From assembly GCF_000226295.1 (NCBI RefSeq), contig NC_016024.1:1161501-1225500 (forward strand): a DNA stretch of 64,000 nucleotides, in the 5' to 3' direction. Made by a program: the position numbers and the translations under genes. Below, in pieces: positions 1 to 64,000 of this stretch. The number at the start of each line of letters is the position of its first letter. Position 1 is the stretch's first letter. The stretch is from Chloracidobacterium thermophilum B. Lineage in GTDB: Bacteria; Acidobacteriota; Blastocatellia; Chloracidobacteriales; Chloracidobacteriaceae. The notes under the pieces were generated by a model. It searched no databases and had not been told where the DNA came from. It saw nothing but the letters and a program-made list of their open reading frames with translations.

Positions 1-617
1 AGGGTTTTCGGAGGGGGCATCGCTGGCAGTGCCGCCATCTGAAGCTTGACCGCTTCCCACAGCAGGATGTCGTATGCTGCGGCTTCGCCGGAGCTTTGGC
101 CAGTTTCGGCGTGAAAGAGTTCGCCGTCACGGAAGTAGAGATAGCCCACACGCCCGTTGGCTGTGACCCGCAGGGCGCAGCTTTTGCGCTCGGATTCCAG
201 AAGCTGTAGAAACGAAGCCAGTGTGAATCCCTGGATAACGCCCTGCTGGCGGGCATCGAGTTCGTTACAGATGAGGTTGTGGAGTGCTGTGACACTGAGC
301 GGCTTGCGGATGACCGGAAAGGCGCCAACGCCCTGCAGGCGGTTTTCGACAGTGCTGACCACCATGGCGGTCATGATGATGACAGGTATGTGGACCTGCT
401 CGCTGAGCATGTGGGCAATCAGCTCGAAGCCATCCATCACGGGCATCTGCAGGTCCGTCACCACGACATCCACGGGGTGGCGCATCAGAATGTCGAGCGC
501 TTCCCGTCCGTGTTCGGCCGTGATGATGGTGAAGGTGTCCTGGTAGCGGCCGAGCCACCTGGACACAATCTGAAGCACCGCCTGGTCGTCATCAACCAAT
601 AGAACTCGCTTCACCAT
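1..617 (-). CDS. Response regulator with C-terminal DUF4388-like domain (partial)
   Basis: The reading frame starts at an ATG at 617 on the minus strand and runs off the left edge, so the C-terminus is missing. The first ~120 residues are a CheY-like receiver: an acidic pair after the first strand (LLVDDDQ), the phospho-acceptor Asp in VVVTDLQMP, and the conserved Lys in VIRKPL. The following ~80 residues (LASFLQLLESERKSCALRV, then GYLYFRDGELFHAETG) resemble the PatA/DUF4388 domain that often follows receivers in gliding or pilus-associated regulators. No output DNA-binding domain is visible in the part present. The role is inferred to be signal transduction; the partner kinase lies outside the window. 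Confidence 0.75.
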   Translation of the reverse strand, partial: MVKRVLLVDDDQAVLQIVSRWLGRYQDTFTIITAEHGREALDILMRHPVDVVVTDLQMPVMDGFELIAHMLSEQVHIPVIIMTAMVVSTVENRLQGVGAFPVIRKPLSVTALHNLICNELDARQQGVIQGFTLASFLQLLESERKSCALRVTANGRVGYLYFRDGELFHAETGQSSGEAAAYDILLWEAVKLQMAALPAMPPPKT

Positions 618-669
618 GCTGAGCCTCTCTGGGAAAGGATGTCGTCAACGCAGGGGCTTGCGCAGGGGC

Positions 670-1134
670 CTAGATACCGGTCATCACCAGAAACTCAGGG
701 GTGACGATGATGGGGCAGGGAAAACCGCTGATGAGGTTAAACCGCCGTACCCGTGCCTGTCGGTGGATGCTGGCAATATGCCCGAAATTCCACGTCACAA
801 AGAAGTCTATGTTGTGAACCGAGGCCAGGGCGACATGAAAGGCGTCGGCCAGAAAACGTCGTTGGAAGATACCGCTGCCCACATAGCCGGCAGCCAGCAT
901 TGTGGCTTCATCCCGGAGCGGCAGTTGGGGAAGCGGACGGATCAGGTTGAGGTAGGCAGAGCGGTACGGTTCGGCGAGTTGCTCCAGTTCGTGGTACACT
1001 AGCGGCGAGACAAATGGCTGGTATTCCCCCAAGTCGTACTCCCACCACCGCAGGGTGAGGTCGCGACGGAAGGGATCATCGTTGTCCAGGTACGCTCCGA
1101 CAACCGAAGTTTCAAGATAGAGTGTCAGTTTCAC
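670..1134 (-). CDS. PIN-domain protein (VapC-like ribonuclease)
   Basis: Predicted 154-aa PIN-fold protein. It opens with LTLYLETSVVGAYLDND and has the later acidic positions expected of a PIN active site (E in VYHELEQ, D in LADAFHVALA, and TWNFGHI). I chose the GTG at 1134 because a strong Shine-Dalgarno stretch (GGGGGAGA) sits about five bases upstream; a longer frame reaches 1194 but lacks support. PIN proteins of this kind are usually the toxin half of VapBC modules, but no antitoxin frame is visible directly next to it, and the neighbour upstream is the divergent prkA gene. It may be an orphan or a housekeeping PIN nuclease. Confidence 0.7.
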   Translation of the reverse strand: MKLTLYLETSVVGAYLDNDDPFRRDLTLRWWEYDLGEYQPFVSPLVYHELEQLAEPYRSAYLNLIRPLPQLPLRDEATMLAAGYVGSGIFQRRFLADAFHVALASVHNIDFFVTWNFGHIASIHRQARVRRFNLISGFPCPIIVTPEFLVMTGI

Positions 1135-1296
1135 CGTTCTCCCCCAAGCCATTCCATCTCGGTGACAATTGACGCTGGCGCCGAATGCGCCCATACTTTT
1201 CCTGCACTGTCAGCTTGCGTCCCCGACGCAGCTGCCCCGCGCAGTTTGTTTGCGCCTGATATCTGCATCTCATCGTCCGTGACGGGAGTCGCTACC

Positions 1297-3228
1297 ATGT
1301 CTGATACTGAAACCCCAAAGCCCGATATTACCCAACTTCTGGAAGCACACCGGCGTGATCGTGCTTCGCTGCACTGGGAAGGGACGTTCCGCGAGTACTT
1401 TGAAATGGCGGTCAAGCGGCCTCAGCTCACGCAACTGGCGCATGCCCGCATCTGCGACATGATTCTGGCTGCTGGCACGACGGTCATCAATCCAGGTACG
1501 CGAGATGAGATCACGCGCTACAACTTTTTCAGCGAGGAGCTTTTTGGCATTGATGAGACGATTGAGCAGTTGGTCGAGTACTTCAAGTCGGCGGCCCAAC
1601 GCCTGGAGGTCCGCAAGCGGATTCTCCTGCTGATGGGGCCGGTCGGCGGAGGAAAGTCCACCATCGTCACCTTGCTCAAGCGGGGCCTGGAGAAGTGGAC
1701 ACGCACCGAAGCCGGTGCCGTGTATGCCATCAAGGGCGACCCGATGCATGGCGATCCCATGCACCTCATTCCCCAGGAGCTGCGCCCCGAAATCCAGAAG
1801 CACTACGGCATCTACATTGAGGGCGAACTCAGCCCGCAAGCCCGCTACGACCTGGAGCACACCTACAAGGGACGGCACGAGGATGTCATTGTCGAACGGA
1901 TTGTCTTTTCGGAAAAAGACCGGGTCGGCATCGGCACGTTCGCGCCAAGCGATCCCAAGTCGCAGGATGTCTCCGAGTTGACCGGCTCCATTGACCTTTC
2001 CACGATTGGCGAAGTTGGCGTGGAAAGCGATCCACGCGCCTATCGCTTCGATGGCGAACTCAACGTTGCCAATCGCGGCATGATGGAGTTCATCGAAATC
2101 CTCAAGTGCGATGAGAAGTTTCTCTACTCGCTGCTTACGCTGTCGCAGGAACAGGCCATCAAAACCGGTCGGTACGCGATGATCTACGCCGATGAGGTCA
2201 TTATTTCGCATACCAATGAAAATGAATACCTGGCCTTCGTCGGCAATAAGAAAAATGAAGCCTTGCAGGACCGGATCATCATGATCAAGGTGCCCTATAA
2301 CCTCAAGGTTTCAGAAGAGGAACGAATCTACAAAAAACTGCTTTCGCAAAGCAGCCTGCAAGGGATGCACATTGCTCCCTACACCCTGCGCGTGGCTGCC
2401 ATGTTTGCTGTCCTGACCCGGCTGGAGCCGCCCAAGCGTGCCAACATGGACCTCATCAAGAAAATGAAACTCTACGATGGGGAGGATGTGGATGGCTTCA
2501 AGAGCAAGGATGTCAAGGAACTCAAGGCCGAAACTGTCCGGGAAGGGATGTTTGGCATCTCACCACGGTACATTATTAACTGCTTGTCCAATGCCTTGGT
2601 TCAGGGGGAAAAGAAATATATTACCCCGATTGACGCCCTGCGAGCCATCCGGGACGGCTTTGACCAACATACCGGAATCACGCCTGAAGAACGTGAGAAG
2701 TACCTCAATCTTCTGACGCTCGTTCGCAAAGAGTATGACGAAATTGCCAAGACCGAAGTGCAGCGGGCCTTTGTCTACTCCTTTGAGGAAATGGCCAAGA
2801 GCATCTGTGACAACTACTTAGACAATGTCGAGGCCTACTGCAACAAGGAAAAAATCAAAGATCCCATCACGGAAGAAGAAATGGAACCCGACGAGCGGCT
2901 GATGCGCTCCATCGAAGAGCAGATCGGGATTTCAGAAAACGCCAAAAACATGTTCCGGCAGGAAATCCTCATCCGCATTTCGACGTATGCGCGCAAGGGC
3001 AAGCGGTTTGAGTACAATTCTCACGAGCGGCTCAAAGAAGCCATCGAGAAAAAGATATTTGCCGACTTGAAGGACATCGTCAAAATCACAACCTCGACCA
3101 AGTCGCCAGATGCTGACCAGTTGCGGCGGATCAATGAAGTCATTGACCGGCTGGTGAAAAAGCACGGCTACACCCCCGAAAGCGCCAACGAGTTGCTCAA
3201 CTATGTGGGGAGCCTGCTGTCACGGTGA
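1297..3228 (+). CDS. prkA: PrkA-family serine protein kinase
   Basis: The 643-aa product matches the usual length of PrkA/YeaG. An AAA+-like N-terminal domain carries a Walker A motif GPVGGGKST at residues ~114-122, followed by the characteristic PrkA core (GDPMHGDPMHLIP, ELTGSIDLSTIGEVG, NRGMMEFIEILKCDEKFLYSLLTLSQEQ). The C-terminal part is the kinase-like PrkA domain. I chose the ATG at 1297 (MSDTETPK) over a longer frame starting at 1162 because GGGAG lies eight bases upstream and the length then fits the family. PrkA is a cytoplasmic stress or stationary-phase Ser kinase/AAA protein usually found with yeaH and spoVR genes; here it overlaps aroA instead. Confidence 0.93.
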   Translation: MSDTETPKPDITQLLEAHRRDRASLHWEGTFREYFEMAVKRPQLTQLAHARICDMILAAGTTVINPGTRDEITRYNFFSEELFGIDETIEQLVEYFKSAAQRLEVRKRILLLMGPVGGGKSTIVTLLKRGLEKWTRTEAGAVYAIKGDPMHGDPMHLIPQELRPEIQKHYGIYIEGELSPQARYDLEHTYKGRHEDVIVERIVFSEKDRVGIGTFAPSDPKSQDVSELTGSIDLSTIGEVGVESDPRAYRFDGELNVANRGMMEFIEILKCDEKFLYSLLTLSQEQAIKTGRYAMIYADEVIISHTNENEYLAFVGNKKNEALQDRIIMIKVPYNLKVSEEERIYKKLLSQSSLQGMHIAPYTLRVAAMFAVLTRLEPPKRANMDLIKKMKLYDGEDVDGFKSKDVKELKAETVREGMFGISPRYIINCLSNALVQGEKKYITPIDALRAIRDGFDQHTGITPEEREKYLNLLTLVRKEYDEIAKTEVQRAFVYSFEEMAKSICDNYLDNVEAYCNKEKIKDPITEEEMEPDERLMRSIEEQIGISENAKNMFRQEILIRISTYARKGKRFEYNSHERLKEAIEKKIFADLKDIVKITTSTKSPDADQLRRINEVIDRLVKKHGYTPESANELLNYVGSLLSR

Positions 3229-4550
3229 CCATGGCCGCAGAGTCTGGCATCGCCCGGCGTCTTGAACCCGTCCGGCGGCTGCGGGGAAAGGTCAGCTTGC
3301 CGGGGGACAAATCCATCTCGCACCGCATGGCGATGCTGGCGGCGATTGCCGAAGGCGAGACCTTCATCGAAGGCTATTCGGAGAGTGCTGACTGTGGGGC
3401 CACGCTGGACTGTCTGCGCCGCCTTGGCGTCCGCCTTCAGGCGACAGACAGCGGCGTGCACATCCGCGGGGCGGGAAAAACCGGCTTGCAGCCAAGTCCG
3501 GTGATGCTGGATGCCGCCAACTCGGGCACTACAATCCGCGTGCTGGCCGGTATCCTCGCCGGCCAGCCCTTCGAGACAAGCATTACAGGGGATGCCTCAC
3601 TGCGCCGCCGTCCCATGCGCCGCATTATTGAACCCTTGCGGCAGATGGGAGCAAGCGTCTCCGCCACAGACGACAATCTCGCCCCGCTCACGATCCGGGG
3701 TGGGGCTTTGCGCGGTATCACCTACGAACCGCCGGTTGCCAGCGCCCAAGTCAAGTCCTGCCTGCTGCTGGCCGGCTTGTTTGCTGAGGGTGAAACGACA
3801 GTGCTGGAGCCGGTTCCGACCCGTGACCATACCGAGCGTCTGCTCCGTGCTTTTGGTGTATCCGTCACCTGCCGGGGCGCAGCGCGTACCGTGAGCGGGC
3901 ATAGCCGGTTACAGAGTCCCGGACGGCTGCGCGCGCCGGGAGACTTTTCTGCCGCAGCGTTTTGGTTGGCCGCCGGCTTGATGGTTGAATCGGCTGAACT
4001 GGTCCTCGAAGATGTCGGACTCAACCCGACCCGGACCGGGCTGCTGACTGTGTTGCGGGAAGCCGGATGCGCCATTGAAGTCGTCAATGAACGTCTGGTC
4101 GGTGGCGAACCCATCGGCGACCTGCAGGTGAACGCCAGCACCTTGCGTCCGTCGCGGCCGCTGCGTCTGGCAGGGGCGTTGACAGCGAATGCCATTGATG
4201 AAGTGCCGATTCTGGCCGTTCTGGGGGCTGCCTTCCACGGCGCGGAAGTGTCTGACGCCGGGGAACTGCGGGTCAAGGAAAGTGACCGTCTGGCACTGAT
4301 CGTACGCAACCTGCGCGCCATGGGCGTGGAGGTTGAAGAGCGCGCCGACGGATTGACGGTGCCCGGCGGCCAGCGTTTTCGGGGTGCCAGCATCGAAACG
4401 GCCGGCGATCACCGGATTGCCATGGCTTTTGCTGTTGCTGCGCTGGTGGCAGACGGTCCAACCACCCTGGATGATGCTGGCTGTGTGGGCGTATCCTTCC
4501 CAAACTTCTTCACTGTTTTGGAACAACTCCGGGGCCAGGGGCCGGGGTAG
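3225..4550 (+). CDS. aroA: 3-phosphoshikimate 1-carboxyvinyltransferase (EPSP synthase, class II type)
   Basis: Sixth step of the shikimate pathway: transfers enolpyruvyl from PEP to shikimate-3-phosphate. The 441-aa protein has PGDKSISHR near residue 27, NSGTTIR, GDASLRRRPM, SAQVKS, RDHTE, NPTR and RVKESDRL, the hallmark residues of the family. The combination GDKS/SAQxK/RxHxE/NxTR is that of class II EPSP synthases. The Gly equivalent to E. coli Gly96 is retained in NSGTT, unlike the Ala of the CP4 enzyme. The GTG start at 3225 overlaps the prkA stop (GTGA); an ATG at 3231 is a nearly identical alternative. Translational coupling to prkA is likely. It is followed by the sigma-54 activator 19 bases downstream. 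Confidence 0.95.
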   Translation: MTMAAESGIARRLEPVRRLRGKVSLPGDKSISHRMAMLAAIAEGETFIEGYSESADCGATLDCLRRLGVRLQATDSGVHIRGAGKTGLQPSPVMLDAANSGTTIRVLAGILAGQPFETSITGDASLRRRPMRRIIEPLRQMGASVSATDDNLAPLTIRGGALRGITYEPPVASAQVKSCLLLAGLFAEGETTVLEPVPTRDHTERLLRAFGVSVTCRGAARTVSGHSRLQSPGRLRAPGDFSAAAFWLAAGLMVESAELVLEDVGLNPTRTGLLTVLREAGCAIEVVNERLVGGEPIGDLQVNASTLRPSRPLRLAGALTANAIDEVPILAVLGAAFHGAEVSDAGELRVKESDRLALIVRNLRAMGVEVEERADGLTVPGGQRFRGASIETAGDHRIAMAFAVAALVADGPTTLDDAGCVGVSFPNFFTVLEQLRGQGPG

Positions 4551-4569
4551 CTTGCGTCAGGGTTGAAAC

Positions 4570-5976
4570 ATGTCAAGGAAAGGCTCGTTGCTGGTTGTTG
4601 ATGACGAGGAGGTCATGCGTGATGTGCTGGAGACGCTCCTCTCCAGCGCCGGGTACAACGTCAAGCTGGCCCGAACCGGTGAAGAAGGACTGGAACTTTA
4701 CCGGGATCACGTTTTTGACGTTGTGCTGCTGGACGTTTCGATGCCGGGGATGGGGGGACTGCCTACCCTGGAAGCCCTGCTTGCCCATGACCCGGAAGCT
4801 GTTGTCATTATGATTACCGCCTACGCCACGTTTGAAACGGCTGTCAGTGCCTGGCAGCGTGGCGCTTTCAACTGTATCCGCAAGCCCTTTGAAAATGAGG
4901 ATATTTTGCGGGTTGTTGAGGCGGGCATCCGGCGCCGGCGCAAGGACGAAGAACACGCCCAGCTCAAACGTACCCTTCAGCAAAGCGCCGACAAGCTGGG
5001 CATCATCGCCCGAAGCGCCGCCATGCGGGACATCCTGGCGCTGGTTGAGCAGATTGCGCCAGCTCGGACGACGGTTCTGATTCAGGGGGAATCAGGAACC
5101 GGTAAGGAACTCATTGCACGCGCCATTCACTTTGCCAGCCCACGGGCCAAGACCGGGCAGTTTGTGCCTGTCAACTGCGGCAACATTCCTACCGAACTTC
5201 TGGAAAGTGAACTTTTTGGCCACTCACGTGGCGCTTTTACCGGCGCTTTTACGGCCAAAAAAGGTCTCTTTGACATTGCTGACGGCGGGACACTGTTTCT
5301 GGATGAAATCGGCAACATCTCCTTTGAAACCCAGAGTAAACTGTTGCGCGTCATCCAGGAACGGGAGTTCATCCCACTGGGGGAAACCACACCCCATCGG
5401 GTGGACACCCGCATCGTGGCTGCCACCAATCTCGACCTGAAACAGGCCGTGATGGACGGCAAATTTCGGGAAGACCTGTTCTATCGCCTGAACGTCATCA
5501 ACATCAAGCTGCCACCTCTGCGTGAGCGCCCGGAGGATATTCTGCCACTGGCACGGCACTTCATCCGCAAGTACAACGCAGAGAACCAGCGTCAGATGTC
5601 AGAAGATATTGACCCTGATGTGCTGGCACTGCTCGAAGCCTATCCCTTTCCGGGAAATGTGCGTGAACTGGAAAATGTCATCGAGCGGGCTGTTGTCATC
5701 TCACGGACGAATTCCCTGACCGTGGAGTGTCTGCGGGATGAGATTCTCAACCCTCCGGTACGGGGGGAACTTCAGTCCCTGCCCGGTGGGCTGCTTTCAT
5801 CCTCGCTCGACATTTCCCAAGGCATACGTTTTTATGATGTCGTGGCACAGTTTGAGATCGAGCTGATTCGTCGCGCTCTGGAGCTGACCCGCAACCACCA
5901 GAGCCGTGCGGCCAAGCTGCTGGGTCTCAATCCAACCACTCTTAACAGCAAGATAAAAAATTACAACATCAAGTAA
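4570..5976 (+). CDS. Sigma-54-dependent response regulator (NtrC family)
   Basis: 468 aa in three domains. Residues 1-120 are a receiver with acidic residues D11/D12, phospho-acceptor D55, T83 and K105. Residues ~143-385 are an AAA+ sigma-54 interaction domain with Walker A GESGTGKE at 173-180 and the sigma-54 contact loop GAFTGA at 221-226. The C-terminus is a Fis-type helix-turn-helix (RAAKLLGLNPTTLNSKIKNY). Such proteins, once phosphorylated, drive sigma-54 promoters. No cognate histidine kinase is adjacent. It lies between aroA and a polysaccharide glycosyltransferase, so its targets cannot be read from context. Confidence 0.93.
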   Translation: MSRKGSLLVVDDEEVMRDVLETLLSSAGYNVKLARTGEEGLELYRDHVFDVVLLDVSMPGMGGLPTLEALLAHDPEAVVIMITAYATFETAVSAWQRGAFNCIRKPFENEDILRVVEAGIRRRRKDEEHAQLKRTLQQSADKLGIIARSAAMRDILALVEQIAPARTTVLIQGESGTGKELIARAIHFASPRAKTGQFVPVNCGNIPTELLESELFGHSRGAFTGAFTAKKGLFDIADGGTLFLDEIGNISFETQSKLLRVIQEREFIPLGETTPHRVDTRIVAATNLDLKQAVMDGKFREDLFYRLNVINIKLPPLRERPEDILPLARHFIRKYNAENQRQMSEDIDPDVLALLEAYPFPGNVRELENVIERAVVISRTNSLTVECLRDEILNPPVRGELQSLPGGLLSSSLDISQGIRFYDVVAQFEIELIRRALELTRNHQSRAAKLLGLNPTTLNSKIKNYNIK

Positions 5977-6008
5977 CCTGCCTGCCGATTGGAGCTGCTG
6001 CCCTGCTT

Positions 6009-7652
6009 ATGAATCCCGTCCTGCCTGATTTGAATACAAACGGTTTTGTTTCCCTGCTGGAGAGCGCTGTCAGGATGCTGCCCGGACTGGAGAAATTTTC
6101 ACGTACCAACAACATCAGCTATCTGTACACCTCGGACGCACTGGACTGGACAATTTTCATTCTCTATTTTGGACTGCTCTTCATCCTTGCCATCTATGGG
6201 GCTTACCGCCTGAGAATTACGTACCTGTTCCTACGCTACCACCAGTTTCGTCCGCAGCCAAAAGCCTATTTTGATGAAGATAATCTGCCGCATGTGACCG
6301 TTCAGCTTCCGCTGTTCAACGAAATGTATGTGGTCGAGCGCCTGCTGGCTGCCTGTGCGGCACTGGATTATCCAAAGGATAAGTTGGAAATTCAGGTTCT
6401 CGATGATTCGACGGATGAAACCCGGGCCATTGCCAAAGCGGCTGTCGAGCGTTATGCCGCCCAAGGGCTGGATATGGTCTATCTTCACCGGACGAACCGT
6501 GCCGGTTTCAAGGCCGGGGCGCTCAGCGAAGGTCTCAAAGTGGCCAAGGGGCAGTTTATTCTGATTTTTGATGCTGATTTTCAGCCAAAGCCGGACTGTA
6601 TCCGTAAGATGATTCACTACTTTACGGAGCCACGGGTGGGGGTTGTCCAGTTCCGGTGGAGTCACCTCAATGCTGACTACAATCTGCTGACCCGTGTACA
6701 AAGTGTCATGCTGGATGGGCACTTTGTCATCGAGCACACGGCACGTCACCGCAGCGGCGGCTTTTTCAATTTCAACGGAACGGCTGGCATGTGGCGGCGG
6801 GAAGCCATTGTCTGGTCGGGCGGCTGGCAGGCTGATACCCTGGCTGAAGATACTGACCTCAGCTATCGCGCCCAGCTTCTGGGGTGGAAATTTGTTTACG
6901 TCCTCGATGAAGATGTACCGGCTGAACTCCCGGTTGACATCAATGCCTTCAAGGTTCAACAGCGTCGTTGGGCAAAGGGTTACACGCAGGTGGCTATGAA
7001 AATCCTGCCCCGCCTGGGTGGATTGAACCTGCCACTTCACGCCAAAATAGAAACCTTCTTTCACCTGTCAGGCAATCTCATCTACCCGCTTATGATTGTC
7101 TTTCACCTGCTTCATCTTCCAGTCCTGATCGTGCGCTACAATCAGGGGTTATTCCATCTCATGCTCCTGGATGTCCCCTTTCTGCTGCTCTCAATATTTT
7201 CAGTGACATCATACTACTTTATATCTCTCAAAGAGCTTTACGGAAGCAGATGGGAGAACTTGCTGCTTATCTATCTCGCTATGTCCATTGGGGTCGGGAT
7301 TTCAATCAGCAATGCCAAGGCCGTGTTGGAAGCATTGCTGGGCATCCAGAGTGGTTTTGTCAGAACGCCAAAATATGCCATTGATGGGAAGACAAAGGAA
7401 AGAAGCTGGCAGCAGAAAAAATACCGCAGGACGATGGGATGGCTCCCCCTGCTTGAGATCGGCATGACCCTGTACTTTGTGCTGACGATTGCCTATGCCA
7501 TTCACAGTGAAATCTGGGGCGTGCTGCCATTTCTTTCCATCTTTGTCCTTGGCTACGGATATGTTGGCGTGGCTTCACTGCTCAATGGCCTGGGTGTGAA
7601 GAAGTCCAGCAGCCTGCCGGGTGGTCATCAGCTTTCACCAGTGACAGACTGA
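6009..7652 (+). CDS. Processive family 2 glycosyltransferase (cellulose synthase/CslA-like), membrane bound
   Basis: 547 aa. A hydrophobic N-terminal segment (residues ~47-68) precedes a GT2 catalytic domain with VTVQLPLFNE, LDDS at 131-134, DAD at 188-190, ED at 280-281 and QQRRW at 317-321, the D,D,D,QxxRW signature of processive beta-glycan synthases. Several C-terminal transmembrane segments follow (~350-430 and 475-530). The closest recognisable architecture is the single-protein glucomannan/beta-mannan synthase-like group rather than BcsA, since no PilZ domain is present. It is expected to polymerise a glycan from a nucleotide sugar across the inner membrane. The acceptor and sugar cannot be told from sequence. 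Confidence 0.88.
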   Translation: MNPVLPDLNTNGFVSLLESAVRMLPGLEKFSRTNNISYLYTSDALDWTIFILYFGLLFILAIYGAYRLRITYLFLRYHQFRPQPKAYFDEDNLPHVTVQLPLFNEMYVVERLLAACAALDYPKDKLEIQVLDDSTDETRAIAKAAVERYAAQGLDMVYLHRTNRAGFKAGALSEGLKVAKGQFILIFDADFQPKPDCIRKMIHYFTEPRVGVVQFRWSHLNADYNLLTRVQSVMLDGHFVIEHTARHRSGGFFNFNGTAGMWRREAIVWSGGWQADTLAEDTDLSYRAQLLGWKFVYVLDEDVPAELPVDINAFKVQQRRWAKGYTQVAMKILPRLGGLNLPLHAKIETFFHLSGNLIYPLMIVFHLLHLPVLIVRYNQGLFHLMLLDVPFLLLSIFSVTSYYFISLKELYGSRWENLLLIYLAMSIGVGISISNAKAVLEALLGIQSGFVRTPKYAIDGKTKERSWQQKKYRRTMGWLPLLEIGMTLYFVLTIAYAIHSEIWGVLPFLSIFVLGYGYVGVASLLNGLGVKKSSSLPGGHQLSPVTD

Positions 7653-7744
7653 TAGATGACAAGTTGGCTTCACTGTCAGCACTTTGTGAGCACGTTGCAG
7701 ATCACCGGAGCCTGAATGGCTTTCCTGGAGAAAGGAAAACGACG

Positions 7745-9025
7745 ATGCCAGCATTGTATTTCCCAAAGTTTTCAAGAGTCTTTGGTATGGGGTTGTCACG
7801 TCCCGGCTGGGCAGTCATTCATGTTGTTTGCTGGACCTGGCTGTGGTGTGGGCTGGTTGCGGGTCAGGCAACAGATCAGTCCCCCAGTGAGACAAATCAA
7901 GCTCCCAATGAAAATGTCCGCAAAGAAGCCGAGGAGATACTGGAAAAGGTCGTTGAGAATTATAAAAGGCTCCCTTCCTATCGGGCCACTGTTCGCCTTA
8001 CCTCGTCTAACTTCACGGCCTCAGACTCTGAAGTGATGGTGCGCGTCAAGGACAGAAATCGGATAGAAGTCAGGATGAGAACAAACGATGGCGAGTGGTA
8101 CGGGTGTTCCACTCCTGAAGGTTATTTCAGCTACACAAGCAAAGACCCCAGCTACTACCTCTCGCACACCCTCCCGGGTGGAGTATCGCAAAGTGATGTA
8201 AATGTCGAGGATGTTGCTAGCAAGAGTCAAATACATGGTTGGGGTTGGTATTCCGTTTTTGGTATCTGGGCTGGGTATAACCCGGTCAAGAGTATAGCCG
8301 GAAACTGCAAAGACATAACCGTTGAGCACCTGCCGGACAAGCCGTTGACAAAGGTGACACTGATCCTGAAAAAACCGGAAGGCCGTATCCTGTTTACGGT
8401 TAACCGGGAACAGAATGAGCTGCTGGCTGTGAGATCGGAAACTCGCCCACAGGGTTCTGCACCAACGGTTTTTACTGAGACCGTCACGGCTTTTGAGCCG
8501 TTGCCGCCGGATGAGGAAATTGCCTTTGTTCCGCCACCCGGCGCCAAACGGATTGATGTTGCCCCACTACCCCCAAGGTACAGTAACGCGCTCAGGCCTG
8601 ACGCCACACCGTTTGACTTCAAAGCCAAGGATTTGAATGGCAAGTTGGTGTCACTCAAAACCTACAAGGGGAAGGTCCTGTTACTGGATTTCTGGGCAAC
8701 CTGGTGTGGTCCTTGCAGGGCCGAACTTCCAAAGCTGAGGGAGGCTTATGAAAAATACAAAAAACAAGGTTTTGACATCTTGAGCATCTCACTTGATTAT
8801 GATGATGATCTCACCAAGGAAAGTTTCATAGCCTTTGTCAAAAAGGAAGGGATGAACTGGCGACATATCTACGATGGGCGGGGTTGGAGAGCGCATATTG
8901 CCAAACAGTATGGCGTCACGGGGATTCCTTTCACGTTACTTATTGGACGCGATGGCAGGATTGCTGCGGTCAACCCTCGTGGAGAAAAGCTCGAACCAGC
9001 CATACGGGCGGCGCTGGCCAAGTAA
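7745..9025 (+). CDS. Secreted thioredoxin-like (TlpA/ResA) protein with lipoprotein-localization-like N-terminal domain
   Basis: Predicted 426 aa from the ATG at 7745, chosen because GGAGAAAGG precedes it and a signal peptide follows (hydrophobic stretch WAVIHVVCWTWLWCGLVAGQA). Residues ~45-270 look like the LolA/DUF2092-type fold that measures 'average outer membrane lipoprotein' sequences (SYRATVRLTS, PEGRILFTVN). Residues ~285-426 are a TlpA-like thioredoxin domain with DFWATWCGPCRAELP; the redox Cys pair is C321 and C324, and the cis-Pro region is VTGIPFTLLI. It would be an extracytoplasmic thiol-disulfide oxidoreductase. The fused N-domain suggests action on cell-envelope substrates, which is inference. 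Confidence 0.85.
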   Translation: MPALYFPKFSRVFGMGLSRPGWAVIHVVCWTWLWCGLVAGQATDQSPSETNQAPNENVRKEAEEILEKVVENYKRLPSYRATVRLTSSNFTASDSEVMVRVKDRNRIEVRMRTNDGEWYGCSTPEGYFSYTSKDPSYYLSHTLPGGVSQSDVNVEDVASKSQIHGWGWYSVFGIWAGYNPVKSIAGNCKDITVEHLPDKPLTKVTLILKKPEGRILFTVNREQNELLAVRSETRPQGSAPTVFTETVTAFEPLPPDEEIAFVPPPGAKRIDVAPLPPRYSNALRPDATPFDFKAKDLNGKLVSLKTYKGKVLLLDFWATWCGPCRAELPKLREAYEKYKKQGFDILSISLDYDDDLTKESFIAFVKKEGMNWRHIYDGRGWRAHIAKQYGVTGIPFTLLIGRDGRIAAVNPRGEKLEPAIRAALAK

Positions 9026-9041
9026 GTTTCTGTTGACATCA

Positions 9042-9101
9042 GCGGCTGCCGGGTGCGCAGCACGTCCCTGTTACGTGGGATGACCGCCGGCTGGCAGCCG
9101 C
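9042..9101. terminator. Nested inverted repeat in a convergent intergenic gap
   Basis: GCGGCTGCC at 9042-9050 is perfectly complementary to GGCAGCCGC at 9093-9101, and CACGT at 9061-9065 pairs with ACGTG at 9073-9077 inside the loop. The element lies between two convergent genes (thioredoxin-like and coaD), where a bidirectional terminator would be useful. There is no obvious T-run, so termination is a guess. Confidence 0.35.
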
Positions 9102-9135
9102 ATCCGTCTCTTGCAAGTCTGTCTGGCAGAACCAC

Positions 9136-9642
9136 TCAGGACTGGGGTTGACGCCCGAACTTGGCCTGGAGACGGGCTTCGACAATCGGTGGCACGAACG
9201 GCTGGACCGAGCGCCCAAGGAAACAGATTTCCTTGACCAACCGGGAACTGACGAAGCTGTACGTGTCGGCTGACATCAGAAAGACCGTCTCGATGTCGGG
9301 CTGCATGTGACGGTTCATCTGGGCCATCTGGAGTTCGTATTCGTAGTCGGAAACCGCGCGCAAGCCGCGAACAATGCAGTTGGCCCGTTTTCGCTTGGCG
9401 AAGTCCACCAGAAGCCCTTCAAAGCTGTCCACCTCGATGGTTGTCCGGGTGGTTTCAGCCAGGGGGGCGACAACCGCCTGAATCATCTCGATGCGCTCCG
9501 CCACGGTGAACAGCGGGCTTTTCTGTTCATTGTTGAGAACACCAATGGTGATGTGGTCAAAGAGCGTACAGCCCCGACGGATGATGTCGAGATGCCCATT
9601 GGTGATGGGGTCAAACGATCCGGGATACACAGCACGGCACAC
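9136..9642 (-). CDS. coaD: Phosphopantetheine adenylyltransferase
   Basis: 168 aa, the normal CoaD length. It transfers AMP from ATP to 4'-phosphopantetheine, the penultimate step of coenzyme A synthesis. The nucleotidyltransferase motif is AVYPGSFDPITNGHLDII (residues 4-21) with the T/HxGH signature. The second family motif appears as SFVSSRLVKEI. The internal KRANCIVRGLRAVSDYEYELQMAQMNR block is also typical. It is the last minus-strand gene before a convergent gap. Confidence 0.96.
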   Translation of the reverse strand: MCRAVYPGSFDPITNGHLDIIRRGCTLFDHITIGVLNNEQKSPLFTVAERIEMIQAVVAPLAETTRTTIEVDSFEGLLVDFAKRKRANCIVRGLRAVSDYEYELQMAQMNRHMQPDIETVFLMSADTYSFVSSRLVKEICFLGRSVQPFVPPIVEARLQAKFGRQPQS

Positions 9643-9796
9643 GGCGCGCAGTCACCTTTCCAGAAGCGGCAGGATGGTTCAGGGACGGCTGCTGACCGGG
9701 TTGTCGCGACGCCGTCGCCGCAGGGGCTTCCTGAAGCCTGAAATGGGAAAGTTTACTGTGTTGTTTCGGGCTTGTCGAATCCATGGCCAGGATTTG

Positions 9797-11095
9797 TCAA
9801 CTGACCAGGCTGGCAACGGTCGTATGGGCAATGTCACGCAGGTCTTCCGGGAAGCACAGCCGACGCAGGCGGTAGGGACGCAAGCCCTGTACGGCCGCCG
9901 AGACTTCGGAAATCTCGCGCTGGCGGGGGTGCGTCTGATGGTCTTCGACGATGATGTGCCGCTCCGGTGCGTCGGGCAGATAGGGGCCAAAGTACGGTAC
10001 GTCTCCGGCATCGTCTTCGAGCAGGTAGAACTCCGGCGGCCAGCCGCGCTTCACCAGGGCTGACTCCAAAGCCGCCCGAACTTCGGCAATGGCTTCTGAC
10101 GAAAGGGCAGAAACGTCGAGCGACTTGAAAAGCCGCCGCTCCAGAAAACGTCCGGCCAGGTCAGACAAAACGGGGTCAGGGTCGCGTTGCCACTGCTTGA
10201 TGTGAAACAGTACGTCGGCGTCGTCAAGGCTGAGATATTCGGCAGTTGTCAGCGGGACGCCGGTGATGAGTTTATCCATGGCGGTGCCGGAAAGCGGAAA
10301 GGCGAGTCGGCCTTCGTGTGTCAGCGTCACGGCCCGCCGGAACATGGCAACCAGCATGTTTTCGGCCGCCCGCAGGGCGTGGTGGAAATACACCCGGCGG
10401 AACATGTGGTAGCGCGCAAACAGGTATTCCTCCACGGCCAGCACCCCCCGCGCACGGACGATGAGGCTGTCATTGGTGGTATCCACTGTCAGGGCATGGA
10501 GAATCCACGGCAGGTCATAGCAGCCGTAACTGACGCCCGTCATGAGGCTGTCCCGCAGCAGGTAGTCAAAGCGGTCGCAGTCAAGTTGTGAGGAAACCAG
10601 TTGTGCCGCGAAGCGCGGGCGAAACTGGCCCTCCAGCAGGGCAATCAGGGTATCCAGCAACTGTGGGTCGTGACTGGTGAGCCGTCCGTGAATGGCGGTT
10701 GCCGGATCGCCAATAATGCGTTTGGTCCAGTCTTCATGGCGCTGGTGGAGAACTTTCTCCATGACGTGCGAAAACGGTCCGTGGCCGATGTCGTGCAGAA
10801 GCGCCGCCAGACGCGCCAACCCACAGACCTGGGCATCGAGCCGGACGCCGCTGCGCTGTAGCGTATCCAGCGCCAACGTCATCGTGTGCATCACGCCAAG
10901 GCTGTGGGCAAACCGGCTGTGTTCGGCCCCCTGAAAAACGACAAAGGCCAGTCCGAGTTGGCGAATCCGGCGCAGCCGCTGAAACTCCGGCGTGTCAATG
11001 AGCGCCATCAACAGCGCATCAAAGGGCAGGCTTCGGTCGAGCGTGATGATGCGGTGTACCGGGTCGCTGTAGCGGCGCAGTGCCATAGCTAACAC
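9797..11095 (-). CDS. HD-domain phosphohydrolase (dNTPase-like)
   Basis: 432-aa cytoplasmic protein of the HD superfamily group that includes YdhJ/SAMHD1-like dNTP triphosphohydrolases. The metal-binding H...HD...D signature is visible: HSRFAHSLGVMHTM, then ALLHDIGHGPFSHVMEKVLH, and SSQLDCDRFDYLLRDS. A start at 11086 (MALRRYSDP) is nearly as good as the one at 11095. Substrate specificity cannot be assigned from sequence; dNTP hydrolysis is an inference from family resemblance. Confidence 0.85.
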   Translation of the reverse strand: MLAMALRRYSDPVHRIITLDRSLPFDALLMALIDTPEFQRLRRIRQLGLAFVVFQGAEHSRFAHSLGVMHTMTLALDTLQRSGVRLDAQVCGLARLAALLHDIGHGPFSHVMEKVLHQRHEDWTKRIIGDPATAIHGRLTSHDPQLLDTLIALLEGQFRPRFAAQLVSSQLDCDRFDYLLRDSLMTGVSYGCYDLPWILHALTVDTTNDSLIVRARGVLAVEEYLFARYHMFRRVYFHHALRAAENMLVAMFRRAVTLTHEGRLAFPLSGTAMDKLITGVPLTTAEYLSLDDADVLFHIKQWQRDPDPVLSDLAGRFLERRLFKSLDVSALSSEAIAEVRAALESALVKRGWPPEFYLLEDDAGDVPYFGPYLPDAPERHIIVEDHQTHPRQREISEVSAAVQGLRPYRLRRLCFPEDLRDIAHTTVASLVS

Positions 11096-11152
11096 CTTGT
11101 CCTTCGGCCTGGCCGGCCTCTTCCGGTTGTCCGTGCTCAGGGCTTCAGCATT

Positions 11153-11647
11153 TCAGTAGTCAAAACCATTTTTCCGGATGCGAATCATCGGCTCGCCCTC
11201 GCTCGTGACGCTTCCGGCTACGACTTCACCCAGAAACAGGATGTGGTCGCCGGCGGTGACTTCCTGCCGCAGGACACAATCCAGATAAGCCAGGGCTTCC
11301 GGGATCACCGGCACGCCTGTCACAGCCGGCTCATGGGGAATCCCCTCGAACGCCGGCTCATCGAGTGCGAACCCCTTGGCAAAGTGCGCCACGAGTTTGC
11401 CGTTCTGCTTGTGGCAGATGTTGACGGCAAAAGCGCCGCTTTCCCGCAGGCGCGTCAGGATGGGCCGTCCCTGCCGCACGGCCGCCATGACCATCGGCGG
11501 GTGAAAGCTCACCTGCTTGATGAAGGAAGCCAGCATCCCGGTCGCCTTGGGTCCGGCACCGGTGGTAAGAATGAAAATGCCACTGGAAATCCGGCCGAGC
11601 GCCGCGCCAATGGATGCCTGTTCAGTCGGCTGGGGTGTGTCTGTCAT
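11153..11647 (-). CDS. Flavin reductase-like FMN-binding protein
   Basis: 164 aa of the flavin reductase/FMN-binding split-barrel family. Visible family features are the early ISSGIFILTTGAGPKATGMLASFIKQVSFHPPMV block, GAFAVNICHKQNGKLVAHFA and the C-terminal GDHILFLGEV. I chose the ATG at 11647 (MTDTPQPTEQ) because AGGAGA lies seven bases upstream; a longer frame to 11764 has no ribosome-binding site. Such proteins reduce FMN/FAD with NAD(P)H or use bound FMN directly. There is no oxygenase partner nearby, so the physiological role is open. Confidence 0.85.
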   Translation of the reverse strand: MTDTPQPTEQASIGAALGRISSGIFILTTGAGPKATGMLASFIKQVSFHPPMVMAAVRQGRPILTRLRESGAFAVNICHKQNGKLVAHFAKGFALDEPAFEGIPHEPAVTGVPVIPEALAYLDCVLRQEVTAGDHILFLGEVVAGSVTSEGEPMIRIRKNGFDY

Positions 11648-11915
11648 CGGATTGTCTCCTGGTGAAAAGGTTCCGGGAAGGTCTCGCAGAAATTGAACGA
11701 CCAGGCTGCGGTCGGCAAGATTTTCGTTGTACGTTGGAGCAGGGATTGAGTACGCTAAGGGCACCCTGCGACGGATTATGTTTCACACGGCGTCCCCGAC
11801 ACCATCCACGACGGCATTCCGGCCGGCCCACGCCCCTGGCAACTGGTGCAGGGAAAAGGTTACACGACCCGGACCGGAATGCATGCCAGTTTTACGTGCG
11901 AGGTACGCAGTCGTT

Positions 11916-12290
11916 ATGAGCGAAACCACCGCCCTCCCTCCTGTGACTGAACGTGGCTTTACCAACCTGATGATTACCGGTTATGTCTATCCGATGACCA
12001 TGTTGCCGGTAACGCCCCTCCTTGGTATTTACCGCTCCGGGAAAGAAACCTACCGCTTTCTTGAAGGGACGCCCTTGGGGAGTAATGAATTCATCCGCAT
12101 CGGGGTCACAGTGCTGGCCACTCCCTTTGTGGCACTGTTTATGCTCTGGCCCTTCGGCATCATTGAAGGAACGGAGATCCTTTCCGACCAAGTGGCCCGG
12201 CTGGGTCTTGACAAGGCTGTGGATAATGCCATCCAAGGCATAGCTGACACCGTCTTCGGCACAATTGGCTCGCTGCTTCCCAAAGAGTGA
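11916..12290 (+). CDS. Small membrane protein of unknown function
   Basis: 124 aa starting at the ATG at 11916 (MSETTALPPVTERGF), preceded by GAGG about 13 bases upstream. A longer frame starting at 11727 overlaps the divergent flavin reductase gene and is unlikely. One strong hydrophobic segment (VTVLATPFVALFMLWPFGII, residues ~68-87) and a second weaker one (MITGYVYPMTMLPVTPLLGI) suggest two membrane passes. I do not recognise a family. It converges on the DAHP synthase gene. Confidence 0.6.
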   Translation: MSETTALPPVTERGFTNLMITGYVYPMTMLPVTPLLGIYRSGKETYRFLEGTPLGSNEFIRIGVTVLATPFVALFMLWPFGIIEGTEILSDQVARLGLDKAVDNAIQGIADTVFGTIGSLLPKE

Positions 12291-12307
12291 TACCGGTTGT
12301 ATCCATC

Positions 12308-12343
12308 CACTGACGCGGGGCAGAGGTTAGCTCCGCGTCAGTG
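12308..12343. terminator. Perfect 11-bp hairpin at a convergent gene end
   Basis: CACTGACGCGG (12308-12318) is complementary to CCGCGTCAGTG (12333-12343) with a 14-base loop. It spans the stop codon of the DAHP synthase gene and lies just after the small membrane protein gene, so it could act as a terminator for both strands. No T-tract is present on either side. Confidence 0.4.
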
Positions 12344-13394
12344 ACCGCCGGCGAAGGCGTACCGCTTGGGCCAACTCGGCCAGAAGTTTCTCCGTTTCCT
12401 CCCAGCCAATGCAGGCGTCGGTAATGCTTTGTCCATAGACCAGCGGTTGTCCTGGTACGTGCGTTTGTTTGCCTTCGACAAGGTGGCTTTCAAGCATCGT
12501 GCCGATGATCGCCCGGTTGCCCTCAGCCACTTGGGTGGCCACATTGCGGCACACGGCTGGCTGCCGCCGGTGGTCTTTGCCGGAGTTGGCATGGCTGCAA
12601 TCAATCATGATGCGTGCCGGCAGTCCGGCGCTTTCCATCAACTGGACGGCTTCCGCCACATGGTGGGCGTCGTAGTTGGGCACCCGCCCTCCGCGCAAAA
12701 TGATGTGGCAGTCCGGGTTTCCGGTGGTGCGAAACAACGCCGAGCGGCCGTCCTTGGTGTGTGACAGGAAGGCGTGGGGTTCGCGCGCCGAGCGCACGGC
12801 ATCCACTGCGATTTGAATCGTACCGCCGGTGCCGTTCTTGAAGCCGACCGGGCAGGACAGCCCGGAAGCCAGTTCACGATGTGACTGACTTTCCGTGGTA
12901 CGTGCGCCAATGGCCCCCCAACTGACGAGTTCGGCCGTGTACTGCGGGGAAATCAGGTCCACGAACTCACTCCCGGCCGGAACCTGCATTTCAGCCAGTT
13001 CCACGAGCAGGTGGCGGGCCAGCCACAGACCGCGCCGGACATTGAACGTCCCGTCCAGATTGGGATCGTTGACAAGTCCCTTCCAGCCAACGGTCGTGCG
13101 GGGTTTTTCAAAGTACACCCGCATTGTAATCACCAGATCGTCAGCGTATTCCTGGCACAGGGGACGGAGGCGGCTGGCATATTCCATCGCCGCCTGTGGG
13201 TCATGAATGGAGCAGGGGCCGACCACCACCAGCAGGCGGTCATCTTCGTGGCGCAGGATGCGCTTGATGGCTTCGCGGGTACGGTACACCGTCTCGGCAG
13301 CCCGGTCGCTGACAGGGAGGGCATCTCGCAGTTCATTGGGAGTTGGAATTGGCTCGAAGGATTGAATACGAACGTCGTCAATAAGATGGCGCAT
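12327..13394 (-). CDS. 3-deoxy-7-phosphoheptulonate synthase (class I, AroF/G/H type)
   Basis: First step of the shikimate pathway: condenses PEP and erythrose-4-phosphate to DAHP. With the ATG at 13394 the protein is 355 aa and its N-terminus (MRHLIDDVRIQSFEPIPTPNELRDALP) lines up with enterobacterial AroG. Signature blocks are LLVVVGPCSIHDPQAAMEYA, RVYFEKPRTTVGWKGL(V)NDPNLDGTF, WGAIGARTTESQSHRE and MIDCSHANSGKDH. A longer frame to 13514 has no homology. Which aromatic amino acid, if any, feeds back on it cannot be read. Together with aroA it gives two shikimate-pathway genes in this window, not in one operon. Confidence 0.93.
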   Translation of the reverse strand: MRHLIDDVRIQSFEPIPTPNELRDALPVSDRAAETVYRTREAIKRILRHEDDRLLVVVGPCSIHDPQAAMEYASRLRPLCQEYADDLVITMRVYFEKPRTTVGWKGLVNDPNLDGTFNVRRGLWLARHLLVELAEMQVPAGSEFVDLISPQYTAELVSWGAIGARTTESQSHRELASGLSCPVGFKNGTGGTIQIAVDAVRSAREPHAFLSHTKDGRSALFRTTGNPDCHIILRGGRVPNYDAHHVAEAVQLMESAGLPARIMIDCSHANSGKDHRRQPAVCRNVATQVAEGNRAIIGTMLESHLVEGKQTHVPGQPLVYGQSITDACIGWEETEKLLAELAQAVRLRRRSLTRS

Positions 13395-13474
13395 GGCAAA
13401 AAGCACCGCAGCCGGATGGGGGGCCGGGAACCAGGGTTGCACACGGACTGATGAGCGTAAACAAGACATAGCAG

Positions 13475-14323
13475 TTATGCTCCGCGTGGCGCAACGGCCC
13501 GGTGACGTAGCCACTGCTGATAGACCTGGCGGCGGGGGAGTCCATAACGCTGTGCCGTCTGCCGGATGGCTTCCGTGGCACTCAGCCCGTGTTCCGCGAT
13601 GCCGCGTTCGATTTCTGCCAGAAGTATCGTGTCGTCTGGTGGTGGCAGTGGCACGGTGGGTTTCCCGTCAATGAGAACGACAATTTCTCCACGCGGTGTT
13701 TCCGCCCCGAAATGCGCCGTAAGGGTGGCCAGTGTCCCCCGGACGTAGGTTTCGTGGAGTTTGGTCAACTCCCGCGCCACGACGGCCGGGCGGTCGCCCA
13801 GTATGGTCAGGGCATCCTGCAGAAAAGCCAGCAACCGGTGGGGCGCTTCATAGAACACCATCGTGACCGGTTCATCAGCCAGGGCTTCGAGCGCCTTGCG
13901 CCGGGTCGCCGACTTGGGTGGAAGAAAACCAACAAAGTGAAAGCCCTCTGCCGACAGGCCGGCGGCGCTCAATGCCGTGGTGGCGGCACAGGGGCCGGGC
14001 AGGGCGCTGACGGGCAAACCCGCATCAATGGCGGCGCGCAGGAGCTGTCCGCCCGGGTCTGAAATGAGCGGCGTGCCGGCGTCACTGACCAGGGCTATTG
14101 TGTCGCCCGCCCGCAGCCGTTCCAGCAGTTCACCTGTCCGCTGCCGTTCGTTGTGTTCGTGATAGCTGATGAGTGGTGTCGAAATGCCGTAGTGGTGCAG
14201 CAGTTGGCGCGTCCGCCGCGTATCTTCGCAGGCAATGAGGTCGGCTTCGCGTAGGACCCGAACGGCGCGGTAGGTGATGTCTTCCAGATGGCCAATGGGG
14301 GTCGGCACCACGTAAAGCGGCAT
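13475..14323 (-). CDS. rsmI: 16S rRNA (cytidine(1402)-2'-O)-methyltransferase
   Basis: 282 aa, full length for RsmI, the tetrapyrrole-methylase-fold enzyme that 2'-O-methylates C1402 of 16S rRNA in the decoding centre. Family motifs are LYVVPTPIGHLEDITYRAVRVL at the N-terminus, ACEDTRRTRQLLHHYGI, ALVSDAGTPLISDPG (SAM-binding loop) and ALPGPCAATTALSAAGL. It starts nine bases downstream of the hydrolase gene, so the two are probably co-transcribed. Confidence 0.95.
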   Translation of the reverse strand: MPLYVVPTPIGHLEDITYRAVRVLREADLIACEDTRRTRQLLHHYGISTPLISYHEHNERQRTGELLERLRAGDTIALVSDAGTPLISDPGGQLLRAAIDAGLPVSALPGPCAATTALSAAGLSAEGFHFVGFLPPKSATRRKALEALADEPVTMVFYEAPHRLLAFLQDALTILGDRPAVVARELTKLHETYVRGTLATLTAHFGAETPRGEIVVLIDGKPTVPLPPPDDTILLAEIERGIAEHGLSATEAIRQTAQRYGLPRRQVYQQWLRHRAVAPRGA

Positions 14324-14331
14324 GGGGGGCG

Positions 14332-15195
14332 TTAGCTGGCGAGAAACTGTCTGGCCAGTTGGTTGAACCGGTCGGCGTGTTCGTCGTGCGGCAGAAGCGC
14401 GCAGTTCTCAAACAGGACGAGTTGGGCCTCCGGTTTGCGTGCGAGGAAATCTTCGGCCTGACGCGCCGGGGTGGTGCGGGCATTTTTGCCCCAAACCAGG
14501 AGCACCGGTTGCAGAAGCCGACCGAAAGCATGGCTGATGTTGCAGTTGGCGATGCCGGTCAGAAAAGCGATGGGAGCATACTTGGCATTTTTGACCCGCA
14601 TGGTGCGGTAGAGATGCTCAGCATGCTCACGAGTGAAACACCGGGGGTCGTAAAAGCCCTGATTCGTCATAAAGTAACGGATGACGGGCCGCGTGCTGAG
14701 CGCTTTGAAAAACAGGGTTCCCACAGGTGAAAAGAGGATGTGGCGTGCGGTTTGGCGCAGGCGTGTGGGCCGTTCATCGGCCAGAGCGCGAATGCCGGTG
14801 GGCGCAATGAGAACCAGTTTGCGGAACAGTTCCGGTGCCAGGCTCGCCGCACGGATGACATAGGCTGCGCCAAGCGAGCTGGCAATGACATGGCAGGGGA
14901 TGCCGATGCGCGCGCGGCAAAAATCAAGGATAAAGTCCGTATAGAGATTGGCTGTGTAATCCATCCGCCGGCGCTCGGAAGCGCCAAAACCGGGCAGGTC
15001 CGGGGCAATGACATCGAAGGTGTCCTCCAGCCCCAGAAACACCTTGCGCATTTCATAGGCCGAGGCGGCGGCGTTAAGGCTGTGGATAAGCAGCACCGGC
15101 TCCCCACTCCCGCGCCGGGCGTAGTGCATGCGCTGCCCACGCCACATCCAGACGGAAGTCAGCGCATGCACGGGAGCTTCGGCGAGAGATGACAT
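14332..15195 (-). CDS. Alpha/beta hydrolase
   Basis: 287 aa alpha/beta-hydrolase fold. The oxyanion-hole region is GEPVLLIHSLNAAASAYEM; DVIAPDLPGFGASERR follows the second strand; the nucleophile elbow reads ASSLGAAYV, close to Sm-x-S-x-G; the late acidic region VLLVWGKNARTTP and a C-terminal His (LLPHDEHADRFN) complete a plausible Ser-Asp-His set. No signal peptide is present. The substrate is unknown. It sits between the YebC gene and rsmI on the minus strand. Confidence 0.85.
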   Translation of the reverse strand: MSSLAEAPVHALTSVWMWRGQRMHYARRGSGEPVLLIHSLNAAASAYEMRKVFLGLEDTFDVIAPDLPGFGASERRRMDYTANLYTDFILDFCRARIGIPCHVIASSLGAAYVIRAASLAPELFRKLVLIAPTGIRALADERPTRLRQTARHILFSPVGTLFFKALSTRPVIRYFMTNQGFYDPRCFTREHAEHLYRTMRVKNAKYAPIAFLTGIANCNISHAFGRLLQPVLLVWGKNARTTPARQAEDFLARKPEAQLVLFENCALLPHDEHADRFNQLARQFLAS

Positions 15196-15204
15196 ACAGG
15201 AGTG

Positions 15205-15951
15205 TTACTTCAACCGGTCAAACTCGGCATCATCAATCTCAAAATTGGTCGAGATTTTCTGCACGTCATCGTGGTCGTCGAGGGCCTCATAGAGCTTGAG
15301 CATCTGCTGGGCATCCTTCCCTTCAAGGCGAACATAGGTTTTCGGGACGCGCGTTATGTCAGCCGAAACCGTTGGGACACCAGCCGCCTTGAGAGCCGCC
15401 AGGACGGCATCGAAAGCCTCCGGTTGCGTCTGAATCTCCCAGTATTCACCCAAATCACGCAGGTCTTCGGCGCCAGCGCCAACGGCAATCTCAAAAAGTT
15501 CTTCTTCTGACTTCACATCCTTTTCGAGCGTGATGACGCCTTTGGGATCGAAGAGCCAACTTACGCTGCCGGTTTCACCCAGGTTGCCGCCGTTCTTGGA
15601 AAAAAGATGGCGGAGTTCACTGACCGTACGGTTGCGGTTGTCAGTTGCAGCTTCGAGCAGAATGGCAACGCCGGCTGGGCCGTAGCCTTCATAGATGATC
15701 TCCTCGTAGGCTGCACCTTCGATTTCACCCGTGCCCCGCTTGATGGCCCGCTCGATGGTGTCGTTGGGAATGTTCTCCGCCTTGGCATCGGCAATGGCCT
15801 TGCGGAGACGCGGGTTGCCTGCCGGATCGCCGCCTCCGACCCGTGCCGCAACGGTCAGTTCCTTGACGAGCCGGGTGGTGATTTTGCCCCGCTTGGCGTC
15901 GAGCGCCCCTTTTTTGTGTTTGATGGTATGCCACTTACTATGACCAGACAT
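15205..15951 (-). CDS. YebC/PmpR-family transcriptional regulator / translation factor
   Basis: 248 aa, the expected size. The N-terminus MSGHSKWHTIKHKKGALDAKRGK is diagnostic of the family; further conserved blocks are LRKAIADAKAENIPNDTIERAIKRGTGE and EGYGPAGVAILLEAATDNRNRT. I chose the ATG at 15951, preceded by GAGGAAG, rather than the longer frame to 16104. Members are reported as DNA-binding regulators or as factors easing ribosome stalling on proline stretches; which applies here is not visible. Confidence 0.94.
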   Translation of the reverse strand: MSGHSKWHTIKHKKGALDAKRGKITTRLVKELTVAARVGGGDPAGNPRLRKAIADAKAENIPNDTIERAIKRGTGEIEGAAYEEIIYEGYGPAGVAILLEAATDNRNRTVSELRHLFSKNGGNLGETGSVSWLFDPKGVITLEKDVKSEEELFEIAVGAGAEDLRDLGEYWEIQTQPEAFDAVLAALKAAGVPTVSADITRVPKTYVRLEGKDAQQMLKLYEALDDHDDVQKISTNFEIDDAEFDRLK

Positions 15952-16178
15952 AGCTTTTCGGTCTTCCTCAAAACGAAACGATGTCGTGAAAAGAGCTTGA
16001 TGGGCCGCCAGGCCCGTGTGGCTGAATCTAGCACAGAAATCCTGCCGGCTGGCGCAATGCAGGTGAAAGCAGACAGTAAGGAAGGGTTTGTGATGCTGCC
16101 TCAAGCCGCGTTGTCAGGAAGGGGCTGGCTATCGGCGCTAACGAAGCCGTCCGGGGGTCTCCCAGATGTTGCGAGAAC

Positions 16179-17336
16179 TCAGCCCTGTGGCTGAAAGTAG
16201 GGTGGTAGGTGGTGTTTTTCGTCCGGCACGAGCCGCTGGTGACCGCCGGTGTGTCTGGCCACGGCAGCCGTCGTGGCAGCCTTTTCCGTGTAGCGTTCAC
16301 GAATCTGTAAAATCTTGGGCAGGATGGACTTGAAAGCTTCCACGAGATTGGGATCGAAGTGCCGTCCGCTCTGCCGGTCAATCTCGGCAATGACTTCTTC
16401 GACCGACCAGGCCCGTTTATACGGCCGCTCCGTCGTCAGAGCATCAAACACATCGCACAGCGCCACAATCCGCCCCACAATGGGAATCTGCTCGCCCTTG
16501 AGACCCTTGGGGTAGCCTGACCCATCCCATTTCTCGTGGTGGGAAAGGGCAATCTCCATCGCCATGTGCATCAGGGGGGACGTTGAGCCACTGAGGAGTT
16601 CGGCCCCGATGGTGGCATGGGACTTCATCACTTCCCATTCTTCAGGCGTCAGTTTGCCTTCCTTGAGAAGGATGCGGTCGGGAATGCCGATTTTTCCAAT
16701 GTCATGCATCGGGCTGGCATGCAGAAGCATTTCACAGGCTTCATCGTCCCAGCCGATGGCGCGGGCCAGTTCGGCGCAGTAGTGGCTCATGCGGATGACG
16801 TGCATGCCGGTGACATTGTCGCGGTATTCTGCGGCACGTCCCAACCGCCGCACGATTTCCAACTGCGTTTCACGAAGCTGCTGCGTGCGCTGGCGCACTT
16901 TTTCTTCCAGAATCCGGTTCTGTTCCCGGACTTCATTGTGCAGCAGCCGCACCTCGATCATGTTGCGGATGCGGGTCAGGGCTTCGACGTGCTCGAACGG
17001 TTTGCTCAGAAAATCGCGCGCGCCAGCTTCAAGAGCGCGCAGGCGGGTGGCGTGATCGGGCAGTCCGGTCAGCACCAGAACGGGAATGTAGGAATCATGC
17101 TCGATTTCCCGCAGGTCTTCCATCACCTGAAAGCCATTGCGGTGGGGCATGTGCAGGTCAAGGATGACCAGGTCGGGTGACAGCTCCCGGTAGAGTTGCG
17201 CAACCTGCCGTGAGTCCGTCGTGCTGAAAACCCGCCGGTAGCCGGCTTCTGCCAGGAGATTTTCCAGCAGCTTGATGTTTAGTTCAAGGTCATCAACAAC
17301 AAGAATCCGTGCATCCCGAATGCGAGCGTCATCCAT
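16179..17336 (-). CDS. Response regulator with HD-GYP phosphodiesterase domain
   Basis: 385 aa. A receiver domain (ILVVDDLE, phospho-acceptor in LVILDLHMPHRNG, Lys in DFLSKPFE) is linked by a coiled-coil-like segment (residues ~125-165) to an HD-GYP domain with MHDIGKIGIPDRILLKEG, HATIGAELL, ALSHHEKWDGSGYPKGLKGEQIPIVGRIVALCDVFDALTTERPYK. HD-GYP domains with these residues hydrolyse cyclic-di-GMP. Together with the GGDEF protein at 27.9-30.2 kb it indicates c-di-GMP signalling. The C-terminus (AATTAAVARHTGGHQRLVPDEKHH) is non-conserved. Confidence 0.92.
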   Translation of the reverse strand: MDDARIRDARILVVDDLELNIKLLENLLAEAGYRRVFSTTDSRQVAQLYRELSPDLVILDLHMPHRNGFQVMEDLREIEHDSYIPVLVLTGLPDHATRLRALEAGARDFLSKPFEHVEALTRIRNMIEVRLLHNEVREQNRILEEKVRQRTQQLRETQLEIVRRLGRAAEYRDNVTGMHVIRMSHYCAELARAIGWDDEACEMLLHASPMHDIGKIGIPDRILLKEGKLTPEEWEVMKSHATIGAELLSGSTSPLMHMAMEIALSHHEKWDGSGYPKGLKGEQIPIVGRIVALCDVFDALTTERPYKRAWSVEEVIAEIDRQSGRHFDPNLVEAFKSILPKILQIRERYTEKAATTAAVARHTGGHQRLVPDEKHHLPPYFQPQG

Positions 17337-17389
17337 AGCCTTGTACTCACCCAGAGATCAAAAACAGAAAAGCGTGACGATACCGGCTC

Positions 17390-19210
17390 TTAGTTGAAGC
17401 GAAGCAGGAAGGGAAGCCGGGCATAGACGCCGAGCGGATCGTTGAAGGCGGCCAGTGCTGCCGTTTCGGCCCATAACTGCTCCAGTTCACGTTGCACCGG
17501 TCCCTGCACCAGACGCTCCGGCTCCTCATCGGTGAGCAGCTTGGCAAGCTGCTCAGCCAGGTTGCGCCGCTTGGGATACTCGGCAATTTTCCAGTCATTC
17601 CCCAGCTTGGCCAGTTCGGCAGCCGCCTGAATGGCCGCCTCCAGCCCGCCAAATTCGTCCACGAGTCCGAGTCGTTTGGCTTCCGCTCCCGACCAGATGC
17701 GCCCCTGTGCAATTTCCTGTACGGTTTCCTTGGGTAGCTTCCGGGCTTCCGCCACCCGTGTCAAGAACTCATCGTAGATACGATCCACATTGGCCTGAAT
17801 GAGTTTCAGTTCGTCTTCGGTCTTGGGGCGGGTGATTGTGCCCAGGTCAGCGTAGCGATTGGTTTTGGCCGTGTCCCACTTGACGCCGTAATCACCGGCC
17901 AGTTTTTGAATGTTGGGCAGAATGCCAAAAACGCCGATAGAGCCGGTAATCGTGTTGGGCGCGGCGAAAATTTTGTCGCTGGCGGTGGAAATCCAGTACC
18001 CGCCGGAAGCGGCTACCGTACCCATCGAAACCACCACCGGCTTGCCGGCCGCACGGGTTTCGGCCAGTTCACGGCGGATGACCTCCGAGGCCAGCGCGCT
18101 GCCGCCGGGACTGTTGACGCGCAGCACAACGGCTTTGATCTGGTCGTCCTGCCGAAGCCGGCGCAGTTCCTTTGCCAGGCGGTCGCCGCCGATCTGACCA
18201 TCGCTTCCGGCTCCATCCACGATCTCCCCTTCGGCATAGACAACGGCAATGATGTTCCGTGAGGTGCGTTCCAGACCGAGTGAACGCCGCGATACGCGGG
18301 CGTAGGCCGGAAGTGTCACCTGCCGGAAGGGCGCTTTGTCATCTTTGACCTCGCTCAGCTTGCGCAACGTGCCAAGCACCTGGTCGAGATAGGCTGTTTC
18401 GTCGGCCAGTTTGGCGGCCACGGCTTCCGGTCCGACCAGGATGGCTTTTTCGTTGGCCAGGCGCTGGAGGTCATCGGGCGTCAGTTGCCGCGCTGTTGCC
18501 ACGCCACTGACGAACTCGCCCCACACGTCGTCCAGCAGCTTTTGGGTCTGCTCCCGGTTTTCAGGACTCATTTTGTCGAACAGGAGGGGTTCGACTGCCG
18601 ATTTGTACTTGCCGACCCGTGTGACCTGAATGCCGACACCATATTTCTTGAAGGCTTCGCCCAGGAACATCATCTCCGAGGCCAGCCCGTTCATTTCAAT
18701 GGCGCCAAAGGGGTTGAGAAAGATTTTGTCCGCCACGGACGCCAGGTAGTAATCGCGTTCGCTATACACCTGGTTGTAGGCGTAGATGGGCTTTTTGGAC
18801 GCCTTGAAGCGCAGCAGGGCTTCGCGGATTTCCCGCAGCGCGGCAAAGCCGGAGCCGTAACCTTCCGTGGACAGATTGCCATGCAGGTATAGCCCCACCA
18901 CCCGTTTGTCCGCCGCCGCCTTGTCCAGGCAATCCAGAATGGTGCTCAGCGGCAGGATTTTCCCCCCGCTGCCGCGCAACAGCCGCTGCACGTCCACTTC
19001 GCGGCCGTCATCGCTGGGGGCAATGTCGGAAATCGTGGCCGAAAGATCGAACACCAGTATCGTTTTGTCCTGAACAGCCGGCTCAGGGCTGCGTCCACTG
19101 GACAGTGATGCCACCGAAGCCAGCAGCAGCAGGATGCCCCCAAGGACAAGCCCGAAGAAGATGAGGGTGCCGGTCAGGCTGGCAAACACGTACTTCAGAA
19201 AATCGCGCAT
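17390..19210 (-). CDS. sppA: Signal peptide peptidase SppA, long (67K) form
   Basis: 606 aa, matching the tandem-domain SppA/protease IV. An N-terminal membrane anchor spans residues ~12-35. The catalytic dyad is K203 in VGKYKSAVEP (first half) and S402 in GTVAASGGYWIS (second half), by comparison with E. coli K209/S409. The enzyme degrades cleaved signal peptides in the membrane. LRVNSPGGSALASEVI is the usual second-half strand. It precedes no obvious operon partner; the aminotransferase upstream ends 95 bases away on the same strand, in the opposite sense of distance to a shared promoter. Confidence 0.95.
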   Translation of the reverse strand: MRDFLKYVFASLTGTLIFFGLVLGGILLLLASVASLSSGRSPEPAVQDKTILVFDLSATISDIAPSDDGREVDVQRLLRGSGGKILPLSTILDCLDKAAADKRVVGLYLHGNLSTEGYGSGFAALREIREALLRFKASKKPIYAYNQVYSERDYYLASVADKIFLNPFGAIEMNGLASEMMFLGEAFKKYGVGIQVTRVGKYKSAVEPLLFDKMSPENREQTQKLLDDVWGEFVSGVATARQLTPDDLQRLANEKAILVGPEAVAAKLADETAYLDQVLGTLRKLSEVKDDKAPFRQVTLPAYARVSRRSLGLERTSRNIIAVVYAEGEIVDGAGSDGQIGGDRLAKELRRLRQDDQIKAVVLRVNSPGGSALASEVIRRELAETRAAGKPVVVSMGTVAASGGYWISTASDKIFAAPNTITGSIGVFGILPNIQKLAGDYGVKWDTAKTNRYADLGTITRPKTEDELKLIQANVDRIYDEFLTRVAEARKLPKETVQEIAQGRIWSGAEAKRLGLVDEFGGLEAAIQAAAELAKLGNDWKIAEYPKRRNLAEQLAKLLTDEEPERLVQGPVQRELEQLWAETAALAAFNDPLGVYARLPFLLRFN

Positions 19211-19305
19211 GGCTTGGATTGCTTTTCTATCCCATCCATAAAACCGGCCGGCTACATCCAGACGCCCTTTGTGGCTAAAGGCACAAGCAATGACTATACA
19301 CAGTC

Positions 19306-20514
19306 TCAGCGTTGCTGGACAAAGGATGCCAGCCGGGCATAGACCTCCCGCAGGGTGCCAGGCGGGGGCAGAAAGACGATGCGGAAAAAGCCATCGTGCG
19401 GGTTCAGCCCGAAGCCGGAGCCGTGCACAAAGAGCACGCCGGTAGCCCGCAGCAGGGCCAGCACGAATGCCTCATCCGTCTGTCCCTTCAGGTCAGCCAC
19501 CTGTCCCATGGCATAGAAAGCCGCCTGGGGGGCAATACAACGGATGCCGGGGATGGCATTGAGAGCTTCGACGGTAATGGCCGCCCGCAGTTTCATTTCC
19601 TCGATGAGGGACGGCAGATGTGACTGGTTTTCCAGGGCCACAGGAAGCACTTGCTGCGTCGGCAATGGACTGCAAATCCGGGCTTCGGCAATCTTGCGGA
19701 CGGCAGCAATCACTTCCCCAAAACGCTGTGTGTTGGTGTAGGTCATCCAGCCCACGCGCCAGCCCGGCACCAGATGCGACTTCGACAGGCTTTCCAGCGT
19801 GACGACCGGCACATCCATTCCAGCCGCGAGTTGGGCCATGGGCGGCGGCGGCGGGCCGTAGGTCAGCCGGCAATAGACCTCATCGGCAATGACGACCAAC
19901 CCGTGGGCTTCGGCAATAGTGAGCAGTTCCAGCAGCAGCCGCGCATCATAGACCGCACCACAGGGGTTGTTCGGGTTGATGATGACGATGGCACGGGTCC
20001 GGGGCGTGATCCTGTCCCGGATTTCGTCCGGGTCAGGCAGCCAGCCCTGCTCCGGGTCGAGCCGGTAGTAGTTTTCACGCGCGCCCAGCTTGGCGGTAAT
20101 GGCCGTGTAGAGCGGATAGGTCGGGCAGGGCGTCAACACGTCATCGCCCGGCTCCAGCAACGCACTCAGCACCATGTCAGCCGCTTCCGACGCACCCGAA
20201 CTGATGACGACATCTTCAGGCGAAAGATACACGCCGCGCCTTTCGGCTTCCTGAACGATGGCTTCACGCGCAGCCAGCGTCCCCACCGAGGGCGCGTAGC
20301 CGTTGTGTCCCTCGCGTACGGCACGGGCCAGGGCTTCCTGCAGGATGGCGGGCGGCTGAAGCCCGTACAGCACCGGGTCGCCAATGTTGAGATAGGTCAC
20401 CGAACGGCCTTCGGCTTCCACGGCCTTGGCAGCGGCCACGATGTTGCGGATGGCATAGTTGTAGTTTTTCGTGCGCTCGGCAGGCCGAAACAATGCAGGA
20501 CTGGGGCTGGACAT
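19306..20514 (-). CDS. Pyridoxal-phosphate aminotransferase (class I/II, AlaA-like)
   Basis: 402 aa fold-type I aminotransferase. Visible motifs are VTYLNIGDPVLYGLQPP, NGYAPSVGTLAAREAI, the Asn-Pro strand VIINPNNPCGAVYD, IADEVYCRLTY and the PLP-lysine region LESLSKSHLVPGWRVGW. The N-terminus (ERTKNYNYAIRNIVAAAKAVEAEG) is characteristic of the AlaA/YfbQ alanine-glutamate aminotransferase group. Alanine synthesis from pyruvate is the likely role but is inferred from family resemblance. Confidence 0.88.
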   Translation of the reverse strand: MSSPSPALFRPAERTKNYNYAIRNIVAAAKAVEAEGRSVTYLNIGDPVLYGLQPPAILQEALARAVREGHNGYAPSVGTLAAREAIVQEAERRGVYLSPEDVVISSGASEAADMVLSALLEPGDDVLTPCPTYPLYTAITAKLGARENYYRLDPEQGWLPDPDEIRDRITPRTRAIVIINPNNPCGAVYDARLLLELLTIAEAHGLVVIADEVYCRLTYGPPPPPMAQLAAGMDVPVVTLESLSKSHLVPGWRVGWMTYTNTQRFGEVIAAVRKIAEARICSPLPTQQVLPVALENQSHLPSLIEEMKLRAAITVEALNAIPGIRCIAPQAAFYAMGQVADLKGQTDEAFVLALLRATGVLFVHGSGFGLNPHDGFFRIVFLPPPGTLREVYARLASFVQQR

Positions 20515-20637
20515 ACACCGTCACCTCAAAGGCAGGAGTGGTCCCGACACCGGGACGCAACCCACGAAGATGTTTTGCTTGGCCAAGCACTTGTAGCGAA
20601 ATCCAGTGCGGGCTGCAATCTTCACGGAGGCAATAGT

Positions 20638-21312
20638 TCAGGGCGTCGCGCGCTGGGCCCCGGCCGGTGGGGTAAAGCTAAAAAAGCCGTCCGGCAGGGG
20701 CGGATTTTCGACAATCTCCGAAAGCAGGAAGTCGTCCTGTTCACCGGCGGCACTGAGGAGTGAAATCCGCGCCAGTTCAAAGGTCGTGGGATGACATTCA
20801 ACCAGTACCGCCGTCACCAGCTCGATGCGCTCCCGTGGTGTGAGCCGCAGGACGACGTATCCCGGACGCACCGGCGGTACGGCCGCCAGTTCAACCTGGC
20901 GGAACAGCCGGGCTGCCCGCCGGTCGCCCAGCAGAAACAGAAACGGTGTACGGGGATCGCGGCTGGCGCGTACCGGCTCCACGGTGTACCGCTGCCGGGC
21001 GGCGCTGTAGAAGTAGGTGTGCCGGCCGTCGCACAGAAACTGTTTGACGCTGGGCGCGGTGTAATCCCAGCGCATCCGTCCCTGCCGTTGCAGCGCCAGC
21101 GTGCCCTGCTCGCGGAGGGTCTGGCGTCCCCGGTGAATCTGGGTAAATGCGGCCGTGAGCGTGTTCAGGCGGCTGTAGCGCCGCAGAACGCCCTCCAGCA
21201 GACGGGCTGCGTCGGGTGTCGGGCGTCGGGCGGCCTGCCCTCCGGCCGGGCCGGCCGTCAGCCACCAGCCAAAACCCACCAGGCTTTTCAACAGAAAATG
21301 GCGGCGCTGCAT
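20638..21312 (-). CDS. LolA-like outer membrane lipoprotein carrier
   Basis: Predicted 224 aa from the ATG at 21312 (MQRRHFLLKSLVGFGWWLTAGPAGGQA), which gives an export signal with a twin-Arg pair. The remainder has the LolA pattern: LLEGVLRRYSRLNTLTAAFTQIHRGRQTLREQGTLALQRQGRMRWDYTAPSVKQFLCDGRHTYFYSAARQRYTVEP, abbreviated here as the Q-rich first strand followed by GxLxLxRPGRxRWxY. LolA ferries lipoproteins through the periplasm to the outer membrane. The gene starts 16 bases after the VWFA gene, suggesting one operon. The longer frame to 21549 overlaps that gene and is rejected. Confidence 0.82.
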   Translation of the reverse strand: MQRRHFLLKSLVGFGWWLTAGPAGGQAARRPTPDAARLLEGVLRRYSRLNTLTAAFTQIHRGRQTLREQGTLALQRQGRMRWDYTAPSVKQFLCDGRHTYFYSAARQRYTVEPVRASRDPRTPFLFLLGDRRAARLFRQVELAAVPPVRPGYVVLRLTPRERIELVTAVLVECHPTTFELARISLLSAAGEQDDFLLSEIVENPPLPDGFFSFTPPAGAQRATP

Positions 21313-21328
21313 GAACGTCGGCTGAAGC

Positions 21329-22579
21329 TCACTTCTTGCGTTTGCCGTCATTGCCGCCGGGTTCGATGTAGCTGCGCCGGTACTGGACTTCGAGACGTTT
21401 GTTGTCCGGTTTGCCGTCGCCGTCCACATCCACGAGCACTTCGATTTTGCGCCGCTTGCCCTCCCGGCGCGGGTTGGTCGGTTCGTAACCCAGGCTGTAC
21501 TGGTTGCGCAGCAGGGTATCAATCGAGCGCAGGGTCGTCGGCAGTTCACCGATGAATGTCACCGGAAAATAGCGCCCGCCAGAACTTTCGGCAAAGGTAC
21601 GCAGGGTGTTGAATGCCTGGAGGAAAGTCAGGTTGGCCTCCGGCGACAGCCTGGGGTCATTGAGCTTGTAGAACAGGTTGCCGATGCCGATGCAGTACAC
21701 CGGTATGCCGGCATTTTCGACGATTTTGCGTGCCTGGTCATAGTTGATGCGGCTGAACGTATCAATGCCAAGGGCAATGAGCAGAATGGCCGTGCGGCCC
21801 TGGACTTCTTCCAGCCCGGTGTAGTCTTCGCCGTCAAGCTTTCCGCCCTTGATGACGAACTTCAGCGTGTCGAAGAGGTTGCTTTCCGTAAAGGCCGGGA
21901 AGTTGCGGTACAGGAGCGCGATGTTGGAGCGCAGCACGGCCGGGTCGTTTGTGAAGTCCGTGAGCACTTTGGGACGCAGGTCAAACGCGACGATGGAGAT
22001 GTAATCGTTGGGGCGTACGAACCGCTCGATGAACTGCGCCGCCGGTTCGAGGACTTCAAACACAAGCGGCCCGATCGCACGGCTGTATTCGAGCACCATG
22101 ACGAGCGTAAGGTCGCTGTCGCCGGCCCGAAAATTGGTGATTTCCTGTTTGACGCCGTCTTCCAGAATGGTGAAGTTCGCCGGTTTGAGGTCGGTAAAAA
22201 GGCGGCCCGTCTTCTTGTCATAGACGACGACTTCCAGATTGACGACATCGGTCGCCAGCACGATGACATTGCCTTCGTCATCGGTGGTTGGGGGTTTGGT
22301 CGGGGGGCGCCGGCGCGGCGTGCCCATCGGACGATTCGGGTCCTGCCCTTCCTGCGCTTCCTGGGAGGTGCGGCCGGGTTTTGCCGAGGGCTGTTCATCG
22401 GGGAGTGTCCGGTTGGGCTTGTCGTTTTCAGGGGGCGGCGGAGTTGTTTTCCGCGTCGCACCGGACTGCGCGAGCACCGGGCGGTAGGGCCGGACGGACG
22501 GCACACCAAGCGCCAGAAGGCACAAGCCGACGAGGATGAGACGGCCGGGCATCCGACCAGGGAGCGGGTTCAGCTTCAC
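21329..22579 (-). CDS. Secreted VWFA-related protein (Acidobacteria-type domain)
   Basis: 416 aa. The GTG start at 22579 is set by GGAGG seven bases upstream; a signal peptide follows (LILVGLCLLALGVPSV). After a Pro-rich, low-complexity linker (residues ~40-95) comes NLEVVVYDKKTGRLFTDLKPANFTILEDGVKQEI, the entry of the 'VWFA-related Acidobacterial domain' family, then a von Willebrand A-like domain to ~residue 370 with TLVMVLEYS in place of a canonical DxSxS metal site. It is a probable extracytoplasmic adhesion or scaffold protein. This family is the best lineage marker in the window. Confidence 0.85.
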   Translation of the reverse strand: MKLNPLPGRMPGRLILVGLCLLALGVPSVRPYRPVLAQSGATRKTTPPPPENDKPNRTLPDEQPSAKPGRTSQEAQEGQDPNRPMGTPRRRPPTKPPTTDDEGNVIVLATDVVNLEVVVYDKKTGRLFTDLKPANFTILEDGVKQEITNFRAGDSDLTLVMVLEYSRAIGPLVFEVLEPAAQFIERFVRPNDYISIVAFDLRPKVLTDFTNDPAVLRSNIALLYRNFPAFTESNLFDTLKFVIKGGKLDGEDYTGLEEVQGRTAILLIALGIDTFSRINYDQARKIVENAGIPVYCIGIGNLFYKLNDPRLSPEANLTFLQAFNTLRTFAESSGGRYFPVTFIGELPTTLRSIDTLLRNQYSLGYEPTNPRREGKRRKIEVLVDVDGDGKPDNKRLEVQYRRSYIEPGGNDGKRKK

Positions 22580-22691
22580 GTCGTCACCTCCAGGAGGATA
22601 GTGGCTTGGGTTTGGCGTTGGCAGAGGACGCAGCGTTGCCTGGCCGTTCCACACCCGGGCCTTTTGTCACACGTCCCTACGGCCCGACAAG

Positions 22692-23891
22692 TCATCCCCG
22701 GCCCGACGGTTCTGCCTGCGTGCCAGGTGAGACCGTACCGAGCCAGAGGGCAGCCAGACCAGCCCCACTCGCCGCCAGCCAGAAGGGAGCCACCGGCGCG
22801 ACCTGCTCCCAGAGCAGTCCCGCCAGGCTGCTCGCCACAAGGATGCTGAAGCTGGCCAGCATGGTCTGCAAACCAATGGCTGACCCACGCTGTTCGGGCG
22901 GAACAAGGTCGGCAATCCACGCCTTGCTGACGCCTTCCGTCGCGGCGGCATAGAGACCATACAGCGCAAAGCACAACCAGACCTGCCAGATTTGCGTCAG
23001 GAGTCCAAACCCGGCATACACGACGGCATACAGTCCCAGCCCCAGCACGATGACCTGCCGCTTGCCCAGGCGGTCGGCCAGGTCGCCGGCCGGGTAAGCC
23101 GCCAGGGCATAGACCCCGTTGTAAAGCACATAGCCGCCAATGGCCGCCGTATCCGAAAACCCAACCTGTTTCGCCTTGAGAATGAGAAACACATCACTGC
23201 TGTTGACCAGACCGAACAGGGTGAGCGCTGCCACCAGTTGACGGTATGCCGCCGGTGCACTGCGCCAGTAGGCAAAGACAGCAAAGGGCGCAAAGCGCCG
23301 GCCGGACGCTGGCTGAAAGGGCACATCCTTGACCCACCACACGCAGAGCACGGCCAGGATGCCGGGCAGAAACGCCAGCAGAAACAGCGTGGTGTAGTCG
23401 CCGGGCCGCCAGGTGAGAAAGGCAATGGCCAGCAGTGGACCCAGCACCGCACCAGCCGTATCCATTGCCCGGTGGAACCCAAACACGCGCCCCTGCGCCC
23501 CGGCCGGGGCATAACCGGCCAGCAGGGCATCCCGTGGGGCGCTGCGCAGTCCCTTGCCCAGGCGGTCAGCCAGCCGGCCCACGACAACCGCCCCGGCGGC
23601 CGGCCACAAACCGGGAAGCGGCTTGGAGAATGCCGACAGGGTGTAACCCGCCTGCACGAAGGGCGCGCGTGTGCCAAGCCGGTCGGAAAGCGCGCCAAAG
23701 TAACCCTTGAGGAAACCAGCCATGCCTTCGGCGATGCCCTCCAGCAGACCCACCAGAACAAGGGAAGCGCCGAGCGGCCCGGTCAGGTAGAGCGGGGCAA
23801 CCGGGTAGAGCAGTTCGCTGGCCATGTCGGTCAGCAGGCTGACCAGACCAAGCAGCATAATGGGGCGTGAAATGGGCGTGCGGCTGCTCAC
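22692..23891 (-). CDS. Major facilitator superfamily transporter
   Basis: 399 aa with about 12 hydrophobic segments. The first helix is LLGLVSLLTDMASELLYPVAPLYL, a start typical of the MFS group annotated as multidrug-type or unknown permeases. GYFGALSDRLGTRAPFVQAGY matches the loop 2-3 MFS signature and GKGLRSAPRDALLAGYAP is also conserved in this subgroup. The GTG at 23891 overlaps the TGA of the phosphoesterase gene (GTGA), so the two are translationally coupled. The substrate cannot be inferred. Confidence 0.88.
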   Translation of the reverse strand: MSSRTPISRPIMLLGLVSLLTDMASELLYPVAPLYLTGPLGASLVLVGLLEGIAEGMAGFLKGYFGALSDRLGTRAPFVQAGYTLSAFSKPLPGLWPAAGAVVVGRLADRLGKGLRSAPRDALLAGYAPAGAQGRVFGFHRAMDTAGAVLGPLLAIAFLTWRPGDYTTLFLLAFLPGILAVLCVWWVKDVPFQPASGRRFAPFAVFAYWRSAPAAYRQLVAALTLFGLVNSSDVFLILKAKQVGFSDTAAIGGYVLYNGVYALAAYPAGDLADRLGKRQVIVLGLGLYAVVYAGFGLLTQIWQVWLCFALYGLYAAATEGVSKAWIADLVPPEQRGSAIGLQTMLASFSILVASSLAGLLWEQVAPVAPFWLAASGAGLAALWLGTVSPGTQAEPSGRG

Positions 23892-24646
23892 AGGTCGAGT
23901 TGAAAAGGCGTGAAATCGAGGCTGTCGGCGCTGACCAACTGCAAGCGGGTCCGCCCCAGTTGCCCGTTGAAGGCGGTGGCAATGGCGGGGCCGTGCAGAT
24001 GGCCGTACACACACCAGTCCACATCGTATTCAGCCAGCAACTCCGTGAAACCGCTTGGTTCGTGGCGGGCGTTCATTGGGGGATAGTGGAGGATGACCAC
24101 GAGTTTGTCGAACTCGCTCCGGCGCTGGCGGGCGGCTTCGAGTCCCAGACGCAGCCTTCCGACTTCACGCAGGTAAATCTTGCGGTCCTGCGCGGTGTAT
24201 TCCCGGCGCACCTTTTCGCGGCGCAACAGGGCTTCCTGGCGTTCGAGCGTATCAGTGCTTGGTTCATCGCCCGGACACTGCCAGCCGCGTGTCCCGACGA
24301 AGGCCACCCGTTCCAGCACAAAGCACGTGGCCTGCAGGGGGATGATGGAGCTGTCTGCCATGGCCCGTACCTTGGACAGGGAGTGCCACCAGTAGTCGTG
24401 GTTGCCGCGAATGATGAGTTTTCGCCCTGGAAGCCGGGCGATCCAGTCAAGGTCGGGACGGGCTTCTTCGGCGCGCATGGCCCAGGAAAGATCGCCAGCC
24501 AGAATGAGGACATCATCGGGCGTTCCCAGTGCCGACCAGGCCGCCGCAATCCGGTCGGCGTGGTTGCGCCAGTGCTCACCGAAAATGTGCATGGGTTTGG
24601 GCTTGGCGAAGGACAGATGGGGATCACCCAGGGCAAAGACACGCAT
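23888..24646 (-). CDS. Calcineurin-like metallophosphoesterase
   Basis: 252 aa. The dinuclear metal-site motifs are all visible: DPHLS near residue 8, GDLSWA, RGNHDYWW, LHYPPMNAR and VYGHLHG. It has no signal peptide and is therefore cytoplasmic. It belongs to a group of uncharacterised bacterial phosphohydrolases; no substrate is known from sequence. The 3' end overlaps the MFS permease gene by four bases. Confidence 0.88.
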   Translation of the reverse strand: MRVFALGDPHLSFAKPKPMHIFGEHWRNHADRIAAAWSALGTPDDVLILAGDLSWAMRAEEARPDLDWIARLPGRKLIIRGNHDYWWHSLSKVRAMADSSIIPLQATCFVLERVAFVGTRGWQCPGDEPSTDTLERQEALLRREKVRREYTAQDRKIYLREVGRLRLGLEAARQRRSEFDKLVVILHYPPMNARHEPSGFTELLAEYDVDWCVYGHLHGPAIATAFNGQLGRTRLQLVSADSLDFTPFQLDL

Positions 24647-24871
24647 GAGCTACCTTTGGAAACACCATACGGACGGACCACCCTGAAGGAAACCAACTTT
24701 TTCGCATCCTCTGGCGTCAAAAATGGCGTATATCCTATGAGAAAGCAGGCTTTTCGAGAAACTTTGGTTGAAATTACCGTGCTGAGGTAATGAAATCAGA
24801 CGCGATATTTCATAGGCTGACGGCACCTGGCGTGCGCCATCATTTCGTCTTCGTTTCCAAAAAAGCAAAGC

Positions 24872-26431
24872 ATGTCACAAACAACGCTTCCGCCGCTTGG
24901 GTCGCCTCCATCTTCGGCGGCCGTTCCTTTCGTTCGTCTTGTACCTTCGGTCAGCGACAGCACATTTCATTCCCTGGGGCCTTTGGTCATTGCCGGGTTG
25001 CTGCTTTTCGACGCCCTAGCGGCTACCGGGTCACTGGCGGCTGGCATCTGGATAGCTTCGACCTTCTGGCAGGTTGAGCCGTCGTTTACACCCTATGTTC
25101 CGTTCCTGCCGACGCTGCTGCTCGTCAGGATACTGACGCTCCGGCACTATGGACTTTACCGGCTGCGCGGGGCCTTCCGGTACTCGGACGACCTCCTGGG
25201 TGCATTCAAAGGCGTTTCGCTGGGGTGTATCTACGGTTTCGTAGCCCTGCTGTTTTTCCACCGTGGCATTCTCGACCAGCCGCTGTTTCTGTCGCGGGTG
25301 GTGTTTGTCTGTGACTGGGCCATCATGCTCCTGCTGGTCGTTGCCAGCCGGGTGCTCCTGCGGCAGGCGCAGTCTTGGGCCCGCAGCAGGGGCTACGGTC
25401 TCATTCCGGCGTTCGTGGTTGGTGTCGGGGAGGAAGCCCGCGTCTGTATTGCGGAAATCAACGAGTCGCCCCGTCTGGGGTACAAGGTGCTGGGGGTACT
25501 CACCACGGACGAGCGGACGGCAGATGTCCCGGATACTATCGAAGATGTGCCGGTTATTGGCACGTTCGATGAGCTGCCGGAACTGGCCCGGGCGCTCGGC
25601 ATCAAGGAAGTTCTCATCACCGACGCACAGCTTCATCCGCGCCGGATTTTCAACGCCATGATGAACGCCGGCCGGAAACATCACCTCAACTTCCGGGTTG
25701 TTCCGAGCCTGTTCAACTGCCTGCCCGAAAAAACCCAGATCGAGCAGCTTGGCTCACTGCCGATGATCCAGCTCTTTCGTGATCCGCTGTCGGGGGTCAA
25801 TCGGTTTCTGAAGCGCGCCCTGGATGTGGTCGGTGCCGGGTTGGGGCTGATCGTCCTGTCGCCTGTGTTTGCGCTGATTGCGATTGCCATTCGCCGCGAG
25901 TCGCCGGGACCGATTTTCTACCGGCAGGAACGGGTCGGTATGGACGGGCGCACCTTCCAGATGCTCAAGTTCCGTTCGATGTATGCCGATGCCACGGATG
26001 AGATTCACCGACGGCTGATGGTTGAAACGATTAAGTATCCCGCCCGCGCCAATCGCGGGACACGTGGAAAACCGCTCTACGGCAAGGTGTTCAACGACCC
26101 GCGTCTGACGAAGGTCGGCAAGTGGATCCGTCGCTACAGCCTCGATGAGCTGCCCAATCTGTGGAATGTGCTCAAGGGTGAGATGAGCCTGGTCGGGCCG
26201 CGTCCGCCCATTCCCTACGAGGTTGCCGAATATCAGGACTGGCACCGGGCCCGTTTCAATGTCAAAGGCGGTGTGACGGGCCTGTGGCAGGTTTCGGGGC
26301 GCAATCGGCTCACGTTTGAGCAGATGGTGCGGCTGGACATCTACTACATCGAAAACTGGTCATTGTGGCTCGACATCAAGATTCTGCTCCGCACGATTCC
26401 GGTCGTGCTCCGGGGCGACAACACCTACTGA
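24872..26431 (+). CDS. Polyprenyl-phosphate sugar phosphotransferase (exopolysaccharide initiation)
   Basis: 519 aa of the WbaP/UPPGT-type family. The N-terminal ~165 residues hold about four or five transmembrane helices, followed by a cytosolic nucleotide-binding-like region (AFVVGVGEEARVCIAEI). A further helix (ALDVVGAGLGLIVLSPVFALIAI) introduces the catalytic C-terminal bacterial sugar transferase domain with YRQERVGMDGRTFQMLKFRSMYADA, KVGKWIRRYSLDELPNLWNVLKGEMSLVGPRPP and FNVKGGVTGLWQVSGRN. It transfers a sugar-1-phosphate onto undecaprenyl phosphate to start a surface polysaccharide repeat unit. Confidence 0.93.
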   Translation: MSQTTLPPLGSPPSSAAVPFVRLVPSVSDSTFHSLGPLVIAGLLLFDALAATGSLAAGIWIASTFWQVEPSFTPYVPFLPTLLLVRILTLRHYGLYRLRGAFRYSDDLLGAFKGVSLGCIYGFVALLFFHRGILDQPLFLSRVVFVCDWAIMLLLVVASRVLLRQAQSWARSRGYGLIPAFVVGVGEEARVCIAEINESPRLGYKVLGVLTTDERTADVPDTIEDVPVIGTFDELPELARALGIKEVLITDAQLHPRRIFNAMMNAGRKHHLNFRVVPSLFNCLPEKTQIEQLGSLPMIQLFRDPLSGVNRFLKRALDVVGAGLGLIVLSPVFALIAIAIRRESPGPIFYRQERVGMDGRTFQMLKFRSMYADATDEIHRRLMVETIKYPARANRGTRGKPLYGKVFNDPRLTKVGKWIRRYSLDELPNLWNVLKGEMSLVGPRPPIPYEVAEYQDWHRARFNVKGGVTGLWQVSGRNRLTFEQMVRLDIYYIENWSLWLDIKILLRTIPVVLRGDNTY

Positions 26432-26491
26432 CAACCAGCCGGCTCCGGCCGGACGTAACCTTTGGCAACGGCAAGCCCTGGCGGGTGTGTG

Positions 26492-27886
26492 ATGTGGGAA
26501 GCACCGGAAGCACCTCCGCGACTGACGGTTTCGGCGCTGACAGCCCAGATTCGGCGACAGCTCGAAGGTGAGTTTCGGGAAGTTATCGTCGAAGGCGAGC
26601 TTTCCAACTTCGTGGCCCACACCTCCGGGCACTGGTATTTCACGCTCAAGGATGCACAGTCCCAAATCCGCTGTGCCTGTTGGAAGGGGACGAACTACCG
26701 GATTCGCTTCCGCCCGCGCAACGGCCAGCAGGTGGTGTGCCGGGGAAAAGTGACCGTCTATGCACCCAAGGGGGAGTACCAACTGACGGTCGAGGCCATG
26801 GCGCCGGTGGGAGTGGGCGAGCAACAGTTGGCCTTCGAGCAGCTCAAGGCCAAACTGGCGGCAGAGGGACTGCTTGCACCGGAGCGCAAGCGTCCCCTGC
26901 CCCTTGTCCCGCGTCGCATCGGGATTGTGACCTCGCCGACCGGGGCGGCGATTCAGGACATCCTCAATGTACTCCGCCGCCGGAACGATGGTGTGAGTGT
27001 TCTGCTCTATCCCGCGCAGGTCGAGGGGGCTGAAGCGGCTGCGAGTGTGGCGGCCGGCATTCGCTGGTTCAGCGAGAACCCGGATCCGGATTTTCCCGTG
27101 GACGTTCTCATTGTGGGACGCGGTGGCGGCAGCGCCGAAGCGCTGTGGGCATTCAACACCGAAGAGGTCGCCCGTGCGATTGCCGACTCCACGATCCCCG
27201 TTATTTCTGCCGTCGGACACGAGATAGATTTCACGATCGCGGATTTTGTGGCTGATCTGCGCGCCCCAACGCCATCGGCGGCAGCAGAGATGGTTACGGC
27301 GCGGCGCGCCGACCTGCTCGCCGAAGTCGGGTCCATGGCGTCCGCGTTGACCAAAGTGATGCACATCCGGTTGCTGCGTGAGCGGCAGGCACTGGAGACG
27401 CTGGCGCGGCATCCGGTCTTTGATGACACACAGGCGCGCCTGCGCGATGCGTTGCAGACCTGTGACGAACTGACCCTGGCGGTACAATCGGCTGTACAGA
27501 ACCGGCTGCGGTTTGCCGGTTGGCGTCTGGAGCGGGCCGGCAACCGTCTCCGGCACTACCCGTGGCGACCATACCTGCAACTCCACGAGCAGCGCGTGTC
27601 GGAACTGACGGCGAAGTTGATCGCGGGCGTGCAGGCGCAGGCGGCAGTGGCCCAGCACCGGCTGGCACAGGCGCTGACCCGTCTCAATACCTTGTCTCCG
27701 CTGCGGGTGCTGGCGCGGGGGTACGCCCTGGTACAGCATCCTGACGGGCGGCTTATCCGCACTACGGAGGACGCCGTACCGGGGCAGGACATCGTGATCC
27801 GGTTGTCCGACGGCCGGCTGCTGGGGCGGGTCGCGCAGGTGCTTCCAGAGCCGGAAGCGAAGCCGGACCCGCCGCCGCATTCGTAG
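26492..27886 (+). CDS. xseA: Exodeoxyribonuclease VII large subunit
   Basis: 464 aa from the ATG at 26492. The OB-fold N-terminus reads LTVSALTAQIRRQLEGEFREVIVEGELSNFVAHTSGHWYFTLKD, and the catalytic domain carries PRRIGIVTSPTGAAIQDILNVLRRR, VLIVGRGGGSAEALWAFN and VISAVGHEIDFTIADFVADLRAPTPSAAAEM. The coiled-coil region (residues ~280-390) and the C-terminal LSPLRVLARGYAL are typical. It pairs with XseB to degrade single-stranded DNA; no xseB is seen downstream. A TTG at 26462 would add ten residues. Confidence 0.95.
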   Translation: MWEAPEAPPRLTVSALTAQIRRQLEGEFREVIVEGELSNFVAHTSGHWYFTLKDAQSQIRCACWKGTNYRIRFRPRNGQQVVCRGKVTVYAPKGEYQLTVEAMAPVGVGEQQLAFEQLKAKLAAEGLLAPERKRPLPLVPRRIGIVTSPTGAAIQDILNVLRRRNDGVSVLLYPAQVEGAEAAASVAAGIRWFSENPDPDFPVDVLIVGRGGGSAEALWAFNTEEVARAIADSTIPVISAVGHEIDFTIADFVADLRAPTPSAAAEMVTARRADLLAEVGSMASALTKVMHIRLLRERQALETLARHPVFDDTQARLRDALQTCDELTLAVQSAVQNRLRFAGWRLERAGNRLRHYPWRPYLQLHEQRVSELTAKLIAGVQAQAAVAQHRLAQALTRLNTLSPLRVLARGYALVQHPDGRLIRTTEDAVPGQDIVIRLSDGRLLGRVAQVLPEPEAKPDPPPHS

Positions 27887-27931
27887 CCGGCTTGCTTCGG
27901 CTGGCTTATTTCGGCTGGCTTACTCGCTGAC

Positions 27932-30217
27932 TTACTCGTAGGAAGTTGGCTGCTCGCTGTTCGTTGCTGGGGCGGCCGGCCAGCTCCCGCTCTGAAAGCG
28001 CCATTCGCCGCTCGTGTAAGTGGTGACGCGGTTGCCGCCAGCCCGTTTGGCGGCATACATCATCTTGTCGGCACGGATGGTCAGTTCTTCGGCAGATTCG
28101 CCGGCGTACTCGACGATCCCAAAGCTGACAGTCACTTCGCCGTTGAAGCGCTGATAGACGCCTTCACAAATCCGTTCACCGACGCGCCGTGCGGCTTCAG
28201 CCGGTGTTTCGGGCAGAATAAGCACGAATTCGTCACCGCCGTAGCGGAAAGGCAGGTCCACCTGCCGGCGGATGACGGAACGGACCAGCTCGCCTACCCA
28301 TCGGAGCAGTTCATCGCCGGCGACGTGGCCACGGGTGTCGTTGAAGCGTTTGAAGCCGTCCAGGTCGAAGTAACACAGAGCGAAGGTGGAATCCCGGCGC
28401 TGCGCGCGCGCAATCTCGCGCGGCAGCAGGTCTTGGTAGTAGCGTTTGTTGTACAGCCCGGTCAGTTCGTCCGTAATGCTCAGTTTGAGGAGTTGTTCCT
28501 GTTGGGCGCGGCGCTCGGTGACATCGGTTAAGACGAACAGAAAGCCCTCGCTGCGTTTGGCGCGGAGGGGATGGACCGACAGGCTGGCATAGAACGTGCC
28601 GCCGTGACGACGCTTGAGGGCAACGTCTGTCCCGCCGAAGTGCACCTGGTGCCCGTCCAGAAGCTTCTCAATGCTTGTGAAGAGGCTGGAATCCTGGAAC
28701 AGGGGCAGAATGGGCGTACCGACAACTTCCTTGTCGTCGTAGCCGAACATCATTTCGGCGCCACGGCTGAAGGTCACAATGTTGCCGGCAGGGTCAGTGG
28801 AGATGATGGCCGTATCCACAGCAACATCCAGAACGGTTTGCAGGTATTCATGTTCGGCCTGGGCGTTGCGATACAGCCGGGTGTTGCGAATGGCGACGGA
28901 CACTTGCAGCGCCAGGTCTTCCGCAATGGCGCAGTCATCGTCGTCGAACGCCCCCGGACGGACGCTTTCAAACTCCAGCACGCCCTCAATCGTGCCATCG
29001 AGCCAGATCGGCGTTGCGATTTTGGAGCGCGACAGGGTGGAGTGTCCGCGCCATTCAGGCAACTGCCGCAAGTCCCGGCACAGAATCGTCTCGCCACCTT
29101 CTATGGTTTCCCGGATGAGGCCAGTGTCCCGTTGCAGGGTGGTGGCAATGACGCTGGTGCGGTTGGCAAGTGTCGAGGCAATGTGGAAGTTCTCTCCCTG
29201 GGGGCCGGTCATGTGTGGGGTATAAATCGCCACGACCTCGCACTCCATGTAGCGTTGCAGGTGTTCGACGATGTCGGCAATGACCGTTTCCAGGTCGAGG
29301 CTGCGCGCCATCTGGCGCGTCACTTCGTTGATAAGAAAGACCTGCTCCCGCTTGCGTTGGACGGCACGGTACTGAAGGGCATTGCGGAAGGCATGGTCGA
29401 GGTGACGCGACAGCAGCCCCAGCCCCTCGATTTCGACATCGGTCAGTTTGATGCGCCGTGGATAGCCGAGAATGGCGACGCCGCTGCGCTGTGACCCGTG
29501 CCGCAACTGAAGGTGGAGTTGATGTCCGTCCACATGGGTTAGCGTGTCCGGGGCTTCCGGCAGGTTGGCCAGTTCGATGGCAGCAGCCTCGGAGGACATT
29601 TTCCGGATAACCGGCTCACCTTGGGGGGACAGGTTGCCTTCATATCCGAAATGCCCACCTTCGCCGGTAATGAGCAGCCGACCGGTGATGCAGGGGGTCA
29701 GGTGGAACAGGGTACGGAAGGCAGTCTCCACCAGTTCGTCAAGATCGAGACTGGCATGGAGATTGAGCGCAATTTCGTGCAGGGTTTGCGCGGAAAGCGG
29801 AGACGGCACAACTTCGGCCGCCCGTTCGGCGCGGGCAATGGCCCGGCGCAGACGTTCGCCGGTCAGTGGTGGTGCCAGCACCAGCGTGACCCCTTCGGCT
29901 TTGGCCTTGGCCGCCAGTGCCGTGTCGTCATTGGAGAGGCATCCGATGATGGGGAGTTTGGGATTGACCTGATGGATGTAGGCCAGATGCCCCCAGGTGA
30001 CGGGATCGTCTTCGAGAGCCAGCAGGACGACATCGAACTCATATTCAGCCATCAGCGCAATGAGGGAAGTACCATCGGCGGCTACGGTGAGTTGCAGGGT
30101 GCGACTCCGCTGAAGCAGAGCTTCGATTTCCTGTCCGGCCATGGTCGGGGAAGTCACGAACAGGAGCTGCTTCTTGAACTCCACACGCGACATCTGAATG
30201 GTGGCAGGCGCAGGCAT
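27932..30217 (-). CDS. Multidomain GAF/PAS/GGDEF signalling protein
   Basis: 761 aa. Residues ~15-135 resemble a degenerate receiver (FDVVLLALEDDP in the phospho-acceptor position). Two GAF-like domains follow (around 145-290 and 300-460; LNLHASLDLDELVETAFRTLFHL and EVTRQMARSLDLETVIADIVEHLQRYM), then a PAS domain (~470-580; AIISTDPAGNIVTFSRGAEMMFGYDDKEVVG) and a GGDEF domain with an intact YGGDEF motif near residues 659-664. It is therefore a likely active diguanylate cyclase. The inputs are unknown. The ~40 C-terminal residues after the catalytic domain are unconserved. Confidence 0.92.
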   Translation of the reverse strand: MPAPATIQMSRVEFKKQLLFVTSPTMAGQEIEALLQRSRTLQLTVAADGTSLIALMAEYEFDVVLLALEDDPVTWGHLAYIHQVNPKLPIIGCLSNDDTALAAKAKAEGVTLVLAPPLTGERLRRAIARAERAAEVVPSPLSAQTLHEIALNLHASLDLDELVETAFRTLFHLTPCITGRLLITGEGGHFGYEGNLSPQGEPVIRKMSSEAAAIELANLPEAPDTLTHVDGHQLHLQLRHGSQRSGVAILGYPRRIKLTDVEIEGLGLLSRHLDHAFRNALQYRAVQRKREQVFLINEVTRQMARSLDLETVIADIVEHLQRYMECEVVAIYTPHMTGPQGENFHIASTLANRTSVIATTLQRDTGLIRETIEGGETILCRDLRQLPEWRGHSTLSRSKIATPIWLDGTIEGVLEFESVRPGAFDDDDCAIAEDLALQVSVAIRNTRLYRNAQAEHEYLQTVLDVAVDTAIISTDPAGNIVTFSRGAEMMFGYDDKEVVGTPILPLFQDSSLFTSIEKLLDGHQVHFGGTDVALKRRHGGTFYASLSVHPLRAKRSEGFLFVLTDVTERRAQQEQLLKLSITDELTGLYNKRYYQDLLPREIARAQRRDSTFALCYFDLDGFKRFNDTRGHVAGDELLRWVGELVRSVIRRQVDLPFRYGGDEFVLILPETPAEAARRVGERICEGVYQRFNGEVTVSFGIVEYAGESAEELTIRADKMMYAAKRAGGNRVTTYTSGEWRFQSGSWPAAPATNSEQPTSYE

Positions 30218-30357
30218 GAGGACAACCGAGGAAGCAAAGGTGAACCGGGCTGTGGGTGATGACAGAGCGCAGACCTAGTGTAGGCGAAGTCATCGCGCGG
30301 GTACAGCCTTTTGCTCGATACTGTCAGGAGCGGTGACGGGTAAGACCGGCACAAACA

Positions 30358-30389
30358 GCCCGGCACGGTCGGTGACGACCGTGCCGGGC
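30358..30389 (-). terminator. Intrinsic terminator after rnpB
   Basis: A perfect 14-bp inverted repeat (GCCCGGCACGGTCG / CGACCGTGCCGGGC) with a four-base loop lies eight bases beyond the 3' end of the RNase P RNA. On the minus strand it is followed by TGTTTGTG, a modest T-rich tail. Confidence 0.8.
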
Positions 30390-30396
30390 ATTGATT

Positions 30397-30831
30397 GGGA
30401 ACGGATGTGTAAGCCGAATTCTGTTCCGTCACGGGGACGGCGACGGTCATTCATCTAGGCTGCCGGTTACCCGGCAGCTCAAGCGACCTACCCGGAGATG
30501 TGCCTGCCGGAGCAGGACTTGGACGAGCAGCCCTCAGACACCTCCATATTTGGTCTTGCACCGCGAGGAGTTTGCCTAGCCGAACGTGTTACCACGCTCG
30601 CTGGTGCGCCTTTACCGCACCGTTTCACCATCGCCACTCGCACACCCCGAAGGGCGTGTAAGTCAGGCTGTCTGTTCTCTGTTGCACTTGTCGTCGCGCC
30701 CGACAGGTCGTAGCCGACGCTTCGGACGCGCCCGGCCGTTAGCCGGCTCGCTGCTCTACGGTGTTCGGACTTTCCTCTCCCTGCCGGCCGGTTGTCACGA
30801 CCAGCAGGCAGCGACCGTCCCATCCGCTCCC
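30397..30831 (-). ncRNA. rnpB: RNase P RNA (bacterial type A)
   Basis: The RNA component of ribonuclease P, which matures tRNA 5' ends. On the minus strand the universally conserved GAGGAAAGTCCGAAC occurs at 30777-30763 and the 3'-proximal TAGATGAATGACCG...ACAGAATTCGGCTTA block at about 30456-30410. The P1 helix that joins the two ends can be formed exactly: GGGAGCGGATG at 30831-30821 pairs over 11 bp (one G-U) with CATCCGTTCCC at 30407-30397, which sets both ends. The length, about 435 nt, is somewhat longer than the E. coli RNA. A strong hairpin terminator follows. Confidence 0.95.
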
Positions 30832-30873
30832 AAGGTCACAAAAGGCGGAAACCGGAAGGTATCCTCAGAAGAA

Positions 30874-30963
30874 TGGCGGAGGAGGAGGGATTCGAACCCT
30901 CGATACAGTTTCCCGTATACAGCATTTCCAATGCTGCGCCTTCAGCCACTCGGCCACCCCTCC
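30874..30963 (-). tRNA. tRNA-Ser(GGA)
   Basis: A 90-nt class II tRNA with an encoded CCA (30876-30874). Acceptor stem GGAGGGG pairs with CTCCTCC, the T arm is GAGGG-TTCGAAT-CCCTC, and the anticodon arm CAGCA-TTGGAAA-TGCTG presents GGA. A long variable arm (TATACGGGAAACTGTATC region) is present, as expected for serine. Confidence 0.96.
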
Positions 30964-31030
30964 GACAACGAACCCCGCCGCCAAAGCGGAACTCAACCGG
31001 ATTTCCGCGTATCCACCCACCGGCCATTCC

Positions 31031-31100
31031 AAAACGCAGCGGCCAAAACGCAGTGGCCAAAACGCAGTGGCCAAAACGCAGTGGCCAAAACGCAGTGGCC
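31031..31100. repeat. Five tandem copies of a 14-bp repeat between two tRNA-Ser genes
   Basis: Five head-to-tail copies of AAAACGCAGTGGCC at 31031, 31045, 31059, 31073 and 31087. The first copy differs by one base (C for T at position 10); the rest are identical. It lies in the ~200-bp gap between tRNA-Ser(CGA) and tRNA-Ser(GGA). The period is not a multiple of three, and no gene is convincing here. A variable-number tandem repeat is the simplest reading. Confidence 0.95.
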
Positions 31101-31163
31101 AAACCCGCTGGCTGGCTTTCACAGGCCCTGACCGGCCGCCCTACCCAGCCGGCCCGGCCAAAC

Positions 31164-31253
31164 TGGCGGTGAGGGTGGGATTCGAACCCACGGTACAGTT
31201 GCCCGTACATCGGTTTTCGAGACCGACCGATTCAGCCACTCTCGCACCTCACC
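31164..31253 (-). tRNA. tRNA-Ser(CGA)
   Basis: A 90-nt class II tRNA with encoded CCA (31166-31164). The acceptor GGTGAGG pairs with CCTCACC, the T arm is GTGGG-TTCGAAT-CCCAC, and the anticodon arm TCGGT-CTCGAAA-ACCGA presents CGA. A long variable arm is present. It lies directly downstream of tadA on the same strand. Confidence 0.96.
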
Positions 31254-31274
31254 AAAACTTTTCAAAACCACCCT

Positions 31275-31745
31275 TCACTCTGTGGTCAGGTTGCGGCGCT
31301 GCCGAAAAAAATCACGGAGCAGATCGCCACACGCTTCAGCCAGAACCCCACCCGTCACCAGCAGGCGGTGGTTGAGGACGCTCGCCGTACACAGTCCGAA
31401 GTGGCTCACAACCGCACCGGCCTTGGGGTCGGCGGCCCCAAAAACGAGACGCTGAATTCGGGCCTGCACGAGCGCCCCGGCGCACATTGCGCACGGTTCG
31501 AGCGTCACATAGAGCGTCGCCTCGGTCAAGCGGTAATTGCCCACCTGCCGGGCTGCCGCGCGCAGGGCGATGATTTCAGCGTGAGCCGTCGGGTCACAGT
31601 CGGTACGCACGCGGTTGCCCGCCTGGGCGACAAGCTGGCCGTTGATGACGACCACAGCCCCAACCGGGACTTCATCCACTTCGAGGCAAGTGCCGGCAGC
31701 CTCCAGGGCCAAACGCATCCAGCTCTCATCGTTCATTGTTTCCAC
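31275..31745 (-). CDS. tadA: tRNA-specific adenosine deaminase
   Basis: 156 aa. It deaminates adenosine-34 to inosine in tRNA-Arg(ACG). The zinc-deaminase motifs are intact: HAEIIALR (His and catalytic Glu) and PCAMCAGAL (the two Cys ligands). [10 protein letters not shown] and [17 protein letters not shown] also fit TadA. The start is at 31745 or at MNDESW (31736). Its stop is 21 bases from the 5' end of tRNA-Ser(CGA), so a tRNA-processing transcript is possible. Confidence 0.93.
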
Positions 31746-31932
31746 GGCTGTCTGCCTTGCCCGCCGCCTGGCAGCGAGTCATTCTGTAAAAGTCTAATCA
31801 GGTCACACTGAAGCGTCAATCTTCCGCCTTCACCCGCGCCAAGGCTTTCTGCTGGTTTGAGGGCGGCCAGTCCGAACTGATTCTGAAACCTCCCAGGGCA
31901 GACCGTGGCTGGTAACATTCTGACTCGGCTGC

Positions 31933-31960
31933 TTGACAAGTCAGCAGTGCAGACTACTTA
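31933..31960 (+). promoter_or_regulatory. Candidate sigma-70 promoter upstream of topA
   Basis: TTGACA at 31933-31938 and TACTTA at 31955-31960, 16 bases apart. The gap between tadA and topA (31746-32118, ~370 bases) holds no credible gene; this is the only promoter-like element I see in it. It would give a 5' leader of roughly 150 bases. Confidence 0.4.
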
Positions 31961-32118
31961 TGACAGTGCAGGGCATCCAACAGACCGCTTGGCGGGCTTT
32001 GACCAGATGCGTCTTGCCAAATAGCGGCGTGATGCTCACAATCGCGCTTTTTCCCGCCACGGACGTTTGGATAGTCCCCAGAAGCCACAGCGGAACCCCT
32101 TGGTTTAGGTCAGGCGTC

Positions 32119-34650
32119 ATGACAAAAGGATTGGTCATTGTTGAGTCTCCGGCAAAGGCCAAAACGATTACGAAGTATCTTGGCAAGGACTTTACTGTGC
32201 TGGCCTCGTATGGTCACATCAAGGACCTGCCCGAAAAGGAACTTGGTGTGGATGTCGAGCATGGTTTCGAGCCGACCTACGAGATCATTCCCGACACGAA
32301 AAAGCGCAACAACTCCAAGACCGTACGGGAGCTGAAGTCTGCCGCCCGGAAAGCGGAGTCCATCTACCTGGCGGCCGACCCCGACCGCGAAGGGGAAGCC
32401 ATCTGTCAGCACCTGCGCGAAGAGTTGGTGGGCGACAAGGAACAAAAGCCGGTCTATCGCCTGTTGTTCAACGAAATCACCAAGGATGCCATTCAGGCTT
32501 CATTGCAGTCGCCACGGCAAATCAACCAGGCACTGGTGGAAGCCCAGCAGGCGCGGCGTGTGCTTGACCGCCTTGTGGGCTATGAAGTCAGCCCCATGCT
32601 CAACCGTGGGCTTGGCGGCGGCAAGGTTGCGCTCTCGGCCGGACGGGTACAATCCGTGGCTCTGCGTCTTGTCGTTGAGCGCGAGCGCGAGATTCTGGCT
32701 TTTCAACCAACCGAATACTGGACCTTTGATGCCCGTTTCGCCGCCGCACTTCCGCCGGAGTTTACGGCCAAGTTGTTTTCCATTCATGGCGAAACGCTCA
32801 AAACCGGCGACTTTGACAAACAGCGCAGGAACGAGCGCCACGTCCGTACCGAAGCCGAAGCCCGTGACCTTGAACGCCAGCTCCGTGAAGTTGCGGAATG
32901 GCGTGTGGCCGCGGTGACGACCAGGGAGAAGAAACGCCATCCGGTTGCGCCCTTCATCACTTCGACCCTTCAGCAGGAAGCGTCCCGGAAGCTTTCTTTT
33001 CCCGTCAAGAAAACCATGTCGCTGGCGCAAAAGCTCTACGAAGGCATCGAGCTGGGGGCTGAAGGCAGCGTCGGGCTGATTACCTACATGCGGACGGATT
33101 CAACCCGGATTGCCGATTCCGCCATAGCCGAAGTGCGCGACTTCATTGCAGCGCAGTACGGTGCCAATCGGCTGCCCGCCAAGCCCAACCAGTACAAAAA
33201 CAAGAAGGGCGCCCAGGATGCCCACGAGGCCATTCGTCCGACATCGGTCTGGCGCACGCCCGAAAAGGTTGCCCCTTACCTTGAGGCTGATGAACTGGCT
33301 CTGTACCGGCTGATCTGGCAGCGTTTCGTGGCCTCCCAGATGACGCCGGCCCTCTTTGACGCTACGACGATTGACATCGAAGGCGGGCCGGGCTTTGTCT
33401 TCCGGGCGACCGGGGCGGTGCTCCGTTTCGACGGTTTTCTGGCAGTCTATGAGGAAGGGAAGGACGAACTCGATGCTGATGACGAAGCTCTGGCGCGCAA
33501 ACTGCCACAGGTTGCCGCCGGGGAGCGCGTCGAGTGTCGTGAACTCCAGGTCAATCAAAGTTTTACCCGTCCACCGGCCCGCTACACGGAAGCCACGCTG
33601 GTCAAAACCCTTGAGGAGCGGGGCATCGGGCGACCCTCGACCTATGCCCAAACGCTGTCGGTCATTCAGGCCCGCAACTACGTCGAGAAACGTGACGGGC
33701 GGTTTCATCCTACGCCCCTTGGGATGGTGATTGCCGATGTCCTCACGGAAAATTTCGCCGACCTTTTTGACCCGGGCTATACAGCGGTGCTGGAGACACA
33801 GCTCGACGAAATCGAGGAAGGCAAACTCAACTGGCGGGAAGCACTCGAAGAGTTTTACCGGAAGTTTCGTGCTGACCTGGAAGCTGCCAAGGCCAACCTC
33901 AAAAAAGCCAAGGAAGGGGTGGCTACGGACGAACGCTGCCACAAATGCGGGGCGGCCATGGTGCTCAAGCTGGGGCGCTTTGGAAAGTATCTGGCCTGTA
34001 CCAACTTGGAGTGCAGGGCAACCCGGGACTACGGGACGCTGCCAACGGCTACGTCGGACCCTGGCACGGCCGCTGAAGCTGTTGGGGAGATCGCCTGTGA
34101 CGCCTGCGGGCGTCCGATGGTACGCAAGCGTGGACGCTGGGGCGAGTTTCTCGCCTGCACGGGCTACCCGGAGTGCAAAACGACCCGCAATCTGACCAGG
34201 ACCGGCGCTCCCAAGCCTGCCCCTGTCCAGCTTGACGAAGCCTGTCCAACCTGTGGCCAGCCACTGGCCGTCCGGCAGGGACGCTACGGCGAGTTCATCG
34301 GCTGCTCAAACTATCCGAAATGCACGTATATCAAGCGTGAAGCCATCATGCCCTGTCCGCGGCCGGGCTGCGGCGGCGACATCACCGAACGCCGGTCCGG
34401 GCGTGGCCGGGTGTTCTACAAGTGCACCAATACGGCCTGTGATGTGGTCTATTGGGACAAGCCGGTAACTCACCCCTGCCCAAGCTGCGGGGCGCCCTTT
34501 ACCCTCCAGAAAACGAATGCCCAGGGGGAGACGTACCATTACTGCGCCGACAAGGAACATTGCGGCTGGACGGAACTCCCGGCGGAGAAGCGAAAGAAAA
34601 AAGACACGCTGCCGGCATCCAAAAACCCGTCTGCCTCTGAGGCCGCGTAG
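32119..34650 (+). CDS. topA: DNA topoisomerase I
   Basis: 843 aa type IA topoisomerase that relaxes negative supercoils. The Toprim domain starts at MTKGLVIVESPAKAKTITKYLG and includes AADPDREGEAI; the active-site Tyr is Y323 in GLITYMRTDS (E. coli Y319). The C-terminus carries five Cys4 zinc-ribbon-like units (CHKCG...C, CDACG...C, CPTCG...C, CPRPGCG...C, CPSCG...C), more than the three of E. coli. I chose the ATG at 32119 because the homology starts there; the frame is open to 31933 but that part has no family sequence. Confidence 0.96.
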   Translation: MTKGLVIVESPAKAKTITKYLGKDFTVLASYGHIKDLPEKELGVDVEHGFEPTYEIIPDTKKRNNSKTVRELKSAARKAESIYLAADPDREGEAICQHLREELVGDKEQKPVYRLLFNEITKDAIQASLQSPRQINQALVEAQQARRVLDRLVGYEVSPMLNRGLGGGKVALSAGRVQSVALRLVVEREREILAFQPTEYWTFDARFAAALPPEFTAKLFSIHGETLKTGDFDKQRRNERHVRTEAEARDLERQLREVAEWRVAAVTTREKKRHPVAPFITSTLQQEASRKLSFPVKKTMSLAQKLYEGIELGAEGSVGLITYMRTDSTRIADSAIAEVRDFIAAQYGANRLPAKPNQYKNKKGAQDAHEAIRPTSVWRTPEKVAPYLEADELALYRLIWQRFVASQMTPALFDATTIDIEGGPGFVFRATGAVLRFDGFLAVYEEGKDELDADDEALARKLPQVAAGERVECRELQVNQSFTRPPARYTEATLVKTLEERGIGRPSTYAQTLSVIQARNYVEKRDGRFHPTPLGMVIADVLTENFADLFDPGYTAVLETQLDEIEEGKLNWREALEEFYRKFRADLEAAKANLKKAKEGVATDERCHKCGAAMVLKLGRFGKYLACTNLECRATRDYGTLPTATSDPGTAAEAVGEIACDACGRPMVRKRGRWGEFLACTGYPECKTTRNLTRTGAPKPAPVQLDEACPTCGQPLAVRQGRYGEFIGCSNYPKCTYIKREAIMPCPRPGCGGDITERRSGRGRVFYKCTNTACDVVYWDKPVTHPCPSCGAPFTLQKTNAQGETYHYCADKEHCGWTELPAEKRKKKDTLPASKNPSASEAA

Positions 34651-34725
34651 CAGACGTTGCCGGGTTCTGGGCGGTTGTGTGATTTGGTTGCCTTGGCTTC
34701 GGGAGTTGTCCTACAACGTGTTGCC

Positions 34726-35310
34726 ATGCGAGGTCAGGGGCTGCGGCGACGACAATTTCTTCGGTATGCCACATCCGGTGCCTGTGGCGGTGTCTTTGGG
34801 CTGCTGGCCGCCGGTCTGCCCAACACAGGTCTGGCTGAAGCCGGCGTCCTTCCCGCGACCGATGAAGGGAAGCTGCCCAAAGGCTTTCGTGAGCCGACCC
34901 TGACGCTCGACGAACTCGAAGTCCAGCAGGTGGACTATCCGCTTGCCGATGTGCTGGCCCGCGTCACGATTGACAATCCCAACCAGGCGCTCACCCTGAG
35001 CAAACTGACCTACCGGATTGTGCTCAATGGCGTCGAGTGTGGGACAGGCGAGCATCCCGAAAAGCTGACGCTACCCAAAAAGGCTGCCCTGGCCCTGTCA
35101 TTGCCGATAACCGCCGATCTTTCCTCGGTGCCGCACCTTGGGATCAACACCCTGTTGCAGACCCGCCTGGGCGAGGGCGTTTTCATCAACTACGTCATCC
35201 ACGTGGCCTTTGAGGTGAGCGTGCTCTGGCTCTTCAAACGCCAGATCAAGGCCAAGCTCACCGGGCGGTTGCCCCTGCGCGATGTTCTGGGCAAGCTATC
35301 CCTACCGTAA
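34726..35310 (+). CDS. LEA14-like (WHy-domain) protein with Tat-type signal
   Basis: 194 aa from the ATG at 34726. The N-terminus has a twin-arginine-like signal (GLRRRQFLRYATSGACGGVFGLLAAG). The rest matches the late-embryogenesis-abundant type 2 / water-stress-hypersensitivity fold: LTLDELEVQQVDYPLADVLARVTIDNPNQALTLSKLTYRIVLNGVECGTGE, given here as its first and last strands. Such proteins are thought to protect against desiccation or stress, a family-level inference. It directly precedes the AT-rich restriction island; the stop overlaps the next start by one base. Confidence 0.75.
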   Translation: MRGQGLRRRQFLRYATSGACGGVFGLLAAGLPNTGLAEAGVLPATDEGKLPKGFREPTLTLDELEVQQVDYPLADVLARVTIDNPNQALTLSKLTYRIVLNGVECGTGEHPEKLTLPKKAALALSLPITADLSSVPHLGINTLLQTRLGEGVFINYVIHVAFEVSVLWLFKRQIKAKLTGRLPLRDVLGKLSLP

Positions 35311-36275
35311 TGACTGATATGCATCTTTTCGAAAAGTTTCTGAGCGTCAGCGCTGAAGACATTGGTTTGAGGCTTTTGGGTTGTACCGTTGTTGAGTGGC
35401 TTGACTTCTTACTAAATCCTCGACGTTTACGTGGCAGTGATTTCTTGATGCGTTGGTCACAGGGTGTGTGGAGTGAGGAACGTATTGTTCAAGCCATCAA
35501 CGACACGACTGAATTCTTTGCAATTCCCTATGGCCCAAGTGGAGCTGCTCCCGATAAAGACATTAGATCATTTGAACTTTACTTTGAACGGCTCGAAAAA
35601 GCAGGCTTTGGGAAAAACAAACGCCCCGATCTGTTGATTTTCAAAAACTCATCACGAGAAACTATATGTGATATTGTTAATTTCTTTGGCGGAATAAACG
35701 AGCTGCCTTTTATCCCAGAAAGCGATGACAAAGTACGAAAACTCTTGGATAGAGCGATACTTGCAGTAGAATGTGAGAATAGTCTTTGGAAAGGTAAACT
35801 TATGCCAGACTATGGCAAAGAGTTGAAGCCCCAAAAACGGTTAGGCGGCAAACTCGGTTTAAAGAAAAATGCCGTCTTGCCGACCCTAATACTCAAAGAA
35901 GAAGATCGCAAGCCATTGCAAGAATGGCAAAACATGAATAATGTTCCTATTCATATATGGCATGCTTTTTACGATATAGCTTTTGGTATCTCTTTCAGTG
36001 AAGTTCAGAAGCTTATTAACGAAGGATTTATTTTGCCTACAGAGCAAGTTTTTCAATCCCCCGGAGGTGTCATTACAAAAAAGCTCATTTACAAAATCTA
36101 CTATCACCATGCTTACCCTCTCGGCAGTACAATCGAAGAACCAAGATTGCAGGCCAGGTTTCTTGAAGATAAGAACGGGCATATCTTACCTTATGTCCAC
36201 TTTGAGGGTGGCAAGATGACTTTGAGCGAAGAAGCACTGTCGGTTTTGCGAAAGGCTGGAAATGCTAAAAACTAG
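35310..36275 (+). CDS. AccI-family-like type II restriction endonuclease
   Basis: 321 aa. I recognise resemblance to the AccI restriction enzyme family (GT^MKAC cutters), particularly around KRPDLLIF, AVECENSLWKGKLMPDYGKELKPQ and LKKNAVLPTLILKEEDRKPLQEW. PD at ~residue 112 and the Glu residues of VECEN are candidate PD-(D/E)xK metal ligands. The gene is much richer in A+T than its neighbours and is followed, with a 14-base overlap, by an adenine methyltransferase, as expected for a restriction-modification pair. The specificity is inferred only from family resemblance and needs a database comparison. Confidence 0.65.
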   Translation: MTDMHLFEKFLSVSAEDIGLRLLGCTVVEWLDFLLNPRRLRGSDFLMRWSQGVWSEERIVQAINDTTEFFAIPYGPSGAAPDKDIRSFELYFERLEKAGFGKNKRPDLLIFKNSSRETICDIVNFFGGINELPFIPESDDKVRKLLDRAILAVECENSLWKGKLMPDYGKELKPQKRLGGKLGLKKNAVLPTLILKEEDRKPLQEWQNMNNVPIHIWHAFYDIAFGISFSEVQKLINEGFILPTEQVFQSPGGVITKKLIYKIYYHHAYPLGSTIEEPRLQARFLEDKNGHILPYVHFEGGKMTLSEEALSVLRKAGNAKN

Positions 36276-37785
36276 TAACCACAAACTTTCATCATCATGG
36301 AAAACTAGAGAGCTCTTGAGGAGCAAGGGGCAATTTTGGACACCCGATTGGGTCGCTGAGCCAATGGTTGAATATGTTCTTGCCGAAAAAGGCGGCCTTC
36401 TCTTTGACCCAGCAGTTGGGGCAGGAGCATTCTTCCGTGCTGCGAAAGTAGTAGCTAGTGAAAAAGGTCTCTCCGTTAGATTTGCCGGAATGGAAATTGA
36501 CCCAGTAACACTATCTCAAGCCCAAGAGAATGGCCTAACTAAAGATGATATTGCTTTGGTAGAAATTGCTGATTTTGTACTCCAAGCACCCTGTAAGAAA
36601 TTTCACGCCATTGTAGCTAATCCTCCATACATTCGGCATCACCGAATCACTCCAGAGAAAAAAGTACAACTTAAGCATTTGAGCATTCAAACAATTGGCA
36701 AAGCACTTGATGGACGAGCAGGGCTACATGTGTATTTCTTGATGCGTGCTTTGTCACTACTTGAAGAAAATGGAAGATTAGCATTTATTGTACCTGCTGA
36801 CGTATGTGAAGGTAAATTCGCCTCTGAGTTATGGACTTGGATTACAGCAAATTTTACTTTAGATGCCATTATAACCTTTTCTCCAGAAGCATCACCATTT
36901 CCTCAAATTGATGTAAATCCAATTATTTTACTTATTCGCAGATCAGCGCCGAGAGAGAGATTTCTGTGGGCCAAGTGCTGCTTTCAGGCAACCAGCTCAT
37001 TCAAATATTGGGTGAGGTCTCAATTTAGGGATACATCTAAACGAGACTTGATTGTAATTGAACGAGACTTGAAAGAAGGATTATCTGAAGGATTTTCAAG
37101 GGAACCTACTTTATGTAAAGGAAAAAGTAGATACGTTCTTGGTGATTTTATTTCGGTTAAGCGTGGCATTGCAACAGGAGCAAATGACTTTTTCTTTATG
37201 ACTGCCGAGAAAGTAAGAGAATTAAGAATACCTGAAAAGTATCTCACTCAAGCAATTGGCCGCACAAGAGACGTTGTAGGAGACGAAATTACTTATCGAA
37301 CACTTGAAGAAATTGAGAAAAAGGGAAGGCCCACTCTACTACTATCGCTCAATGAGGATAACTTAGAAAATTTTCCAGAATCTGTTAAACAATACCTCAG
37401 CAAAGGTGAAGAACTAGGATTGCCTAACCGTCCTTTGATTTCACAGCGCAATCCTTGGTATAAAATAGAAACCCGTATTCCACCACCTTTTTTATTTGCT
37501 TATTTGGGCCGTCGTAACTCAAGGTTTATTCGAAATTACGCTTACGTTGTTCCATTGACAAGCTTCCTGTGCATATATCCAAAGAGGAATGATAAAAAAA
37601 ACATAGACCAAATTTGGAAAATCCTCACTCATCCAGATGTGTTAGCAGGTCTTTCAATGGTTGGGAAAACTTATGGTGACGGCGCAATAAAGGTTGAGCC
37701 TAGATTTTTAGAGAAGCTTCCTATTCCAGACCATGTTGTTGAACTGTCGGGCCTTTCGATGCAGATGTGTCTATTTGAGCGATAA
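36262..37785 (+). CDS. N6-adenine DNA methyltransferase of the restriction-modification pair
   Basis: 507 aa gamma-class amino-methyltransferase. Motif I is LLFDPAVGAGAFFRAA (residues ~47-62) and motif IV is IVANPPYIRHH (~118), the NPPY signature of N6-adenine enzymes. ALSLLEENGRLAFIVPADV is the following conserved strand. The C-terminal half is the target-recognition part (VKRGIATGANDFFFM). It overlaps the endonuclease and is AT-rich, so both probably arrived together by horizontal transfer. It would protect the host sites from the upstream endonuclease. Confidence 0.88.
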   Translation: MLKTSNHKLSSSWKTRELLRSKGQFWTPDWVAEPMVEYVLAEKGGLLFDPAVGAGAFFRAAKVVASEKGLSVRFAGMEIDPVTLSQAQENGLTKDDIALVEIADFVLQAPCKKFHAIVANPPYIRHHRITPEKKVQLKHLSIQTIGKALDGRAGLHVYFLMRALSLLEENGRLAFIVPADVCEGKFASELWTWITANFTLDAIITFSPEASPFPQIDVNPIILLIRRSAPRERFLWAKCCFQATSSFKYWVRSQFRDTSKRDLIVIERDLKEGLSEGFSREPTLCKGKSRYVLGDFISVKRGIATGANDFFFMTAEKVRELRIPEKYLTQAIGRTRDVVGDEITYRTLEEIEKKGRPTLLLSLNEDNLENFPESVKQYLSKGEELGLPNRPLISQRNPWYKIETRIPPPFLFAYLGRRNSRFIRNYAYVVPLTSFLCIYPKRNDKKNIDQIWKILTHPDVLAGLSMVGKTYGDGAIKVEPRFLEKLPIPDHVVELSGLSMQMCLFER

Positions 37786-37862
37786 GACTTAAATAAGGCC
37801 TATGAAGTGTGCTGAAAGTAGCTGCATACTTCATGCTTGCTATTTCTTTTCTGAAATTTGCC

Positions 37863-38330
37863 ATGCGGCTTGTTATCCAGCGTGTGACTCAGGCTTCTGT
37901 GACCGTCGGGGGAAAGCTCGTTGGGCGCTGCGGTCGCGGTTTGTGCATTCTCGTCGGCATCACACACCGGGATACCGCCGCCGATGCCGACTGGCTGGCC
38001 GAAAAAACAGCCAATCTGCGCATTTTTGAGGATGAAAACGGGAAGATGAACCGCTCGCTGCTCGACATCGGTGGCGAGGCGCTGGTGGTTTCCCAGTTCA
38101 CCCTCTACGGCGATGCGCGCAAGGGCCGCCGCCCTTCGTTTACCGCCGCGGCTCCCCCGGAGACCGCCGAACCACTCGTGACGCGCTACGCTGACGCCCT
38201 CCGGCTGCTGGGCATTCCGGTTGGGACCGGTGTCTTTGGCGCCATGATGCAGGTCGAAATCCACAACGACGGCCCGGTGACACTCATTCTGGAGCGGGGC
38301 GGAATATCAGTCGGCGCGGAGGTCGAGTAA
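37863..38330 (+). CDS. dtd: D-aminoacyl-tRNA deacylase
   Basis: 155 aa. It hydrolyses D-amino acids from tRNA. The start at 37863 ([15 protein letters not shown]) is the canonical DTD N-terminus. Active-site blocks are [17 protein letters not shown] and the cross-subunit cis-proline motif DGPVTLILE (Gly-Pro). Its last 24 bases overlap the convergent secreted-protein gene. The GC content returns to the genomic background here, marking the right edge of the restriction island. Confidence 0.94.
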
Positions 38331-39731
38331 GTACGTGTCTGAAACATACCCGTCCGGGTTCATCACCTGGACGCTGACGTAACGCTCGCGCAGGACTTCC
38401 GCCGGAAGCCGGAAGTACACCCGCTGGTTGAACAACCCACGGAGAGACTTCTTGACGCTGGCCTGTGTCTCAATGCCGTTGACGATGAGGGTTGGAGTAT
38501 CACCCAGCCCCTGACCGCGTACAAACAACCCGACCGTCGGTACAGATGACCGGCCGGGCAGGTGAACCCGCGCCACGTTGGTGACTTGGATATTGTGGCA
38601 AACCACGGTGTGCGTATCGGTAAGCTGCTGCCCCTGCTCATCGGACAACCAGACGGTGTAGCGTCCCACGCGCGGCGGTAACTCAAACAGCCCCAGCCGC
38701 CCCGACCAGGCACGGAAGGGAAGGCTCAGAAAAGTTCCGTCTTCGGCGAGCAGCGAAACCTGTGAGGCCCGTTCCAGATGGTCGCCCAGCACCATGACGC
38801 GCTGGTTCTTGAGCGTGACGAAGTTGTTGACGAAGCCGCGCAGACGCGGCTCGGTGGCTGTCGGGCCTGCTGAAACCTCGACGGTGGTCACAAATGGCTT
38901 CCAGGCCTGTTCGTCGCCAAGCGCGCCGACCAACAGTGCGCGCCCAACCGCGTTGCCCTGTATTACCAGGGTACTGTTGGAAAAACTGCCTTGGATACAG
39001 CCTGAATCCAGACTAAGAACGGCGAAATCAAAGACCGGCAGCCGTCCCGCAAGGGACTGGGCAAAACCACTCCAGGTCATCCGTTCGCCGACGTACAGGG
39101 GCAAAAACGCCGGCGGCGGCTCGGCTTTGACGCTGGATGGCGGCAGGCTGCCAGCGGCGGTGGTGTCCAGGACGCGGATGGCCGCAACCTGGGAAACGAC
39201 TTCGCCTTCCGGTGTCCGGCTGGCGCAGACCGCCAGAACCCCGGCCATCCCGGCGTGGCGCGCTGTCACCCGCCAGACGACTTCATGCGGGGTCGGACTT
39301 GGAAGCACATCAATGTCGAGGACAGCCGAGAGACGGCTGCGGTCGGCCATGATGCGCCCGGCCGAGTAGTAAATGGCATCCCGTACCGGATGGGATTCAA
39401 AGGCCACCGCGCCGGCCAGTCGCGCCGAGACGCCATCGCCAGCAAAACGAAACGTCACCGTCCGTGTCTCACCGACGCGCATCCACTCCGGCAGCCCGTC
39501 AATCACTATCGGCGTGTCGCCTTTCGGCAGAGCTGTCATGAGGCGGAGGTCGGCCAGAGTGCGCATGGAAGTCGTACTGGACAGGGTGTAGCCAGGATAA
39601 AGCGCTGCCTGCCGTTCAACGGCAACATCGGCCTGGGCCGTCAGAAGTCCACCAAAGAAGAGGAGCAGTGCCAGTGGAAGTAACGACTGTTTCACAAGGC
39701 ATGTCCGGTAGGTTGCGGCTGCCCTACCCAT
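38307..39731 (-). CDS. Secreted protein of unknown function with Ig/IPT-like repeats
   Basis: 474 aa. A signal peptide ([17 protein letters not shown]) follows a basic N-terminus; GAGG nine bases before the ATG at 39731 supports that start. The body is beta-rich: a segment around residues 150-170 reads [22 protein letters not shown], and two C-terminal units ([37 protein letters not shown] and [23 protein letters not shown], shortened) resemble IPT/TIG-type immunoglobulin folds. I do not recognise a family. It is probably a cell-envelope protein. Confidence 0.65.
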
Positions 39732-39881
39732 GGCAGGTTACCTCGGCGTCAGGGAAAGTTTGTGGACATTGCGTTGCATTCTGTTATGTAACACAGCGTA
39801 TGCCAGCCAGGGAAAGGTTTTTCATGTCAGCATTCAGGTCAACGGAAAGCCGACCACAAAGCCATATCACACGCAGAAGCC

Positions 39882-40724
39882 ATGGCTAAACCATCTCAAA
39901 ACGGCACTTCCAGAGGTGCCGAGCGTCCGGTGCATGTCCTTCACGTCACAGACACGCATCTGTTTGCCCAGCGTACGGGTCGCCTGCTCGGCCTGGTGAC
40001 GTATGATTCCCTGACGGCTGTTCTCGCCGCTGCGGCTGCCGAACCACCTGATATGGTGCTGGCTACGGGCGATCTGGCGCAGGACGGCACCGCGCAGGCC
40101 TACGAGCACCTGACCGAAGCCTTCTCCGGCTTTGCCGCCGCCTGTCCGTTCCCGCCGCCGGTGTACTGGTTGCCCGGCAACCACGACGAACCGGCGGTGA
40201 TGCGCGCAACGCTGACCCGTGCACCACTGCGCCCGGAGACCGAGGTTATCTTGGGCGGGTGGTACGTAATTCTGCTCGACTCGACAGTTTCCGGCGAAGT
40301 TGGCGGCGTTCTGTCCGAAGGCGAGTTGGCGCGTCTCGATGCCGGACTCCACGCCCATGCCGATTGCCCGGCACTGGTCTGCCTGCATCACAACCCTGTG
40401 GCGACAAGTGCCCGGTGGATGGATGACATCGGGTTGGCCAATGCCCCTGCCTTTTTTGCCATTCTCGACCGCCATCCGCAGGTGCGTGGCGTACTGTGGG
40501 GGCATGTTCACCAGGCAATAGACCTGGAGCGCCAAGGCGTCCGGCTGATGGCCTCACCTTCAACCTGCATTCAGTTCAAACCGGAAACGGTCGAATTTGG
40601 TCTTGACCCGTCAGCGCCGGGCTACCGGCGGCTGTGGCTCCATCCTGATGGCCGGCTGGAAACCCAGGTGTTTCGGATCAGCAGTTTTGCCGGTTGCGCC
40701 GATCCTGACGCAACCGGCTACTAG
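39882..40724 (+). CDS. CpdA-like 3',5'-cyclic-nucleotide phosphodiesterase
   Basis: 280 aa class III cyclic nucleotide phosphodiesterase. The metallophosphoesterase residues are complete: HVTDTHLFA, LATGDLAQDGTAQAYEHL, WLPGNHDEP, LVCLHHNP and GVLWGHVHQAID. The order and spacing match CpdA of E. coli (cAMP hydrolysis). No signal peptide. cAMP as substrate is inferred from the family; related enzymes act on other phosphodiesters. Confidence 0.85.
   Translation: MAKPSQNGTSRGAERPVHVLHVTDTHLFAQRTGRLLGLVTYDSLTAVLAAAAAEPPDMVLATGDLAQDGTAQAYEHLTEAFSGFAAACPFPPPVYWLPGNHDEPAVMRATLTRAPLRPETEVILGGWYVILLDSTVSGEVGGVLSEGELARLDAGLHAHADCPALVCLHHNPVATSARWMDDIGLANAPAFFAILDRHPQVRGVLWGHVHQAIDLERQGVRLMASPSTCIQFKPETVEFGLDPSAPGYRRLWLHPDGRLETQVFRISSFAGCADPDATGY
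40689..40718. terminator. Perfect 10-bp hairpin at the 3' end of the CpdA-like gene
   Basis: GCCGGTTGCG (40689-40698) and CGCAACCGGC (40709-40718) form a perfect stem with a ten-base loop, within the last codons of the phosphodiesterase gene and facing the convergent His-rich gene. No T-tract is evident, so the terminator role is tentative. Confidence 0.35.
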
Positions 40725-40745
40725 ATGTTCAGATGATTTCAGTCG

Positions 40746-41081
40746 TTACAGCACGGTGACAGGACCGTGATCGTCACAGTGCCCATCGTGGACGTGATGC
40801 AGCCGCCCGTCCACGAGGTAATCCACATGGTCGCCGTGCGGAATGGCCTCATGCCCGCAGCCCGGACCGTGGACATGTGCGCACGCCGTGGGGTATGGCG
40901 CACATCCATCGGGATTCGTGCTGCTGACCGCAATACAGTGTTCGTCGTAGTGGTCGCCGTGCGGAGAGTGCAGGTGGCCATCGTGGAGGTAGTCCACGTG
41001 GCCATCGTGCTGGATGCGCGTATGCCCGCAGGCGGCGTCATGAGTGTGGGTGTGGTCGGGGTGGGTTGTGCAGCTCGTCAT
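40746..41081 (-). CDS. Histidine-rich metal-binding protein
   Basis: 111 aa with about 23 His and 7 Cys. Two internal repeats share the pattern HVDYLxDGxLHxxHxxHxDxH (at roughly residues 28-48 and 85-105). It has no signal peptide. The His/Cys/Asp density implies binding of zinc or a similar ion. It lies 59 bases downstream of an ArsR/SmtB regulator with a zinc site, so the two form a likely metal-responsive operon. Sequestration or delivery of the metal is inference. Confidence 0.75.
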   Translation of the reverse strand: MTSCTTHPDHTHTHDAACGHTRIQHDGHVDYLHDGHLHSPHGDHYDEHCIAVSSTNPDGCAPYPTACAHVHGPGCGHEAIPHGDHVDYLVDGRLHHVHDGHCDDHGPVTVL

Positions 41082-41140
41082 CGGATGACTCCTTTCAGGT
41101 AGATGAGGGGTAAGGCCATTCCGCCAGATGCCTTCGTGCG

Positions 41141-41491
41141 TTACGCATCATCGTGAATGATGTCGTGCCGCGCATGGGCCAGCCCCTGGTGGAACAGATG
41201 CCGGACGTGTTCATCTGCCAGGCGGTAGTAGGCGTGCTTGCCTTCGCGGCGAACGGAGACAATCCCCAGCGTACGCAGCAAACGGAGCTGGCTGGAAATC
41301 GCCGGCTGCGACATCCCCAGCGTCAGGCACATTTCGCCGACACACATTTCGCCGGCATCGAGCAGGGCGATGATTTTCACCCGGGTCGGATCGCCGAGCG
41401 CCTTGAAAATGTCGGCAACGCGCCAGGCCAGCGGGGCGGCGAGCACTTCGCGTTCGGTTGGTTGGTGCTGGTTGCTACAGGGAGAAGCCAT
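41141..41491 (-). CDS. ArsR/SmtB-family zinc-type metal-sensing repressor
   Basis: 116 aa winged-helix regulator. FKALGDPTRVKIIALLDAGEMCVGEMC leads into the recognition helix MSQPAISSQLRLLRTLGIV. The alpha-5 metal site known from SmtB/CzrA is readable as D93-x-H95-x10-H106-x2-H109, which points to zinc (or a similar ion) sensing. C50 and C55 lie near the alpha-3 region. Such repressors leave DNA when metal binds. The probable targets are its own promoter and the downstream His-rich gene. Confidence 0.88.
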   Translation of the reverse strand: MASPCSNQHQPTEREVLAAPLAWRVADIFKALGDPTRVKIIALLDAGEMCVGEMCLTLGMSQPAISSQLRLLRTLGIVSVRREGKHAYYRLADEHVRHLFHQGLAHARHDIIHDDA

Positions 41492-41504
41492 ACGTTACCG
41501 CTAA

Positions 41505-41535
41505 CAGATAAGCATTTGATTATACGTTTTATCTG
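41505..41535 (-). promoter_or_regulatory. Promoter and putative operator of the metal-sensor operon
   Basis: On the minus strand a perfect TATAAT -10 box lies at 41524-41519, 28 bases before the regulator ATG. It is flanked by an inverted repeat CAGATAA (41505-41511) and TTATCTG (41529-41535). A repressor bound to these arms would cover the -10 box. No good -35 box is visible at normal spacing. Confidence 0.55.
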
Positions 41536-41592
41536 AAAGTCCCCTTAGCGTCAAGCGGGAAGCCGGCTGCTGCCGGTTGGGAAGCACCGGAT

Positions 41593-43080
41593 TCAGTGCA
41601 CGGTCTGGGCTTCAGCCTGTTCCAGCAGGGCGGCGGTGTGCTGGGCTGTTTTGGCCCCTTTGACCAAGGCTTCGCTGAGGTTGGTATCGCCGGTCAGGGC
41701 GGCAAAGGCATAGAACCGCGCAACCTGGTTGGTCACTTCGAGGACGTGACAGGTTTCGCAGGCCAGCAGCTCCACCTGTGGGACAAGCAGGCAGAACTGG
41801 CTTCCGAAGTGATGCCGCCGGACGGGTTCAAGTGCCGTCGTCAGGCGCAGGGCCGGACGTTTGGGGAGTCCGGTCCACTGGGCGCTGGGCAGGCGCGCGG
41901 CGAGAACATCCAGATAATCACGCCCCGACGCGAGTTGGGACTGGAGTGTCGAAATGAGCCGCACCTGTTGGGGGGCGGCTTCCGCCTGGGCAAGAATTTC
42001 CAGTTCCAGCGAGCCGTAGCCGGCAATCTGTCCGAGGTCGTTGCGAAGCGCATCCACAAAACCGATGTGCTGACCCGTTGCCGACTCGTCGCTGGCCAGC
42101 TCAGCCAGCGCCAGGGAGAGTTCGGCCTCAGTACTTCCGGCCGGGCGCTCGTGGGTCGCCAGATAGGCACGGAGGCTTTCTCCACGTCCCTGAACAACAT
42201 TGTGGGCAATCCCGCCAAGAATGGCCGTGCCGCCGGCAGAGAAGAAAAACGTGCCCAACAGGGAGGGCGTCGCCCGCAGCAGCCGGTAGATCGAAAAGGG
42301 ATGGGCGGCCGTTGGACGTTCCAGGCGCTGCGCCAGCGTGGCCACGTGAAGCTCACCGGCGGCAATGCACTGTTCCGTGTGTTCAACGGCCTGCCGGAAC
42401 TGCTCCGGTGTCATGGGGGTGACGATGGAACGCGACGTTGGGCGTGGCAGCGCCGGTAACGCCGGGAATGGGCCGTCGAGTTGTTGCGCCACGGACTGGA
42501 GGCGCTGTTGCGCGGCGGCGTAGTCGGCTTCGAGCCGTTCAGTCCGTCCGTCGGTCGGGACATTGACAACGATATGCAGGCGCTGGTGGGCATGGTCAAA
42601 CACGATGACCGTGCCAAAAGCGGCAAGGACGCCTTCCACGGTCGGCGGCACGCGGGGTGGTACGCCGTGAAGGTGGTGGGACGCTTCGTGCGCCAGATAG
42701 CCGAAAGTGGCGCTGGCCAGCGCCGGTATATCCGTCAGGGGGGCGAGGATGTCGGCCCGGAGCCGCCGCCGGACGGCTTGCAGCAGCGTTTCCGTGCGTT
42801 CAAGCGTGGCGTGCGGGGTGCGTAGCTCAACCTTCCCATCCCGGCCGGTGATGATCCAGCGTGGGTCGAGACCGATGAGGGTATAGGGGGGGAGATGGCG
42901 TTCGAGGCGTTGATTCTCGAACAGTCCGACATCGCCGGATTGACCGGCCACTTTCAGAAAGACCCCAACCGGTGTGTGAACGTCCGCCGGCAGGGTCACG
43001 GCCACGGGAACGACGGTTGCTTCCTGGGCCAGCGCCAGGAAGGCATCGTATGTTGCCGGCTGAAATTGCAGCGTGGACAC
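41593..43080 (-). CDS. Divergent TrpE-like chorismate-binding protein, possibly inactive
   Basis: 495 aa. The overall plan is that of anthranilate synthase component I: an N-terminal half with EVGVF-like LIGLDPRWII and ATFGYLAHEA, then a chorismate-binding half. Only part of the active-site signature survives: QHIGFVDALRNDLGQIAGYGSLEL corresponds to the (E)HxMLVDLxRNDxGRV block, and TGLPKRPALRLTTALEPVRRHHFG to the (S/T)GAPKxxAMExIxxLExxxRGxYGG block. The GTRPRG and the metal-ligand Glu of AMEI are replaced, as is AIAIRT. It may have changed function or lost catalysis. It lies 19 bases after hisIE. Confidence 0.7.
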   Translation of the reverse strand: MSTLQFQPATYDAFLALAQEATVVPVAVTLPADVHTPVGVFLKVAGQSGDVGLFENQRLERHLPPYTLIGLDPRWIITGRDGKVELRTPHATLERTETLLQAVRRRLRADILAPLTDIPALASATFGYLAHEASHHLHGVPPRVPPTVEGVLAAFGTVIVFDHAHQRLHIVVNVPTDGRTERLEADYAAAQQRLQSVAQQLDGPFPALPALPRPTSRSIVTPMTPEQFRQAVEHTEQCIAAGELHVATLAQRLERPTAAHPFSIYRLLRATPSLLGTFFFSAGGTAILGGIAHNVVQGRGESLRAYLATHERPAGSTEAELSLALAELASDESATGQHIGFVDALRNDLGQIAGYGSLELEILAQAEAAPQQVRLISTLQSQLASGRDYLDVLAARLPSAQWTGLPKRPALRLTTALEPVRRHHFGSQFCLLVPQVELLACETCHVLEVTNQVARFYAFAALTGDTNLSEALVKGAKTAQHTAALLEQAEAQTVH

Positions 43081-43099
43081 GGTGGACTCGCTCCGGGGC

Positions 43100-43840
43100 T
43101 TACTCCGTGGGAAGAGGTCGGCGTTTGCCGGCGCGGCTGCGCAGAATTTCGGCCACGTCGTGGGGTGTCACATCCCGCGCCACCATCAGGACGAGCAGGT
43201 GATAGAGCAGGTCGGCCATTTCAGCGGCCAACTCCATGCGGGGTTCATTTTTGGCGGCAATGATGGTTTCGGCCGCTTCCTCGCCGACCTTTTTGAGAAT
43301 CTTGTCCAGCCCGGCCGTAAACAGATAGGTGGTGTAAGCGCCTTCCGGCCGTTTTGCCTGGCGTTCCCGGATCAGGGCATACAGCTCATCGAGCAGGATG
43401 CCCAGTTCGAGCGCGCTGTGGGGGACGAGTTTGACTTCCGGCGGGGCAATGGACGGGCTTCCTTCAGAAACCTGGGCTGCCGGTATTGGAGGCGCTTTGT
43501 CTGTCTGGTCCATAGTGGCGCTGCCAGGGAGGATGGACTGGAAAAAGCAACTGGTGGCACCGGTGTGACAGGCCGGCCCACGCGGTTCAACCCTGACGAC
43601 GAGCGCATCACTGTCGCAATCCAGCCGCATGTCCACAACCCGTTGGGTGTGGCCCGACGTGGCCCCCTTGTGCCACAGGGATTGACGCGAGCGGCTCCAG
43701 AGCCAGACCTCGCCGGTTTCGCAGGTGAGTTGGTAACTGGCAGCATTCATGTAGGCCAGGGTGAGGACCTCGTTGGTCGTGGCATCCTGGATGACGACCG
43801 GCACGAGGCCGTTGGCATCAAAACGAATCGCTTCCGTCAT
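43100..43840 (-). CDS. hisIE: Bifunctional phosphoribosyl-AMP cyclohydrolase / phosphoribosyl-ATP pyrophosphatase
   Basis: 246 aa catalysing steps two and three of histidine synthesis. The N-terminal HisI domain (residues 1-~105) has VLTLAYMNAASYQLT, WSRSRQSLWHKGATSGH, DCDSDALVVRV and the zinc-binding PACHTGATSCF. A linker of about 45 residues leads to the HisE domain (~150-246) with TTYLFTAGLDKILKKVGEEAAETIIAAKN and EMADLLYHLLVLM. Histidine synthesis and, 8 kb away, degradation (hut) are both present in the window. Confidence 0.95.
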   Translation of the reverse strand: MTEAIRFDANGLVPVVIQDATTNEVLTLAYMNAASYQLTCETGEVWLWSRSRQSLWHKGATSGHTQRVVDMRLDCDSDALVVRVEPRGPACHTGATSCFFQSILPGSATMDQTDKAPPIPAAQVSEGSPSIAPPEVKLVPHSALELGILLDELYALIRERQAKRPEGAYTTYLFTAGLDKILKKVGEEAAETIIAAKNEPRMELAAEMADLLYHLLVLMVARDVTPHDVAEILRSRAGKRRPLPTE

Positions 43841-43939
43841 GGCTTGGTTACGGCAACACGTTACCGGCGTTGTAGCACAGTTGACTGGTCTCCTGACACC
43901 CTGCTGGCAACTCCCGTCGCAAACCGGGGCAACAACCGT

Positions 43940-44902
43940 CTAACTGTGGCGCGCCAGGACGTAATCACAAACCTCGTCCAGTCGGGAAAAACTATGTGGA
44001 ATCGAAAGGCGGCTGACGCGAACCGCCGTGACCAGTTGGGTCAGGGTATCCAGAATGGCAACCCGCGCTTCCGGCAGGGGAAGCCAGTCGGGATAGATGT
44101 TGGGCAGGAGCTGCATTACAGCCTGCATCGGAGGGAGTTGCGTACTGCTGACCGGAGCCTCCGCCGGAACGACCTCCAGAAGGTACACGTCCGTAAGCTG
44201 TGCCGGCCGGTGTTGTTCATGGGTATCGAGAGGCAGGTAGCGTTTTTCCCAGTGTTTGGAAATACAGGGAAGGGCGTCAGGGCGGCCGTAAAGGGCCGTG
44301 ACAGAAGGGTCCCACAAGCGGATGGCGCGCGGCCCCAGATGGACCACAAAGCCATCCGTCTGCTGTTCAACAGCAGCGACATCCTCGGCGATAATCTCCG
44401 CGCCGCGCCGGAGCAGCGCCGCCGCAAGGGTGGATTTGCCGGTCCCGTTCGGTCCCACAAAGGCCACGGCTGAGGCACCTATGGCTACTGTGCTGGCGTG
44501 CAGACACACCCGCTGCTGAATCTGGAGAACAAAACCAAGGATGGGGCCGGTCAGGTAGGTACAGGTATCCTCAAACGTCTGCGGCGGTGACCAGAGCGCC
44601 GTGATACGGCGTTGAGGGTGGTCGTAGGTGAAAGCCGTGCCGACGTTATAGCAAAAGTGAAACAGACCGGTTTCCGGCTCGTGGTAGGCAACGAGTTCGG
44701 GGCCTTGCCTGGCGTCCACAATTTGCCCCTGATACCACGGTGCACACGCCGGGGGGCGTGGTGGCGTGGGATTTTCCTCAAAGGCGAGAAAGCCATCGGC
44801 GGTGTCTTCACCAAGGTGCACCGGCTGGAGAAAAGGAACCGGGCGGGTTGTCGTCAGTCGCCGTCCATAAACCACCTGCGCCAGTGCCATCCGGGGAGAC
44901 AC
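43940..44902 (-). CDS. HPr-kinase-like protein, probable lasso peptide tailoring kinase
   Basis: 320 aa. Walker A is GPNGTGKST at residues 150-158, preceded by RVCLHASTVAIG, the strand typical of HPr kinase/phosphorylase homologues; IIAEDVAAVE follows with the acidic catalytic region. Its GTG start lies directly after the stop of the precursor gene at 44903, implying translational coupling and membership in the lasso operon. HprK-like kinases of other lasso clusters (paeninodin type) phosphorylate a Ser near the C-terminus of the precursor. Here both precursors end in ...Ser-Arg. An ATG at 44890 is an alternative start. Confidence 0.75.
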   Translation of the reverse strand: MSPRMALAQVVYGRRLTTTRPVPFLQPVHLGEDTADGFLAFEENPTPPRPPACAPWYQGQIVDARQGPELVAYHEPETGLFHFCYNVGTAFTYDHPQRRITALWSPPQTFEDTCTYLTGPILGFVLQIQQRVCLHASTVAIGASAVAFVGPNGTGKSTLAAALLRRGAEIIAEDVAAVEQQTDGFVVHLGPRAIRLWDPSVTALYGRPDALPCISKHWEKRYLPLDTHEQHRPAQLTDVYLLEVVPAEAPVSSTQLPPMQAVMQLLPNIYPDWLPLPEARVAILDTLTQLVTAVRVSRLSIPHSFSRLDEVCDYVLARHS

Positions 44903-45088
44903 TCACCGTGAGAAACGGTTTGGGCGGGGGCCAATCCGGTCAGCCCGGGTTGAGCCAAAAGCGGCCCAAGTACATTCAACAAGTGACCCGCAATCGGCGA
45001 GCATCGGCGACTGGTATGCCTTTTTGGCAGACCGCCCGGCTTGTGAGGAGGTTGCCGGTTGTTTGTATGGCAATGATGGTCTTTTCAT
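44903..45088 (-). CDS. Lasso peptide precursor 1
   Basis: 61 aa, preceded by GGAAA eight bases before the ATG. The leader contains Y-Q-S-P-M-L-x3-G-S-L-x3-T, the recognition signature bound by B1/RRE proteins of lasso clusters, with Thr two residues before the cut. The predicted core is AAFGSTRADRIGPRPNRFSR. Ala1 and Asp9 could form the nine-residue macrolactam, leaving an 11-residue tail rich in Arg and Pro. The penultimate Ser is a candidate for phosphorylation by the adjacent kinase. The exact cut site is inferred from the Thr(-2) rule. Confidence 0.85.
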   Translation of the reverse strand: MKRPSLPYKQPATSSQAGRSAKKAYQSPMLADCGSLVECTWAAFGSTRADRIGPRPNRFSR

Positions 45089-45124
45089 AAATCAGTTTCC
45101 AGAAAGCGAAAAACTGTAACGGGA

Positions 45125-45315
45125 GTAAAGCTGCAAGTCTTTGAACCGCTGTTATCTATGTCAAACTTGTACAGGCCTGGCAGGCCAGGAATCAACAAAA
45201 TCACTTTCCTGCCGCACACTTCACACGAGGGCACGCGTCAGGGCTTCGACATGTGTGAAACAGGCAGCGTGATGGTCTGTTTTCAGCAGGGAGTCAGTCC
45301 TAGAGGACCTAATCA
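45125..45315 (-). pseudogene. Decayed 3' fragment of a second lasso cyclase gene
   Basis: On the minus strand the frame reads LLKTDHHAACFTHVEALTRALV, stop, SVRQESDFVD..., which aligns with the C-terminus of the intact cyclase next door (LPSEARHYLSCFVNVEALPTPLVWDARHEAKSFVD): shared Cys-Phe, Val-Glu-Ala-Leu, Leu-Val, Phe-Val-Asp in order. The Trp codon after Leu-Val has become TGA and further stops follow. It lies about 40 bases upstream of precursor 1, the same spacing as between the intact cyclase and precursor 2. It is therefore a relic of a duplicated cyclase-precursor unit. The left boundary is approximate. Confidence 0.8.
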
Positions 45316-45572
45316 CTACCCATCAGCCCCAAATGAAAAGCAACCTTGCACCCAGTAGCACCGACCCGAGTCCCTTGCTTGGCTTTCTGTGGGTTGATCG
45401 AAGGTCAAAACGCCTGCTGATTGGAGGTGAAGCAGACTGGTCAGGAATTTTCTTGGGGGGCCTGAAAAGCTCTTGCCCGCGTTTTCCCTAACTGCTGCCT
45501 GCCAAAAGGTGGCATTGTCAAAGGTGCCAGCCTTGTTCGTACGCCCTGCACAAAGGCCATCCGTGAGTTTTT
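45316..45572 (-). other. Low-information segment between precursor 2 and the cyclase relic
   Basis: An 86-codon frame starting at a GTG at 45576, overlapping the precursor 2 stop, spans this stretch, but its product shows no lasso leader signature or recognisable fold. It may be a further eroded part of the duplicated cyclase. I see no other element here. Confidence 0.4.
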
Positions 45573-45752
45573 TCACCTTGAGGCATTACGCATTAAGATG
45601 CTGTCAGGAGTCCCACCGTTGCCTGAAGCTCGGGTAAAGTCAGTGAGTGAGCCGTAACCTGTAAAGGTTGGCGAGTGGTACGTCTTTTTGCCGGGCTGCT
45701 TGACTTGCGATAAAGAAGCTTGTTGTTCAATTGAGGGTAATGGCTGTTTCAT
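45573..45752 (-). CDS. Lasso peptide precursor 2 (short, easily missed)
   Basis: 59 aa, ATG at 45752 with GGAG about eight bases upstream, 45 bases after the cyclase stop. The leader ends with K-K-T-Y-H-S-P-T-F-x3-G-S-L-x3-T-R, the lasso RRE-binding signature with Thr at -2. The predicted core is ASGNGGTPDSILMRNASR: Ala1 and Asp9 give a nine-residue ring ending Thr-Pro-Asp, as in paeninodin, and the tail ends Ala-Ser-Arg, again with a penultimate Ser. The upstream sequence of this gene and of precursor 1 are clearly alike, supporting duplication. Confidence 0.88.
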   Translation of the reverse strand: MKQPLPSIEQQASLSQVKQPGKKTYHSPTFTGYGSLTDFTRASGNGGTPDSILMRNASR

Positions 45753-45797
45753 AGGTCGGTCTCCAAAAAAATGAAAAACACAATGGGTTTGGAAAGT

Positions 45798-47627
45798 TTA
45801 CACAATCTTGGATTGCAGCCATTTATACAGACTCAACGGGCTGAGGTCAACAAAAGATTTGGCTTCGTGCCGTGCATCCCACACAAGAGGAGTTGGCAAG
45901 GCTTCGACGTTCACAAAACAAGACAGGTAGTGGCGAGCTTCCGATGGAAGTTGCGCCCAACTTGTGCCGTGCCGCCTGATGTAGCCGGTGACGGGAAACT
46001 GAGGAAGGGGAGCCTTGGCACGCCGGACAACAGCGCGTGGAAGCCGGTTTTTGAGCAGTTCCCGGAAAAGCCACTTGTCGAGGCAAAGGGGCACAGTCGG
46101 CGCTGCCAGGAAAAACTCGAGGATGCGCTGGTCAAGCAACGGGGAGCGGATTTCCACCAAAGTGCCGGTGAAAGCCATATCGCTGTATTCATGGTCATTA
46201 GCCAGGTGAACCCGATTTAGCACCCGTAGCATATGCCGCCGGTAGGGGTGCGGTGGTGGACTGGGTTGCATGCGCTCGAAATAGCCAGCCCGACGCAGGC
46301 GCGTCACAAAGTCTGTTGCCAGCCAGCGGGGGATTTCTGACCGGGTTGGGTGTTTTCGTCCAAGTATCCGCCCAAACTGACGCCGAAGTGAAAAGAAGCC
46401 ATTGCGGACGTCAGCTACAAAGTACGCCACAAGAGCCTCGCCCAAGCGGAGTAACTGCCGCCGGGCAACGAGATCGCGCAGGTAGGGTGCTGTTTCCTGA
46501 AGCATGACTTCATCGCCCCACTGCCCGGTCAGGACAATGCGGGCGTGGCTGCCCACCTGGCGGTAACTTTCCATGATGCCATTCCAGAAGGGTTCGTGAA
46601 CCGGCTCAGGTGGTGGGGGAACGCCGGCCGGGGGGGGCGCATACGGCTGCCAGTTGTCCTGCTCAACGAAGGTGATGGGAATACCGTGACCTTGGGCGGC
46701 CAGCCCGGCGAAATGCCGTTCGCGGTCGGGAATGAGTGTGTTGAAAACACAGGTAAAAGCGCGGAGGTCAGTCGTTAGGCAGGCGCGTCGCGCGGCGGCC
46801 GTCACCACGTTGGAATCCAGCCCGCCGCTGAGAAGAACAGATGCACGTGGTGCGCGCAGCCGGTCAGCTACAGCCTGTTCCAGAAGTGCCTGAAAATGCT
46901 CGACGTAATCCCTTGTGCGGGCATAGCGGAGACACCCATCGGTTGGCCAATCCCAGTAACGCCACTGCCGCCGTGCACCCCCTTCAAGGCACAGCGCCGT
47001 AGCCCGTGGCAGGCGGCGGATGGCGCGGTAAAACGTGCCGTCTTCGTCCAGCTTCATCCCTTCGATGAGAAAATCGGCAACGGCAAAGTCGTCCAAATCG
47101 GTTGGGATGGAGGTGGGAATCTGCGGGTGGGCGCAGATGGTCGCAAGGTCGCTGGAGGCAACAAACAGCCCCGGCTGATAGCTGTAATAGAGCGGCTTGA
47201 CGGCGAACGGGTCGCGCGCGCAGAACAGCCGTCGGCGACGGGCATCCCACAGGGCAAAGGCAAAGTCGCCCTGAAGGTAGTGCAGGCAATCCAACTCCCA
47301 CAGGTGGTACGCCTGCCAGAGCAGTCTGGCATCCGGCATATCTTGGTCGGCCTCCCCGCCAGCCGTCTGGATGGCACGGCAGAGTCCTTCGCGCGCATCC
47401 AGCCGGATGTCGGCGGCCAGCCACACCTGCCCATCAAAGGTCAGTGGCGGTGGGGTGCGCGTCAGGTCATCCACGTGGAGATGGGCATAGCCCAGCGCCA
47501 CGTGTGCCTCGTACCAGTGGGATTGACCGTCAGGCCCACGCCAGGCCAACCGCTGGAGCAAACGCGCGACCATCGGTGGCGCAACTGGCCGCCCGTCAGG
47601 GTGGAAGATGACAAAAAAGCTGCTCAC
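45798..47627 (-). CDS. Lasso cyclase (asparagine synthetase-like, protein C)
   Basis: 609 aa asparagine synthetase B homologue. It is expected to adenylate the core Asp9 side chain and close the ring onto Ala1 using ATP. The C-terminal synthetase half has the PP-loop SGGLDS at residues 267-272. The N-terminal glutaminase-like half begins MSSFFVIFHPDGR and lacks the nucleophilic Cys2 found in true glutamine-dependent enzymes, as in known lasso cyclases. It overlaps the B2 gene by four bases (ATGA), so B1-B2-C form a tightly coupled operon. Confidence 0.9.
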   Translation of the reverse strand: MSSFFVIFHPDGRPVAPPMVARLLQRLAWRGPDGQSHWYEAHVALGYAHLHVDDLTRTPPPLTFDGQVWLAADIRLDAREGLCRAIQTAGGEADQDMPDARLLWQAYHLWELDCLHYLQGDFAFALWDARRRRLFCARDPFAVKPLYYSYQPGLFVASSDLATICAHPQIPTSIPTDLDDFAVADFLIEGMKLDEDGTFYRAIRRLPRATALCLEGGARRQWRYWDWPTDGCLRYARTRDYVEHFQALLEQAVADRLRAPRASVLLSGGLDSNVVTAAARRACLTTDLRAFTCVFNTLIPDRERHFAGLAAQGHGIPITFVEQDNWQPYAPPPAGVPPPPEPVHEPFWNGIMESYRQVGSHARIVLTGQWGDEVMLQETAPYLRDLVARRQLLRLGEALVAYFVADVRNGFFSLRRQFGRILGRKHPTRSEIPRWLATDFVTRLRRAGYFERMQPSPPPHPYRRHMLRVLNRVHLANDHEYSDMAFTGTLVEIRSPLLDQRILEFFLAAPTVPLCLDKWLFRELLKNRLPRAVVRRAKAPLPQFPVTGYIRRHGTSWAQLPSEARHYLSCFVNVEALPTPLVWDARHEAKSFVDLSPLSLYKWLQSKIV

Positions 47628-48085
47628 AAGACGTTGAGAGGCGTATCAAAGACGGCGTAGCGCTGCCGTACGTCGGGAGATTCCATCACCGGCTGGCCGC
47701 ACCATTCCACCCAAGCGTGGGCCTCAAACGTCCGGGCGTCTTTTTCAACGCCCAGCCGGAGGTCACAGACGATGCCGCGTCGCGCCAGCAGGAACCACAG
47801 CACAAGCGCACGAATAAGGCAGGTTGGCGACCGGGGACAATACCGGGCCGCCCAAGCGACAAGAACACCTTGGTGATCCACCCAATCCGCCGGGCAGGTT
47901 GCGGATGACACCGGTGGCGGCTGACGGCCAACCATCCACCGCATCCACCGCAGGCAGGCGCGTACACCGACGAGGCGGCACAGTCCGGGCAAACCCAGCA
48001 ACAAAAGCCAGGCCGTTACCAGGTTCGCCCGGTCTTCCGATGGAAGGTGGCAGAAGAGGTACAGTCGGTACAGCCAACGTTTCAT
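47624..48085 (-). CDS. Lasso leader peptidase (B2, transglutaminase-like)
   Basis: 153 aa of the lasso peptide B2 / McjB C-terminal family. The cysteine protease core is visible: C89 in PTCLIRALVLWFLLARRG and H123 in FEAHAWVEWCGQPV, with an acidic residue expected shortly after. It should cut the precursor between the leader and Ala1. The four-base overlaps with both neighbours mark it as one operon. It has no RRE of its own; that function is in the separate B1 gene upstream. Confidence 0.88.
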   Translation of the reverse strand: MKRWLYRLYLFCHLPSEDRANLVTAWLLLLGLPGLCRLVGVRACLRWMRWMVGRQPPPVSSATCPADWVDHQGVLVAWAARYCPRSPTCLIRALVLWFLLARRGIVCDLRLGVEKDARTFEAHAWVEWCGQPVMESPDVRQRYAVFDTPLNVL

Positions 48086-48408
48086 GAGATTGGAGCTGCC
48101 GCTGGCGGCGAATCTGAAGAAACCGGGTCAGGCGGAACAATCTCGATGAGATTGGCTTGCTGAAGCTGCTCCAGCAGGGCATTGAAATCCTGCTGGAGCC
48201 GTTCCGGTTCGACTTCATATTCGTCCAGCAGAGCCGCCAAAGCGTCCTGCAACGTCGGGCAGCTCGTGGCCTGCCGCAGCATGCTGTAGGCCACACTGTC
48301 CAGACCGTAGTAATGCTCCGTGGTCAGATTGAGCAGGATGGCTTCATCCGCAACAGAGCGCACAATGACATGCTTGGGAATCAGGGCTCGGTTCATAAGA
48401 GAAAGCAT
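48082..48408 (-). CDS. PqqD-like RiPP recognition element (lasso B1)
   Basis: 108 aa. ILLNLTTEHYYGLDSVAYSMLRQATSCPTLQDALAALLDEYEVEPERLQQDFNALLEQLQQANLI, in order, has the PqqD-fold pattern (beta strands, a 'D..a..i...l' helix, then a three-helix bundle). Standalone proteins of this kind in lasso clusters bind the Y-x-x-P-x-L leader motif and hand the precursor to the B2 protease. It is the first gene of the operon. The last ~15 residues (VSSDSPPAAAPIS) are a flexible tail. Confidence 0.85.
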   Translation of the reverse strand: MLSLMNRALIPKHVIVRSVADEAILLNLTTEHYYGLDSVAYSMLRQATSCPTLQDALAALLDEYEVEPERLQQDFNALLEQLQQANLIEIVPPDPVSSDSPPAAAPIS

Positions 48409-48451
48409 CGTTGCGTCAGGCAGGTGCGGGATTGGGAATGGTTGATAGGCA

Positions 48452-48533
48452 CTTGTTCATCAGGAACAAGCGCTATCACGGGTTAAATGCGCAAGCCAAT
48501 ATACTTGTTCGCTGCTTAGAGCGCACGTACTAT
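48452..48533. promoter_or_regulatory. Divergent regulatory region of the lasso operon and methyltransferase
   Basis: A perfect inverted repeat CTTGTTC-ATCAG-GAACAAG lies at 48452-48470, with a third CTTGTTC copy at 48504-48510. On the plus strand TTGTTC (48505-48510) and TACTAT (48528-48533) are 17 bases apart, a fair sigma-70 promoter for the methyltransferase. The repeated half-site lies between divergent genes and is a candidate operator controlling both. Confidence 0.45.
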
Positions 48534-48570
48534 CGGGTAACATTTTCACTCCGGGTTGAAACAACAACCA

Positions 48571-49731
48571 ATGTACTCTGATTATGCAGCCCTAACCTAT
48601 CACGCTTCACTGATTGCCGATGAGCGTCGGGTGCAACCCTTTCAGTCTGCCATCGAGTCTGTCGTACGCCCCGGCGATGTCGTTGCCGACGTTGGCTGCG
48701 GAACAGGGATTCTGACGCTTCTGGCATGCCGGGCCGGCGCCCGGCACACCTATGCCATTGATGAAGGCCCCATCATTGAACTTGCCAGGCTGATTATTGA
48801 GAAGAACGGTTACGCCGACCGCGTGACATTCATTGGTTGCCTGTCCACACGCGCCCGGCTGCCAGAGCCGGTGGATGTCATCGTCTCTGAGACGATAGGC
48901 AACTATGGCGCAGAGGAGCTTATTCTCCCGACGCTCCGGGATGCCTGTCGCCGCTGGCTGAAGCCAGGCGGAAAGCTCATTCCGCAGGCACTCGAACTGT
49001 ACTGCGCACCGATCACCTGGCCGGAAGCCAAGCCAGATTTGTCCGTCTGGCGCGAGCCGGTGTGTGGTTTTGATTTTTCGTCTGCGTTGTCCTTTGCCGT
49101 CAACCAGCAGTATACACGCCGGTTGAGTCCGCAGCACGTGCTGGCCGAAGGGCGCTGCTACTGCCGGGTTGACCTGACCCCCGCCGCGCTGGATGGTGAT
49201 GCCCTGCCCAAGGTAGCCGGGACGGCATCCTTTCGGGTGGCGCAGCCAGGGGTGATGCATGGCATCGGCGGGTGGTTCAAGGCGTGGCTTACGGAAGACA
49301 TCACGCTGACGAACAGCCCCCTTCTTGAGTCTCCAACCAGTTGGGGACACGTGTGTTTACCGATTGCCGAGCCGCTGCCGGTGGCCGTTGGGGATGAAGT
49401 CGAAGTGACGCTCCGGGCGGTTGGCGGCGGCGGTGTGTTGTGCTGGGACGTGACCTGGCGCAGTGTTGGGGGGGAATCCAAAACGTTCCGCCATTCGGAC
49501 TTCGAGGGCTGGCTGGCAACACCGGAACGCCTGCGTCCGCTGTCGCCCACGGCGGCGCCGGGGCTGGGAGTGGAAGGCAAAATGCAGCTTTTTCTGCTGA
49601 CAAAGCTCGACGCCGGCTGGACAGTTGAGCAGGTCGCCCGTGGGCTACGCGAAAGCTTTTCTTCCGAGTTTCCTACGGATGAGGATGCTCTGGTCTATGT
49701 GAAAAGGCAGGCGCTGAAGTTCGCTCGTTGA
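48571..49731 (+). CDS. PRMT-type SAM-dependent methyltransferase with PqqD-like C-terminal domain
   Basis: 386 aa from the ATG at 48571. SAM motif I is VADVGCGTG at residues 38-46 and the 'double-E' region of protein arginine methyltransferases is readable as SETIGNYGAEE at 106-116. The last ~47 residues (LLTKLDAGWTVEQVARGL then FPTDEDALVYVKRQ) resemble a PqqD fold. It is transcribed divergently from the lasso operon. The predicted cores hold five and two Arg. Modification of the peptides is an attractive but unproven role. A TTG at 48556 would add five residues. Confidence 0.7.
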   Translation: MYSDYAALTYHASLIADERRVQPFQSAIESVVRPGDVVADVGCGTGILTLLACRAGARHTYAIDEGPIIELARLIIEKNGYADRVTFIGCLSTRARLPEPVDVIVSETIGNYGAEELILPTLRDACRRWLKPGGKLIPQALELYCAPITWPEAKPDLSVWREPVCGFDFSSALSFAVNQQYTRRLSPQHVLAEGRCYCRVDLTPAALDGDALPKVAGTASFRVAQPGVMHGIGGWFKAWLTEDITLTNSPLLESPTSWGHVCLPIAEPLPVAVGDEVEVTLRAVGGGGVLCWDVTWRSVGGESKTFRHSDFEGWLATPERLRPLSPTAAPGLGVEGKMQLFLLTKLDAGWTVEQVARGLRESFSSEFPTDEDALVYVKRQALKFAR

Positions 49732-50914
49732 GGCGTAGGGAGCCGGAAGTACGTCCAGGCTCTTCATTATCCAGTTCGATTGGCTGGCCCTCTCCGTAGC
49801 GGTCGCTGAGAACAACGCGAAAGCCAAGCGTCGTCAGCAGTTCTTCACGGTGCAGCCCTTCCCGGATTGAACAGCGGCAGCCATCGGGCAGCGACGCCCA
49901 CGAGCCACCCCGGATGGTGCGGTGTTGCGCCCATTCTTCCTGGTGGATGTTGCGCACCGGCGCGCCCTGCGCCTGAATTCCCGTCAGGCGGGAAGTATAG
50001 GTGTCCAGACACCACTCCCGTACGTTGCCGTGCATATCGGCCAGTCCGAAGGGATTGACCCCCAGCGATCCGGCCGGCGTTGGCTTCTTGCGTGGCGGGG
50101 CGGCTGGCTCGTCCCGGTAGGGCAGCGACCCGTCGTAGTTTTCAAGCGTCGGCAGCAGAACCGCGCCGTAGGCAAACAGCCCGGTGGCGCCAGCCCGGCA
50201 GGCGTATTCCCATTCGGCTTCGGTTGGCAGCCGGTAGGGGCGGCCGGTTCTTTTGGTCAGCCGCCGGCAGAACTCGACGGCTTCATCCCAGGTGATGCTG
50301 TCCACGGGGAGGTCGTCGCCGGTGTACTTCGATGGGGAAGGCGGCAGGTCACGTTCGACTTTGGGCCAGGACGCGACTTCCCGCCATTGCGCCTGGGTGA
50401 CTTCGGTCCGCCCCATATAGAACCCGAAGACCCGCGCGCGCATCAGCGGACGCTCGTTGTCATAGCTTTCGGTTTCATCGGAGACCGTGTTGCCCATGGT
50501 AAAACAGCCGCCCGGTACGGCGACCAATTCCAGCGTCACCTGGTTGCCCAGGTTTTCGACAAACCGTTGCGTTTCGCCTTTGACGGTCTCGACGGTGTTG
50601 CCTTTGTCGTCCAGTCTGGGAGATTCAAAGGTGACGGTGGAAAGCTGTTCGGCTGGAAGGGCCACGGTTGGCGCCAGCGGCCCGGACGGGCAGGGAACTG
50701 CCGGTGGACGTGCCCCCTTGCTGCTGCTGCGTCCACGCCCGCTGCCAGGTGAGGATGTCGTTTCACCGCCACCGGCTTTTCCCCCGCCCACACTCGTGCT
50801 GCGTTCCTGGGCAGCAACCTGGGTCACAGGCAGGTTTGGCATGGTCATCGCCCAAAGAAATCCCAGCGCCAGACCAGCCGGCCAGATATGCCAACCTGTT
50901 TTCCGTTGCGCCAT
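49673..50914 (-). CDS. Secreted SUMF1/formylglycine-generating-enzyme-like protein
   Basis: 413 aa with a signal peptide (WPAGLALGFLWAMTMPNLPVTQVAAQ) and a Gly/Ser/Pro-rich linker. The SUMF1 fold is clear: GGCFTMGNTVSDETESYDNERP, RTEVTQAQWREVA, RLPTEAEWEYACRAG, NPFGLADMHGNVREWCLDTY and RGGSWASLPDGCRCSIREGL. The C-terminal catalytic Cys pair of true formylglycine enzymes is not in its proper place, so the protein is probably not a sulfatase activator. Its 3' end overlaps that of the convergent methyltransferase by about 60 bases. Confidence 0.82.
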   Translation of the reverse strand: MAQRKTGWHIWPAGLALGFLWAMTMPNLPVTQVAAQERSTSVGGGKAGGGETTSSPGSGRGRSSSKGARPPAVPCPSGPLAPTVALPAEQLSTVTFESPRLDDKGNTVETVKGETQRFVENLGNQVTLELVAVPGGCFTMGNTVSDETESYDNERPLMRARVFGFYMGRTEVTQAQWREVASWPKVERDLPPSPSKYTGDDLPVDSITWDEAVEFCRRLTKRTGRPYRLPTEAEWEYACRAGATGLFAYGAVLLPTLENYDGSLPYRDEPAAPPRKKPTPAGSLGVNPFGLADMHGNVREWCLDTYTSRLTGIQAQGAPVRNIHQEEWAQHRTIRGGSWASLPDGCRCSIREGLHREELLTTLGFRVVLSDRYGEGQPIELDNEEPGRTSGSLRLNERTSAPAFSHRPEHPHP

Positions 50915-51045
50915 GCTTTGTCCCTCGGAGCCGCGTTGTCTCGGCCGTCAACGTGCAGTGTAGCAGCTTTGGCATTGCCTGAAGAATGCCCCTGTTGGCT
51001 GAACAGACATTTTCATTGGCATTGTGGATGCCGTGTGAAACGGAC

Positions 51046-51591
51046 TCACTTGATGCGCCAGGGAAGTCCGGCCACAACGAAATAGACTTCCGTTGCCGCT
51101 GCGGCCACCGACTGGTTGACGTTTCCCAGCAGGTCCCGGTAGCGGCGCGCCAGAGCATTGTCGGGAACAATCCCCAGCCCGACTTCATTGGACACCACGA
51201 TGACCGTCTGCTCACGGCGCGAAAAGGTCTGCAAAAAGGCCGCCAGCGTGGTTTCCAGCGCATTGAGGCACTGCGCCTCATCGTGCGGCATAGCCAGTAG
51301 CCAGTTCGAGACGAGCAGCGTCAGGCAGTCCACCACCACCACACCGGCTTCCGCCGCTTGGGCGTAAGCCGCCGCCAGCGCGCGCGGCTCCTCAATGGTA
51401 CGCCACTCCGCCGGGCGTTCCGCCCGGTGGCGCAGAATCCGCCTCTGCATGTCTTCGTCGAGGGCTTCCGCCGTGGCAATGAAGCACACGGCTGCGCCGG
51501 TGGTATCAGCTTTCGTCTGGGCAAGCTGCTGGGCAAACCGGCTTTTGCCGGCCCGTGCGCCGCCCAGTACCAGAATGAGTTCGCGCGTCAT
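51046..51591 (-). CDS. cobU: Adenosylcobinamide kinase / guanylyltransferase
   Basis: 181 aa, normal CobU length. It phosphorylates adenosylcobinamide and adds GMP in cobalamin nucleotide-loop assembly. The P-loop is VLGGARAGKSRFA near the N-terminus; FIATAEALDEDMQRRILRHRAERPAEW includes the GMP-acceptor His; VVVVDCLTLLVSNWLL and VIVVSNEVGLGIVPDNALARRYRDLLGNVNQ are typical. The ATG at 51591 shares a base with the hutU stop (TGATG), so the two are coupled although their pathways are unrelated. Confidence 0.93.
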   Translation of the reverse strand: MTRELILVLGGARAGKSRFAQQLAQTKADTTGAAVCFIATAEALDEDMQRRILRHRAERPAEWRTIEEPRALAAAYAQAAEAGVVVVDCLTLLVSNWLLAMPHDEAQCLNALETTLAAFLQTFSRREQTVIVVSNEVGLGIVPDNALARRYRDLLGNVNQSVAAAATEVYFVVAGLPWRIK

Positions 51592-53267
51592 CAGGCATCC
51601 GTATCCAGCATGGGAAGCCACAGTCCCTGCGCCCTGGCACACTCCACGGCATCGGTATAGCCGGCATCAGCGTGCCGCATCACGCCAGTTGCCGGGTCAT
51701 TCCACAGCACCCGTTCCAGACGCCGGTCGGCGGCTTCCGTACCATCACACACGATGACCATCCCGGCATGCTGCGAATAGCCCATGCCAACGCCGCCCCC
51801 GTGGTGGAGTGAAACCCACGTCGCGCCGCTGGCCGTGTTGAGCAGCGCATTGAGCAGCGGCCAGTCGGAAACTGCATCTGAGCCATCCCGCATCTGCTCG
51901 GTTTCCCGGTTCGGGGAAGCCACTGAACCCGCATCCAGGTGGTCGCGGCCGATGACAACGGGCGCTTTGAGTTCGCCCTTGCGGACCATCTCGTTGAACG
52001 CCAGTCCCGCCCGGTGGCGTTCACCCAGACCCAGCCAGCAGATGCGCGCTGGCAGCCCCTGAAAAGCAATCCGCTGCTCAGCCATGGTCAACCAGCGATG
52101 CAGGTGGTCGTTGTCAGGAAACAGCTCCATCAGACGCCGGTCGGTGCGGTAAATGTCTTCCGGGTCGCCCGACAGCGCCACCCACCGGAACGGCCCCTTG
52201 CCACGGCAAAACAGCGGGCGGATGTAGGCCGGGACGAAGCCCGGAATCATGAAGGCATCCGTCACGCCTTCGTCAAAAGCGACTTGGCGCAGGTTGTTGC
52301 CGTAATCCACTACCCTGGCGCCCAGGGCCTGAAAGTCGAGCATGGCCCGGACATGCCGCGCACAGCTTTCCGCCGCTGCCCGGCGCAGCGTCCCGTGCTG
52401 TGCCGGATCGCGTTGGGCCGCCTGCCACTGCTCAACCGTCCAGCCCACCGGCAGGTAGCCGTGAATCAGGTCGTGCGCGGCTGTCTGGTCGGTCACGATG
52501 TCAGGACGTAGCCCCCCCTGCCGGGCGCGTTCCACCAGCGCCGGGAGGATTTCCGCCGCATTGCCGAGCAGGCCGACGGAAACCGCCTTGTTCTCCGCCG
52601 TGTAGCGTTCAATGCGCCGGAGGGCATCGTCGAGATTGTCCGTCCACTCATCGAGGTAGCGCGTCCGGCAGCGGGCTTCAATCCGGCTGACCTGGCACTC
52701 GATGACCAACGCCGCCGCCCCGGCAAACACCGCCGCCAACGGCTGTGCCCCGCCCATGCCGCCCAGCCCGGCCGTGAGCACCCAGCGCCCGCGCAGGTCG
52801 CCGCCGTAGTGCTGGCGGCCCATTTCGGCAAAGGTCTCGTACGTGCCCTGCACAATGCCCTGCGTACCGATGTAAATCCACGAACCGGCCGTCATCTGCC
52901 CGTACATCATCAGGCCGCGCCGGTCGAGTTCGTCGAAGTGTTCCCACGTAGCCCAGCGGGGTACGAGGTTCGAGTTGGCCAGCAAGACCCGTGGGGCGTC
53001 CGGGTGCGTACGAAAGACGCCCACCGGCTTGCCCGACTGGATGAGCAGGGTTTCATCTTCTCCCAGCCGGCGCAGGGTGTCGCAGATGGCTTCAAAACAC
53101 GCCCAGTTGCGGGCGGCTTTGCCGGCCCCGCCATACACGACCAGGTCTTCCGGTCGTTCGGCAACTTCCGGGTCAAGGTTGTTGTGCAGCATGCGGTACG
53201 CCGCTTCAATCTGCCAGTTGCGGCAGGAAAGCTCCGTTCCGCGTGGTGCGCGAAGAATTCTGGACAT
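51591..53267 (-). CDS. hutU: Urocanate hydratase
   Basis: 558 aa, full length. It converts urocanate to imidazolonepropionate using NAD+ as an electrophile. The N-terminus [44 protein letters not shown] is diagnostic (shown for its first strands only as [18 protein letters not shown]). [14 protein letters not shown] is the NAD-binding Gly-rich loop, and [11 protein letters not shown] near residue 500 completes the site. It is divergent from hutI. Histidase (hutH), the step before it, is not in this window. Confidence 0.96.
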
Positions 53268-53424
53268 GGCAAGGCTTCGCTATACGGGAATCCGATGCGC
53301 CAAGACGCGCTGCCAGCGACGTTAGTGGGGTGGGCCAGTGGCGTCAAGCCACGGCTTTTCACCACACACCACGCACGGTAGGATGTTGGCTTACGCACAA
53401 CGGCGCTGGGGGCAGGCAGGGGAA

Positions 53425-54648
53425 ATGTTGGCATTGTGGCGCAACGCGCGATTGGCGACGTTGGCAGACGCGGCCGCCTGGGGCTGGATTGAAGACGGCG
53501 CCCTGGTCGTTGCCGGTCAATACCTGCACTGGGTTGGCGATGCGCGCCACCTGCCCCGCAGCCTGCCCATTGCCGAAGAACATGACCTGGGCGGCGCACT
53601 GGTGACACCGGGACTGGTGGACTGCCACACACATCTGGTCTATGGCGGAACGCGCGCCGATGAGTTTGAAGCCCGGCTGCACGGCGCAACCTATGCCGAC
53701 ATTGCGCGGCAGGGCGGCGGCATTCTCTCCACGGTGCGGGCGACCCGCGCCGCTTCCGACGAAGACCTTCTGGCCGCCGCCATCCGCCGCGCACGCACGC
53801 TTCTGGCAGAAGGCGTCACGACAGTCGAAATCAAGTCCGGGTATGGGCTGACCTACGCTGATGAAGCCCGCTGCCTGCGCATTGCCCGCCAACTGGCGCA
53901 GCGCCTGCCGCTGACGGTCTGCACGACTTACCTGGCTGCGCACGCCCTGCCGCCGGAGTTTACCGGTCGCCCGGACGATTACATTGCCGAAGTCTGCGCC
54001 TGTCTGCCGGAGTTGCACGCTGCCGGTCTGGTGGATGCTGTGGATGCCTTCTGCGAAACCATCGGGTTTTCGGTCGAACAAACGCGGCGCGTCTTTGAAA
54101 CGGCCCGGCAGTTGGGGCTGCCGGTCAAACTCCACGCTGAACAGTTGAGTGACCAGGGCGGAGCGTTGCTGGCGGCTGAGTTTGGCGCGCTTTCCTGTGA
54201 CCACCTGGAGTATGTCAACCCGGCTGGCATCCGCGCCATGGCGCAGTCCGGCACAGTGGCCGTCCTGTTGCCAGGCGCGTTTTACTTTCTGCGTGAAACA
54301 CAACTTCCACCGGTATCTGCGCTGCGGGCCGCCGGCGTTCCACTAGCGGTAGCGACCGACCACAATCCGGGTTCGTCGCCGACACTCTCCCTGCTGCTGA
54401 TGCTCAATCTGGCCTGTACGCTCTTTCAGCTTACGCCGGAAGAAGCCCTGCGTGGCATCACCGTGCATGCTGCGCGTGCGCTGGGACTTGCCGACCGGGG
54501 CGTACTGGCGGCCGGCAGGCGGGCGGATTTCGTCGTCTGGCCGCTGGCACATCCCCGTGAACTGGCCTACTGGTTCGGTGGCTGTCATCCGCAGCAGGTG
54601 ATCGTGGGAGGCAAAGAGGTGGTGCGTCATGGCGTCATCGTCGGTTGA
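53425..54648 (+). CDS. hutI: Imidazolonepropionase
   Basis: 407 aa from the ATG at 53425 ([13 protein letters not shown]), the usual HutI start; an ATG at 53383 or 53338 would lengthen it. It hydrolyses imidazolonepropionate to formiminoglutamate. The amidohydrolase metal motif is [61 protein letters not shown] and [12 protein letters not shown] supply the other residues. It is the first gene of a plus-strand hutI-hutG-hutF run. Confidence 0.95.
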
Positions 54649-55441
54649 ACCGGTATTTGAACTCCATCCGGGTGATGTTCCCGTGCTGATCAGCCTGCCG
54701 CACGTGGGGACGGTTGTGCCGCCGGAGATTGCCGCCGACTGGACTGACAAGGCGAAAACCCTACCCGATACTGACTGGCATCTGGGTGAACTCTACGCCT
54801 TCGCCTGCCAACTGGATGTCGGCATCCTGCAGGCGCGGCTGTCACGGTACGTCGTGGATGTCAACCGTCCGCCCGACGACCTGCCGCTCTATCACGGCAA
54901 GCACTACACGGAGCTTTGCCCGACGCGCATGTTCACCGGAGAACCCATCTACCGCGCCGGCAGGACGCCCGATGCCGCTGAGGTGGCGCGACGACGCGCA
55001 CGCTACTGGCAGCCCTACCATGACGCACTCGAACGCGAACTCGCACGACTTCAGGCGCGTCATGGCTATGTCATTCTGTGGGAAGGGCACAGTATCAAGT
55101 CACAGTTGCCCTGGCTTTTCGAGGGCACGCTGCCGGATTTGAACCTTGGCACGGCCGGCGGAGCAAGCTGTGCGCCGCAGTTGCGTCAGTCCCTCTGTGC
55201 TGCGCTGGCCGCGCAGGAGGAATTCTCCTATGTGGCCGATGACCGCTTCAAAGGTGGCTACATTACGCGCCATTACGGCCGGCCGGAGCAGGGACGCCAC
55301 GCCGTCCAACTGGAAATGGCCTGGTCCTGTTACATGCGCGATGAAGCGCCGCCCTATCGGATTGACCCGGAACGCGCCGGGCGTCTGCTCCCGATTTTGG
55401 AGAAACTCATCATTACGGCTCTCGCCTGGAGTCCGTCATGA
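54629..55441 (+). CDS. hutG: N-formylglutamate deformylase
   Basis: 270 aa. It hydrolyses N-formylglutamate to glutamate and formate, the last step of the formylglutamate branch of histidine degradation. Family motifs: [16 protein letters not shown] (metal-binding His), [43 protein letters not shown] and [26 protein letters not shown]. It overlaps hutI by 20 bases and hutF by four, as in a tightly coupled operon. Confidence 0.93.
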
Positions 55442-56871
55442 CGCTTGAGCCGGTCCCGCCCAAAGCTCTGTGGACACCCTTGGCCTGGCTGCCCCACGGC
55501 TGGCAACGCCACGTCCTGCTGACCATCGGACAGGATGGCTGTTGGGCCAGTGTGGAAACTGACGTGCCGACGCCTCCGCCCGAAGCTGTGCCACTTGCAG
55601 GCGCTTTGCTGCCGGGTCTTGTCAATGCCCACAGCCATGCGTTTCAGCGTGCCTTTGCCGGACTGGCCGAAACCACCACGGGCGAACAGGATGATTTCTG
55701 GTCCTGGCGAAGCCGCATGTACCACCTTGCGGCGCGCATCACACCCGAACTTCTGCGCGCCATTGCGGCGCAGCTTTATCTGGAACTGCTCCAGGGGGGC
55801 TATACGCAGGTTTGTGAGTTTCACTATCTCCACCGCGACGCAGCCGGCGAACCCTACACCGAACCGCTGGCGCTAGTGGAAGCCATCATTCAGGCGGCGG
55901 AAGACGTTGGGATTGGGTTGACCCTGCTGCCCACCGTGTATGAGCGCGCCGGATTCGGGCAGCCCGACCTGCTGCCGGAGCAACGCCGTTTTCTGGCGAC
56001 GCCCGATCTTGTGTGGCATCTGGTCAAAAGTGTCGAGGAATGCCACCGCCCTGGTGTCAACGTCGGGCTGGCACTGCATTCCGTCCGGGCGGTACGCCCA
56101 GAAAGTTTCGGTCACATGCGGCGGCTGACCGAGGATTTCACCGGCCCCATTCACCTCCACGTGGCCGAGCAGGTGGCGGAAGTCGAAGCCTGCCTGCGCA
56201 CTACCGGCGCGCGCCCGGTAGCCTGGCTGGCGCGTGAGGGCTATCTCGATCCCCGCTGGCAGCTTGTGCATGCCACGCATACCGATGCCGCCGAACGCGA
56301 AGCCATTGCCCGGAGCGGGGCCGGGGTGGTGGTCTGCCCGACGACCGAAGCCAATCTGGGTGACGGTTTTGTGGACCTGCCGGCCTGGGCGGAACTCGGC
56401 GTCCCGCTGGCCATCGGCTCAGACAGCCACGTAAACCGCGACTGGCGCGAGGAACTGCGCTGGTTGGTGTACAGCACGCGCCTGTTGACGCAGCGCCGGG
56501 GGATTACCGGACTGCCGTCGCCGGCGGCCAGCCTTTTTACCGGCGCACAACTTGCTGGCGGTGATGCCGCCGGCCAGCCAAGTTGGGGACTGACACCCGG
56601 CGCGCGTGCCGATGCGCTGGTATTGGCAACAGACACCCCAACCCTGCTCGGCGCAACACCCGAACACCTGCTGGAAGCGGTGGTGTTTTCAAGCCCCGGC
56701 CCCACCTGGTCAGACGTGCTGGTGGCCGGTCAGTGGTGGCTGCGGCATGGACGGCATCCCCGCCAGGGACGGATTCAGGCACGTTTCAAGGCGGCTATGG
56801 AGACGCTGTGGGCGTCTTCCCGTCCGTGTTCCCGGAACGCAGACTGTCCGCCCGACGACAACCCTAACTAA
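55438..56871 (+). CDS. hutF: Formimidoylglutamate deiminase
   Basis: 477 aa amidohydrolase. It converts formiminoglutamate to N-formylglutamate plus ammonia, placing this organism in the deiminase/deformylase variant of histidine degradation rather than the direct hutG-type formiminoglutamase route. The metal motif is GLVNAHSHAFQRAFAGLAE; FWSWRSRMYHLA, VCEFHYLHRDAAGEPYT, HLHVAEQVAEVEACL and PLAIGSDSHVNRDWREELRWLVYSTRL follow. The last codons overlap the convergent acyltransferase gene. Confidence 0.95.
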   Translation: MTLEPVPPKALWTPLAWLPHGWQRHVLLTIGQDGCWASVETDVPTPPPEAVPLAGALLPGLVNAHSHAFQRAFAGLAETTTGEQDDFWSWRSRMYHLAARITPELLRAIAAQLYLELLQGGYTQVCEFHYLHRDAAGEPYTEPLALVEAIIQAAEDVGIGLTLLPTVYERAGFGQPDLLPEQRRFLATPDLVWHLVKSVEECHRPGVNVGLALHSVRAVRPESFGHMRRLTEDFTGPIHLHVAEQVAEVEACLRTTGARPVAWLAREGYLDPRWQLVHATHTDAAEREAIARSGAGVVVCPTTEANLGDGFVDLPAWAELGVPLAIGSDSHVNRDWREELRWLVYSTRLLTQRRGITGLPSPAASLFTGAQLAGGDAAGQPSWGLTPGARADALVLATDTPTLLGATPEHLLEAVVFSSPGPTWSDVLVAGQWWLRHGRHPRQGRIQARFKAAMETLWASSRPCSRNADCPPDDNPN

Positions 56872-58768
56872 CCCGCATCCGGCGCTGTGCCAGAGCTTTG
56901 GCATGGTAGTCCAGAAAAGCTGCGGCTTCGGTGCGTCCCATGTAGCGCTCCAGTGTGCGGGGGTCGCTGTCGAGCAGGTCCACCATGATGAGACCGTCCA
57001 GCGCATCGCCAAAGTCCGGGTCAATGTTGAAGGCCAGCACCTTCCCGCCCAGCTTGAGGTACTGCCGCAGCAGCACCGGGACGCCTTTGGCATCCGGCTC
57101 GATGTCGGCCACAAAGGCCGAGACTTCTTCAATGTCAGCCGCCGGAATCGGGGACGGCTTGAGTCCAAGCAGGGTCTGGGTGATGGCCAGGGTACGCGAC
57201 TCGAAAGGCATCCGTGGACGGACCAGCCGGGCCAGTTGCGGCTGAAAGCTGTTGGCCTTGAGAAACTCCACGATCAAGCGCCGGGAAGCCGTGCGGTACT
57301 CGTTGGTAATGCTCACCGGGCCGAACAGCACCCGGTAGCGTGGATGCTGGGCAATGTAGCGCCCAATACCTTTCCACAACAGCATCAGCGGCGCGTAGCT
57401 TTTCTGATACTCCGGGCGGACGAACGAACGTCCCAGTTCGAGCGCTGGCCCGATGCTGCGCAGAAAGGCCGTGCGGTAGGCAAACAAAGTGTGAGTGTAG
57501 AGTCCACGTTTGCCAAAGCGCGCCAGAATCTCATCCGTTTGCCCGAAGCGGTAGCCGCCAACGATTTCCTGCCGTTCCTGGTTCCAGACAAAAAGGTGCT
57601 GGTAGTAGGCATCAAAGCTATCTATGTCAAGGGCCTTGCCGGTGCCTTCTCCGGCGGCCCGGAAAGTGATTTCGCGCAGGCGTCCAATCTCGTGAAGCAC
57701 GTGCGGAATGTGCTCGGCGCCCGCGCACCAGACCGTCAGTTCGCCCTGTCTGACCAGGCAGGCGGTTTCGGGAAGCGCCTTGATTTCAGCCTCCAGCAGG
57801 GCAGCCGCACGTGGCGGCGCAATGGCCGCCGGCACAGGTTGCGGGCGTTGCAATGACGGCATCGGGAGTTTCGGAAAGCTTTTTGGAAAGCGCAGTGGAG
57901 CGGCCAGCGCCCGTGGCAGCCGTGAGGCCGGTTCCGTACGCGAAGCCAGCAGGTAGGTGCGCTGCCGCAGGTGCTCGGTCAGGGCTTCATCATCGAGGGA
58001 CTTGAGCTTCGACCAGGGAATCGGGTGCCCGATGCGCACTTCAATCTCCCGATTCCGCTTGTTGAGAAACTCATAGGGCAGCATGGCCGTGCGCAGGCGT
58101 GGATGAACAAAGCCGGCCATCTGGAAGAGCGCGCCATTTCTGCCGTCAAAATACACCGGCACAACGGTTGCTTTGCTGGCGCGTACCAGCCGCGCCAGCG
58201 TGGGTTTCCAGGCCGGATCGGTAACGACGCGCTTGCCGGCCTGCCAGTGGGCCACCTCACCGGCCGGGAACAGTCCAATCGCACCACCCTGGGCAAGGAA
58301 GCGGAGTGCCGCCCGGAGAGGGCGAAGATTGGCCTGTGGCGAGTTTGGACGCTCAAACGGATCAACGAGAATGAAGTAGTCGTGCGCTTCAGGAATGCAT
58401 CCGAGCAGGTAGTTCGCCATCACTTTGGCGTCAGGTCGCACTGAGCGGAGCAGGGAAGTCAGGATGATGCCTTCAATGCCCCCGAAGGGATGGTTGGCCA
58501 CCACAATGACCGGCCCTGCAGCCGGCAGCCGCGCCACATCGCTTTCCAGCACGTGATAGCGGACGTTGAGCGCCGCCAGAACCGCCTCAAAAAAGGCATG
58601 CCCATCGCTGCCCGTGGCAGCCAGGGCTTCCTGGTAAAGCTCATCGAGTTGGTGAAACAGAAGCCAGCGTTCGAGCAGACTTTTGATGGGGGCAAACATC
58701 CGTTGCCGCAGCGGATCACGAAACGGCGTCGGAAGTTGAAAGATGCGACCGGACATAGGCGTGCGCAA
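56864..58768 (-). CDS. Bifunctional lyso-ornithine-lipid-type acyltransferase (OlsF-like: PlsC + hemolysin/GNAT)
   Basis: 634 aa. The N-terminal ~300 residues are a PlsC-type acyltransferase with NHPFGGIEG at 92-100 and GLFPAGEVAHW. After a basic, Pro-rich linker (~280-320) the C-terminal ~300 residues are a GNAT-like OlsB domain (CLVRQGELTVWCAGAEHIPHVLHEIGRLREITFRAAGEGTGK and ALELGRSFVRPEYQKSYAPLMLLWKGI, given by their conserved ends). This order is that of OlsF, which makes ornithine lipids in one protein. Ornithine lipid is inferred; another amino-acid lipid is possible. Confidence 0.8.
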   Translation of the reverse strand: MRTPMSGRIFQLPTPFRDPLRQRMFAPIKSLLERWLLFHQLDELYQEALAATGSDGHAFFEAVLAALNVRYHVLESDVARLPAAGPVIVVANHPFGGIEGIILTSLLRSVRPDAKVMANYLLGCIPEAHDYFILVDPFERPNSPQANLRPLRAALRFLAQGGAIGLFPAGEVAHWQAGKRVVTDPAWKPTLARLVRASKATVVPVYFDGRNGALFQMAGFVHPRLRTAMLPYEFLNKRNREIEVRIGHPIPWSKLKSLDDEALTEHLRQRTYLLASRTEPASRLPRALAAPLRFPKSFPKLPMPSLQRPQPVPAAIAPPRAAALLEAEIKALPETACLVRQGELTVWCAGAEHIPHVLHEIGRLREITFRAAGEGTGKALDIDSFDAYYQHLFVWNQERQEIVGGYRFGQTDEILARFGKRGLYTHTLFAYRTAFLRSIGPALELGRSFVRPEYQKSYAPLMLLWKGIGRYIAQHPRYRVLFGPVSITNEYRTASRRLIVEFLKANSFQPQLARLVRPRMPFESRTLAITQTLLGLKPSPIPAADIEEVSAFVADIEPDAKGVPVLLRQYLKLGGKVLAFNIDPDFGDALDGLIMVDLLDSDPRTLERYMGRTEAAAFLDYHAKALAQRRMRVS

Positions 58769-58857
58769 AGCTCCTTTGGCAGGGCGGATGGCATCGCTTA
58801 TCCGCAGTCTGTAACACTGCTATGAACACTGTTCGTCCGGGATGTTGCCGGGCCAGG

Positions 58858-59958
58858 TCAGGCGAAAAAGTCCTTCACCGCCTGGATGACGTAGTCCTGC
58901 TGCTCAGCCGTCAGTTCAGCGTACATCGGAAGCGACAGAATCTCATCCGAAAGCCGTTCGGTGATGGGAAATGCCCCGCGACCGTAACCCAGGTCGGCAT
59001 ACGCCGCCTGCAGGTGCATCGGTACGGGATAGTGGATGACCGTCGCAATGCCGCGCTGGTTGAGGTGTGTCTGGAGGGCGTCGCGCCGTTGCGTACGGAT
59101 GACGTAGAGGTGAAAGACGTGATCGCCGGTGACAACACGCGGAAGCTGCAAGTCTCCCACGCCTTCGAGCGCGTGCGTGTAGGCGGCCGCATGCGCCGCC
59201 CGGCGGGCATTCCAGGTATCGAGATGCCGGAGTTTCACGCCAAGTACGGCGGCTTGCAGCGTGTCGAGCCGCAGGTTGTATCCTTTGACGACGTGCTTGT
59301 ACTTGACCTCCTGCCCGTAGTTGCGCAGGAAGCGGACTTTCTCAGCCAGTCCGGCGTCGTTGGTGACGAGTCCGCCGGCATCGCCGTACGCGCCCAGGTT
59401 CTTGCCGGGATAAAAACTGAAGCAGCCGGCATCGCCGAATGTGCCAACCCGCTGCCCCCGGTAACGTGCGCCGTGCGCCTGGGAAGCGTCCTCGATGACG
59501 CGCAGATTGTGCTGCCGGGCAATGTCGAGAATGGGGGCCATATCGGCTGGTTGCCCGTAGAGGTGAACCGGCATGATGGCTTTCGTGCGGGGGGTGATGG
59601 CGGCTTCGATACGTGCCGGGTCAAGGTTGAAACTGGCTTCATCCACTTCGACGAGCACCGGACGCGCCCCAACGGCCGATACGGCCAGCGCCGAAGCAAT
59701 GAAGGTGTGCGCCGGCACGATGACTTCATCCCCCGGGCCGATACCAAAGGCTTCCAGCGCAAGCTTGAGCGCATCCAGTCCGCTGGCCACCCCGACACAG
59801 TGCCGGGCGCCGACGTAATCGGCAAAGGCCTGCTCAAAATCACTCACTTCCTTGCCCAGAATGAAGTTGCACTGCCGCATGACGGTCAGTACGGCCGTGT
59901 CGAGTTCGTCTTTGAGCGACTGGTACTGCGCCTGTAAGTCAACGAAGGGAATCTGCAT
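58858..59958 (-). CDS. DegT/DnrJ/EryC1/StrS aminotransferase (WbpE-like)
   Basis: 366 aa PLP-dependent sugar aminotransferase. N-terminal [47 protein letters not shown] and the PLP-Lys region [18 protein letters not shown] are typical. It aminates a keto-nucleotide sugar. Its companion acetyltransferase at 60710-61285 is WbpD-like, so together they would carry out the 3-amino, 3-N-acetyl steps of a UDP-2,3-diacetamido uronate sugar. The substrate is inference from that pairing. Confidence 0.88.
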
Positions 59959-59982
59959 GCCCCGCCCCTTTCTGCTTTGGGG

Positions 59983-60765
59983 TTACTTTTTCAAACCCAG
60001 CCCCAGGTAAATGATGGGGCGAAGAATGCTCCACCAGCCGGTAAACGGCTTCATTTTGGTGTAGCCCAGTTCTTTTGGGGGATAAATCTTGGTGACGGGC
60101 ACCTCTTTGAACCGGTAGCCCAGCCGGATGGCCTTGAACAGGATGTAAGGCTCCAGCTCGTACTTGTCGAGCCAGTCCTGGTCAATGTCTATGCGCGGAT
60201 CGTCAAAAAGCGAAAGGCGGATGGCGCGAAAGCCGTTGGTGCTGTCGGTGACGCGCCGCCGTGCGGCCAGCGAAAACAGCAGCGGGTGGACGAAGCGCGT
60301 CGCCAGTTGGCGATACAGCGGCATGTTGCCGAAGTCGCCACCTGGCAGATAGCGTGACCCCTGCACAAAGTCATACCCTTCGTTGACAATCGGCTCGACC
60401 AGCCGGGGGATTTCGGCCGGGCGGTCCTTGTCGTTTCCGGCCAGAATGACGATGACATCGTAGCCCTGTTCGCGGGCGTAGCGAATCGCCGTGCGGATGG
60501 CGGCTCCGGCCCCTGACTGCCGCTCATGACGCAGATGAATCGCGCCCTTTTCACAGATGACCTGGGGCGTGCCGTCTGTCGAGGCGTCATCCACAACGGC
60601 AATGGCATCCACGACATTCGGCGGAAAACGGTCCAGGACGCGCCCGATTTTCTTTTCCTCGTTGAAGGCAATCGGTACGGCCAGCACCTTCAACGTCGTC
60701 CGTGGTGCGTCAGACGATGCGGATGATGCCGCCTGGTGTTTGGCGGTATTGGTCGCCACATTCAC
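59983..60765 (-). CDS. Family 2 glycosyltransferase (DPM-like)
   Basis: About 260 aa. The GT-A fold is visible in VPIAFNEEKKIGRVLDRF, IAVVDDASTDGTPQVI, RQSGAGAAIRTAIRYAREQG and VILAGNDKDRPAEIPRLVEPIV; FVQGSRYLPGG follows. The group includes dolichyl-phosphate-type sugar transferases. The start is uncertain: a GTG at 60765 overlaps the upstream acetyltransferase by 56 bases, while a start at 60693 or 60687 would avoid overlap. It likely adds a sugar to a lipid carrier in the adjoining polysaccharide pathway. Confidence 0.8.
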   Translation of the reverse strand: MNVATNTAKHQAASSASSDAPRTTLKVLAVPIAFNEEKKIGRVLDRFPPNVVDAIAVVDDASTDGTPQVICEKGAIHLRHERQSGAGAAIRTAIRYAREQGYDVIVILAGNDKDRPAEIPRLVEPIVNEGYDFVQGSRYLPGGDFGNMPLYRQLATRFVHPLLFSLAARRRVTDSTNGFRAIRLSLFDDPRIDIDQDWLDKYELEPYILFKAIRLGYRFKEVPVTKIYPPKELGYTKMKPFTGWWSILRPIIYLGLGLKK

Positions 60766-61285
60766 GGCAGGTCGTTTCCTCTCCCTCAAAGGTCAAACGT
60801 GCGGCGCAGCGGCAGACCCAGCCGCGGACGGCGGCCGGATTGCCGAAACAGAGTGCGTGGGCTGGGATGTCTTTCGTGACCACGGAGCCGGCCCCGACCA
60901 GGGCGTATTCGCCAATCCGTACCCGGCAGACAATCGTGGCATTGGCGCCAATCGTCGCCCCGCGCTCGATGTAGGTTGGATGACAGACCCAATCGGGCTT
61001 GCGGCTGCGTGGCAGCAAGTCGTTGGTCAGGGCCACGTTGGGACCCAGGAACACGTCGTCGCCGAGATGAACCCCTTCCCACACGGCGACGCCGTTTTTG
61101 ATCGTGACGCGGTTGCCGACCACGGCGCCCGACTCGATGTAGCAGTGATCGCCAATGTTGCAGTCTTCGCCGATGACAGCGCCGGGAAGCACGTGGACAA
61201 ACGCCCAGATGCGTGTCCCACGTCCGATGTGTTCGCTTTCGACCAGCGCCGTCGGGTGTTTGCGGTAGGGCAGGGCTTCGGTCAT
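60710..61285 (-). CDS. Left-handed beta-helix N-acetyltransferase (WbpD-like)
   Basis: 191 aa hexapeptide-repeat protein. IGRGTRIWAFVHVLPGAVIGEDCNIGDHCYIESGAVVGNRVTIKNGV shows the imperfect hexads of a left-handed beta-helix; YIERGATIGANATIVCRVRIGEYALVGAGSVVTKD continues it. A C-terminal Cys4 element (C-R-C, then C-x2-C in TTCRECG) is a known feature of WbpD-type enzymes. It would acetylate an amino sugar from acetyl-CoA after the DegT-type aminotransferase. Confidence 0.85.
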   Translation of the reverse strand: MTEALPYRKHPTALVESEHIGRGTRIWAFVHVLPGAVIGEDCNIGDHCYIESGAVVGNRVTIKNGVAVWEGVHLGDDVFLGPNVALTNDLLPRSRKPDWVCHPTYIERGATIGANATIVCRVRIGEYALVGAGSVVTKDIPAHALCFGNPAAVRGWVCRCAARLTFEGEETTCRECGDQYRQTPGGIIRIV

Positions 61286-61364
61286 GCCGGCGATACCAGA
61301 CTCGTCAAGTGTCGGACAATGCTACGCCAACAGTCTCTCATCTGCCAAGCCGGTCACGGGACGG

Positions 61365-63149
61365 TCACGGTTTGTCCGGCCCTGTGACGAAACCGCCGGA
61401 CAGTCCCCGCTGTGGGTCACGCAGCCGAAAACCTGTTTTGTGGTAGGGCGGCGAGCACGGGAGCGGCAGGTCCCAGCAGATGGCGTGGGGGACAGTCACT
61501 TCAATGCCGTTGATAAGTTGCCGCTTCACCGTCGTGTCAGCCACCGGTGGCTCACTTTCCAGATACTCGATGCGGCGGACACGCGGCGGCCATATCCATC
61601 CGGGCGCGTGGTCAGGTGTGTTGGAGACCTTCCCGGCAGCAATAGCCCGTTGGATGAGGCACTCCGTCTTGGATGAGATCAGGGATAGTCCTGTGAGGGC
61701 CGCCGTCAGGAAGCCAGCGAGGATGAAAATACCGACGTGCCCCGTGTGTTTCCACTGCATTCTGGTTGTACCAAGCTGCCAGCGCGCGGCAAGGCGCGGA
61801 ACGAAGTCAGCAAGTCCAAGACTGATGGCAATGACCGGGTAGCCCAGCAGAAAGCGCAGTGATGGCGCAGCGGCCATGACGTAGAGTGTGCCTGCCGTTG
61901 ACAGTACCAATGCCCACCGGAAGGCAGGTGTCCACTGCCGCCAGTGTCGCCAGCCCCAAACAAGAACGCCAAGCTGTATCAGCAGCAGCCCGGTTGCCAG
62001 CCGTTCGTGGGCAAGCCAGTGCGGAAGCCACCGGAGCGGGTAATCCGGGCCCGGCGGAACAGGCTGCCCTGACCACTGCGCAAACACCCGAATGGCATTG
62101 GTCGTAAAGACCGGGTTTTCATACTGCCAGGGCAATCCCAATCCAAAGGCCCGTGAAGGGAAAAAGGGGTAGCCGGACATCGCAACGCGCGCCACGACGC
62201 CGGGGGCAAGCAACAGGCTGCCAAGCAGACCGGCCCGCAGAAGGTATCCAGGTTGCCGGCTGGCGGCAAAAACAAAGCATCCGCCGATGATGACCACCGG
62301 CAGGGCATTGAGTTTGACACCGGCCAAACCAAGCGCCATCAGCCAGACCAGAAGACGTGCATTGCCGGCGTCCTGAGTGGATGCCGGTGTTGTCGTGAGA
62401 AAAAACATCCAAGCTACGATGATCACGCCGAAAATCACCGGAATATCCGGTGACGGCGAAACGATGATGGCTCCCAGAAAGCGTGCCGCCAACAGCCACG
62501 TCAGCCCGGAGGCTATCAGTAAAAACCAATCGGCAGGTTGTTCTGTCCGTCGCCAGATGCGGCTGCCGGCGAGTAAGAGATGCAGGGTCAGCAGGGCATA
62601 AGCAACGCTGTTGGCAACGTTGTAGGCGCGTCCCGCCAACGGCCCGGCATTGAACGGCGCTGCCAGCGCAAACCAAGTCGAACCGTAACCAAGCGTCCAG
62701 TTGAGCAAGGCCAGGCCGGGAACCGTACCGTAGTGTGACAGCCATTCAATGCTCCCGATGTGATAAACGCCGGCATCAATGATGAAACTGGGACGATTGA
62801 AAAACGCCCCGTTGCTGACCGCAATGGCTGCCAGGGCCACAATCCACGCTGGTTGTCGCCGAAGCCGTTGCCATATTTCCAGCCACCGTAGGTGCACCCG
62901 GCCTGTCGTCAGTGCCGGAAGACAGAGCACAAGTGCCAGCAGCGCCCCGGAAAGAGGCGTAAGCGGCATCAGCAACGACAGCGCCAGCAAGGCATTGCCA
63001 AGAGTCAACAGCCCAATCCAGATGGCGGCCAACCAGTAATCTCCAAGGCGGTATGCGGGAGACAGCGCCCGTGACACATACCCGACGCTGACCCCGACGA
63101 GGTAGCTGGTCAGGGCGAGAAGGCCAAAGGCAAAGGCGAAAAACAGCAT
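61365..63149 (-). CDS. Polytopic membrane protein of the surface-polysaccharide cluster (LIC_10190-like)
   Basis: 594 aa with about 12 hydrophobic segments through residue ~480 and an extracytoplasmic C-terminal tail. The periplasmic loop INDAGVYHIGS-like region (FIIDAGVYHIGSIEWLS) and the tail motif AICWDLPLPCSPPYHKTGFRLRD resemble the LIC_10190 group of glycosyltransferase-like membrane proteins; that attribution is from memory. It may be a lipid-linked-sugar transferase or polymerase. It is the fourth gene of the DegT-GT2-acetyltransferase group. Confidence 0.65.
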   Translation of the reverse strand: MLFFAFAFGLLALTSYLVGVSVGYVSRALSPAYRLGDYWLAAIWIGLLTLGNALLALSLLMPLTPLSGALLALVLCLPALTTGRVHLRWLEIWQRLRRQPAWIVALAAIAVSNGAFFNRPSFIIDAGVYHIGSIEWLSHYGTVPGLALLNWTLGYGSTWFALAAPFNAGPLAGRAYNVANSVAYALLTLHLLLAGSRIWRRTEQPADWFLLIASGLTWLLAARFLGAIIVSPSPDIPVIFGVIIVAWMFFLTTTPASTQDAGNARLLVWLMALGLAGVKLNALPVVIIGGCFVFAASRQPGYLLRAGLLGSLLLAPGVVARVAMSGYPFFPSRAFGLGLPWQYENPVFTTNAIRVFAQWSGQPVPPGPDYPLRWLPHWLAHERLATGLLLIQLGVLVWGWRHWRQWTPAFRWALVLSTAGTLYVMAAAPSLRFLLGYPVIAISLGLADFVPRLAARWQLGTTRMQWKHTGHVGIFILAGFLTAALTGLSLISSKTECLIQRAIAAGKVSNTPDHAPGWIWPPRVRRIEYLESEPPVADTTVKRQLINGIEVTVPHAICWDLPLPCSPPYHKTGFRLRDPQRGLSGGFVTGPDKP

Positions 63150-63176
63150 AAGGTGCGCTTGAACCAGACCGTGACG

Positions 63177-63773
63177 TTATGGCAGGCGCTCAAAGCGGTT
63201 GCCGCGCCAACCGAGCCGATAGCGTTCCCGTCCCGCGCCATCTTTGACCACAATCGTCGTCCCATAGCGCGGCAGCTCATACACGTGGCAGTCCGCCGCC
63301 TCGAAATCCTCGCAGCGGCGATAGTCGGGAATGAGGTTCCGGGTTACATCCACAAAGCCTCCCGGTTGCTCGTCCAGCAGCCAGCACTCTGACCCCATTT
63401 CGTAGTCGGCCGTGACGGCAATCAGGTACGTCCCATCGCTCCGGCGGAACTTGGCCACCGTGACCGTCGGCCGTGCGCCATCGCCGGCAATTTGCAAGTA
63501 GCCGTTGCGTTCGTCGCGGACGGTGACGTGCTCCGGGCGCAGCAGCGTCCGGCGGCGGGCGCGCGGCACACTGGGCAGGTAACTGTCAGGAATGGCCAGG
63601 AAATACTCATCCAGGGTGCGCCCCCGGCTGGGGCGCGAAGCGCGGTTTTTCAGTGCGGCTTTCTGTTCGGCAGTGTCCTGCCCGGCAACGTCCGGCGACC
63701 ACAGCCAGACACCCAGCAACAACCCTACCCCGGTGACAAACCAGGGCGGGAACCTTTCCGTCATCCAAAACAT
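63177..63773 (-). CDS. Secreted protein of unknown function
   Basis: 198 aa from the ATG at 63773 (MFWMTERFPPWF), preceded by AGAGG; a longer frame to 63986 has no support. A signal sequence (VTGVGLLLGVWLWSPDVAGQ) is followed by a basic segment and a C-terminal beta-rich domain (YLQIAGDGARPTVTVAKFRRSDGTYLIAVTADY, AADCHVYELPRYGTTIVV). Cys residues occur singly. No family is recognised. It starts 28 bases upstream of the polytopic membrane protein gene's end-coupled unit, so co-transcription is likely. Confidence 0.65.
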   Translation of the reverse strand: MFWMTERFPPWFVTGVGLLLGVWLWSPDVAGQDTAEQKAALKNRASRPSRGRTLDEYFLAIPDSYLPSVPRARRRTLLRPEHVTVRDERNGYLQIAGDGARPTVTVAKFRRSDGTYLIAVTADYEMGSECWLLDEQPGGFVDVTRNLIPDYRRCEDFEAADCHVYELPRYGTTIVVKDGAGRERYRLGWRGNRFERLP

Positions 63774-63877
63774 AACCAGTCCTCTCGCACAGCTTGCCCA
63801 ACCGGAAACCGTGAGGCGATGATAGATGATTCGGGTTGAAAAACGTTCAATACCTGCAAGGAGATTGACAGCCTTTG

Positions 63878-64000
63878 ATGCACTCTGCCAAGCCCTGGAC
63901 GGCCCTGTTCCAGCCGGTTCGATGGATGGCCGTCCTGTTCCTGTCGTTTCTGGCGATAACCTGGCCCGGCGTAGCCCAGCAGCCACGACTCGGTGAGCAA
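63878..64000 (+). CDS. N-terminal part of a secreted protein (truncated by the window)
   Basis: An ATG at 63878 opens a 41-codon frame that continues past the window edge. It starts MHSAKPWTALFQPVRWMAVLFLSFLAITWPGVAQQPRLGEQ (shortened: basic start, then a hydrophobic core and an A-Q-Q cleavage-like site), which is a clear signal peptide. AAGGAG lies 14 bases upstream. The mature protein is not in the window, so no function can be given. Confidence 0.6.
   Translation, partial: MHSAKPWTALFQPVRWMAVLFLSFLAITWPGVAQQPRLGEQ

Follow-up and report, generated by a model that had tools for sequence, protein, structure and literature searches.

Comparison with related genomes indicates that a short frame on the minus strand of the Chloracidobacterium thermophilum B genome is a genuine lasso-precursor gene, here called A1. 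We consider it very probable that A1 is functional and fast-diverging, that it arose by duplication, and that it shares a single set of maturation enzymes with a second precursor in tandem. The window, i.e., the whole stretch of DNA analysed here, comprises 64,000 nucleotides of a genome of 3,695,372 bases in two contigs. Within it, the genes follow one another on the same strand in the order B1-B2-C-A1-A2-K, and a methyltransferase gene (M) is oriented divergently to B1 (Table 1). A sequence-only reading of this DNA had proposed a 59-residue lasso precursor with a ribosome-binding site, following the cyclase stop by 45 bases, and it was exact to the base: the frame opens with ATG and closes with TGA, a GGAG lies 8 bases before the start, and the cyclase frame ends at 45798, which leaves 45 bases between its stop and the ATG of A1.

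Table 1. Features of the lasso peptide locus and their positions in the window.
Feature	Position	Strand	Description and family evidence
HPr-kinase-like lasso kinase (K)	43940..44902	-	PF07475 (Hpr_kinase_C) 25.9 bits, under the cut-off of 33.3
Second lasso precursor A2	44903..45088	-	41-aa leader, 20-aa core AAFGSTRADRIGPRPNRFSR; Thr(-2), Ala1, Asp9; absent from the sequence-only reading
Putative remnant of a duplicated cyclase 3' end	45167..45275	-	Between A1 and A2, upstream of A2; extent taken from the local alignment in G000
Lasso precursor A1	45573..45752	-	ATG to TGA, 59 aa = MKQPLPSIEQQASLSQVKQPGKKTYHSPTFTGYGSLTDFTR + ASGNGGTPDSILMRNASR; 41-aa leader, 18-aa core ASGNGGTPDSILMRNASR
Lasso cyclase (C), asparagine-synthase-like	45798..47627	-	PF00733 E 5.6e-28, above cut-off; NF033535 268.9 bits, under the cut-off of 525
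Lasso B2 leader peptidase, transglutaminase-like	47624..48085	-	NF033537 lasso_biosyn_B2 80.4 bits, above the cut-off of 33; PF13471
B1 / RiPP recognition element, PqqD-like	48082..48408	-	PF05402 E 1.6e-14, above cut-off; NF033530 39.9 bits, under the cut-off of 70
PRMT-family methyltransferase (M), possible tailoring enzyme	48556..49731	+	PRMT_C PF22528 33.2 bits, above the cut-off of 27

The set of genes that defines the lasso class, namely a B1/RiPP recognition element (RRE), a B2 peptidase and a cyclase, is found beside the precursor. The cyclase shares 36-37% identity with the cyclases of three other genomes of our dataset (G037, G016 and G022), and no viral relatives of the B2 protein were found. 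Lasso precursors are expected to combine an acidic residue at core position 7-9 with a permitted residue at position 1, and both A1 and A2 carry Ala1 and Asp9. Their leaders also contain the RRE-binding motif [Y/W]xxPx[LVIAFY], as given in PMC13381572, in the form of YHSPTF in A1 and YQSPML in A2. In A1, this motif belongs to a longer signature, Y-x-x-P-x-F-x3-G-S-L-x3-T, which the sequence-only reading had pointed out together with the Ala and the Asp of the core; all are present, with Thr at position -2, as expected of a lasso precursor, and Arg at position -1. The NCBIfam model NF033528 (lasso_cyano, named for cyanobacteria) aligns to A1 over positions 2-29 of its 35, yet the score of 21.9 bits (E 1.3e-4) is under the cut-off of 33, as is that of A2 (15.5 bits, E 0.013).

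A maturation pathway can be proposed from this gene content. Judging from established lasso biosynthesis, B1 would bind the YxxPxF leader, K would phosphorylate the linear precursor on a hydroxyl residue, and B2 would cleave after Thr(-2)-Arg(-1). The cyclase would then link the amine of Ala1 to the side chain of Asp9, closing a ring of nine residues around a tail of equal length, and M may methylate Arg. For these predicted products, the calculated monoisotopic mass is 1784.859 for the A1 lasso ([M+2H]2+ 893.437, or 933.420 when phosphorylated) and 2213.168 for the A2 lasso (1107.591, or 1147.574 when phosphorylated), with 14.016 more for every methyl group that M might add; a product lacking the C-terminal Arg would have 1628.758 (A1) or 2057.067 (A2).

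The presence of A1 in other organisms was investigated by a translated search in 39 genomes, its own (G000) included, which gave matches up to E 1 in 18 of them. A check by conservation had been suggested along with the precursor reading, and the closest relative, G004, bears the reading out: it has a homologue at the same position (E 6.8e-14), which retains the frame along with Thr(-2), Ala1 and Asp9. Weaker matches adjoin the cyclase in three congeners (G005, G006 and G002, E 4.8e-5 to 0.005), and their cores are of the A2 type. Outside the genus, weak matches lie beside the lasso cyclases of G022 (E 0.135) and G016 (E 0.98), and the remaining ones look like chance. Both precursors are present in G004, with the core ASGTGFRVDRALRTSRASR for A1 and AAFGITVRDRVGPPPNRLSR for A2, and in G005, G006 and G002 a single precursor separates the cyclase from the kinase, its core being ATSGGIRADRIGPAPNRVSR, AVGGVGRADRIGPRPNRISR and ASFGDGRVDRIGPRPNRASR, respectively. 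When the seven genomes of the genus were searched with A2, these five precursor-bearing genomes all gave matches with E values of at most 1e-10, and G001 and G003 gave only weak, unlinked ones. In the latter genome the cyclase is interrupted by a contig end and the end of the kinase lies on a separate contig; in G001 the kinase end alone was located. All seven Chloracidobacterium precursors that could be read, from five genomes, have Thr(-2), Ala1, Asp9 and a C-terminal Ser-Arg. Since three congeners carry a single precursor of the A2 type, A1 is dispensable in the genus.

This conservation also bears on the possibility that A1 lies in a non-coding spacer and is open merely by chance. Its 59 residues and its poor codon score could suggest as much: among 253 in-frame windows of similar size, cut from the very 34 frames used for training, A1 ranks at the 0.4th percentile, and 39% of 1265 wrong-frame windows equal or exceed it. 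Yet the frame and the motifs conserved in relatives already contradict such a reading, as does the position beside B1, B2, C and K. A pattern combining leader and core at fixed spacing, composed after both precursor frames were known, has only two matches in the six frames of the 64-kb window, A1 and A2. We therefore hold a chance origin to be extremely improbable, and return to A1 as a genuine precursor. For A2, the codon score lies at the 5.5th percentile of the same 253 in-frame windows. The low score of A1 makes it plausible that gene callers overlook it, and the earlier suggestion that standard gene calling could miss A1 thus appears plausible by this codon-usage proxy.

A frame of 86 residues starting with GTG (45316-45576, minus strand) overlaps the stop of A1 by four bases. 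It has no family match above cut-off, and, compared with nine open frames from the corresponding part of G004, it gave only matches at E 3, with no convincing counterpart; on these two grounds, we regard it as probably spurious. It surpasses A1 in codon score, so that a gene caller might choose this frame instead. Elsewhere in the window, a repetitive, His-rich protein of 111 residues (40746-41081, minus strand) is encoded beside an ArsR-type regulator (41141-41491). It has no Pfam match at E 1e-5 and is possibly involved in metal binding.

The second precursor, A2, has a core of the type ..DR[IV]GPxPNRxSR that is found across the genus. The gap between A1 and A2 resembles the final 180 nt of the cyclase gene, with alignment scores of 44 in G000 and 60 in G004. 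None of 1000 dinucleotide shuffles reached the score in either genome (maxima 42 and 43), and 25 other windows of the cyclase scored at most 29 in G000 and 28 in G004. This decayed cyclase 3' end, as we interpret the alignment, marks a tandem duplication. In G004, the starts of A1 and A2 with their ribosome-binding sites can still be aligned (93 of 136 bases, E 1e-10), and the paralogy is clear; in G000, the two genes align weakly at the DNA level (best piece E 0.013). We propose that the cyclase 3' end was duplicated together with the precursor, giving rise to A1, probably in an ancestor of the two closest species. The A1 core would have diverged after this duplication, and A2 would have retained the ancestral core type. 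Since the single precursors of G005, G006 and G002 have A2-type cores, the A2 core appears as the type of the genus, and A1 as a derived duplicate known in two species.

The comparison of G000 with G004 reveals how unevenly the locus has evolved. B1, B2, the first 1650 nt of the cyclase and the kinase are 94, 95, 93.5 and 97% identical, respectively, versus 84% for the 3'-terminal 180 nt of the cyclase, 71% for the A1 leader and 50% for the A1 core. The spacer between A1 and A2 is 58% identical in the half next to A1 and 84% identical in the half adjoining A2. Between 45808 and 45309, windows of 100 bases show a drop in identity from 0.88 to 0.53-0.69; those inside the kinase lie at 0.93-1.00. 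This island around A1 is the deepest dip, others including a segment of the cyclase (47608-47409, 78-79%) and the A2 core (86%).

The A1 slot might be seen as a recombination cassette, with an allele swapped between lineages in place of duplication followed by gradual change on the spot. Such a history concerns the origin of A1 and is compatible with its being functional. The sharpness of the island would fit, as would the synonymous divergence of the A1 leader (dS 0.77 versus 0.2 in the cyclase). However, no donor was found, and each of the two A1 leaders has its best match in the other (13 of 20 residues, versus 8-11 of 20 to any other leader). A similar island would be expected from change in place, whether relaxed or diversifying, and the shallower dips elsewhere, such as the one in the cyclase, also speak against a cassette. 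We regard recombination as possible but somewhat unlikely.

A further alternative is that A1 is a decaying duplicate, with A2 alone being functional and the A1 frame staying open by chance in two species. Its low coding score, its divergence relative to the flanking genes (94-97%), which relaxed constraint would equally produce, and the fact that it was not seen in three congeners could all be explained in this way. Yet despite this divergence, both species keep the frame, the start, the ribosome-binding site, Thr(-2), Ala1, Asp9 and the Ser-Arg end of A1. The sole indel among its sense codons comprises 3 nt and is in frame, an additional one-base gap being placed by the aligner at the stop (TGA versus TAA). 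Moreover, nonsynonymous change in the A1 leader is lower than synonymous change (pN 0.234 versus pS 0.48, Fisher p 0.018), which is consistent with purifying selection on this part of the precursor. The core has undergone more nonsynonymous change than the leader (p 0.013). Constraint on the core itself has no significance (p 0.23, for one gap placement), as decay would also predict. On balance, we consider decay very unlikely, and a functional A1 the better explanation.

The core of A2 has also changed. Its leader differs by one nonsynonymous and two synonymous substitutions between the two species, and its core by nine and none, a ratio that departs from those of the cyclase (p 0.0004), the kinase (p 0.0015) and its own leader (p 0.045) and from neutrality (p 0.039). 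As for A1, these selection tests use small counts and a simple method, and adjacent changes are perhaps non-independent. Both cores thus appear to change fast, and it seems likely that leader and ring chemistry are constrained, with a rapidly changing sequence between them.

The sequence-only reading had also likened the predicted ring of A1, ending with Thr-Pro-Asp, to that of paeninodin, whose sequence we take to form a nine-residue Ala1-Asp9 ring. The nine-residue Ala1-Asp9 ring predicted for A1 stands, and paeninodin-type clusters of Paenibacillus share it along with the split B1/B2, the cyclase and the HPr-kinase-like gene. The Thr-Pro-Asp ring end, in contrast, is absent from the ring of G004 (ASGTGFRVD), and being unconserved even in the nearest relative, it makes for a superficial resemblance only. 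Furthermore, WxxP is nearly invariant in paeninodin-like leaders (PMC13381572), whereas A1 and A2 have YxxP, and the Ser recognised by the kinase of paeninodin is C-terminal (PMC8498205), whereas all seven Chloracidobacterium cores end with Ser-Arg. Leader and C-terminus together rule out a membership of A1 and A2 in the paeninodin family. Finally, the present locus has the PRMT-like gene in addition, and no transporter or other exporter among the ten neighbouring frames examined.

Another system for comparison is the BsfA/BsfK cluster of Bradymonas, which has in common with the present locus the split B1/B2, the cyclase and a divergent enzyme resembling HPr kinases, which carries the residue set H-G-G-G-K-S-D-D (PMC10368454). 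In BsfA, residue -2 is Ile and phosphorylation occurs on Ser3, whereas A1 and A2 have Thr(-2) and lack a Ser at core position 3, and the bsf cluster includes an ABC transporter, unlike the ten frames near A1.

A scan based on the cyclase alignment, with one genome per species (84,980 species), brought up further clusters, of which we analysed the best 80 loci. A kinase-like frame is present in at least 70 of these 80 and an M-like frame in at least 28, all of which also have the kinase; both counts are lower bounds, as many of the 80 loci end at contig ends, and the loci L064 and L106 match by construction, their sequences (G002 and G022) being part of the K and M profiles. In 20 of the 28 loci bearing M, it lies within 1 kb of K. 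The kinase-bearing clusters of other Acidobacteriota, Cyanobacteria and further groups share the leader pattern, which was found in 64 precursors from 61 of the best 80 loci. Their cores differ from those of Chloracidobacterium, as they often have Lys or Arg followed by Thr or Ser near the C-terminus and few Arg, and the double-E loop is mostly altered in their aligned M proteins. Among the same 64 precursors, the predicted first core residue is Thr in 12 (e.g., L085 and L113), Asn in 6 (e.g., L088, L097 and L105) and Lys in 3 (e.g., L070). Such first residues are unusual for lasso peptides, unless the cleavage site differs there.

The kinase itself matches the HPr kinases 1jb1/2qmh in a profile comparison (E 1.7e-8). 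For its structure model (pLDDT 92.8), the best Foldseek matches are PEP carboxykinases (E 1.2e-8), and HPrK/P appear from rank 31 (E 5.5e-7). The catalytic set of BsfK is present as H135, G150, G153, G155, K156, S157, E173 and D174. The Asp-Asp pair is thus Glu-Asp here, as it is in all five Chloracidobacterium kinases aligned. Six of these residues (H135, G150, G155, K156, S157 and D174) are invariant in an alignment of 31 sequences, composed of the window protein and the kinases of 30 of the 70 loci. The lasso kinases known so far modify a C-terminal Ser (PMC8498205) or, in the case of BsfK, Ser3, and the nearest acceptor in the seven Chloracidobacterium cores read is the Ser before the last Arg, which would most likely be the residue phosphorylated by K.

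In the precursors of the kinase loci of relatives (L065-L137, among the best 80 loci), we observed [KR][ST] within the last seven residues in 22 of 27 cases where K and M are both present, and in 20 of 36 where K occurs without M. Shuffling of the tails (2000 shuffles) gave means of 5.0 and 5.3 and maxima of 12 and 13, respectively. This excess suggests a possible kinase site in the relatives, unlike the known C-terminal Ser. As the Chloracidobacterium cores end with Ser-Arg and do not have the [KR][ST] motif, we treat the excess as a lead.

The methyltransferase M resembles PRMT6 both in a profile comparison (E 3.7e-62) and in its structure model (pLDDT 88.1; Foldseek E 7.9e-32, TMt 0.79). 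The double-E loop is a motif of PRMTs, and M combines the PRMT fold with such a loop, SETIGNYGAEE. M was found in 11 of the 39 genomes, and in each of the ten examined for linkage (all but G019) a copy lies at most about 4.2 kb from a lasso cyclase or kinase on the same contig; G016 and G022 each have an additional, unlinked match. In the M profile, G006 and G037 were entered twice, and some of the matches are weak (e.g., L112, E 5e-6).

The double-E loop seems to vary together with the Arg content of the cores. It reads SETIGNYG(A/P)EE in six Chloracidobacterium genomes (G000 and G002-G006), and the seven cores from five genomes of this genus contain 2-5 Arg and no Lys. The corresponding loop of G022, G034 and G037 is SD(L/I)RG.LP. 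We aligned the window protein with M from 22 of the 28 M-bearing loci, leaving out L090, L092, L100, L108, L112 and L114. In these 23 sequences the loop is intact solely in the window protein and in L064, both from Chloracidobacterium; L085 keeps only the first Glu, and L129 has a similar, shifted loop. Twenty of the other 21 loci gave cores (21 in total, none from L078), each with at most one Arg. Since this covariation amounts essentially to one evolutionary contrast, we take it as a lead for arginine methylation and not as proof. From its sequence and its place in these clusters, M is possibly a lasso tailoring enzyme of a kind not yet described. One could imagine that Chloracidobacterium makes Arg-methylated, phosphorylated lasso peptides, with M acting on Arg of the core and K on Ser of the Ser-Arg end, A1 exploring new cores, and the relatives with Lys-Thr tails having switched target as the loop altered; we consider this scenario, taken as a whole, unlikely.

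Lasso kinases and lasso clusters with several precursors are both already known, including clusters in which divergent cores share a common leader motif (PMC13381572). In the open literature, subscription papers lying outside the search, we found no paper joining Chloracidobacterium with "lasso peptide", nor "lasso peptide" with "PRMT". The terms "lasso peptide" and "arginine methyltransferase" co-occur in a work that, by its title, concerns a ribosome-targeting antimycobacterial agent, and the match obtained for precursor duplication in lasso clusters concerned graspetides.

With this locus, a cultivated thermophilic chlorophototroph from hot springs gains a testable lasso-peptide system. Further sequenced isolates exist, nine isolates and ten genomes being described in PMC8245765. 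It offers a natural example of a duplicated precursor whose core diverges, with the leader and the ring residues being retained. It also points to lasso clusters combining a kinase with a PRMT-like gene in records labelled Acidobacteria, Cyanobacteria, Deltaproteobacteria, Chloroflexi and others, the modifications of which can be read by mass spectrometry. A possible Arg-methylated phospho-lasso peptide would be the interesting part.
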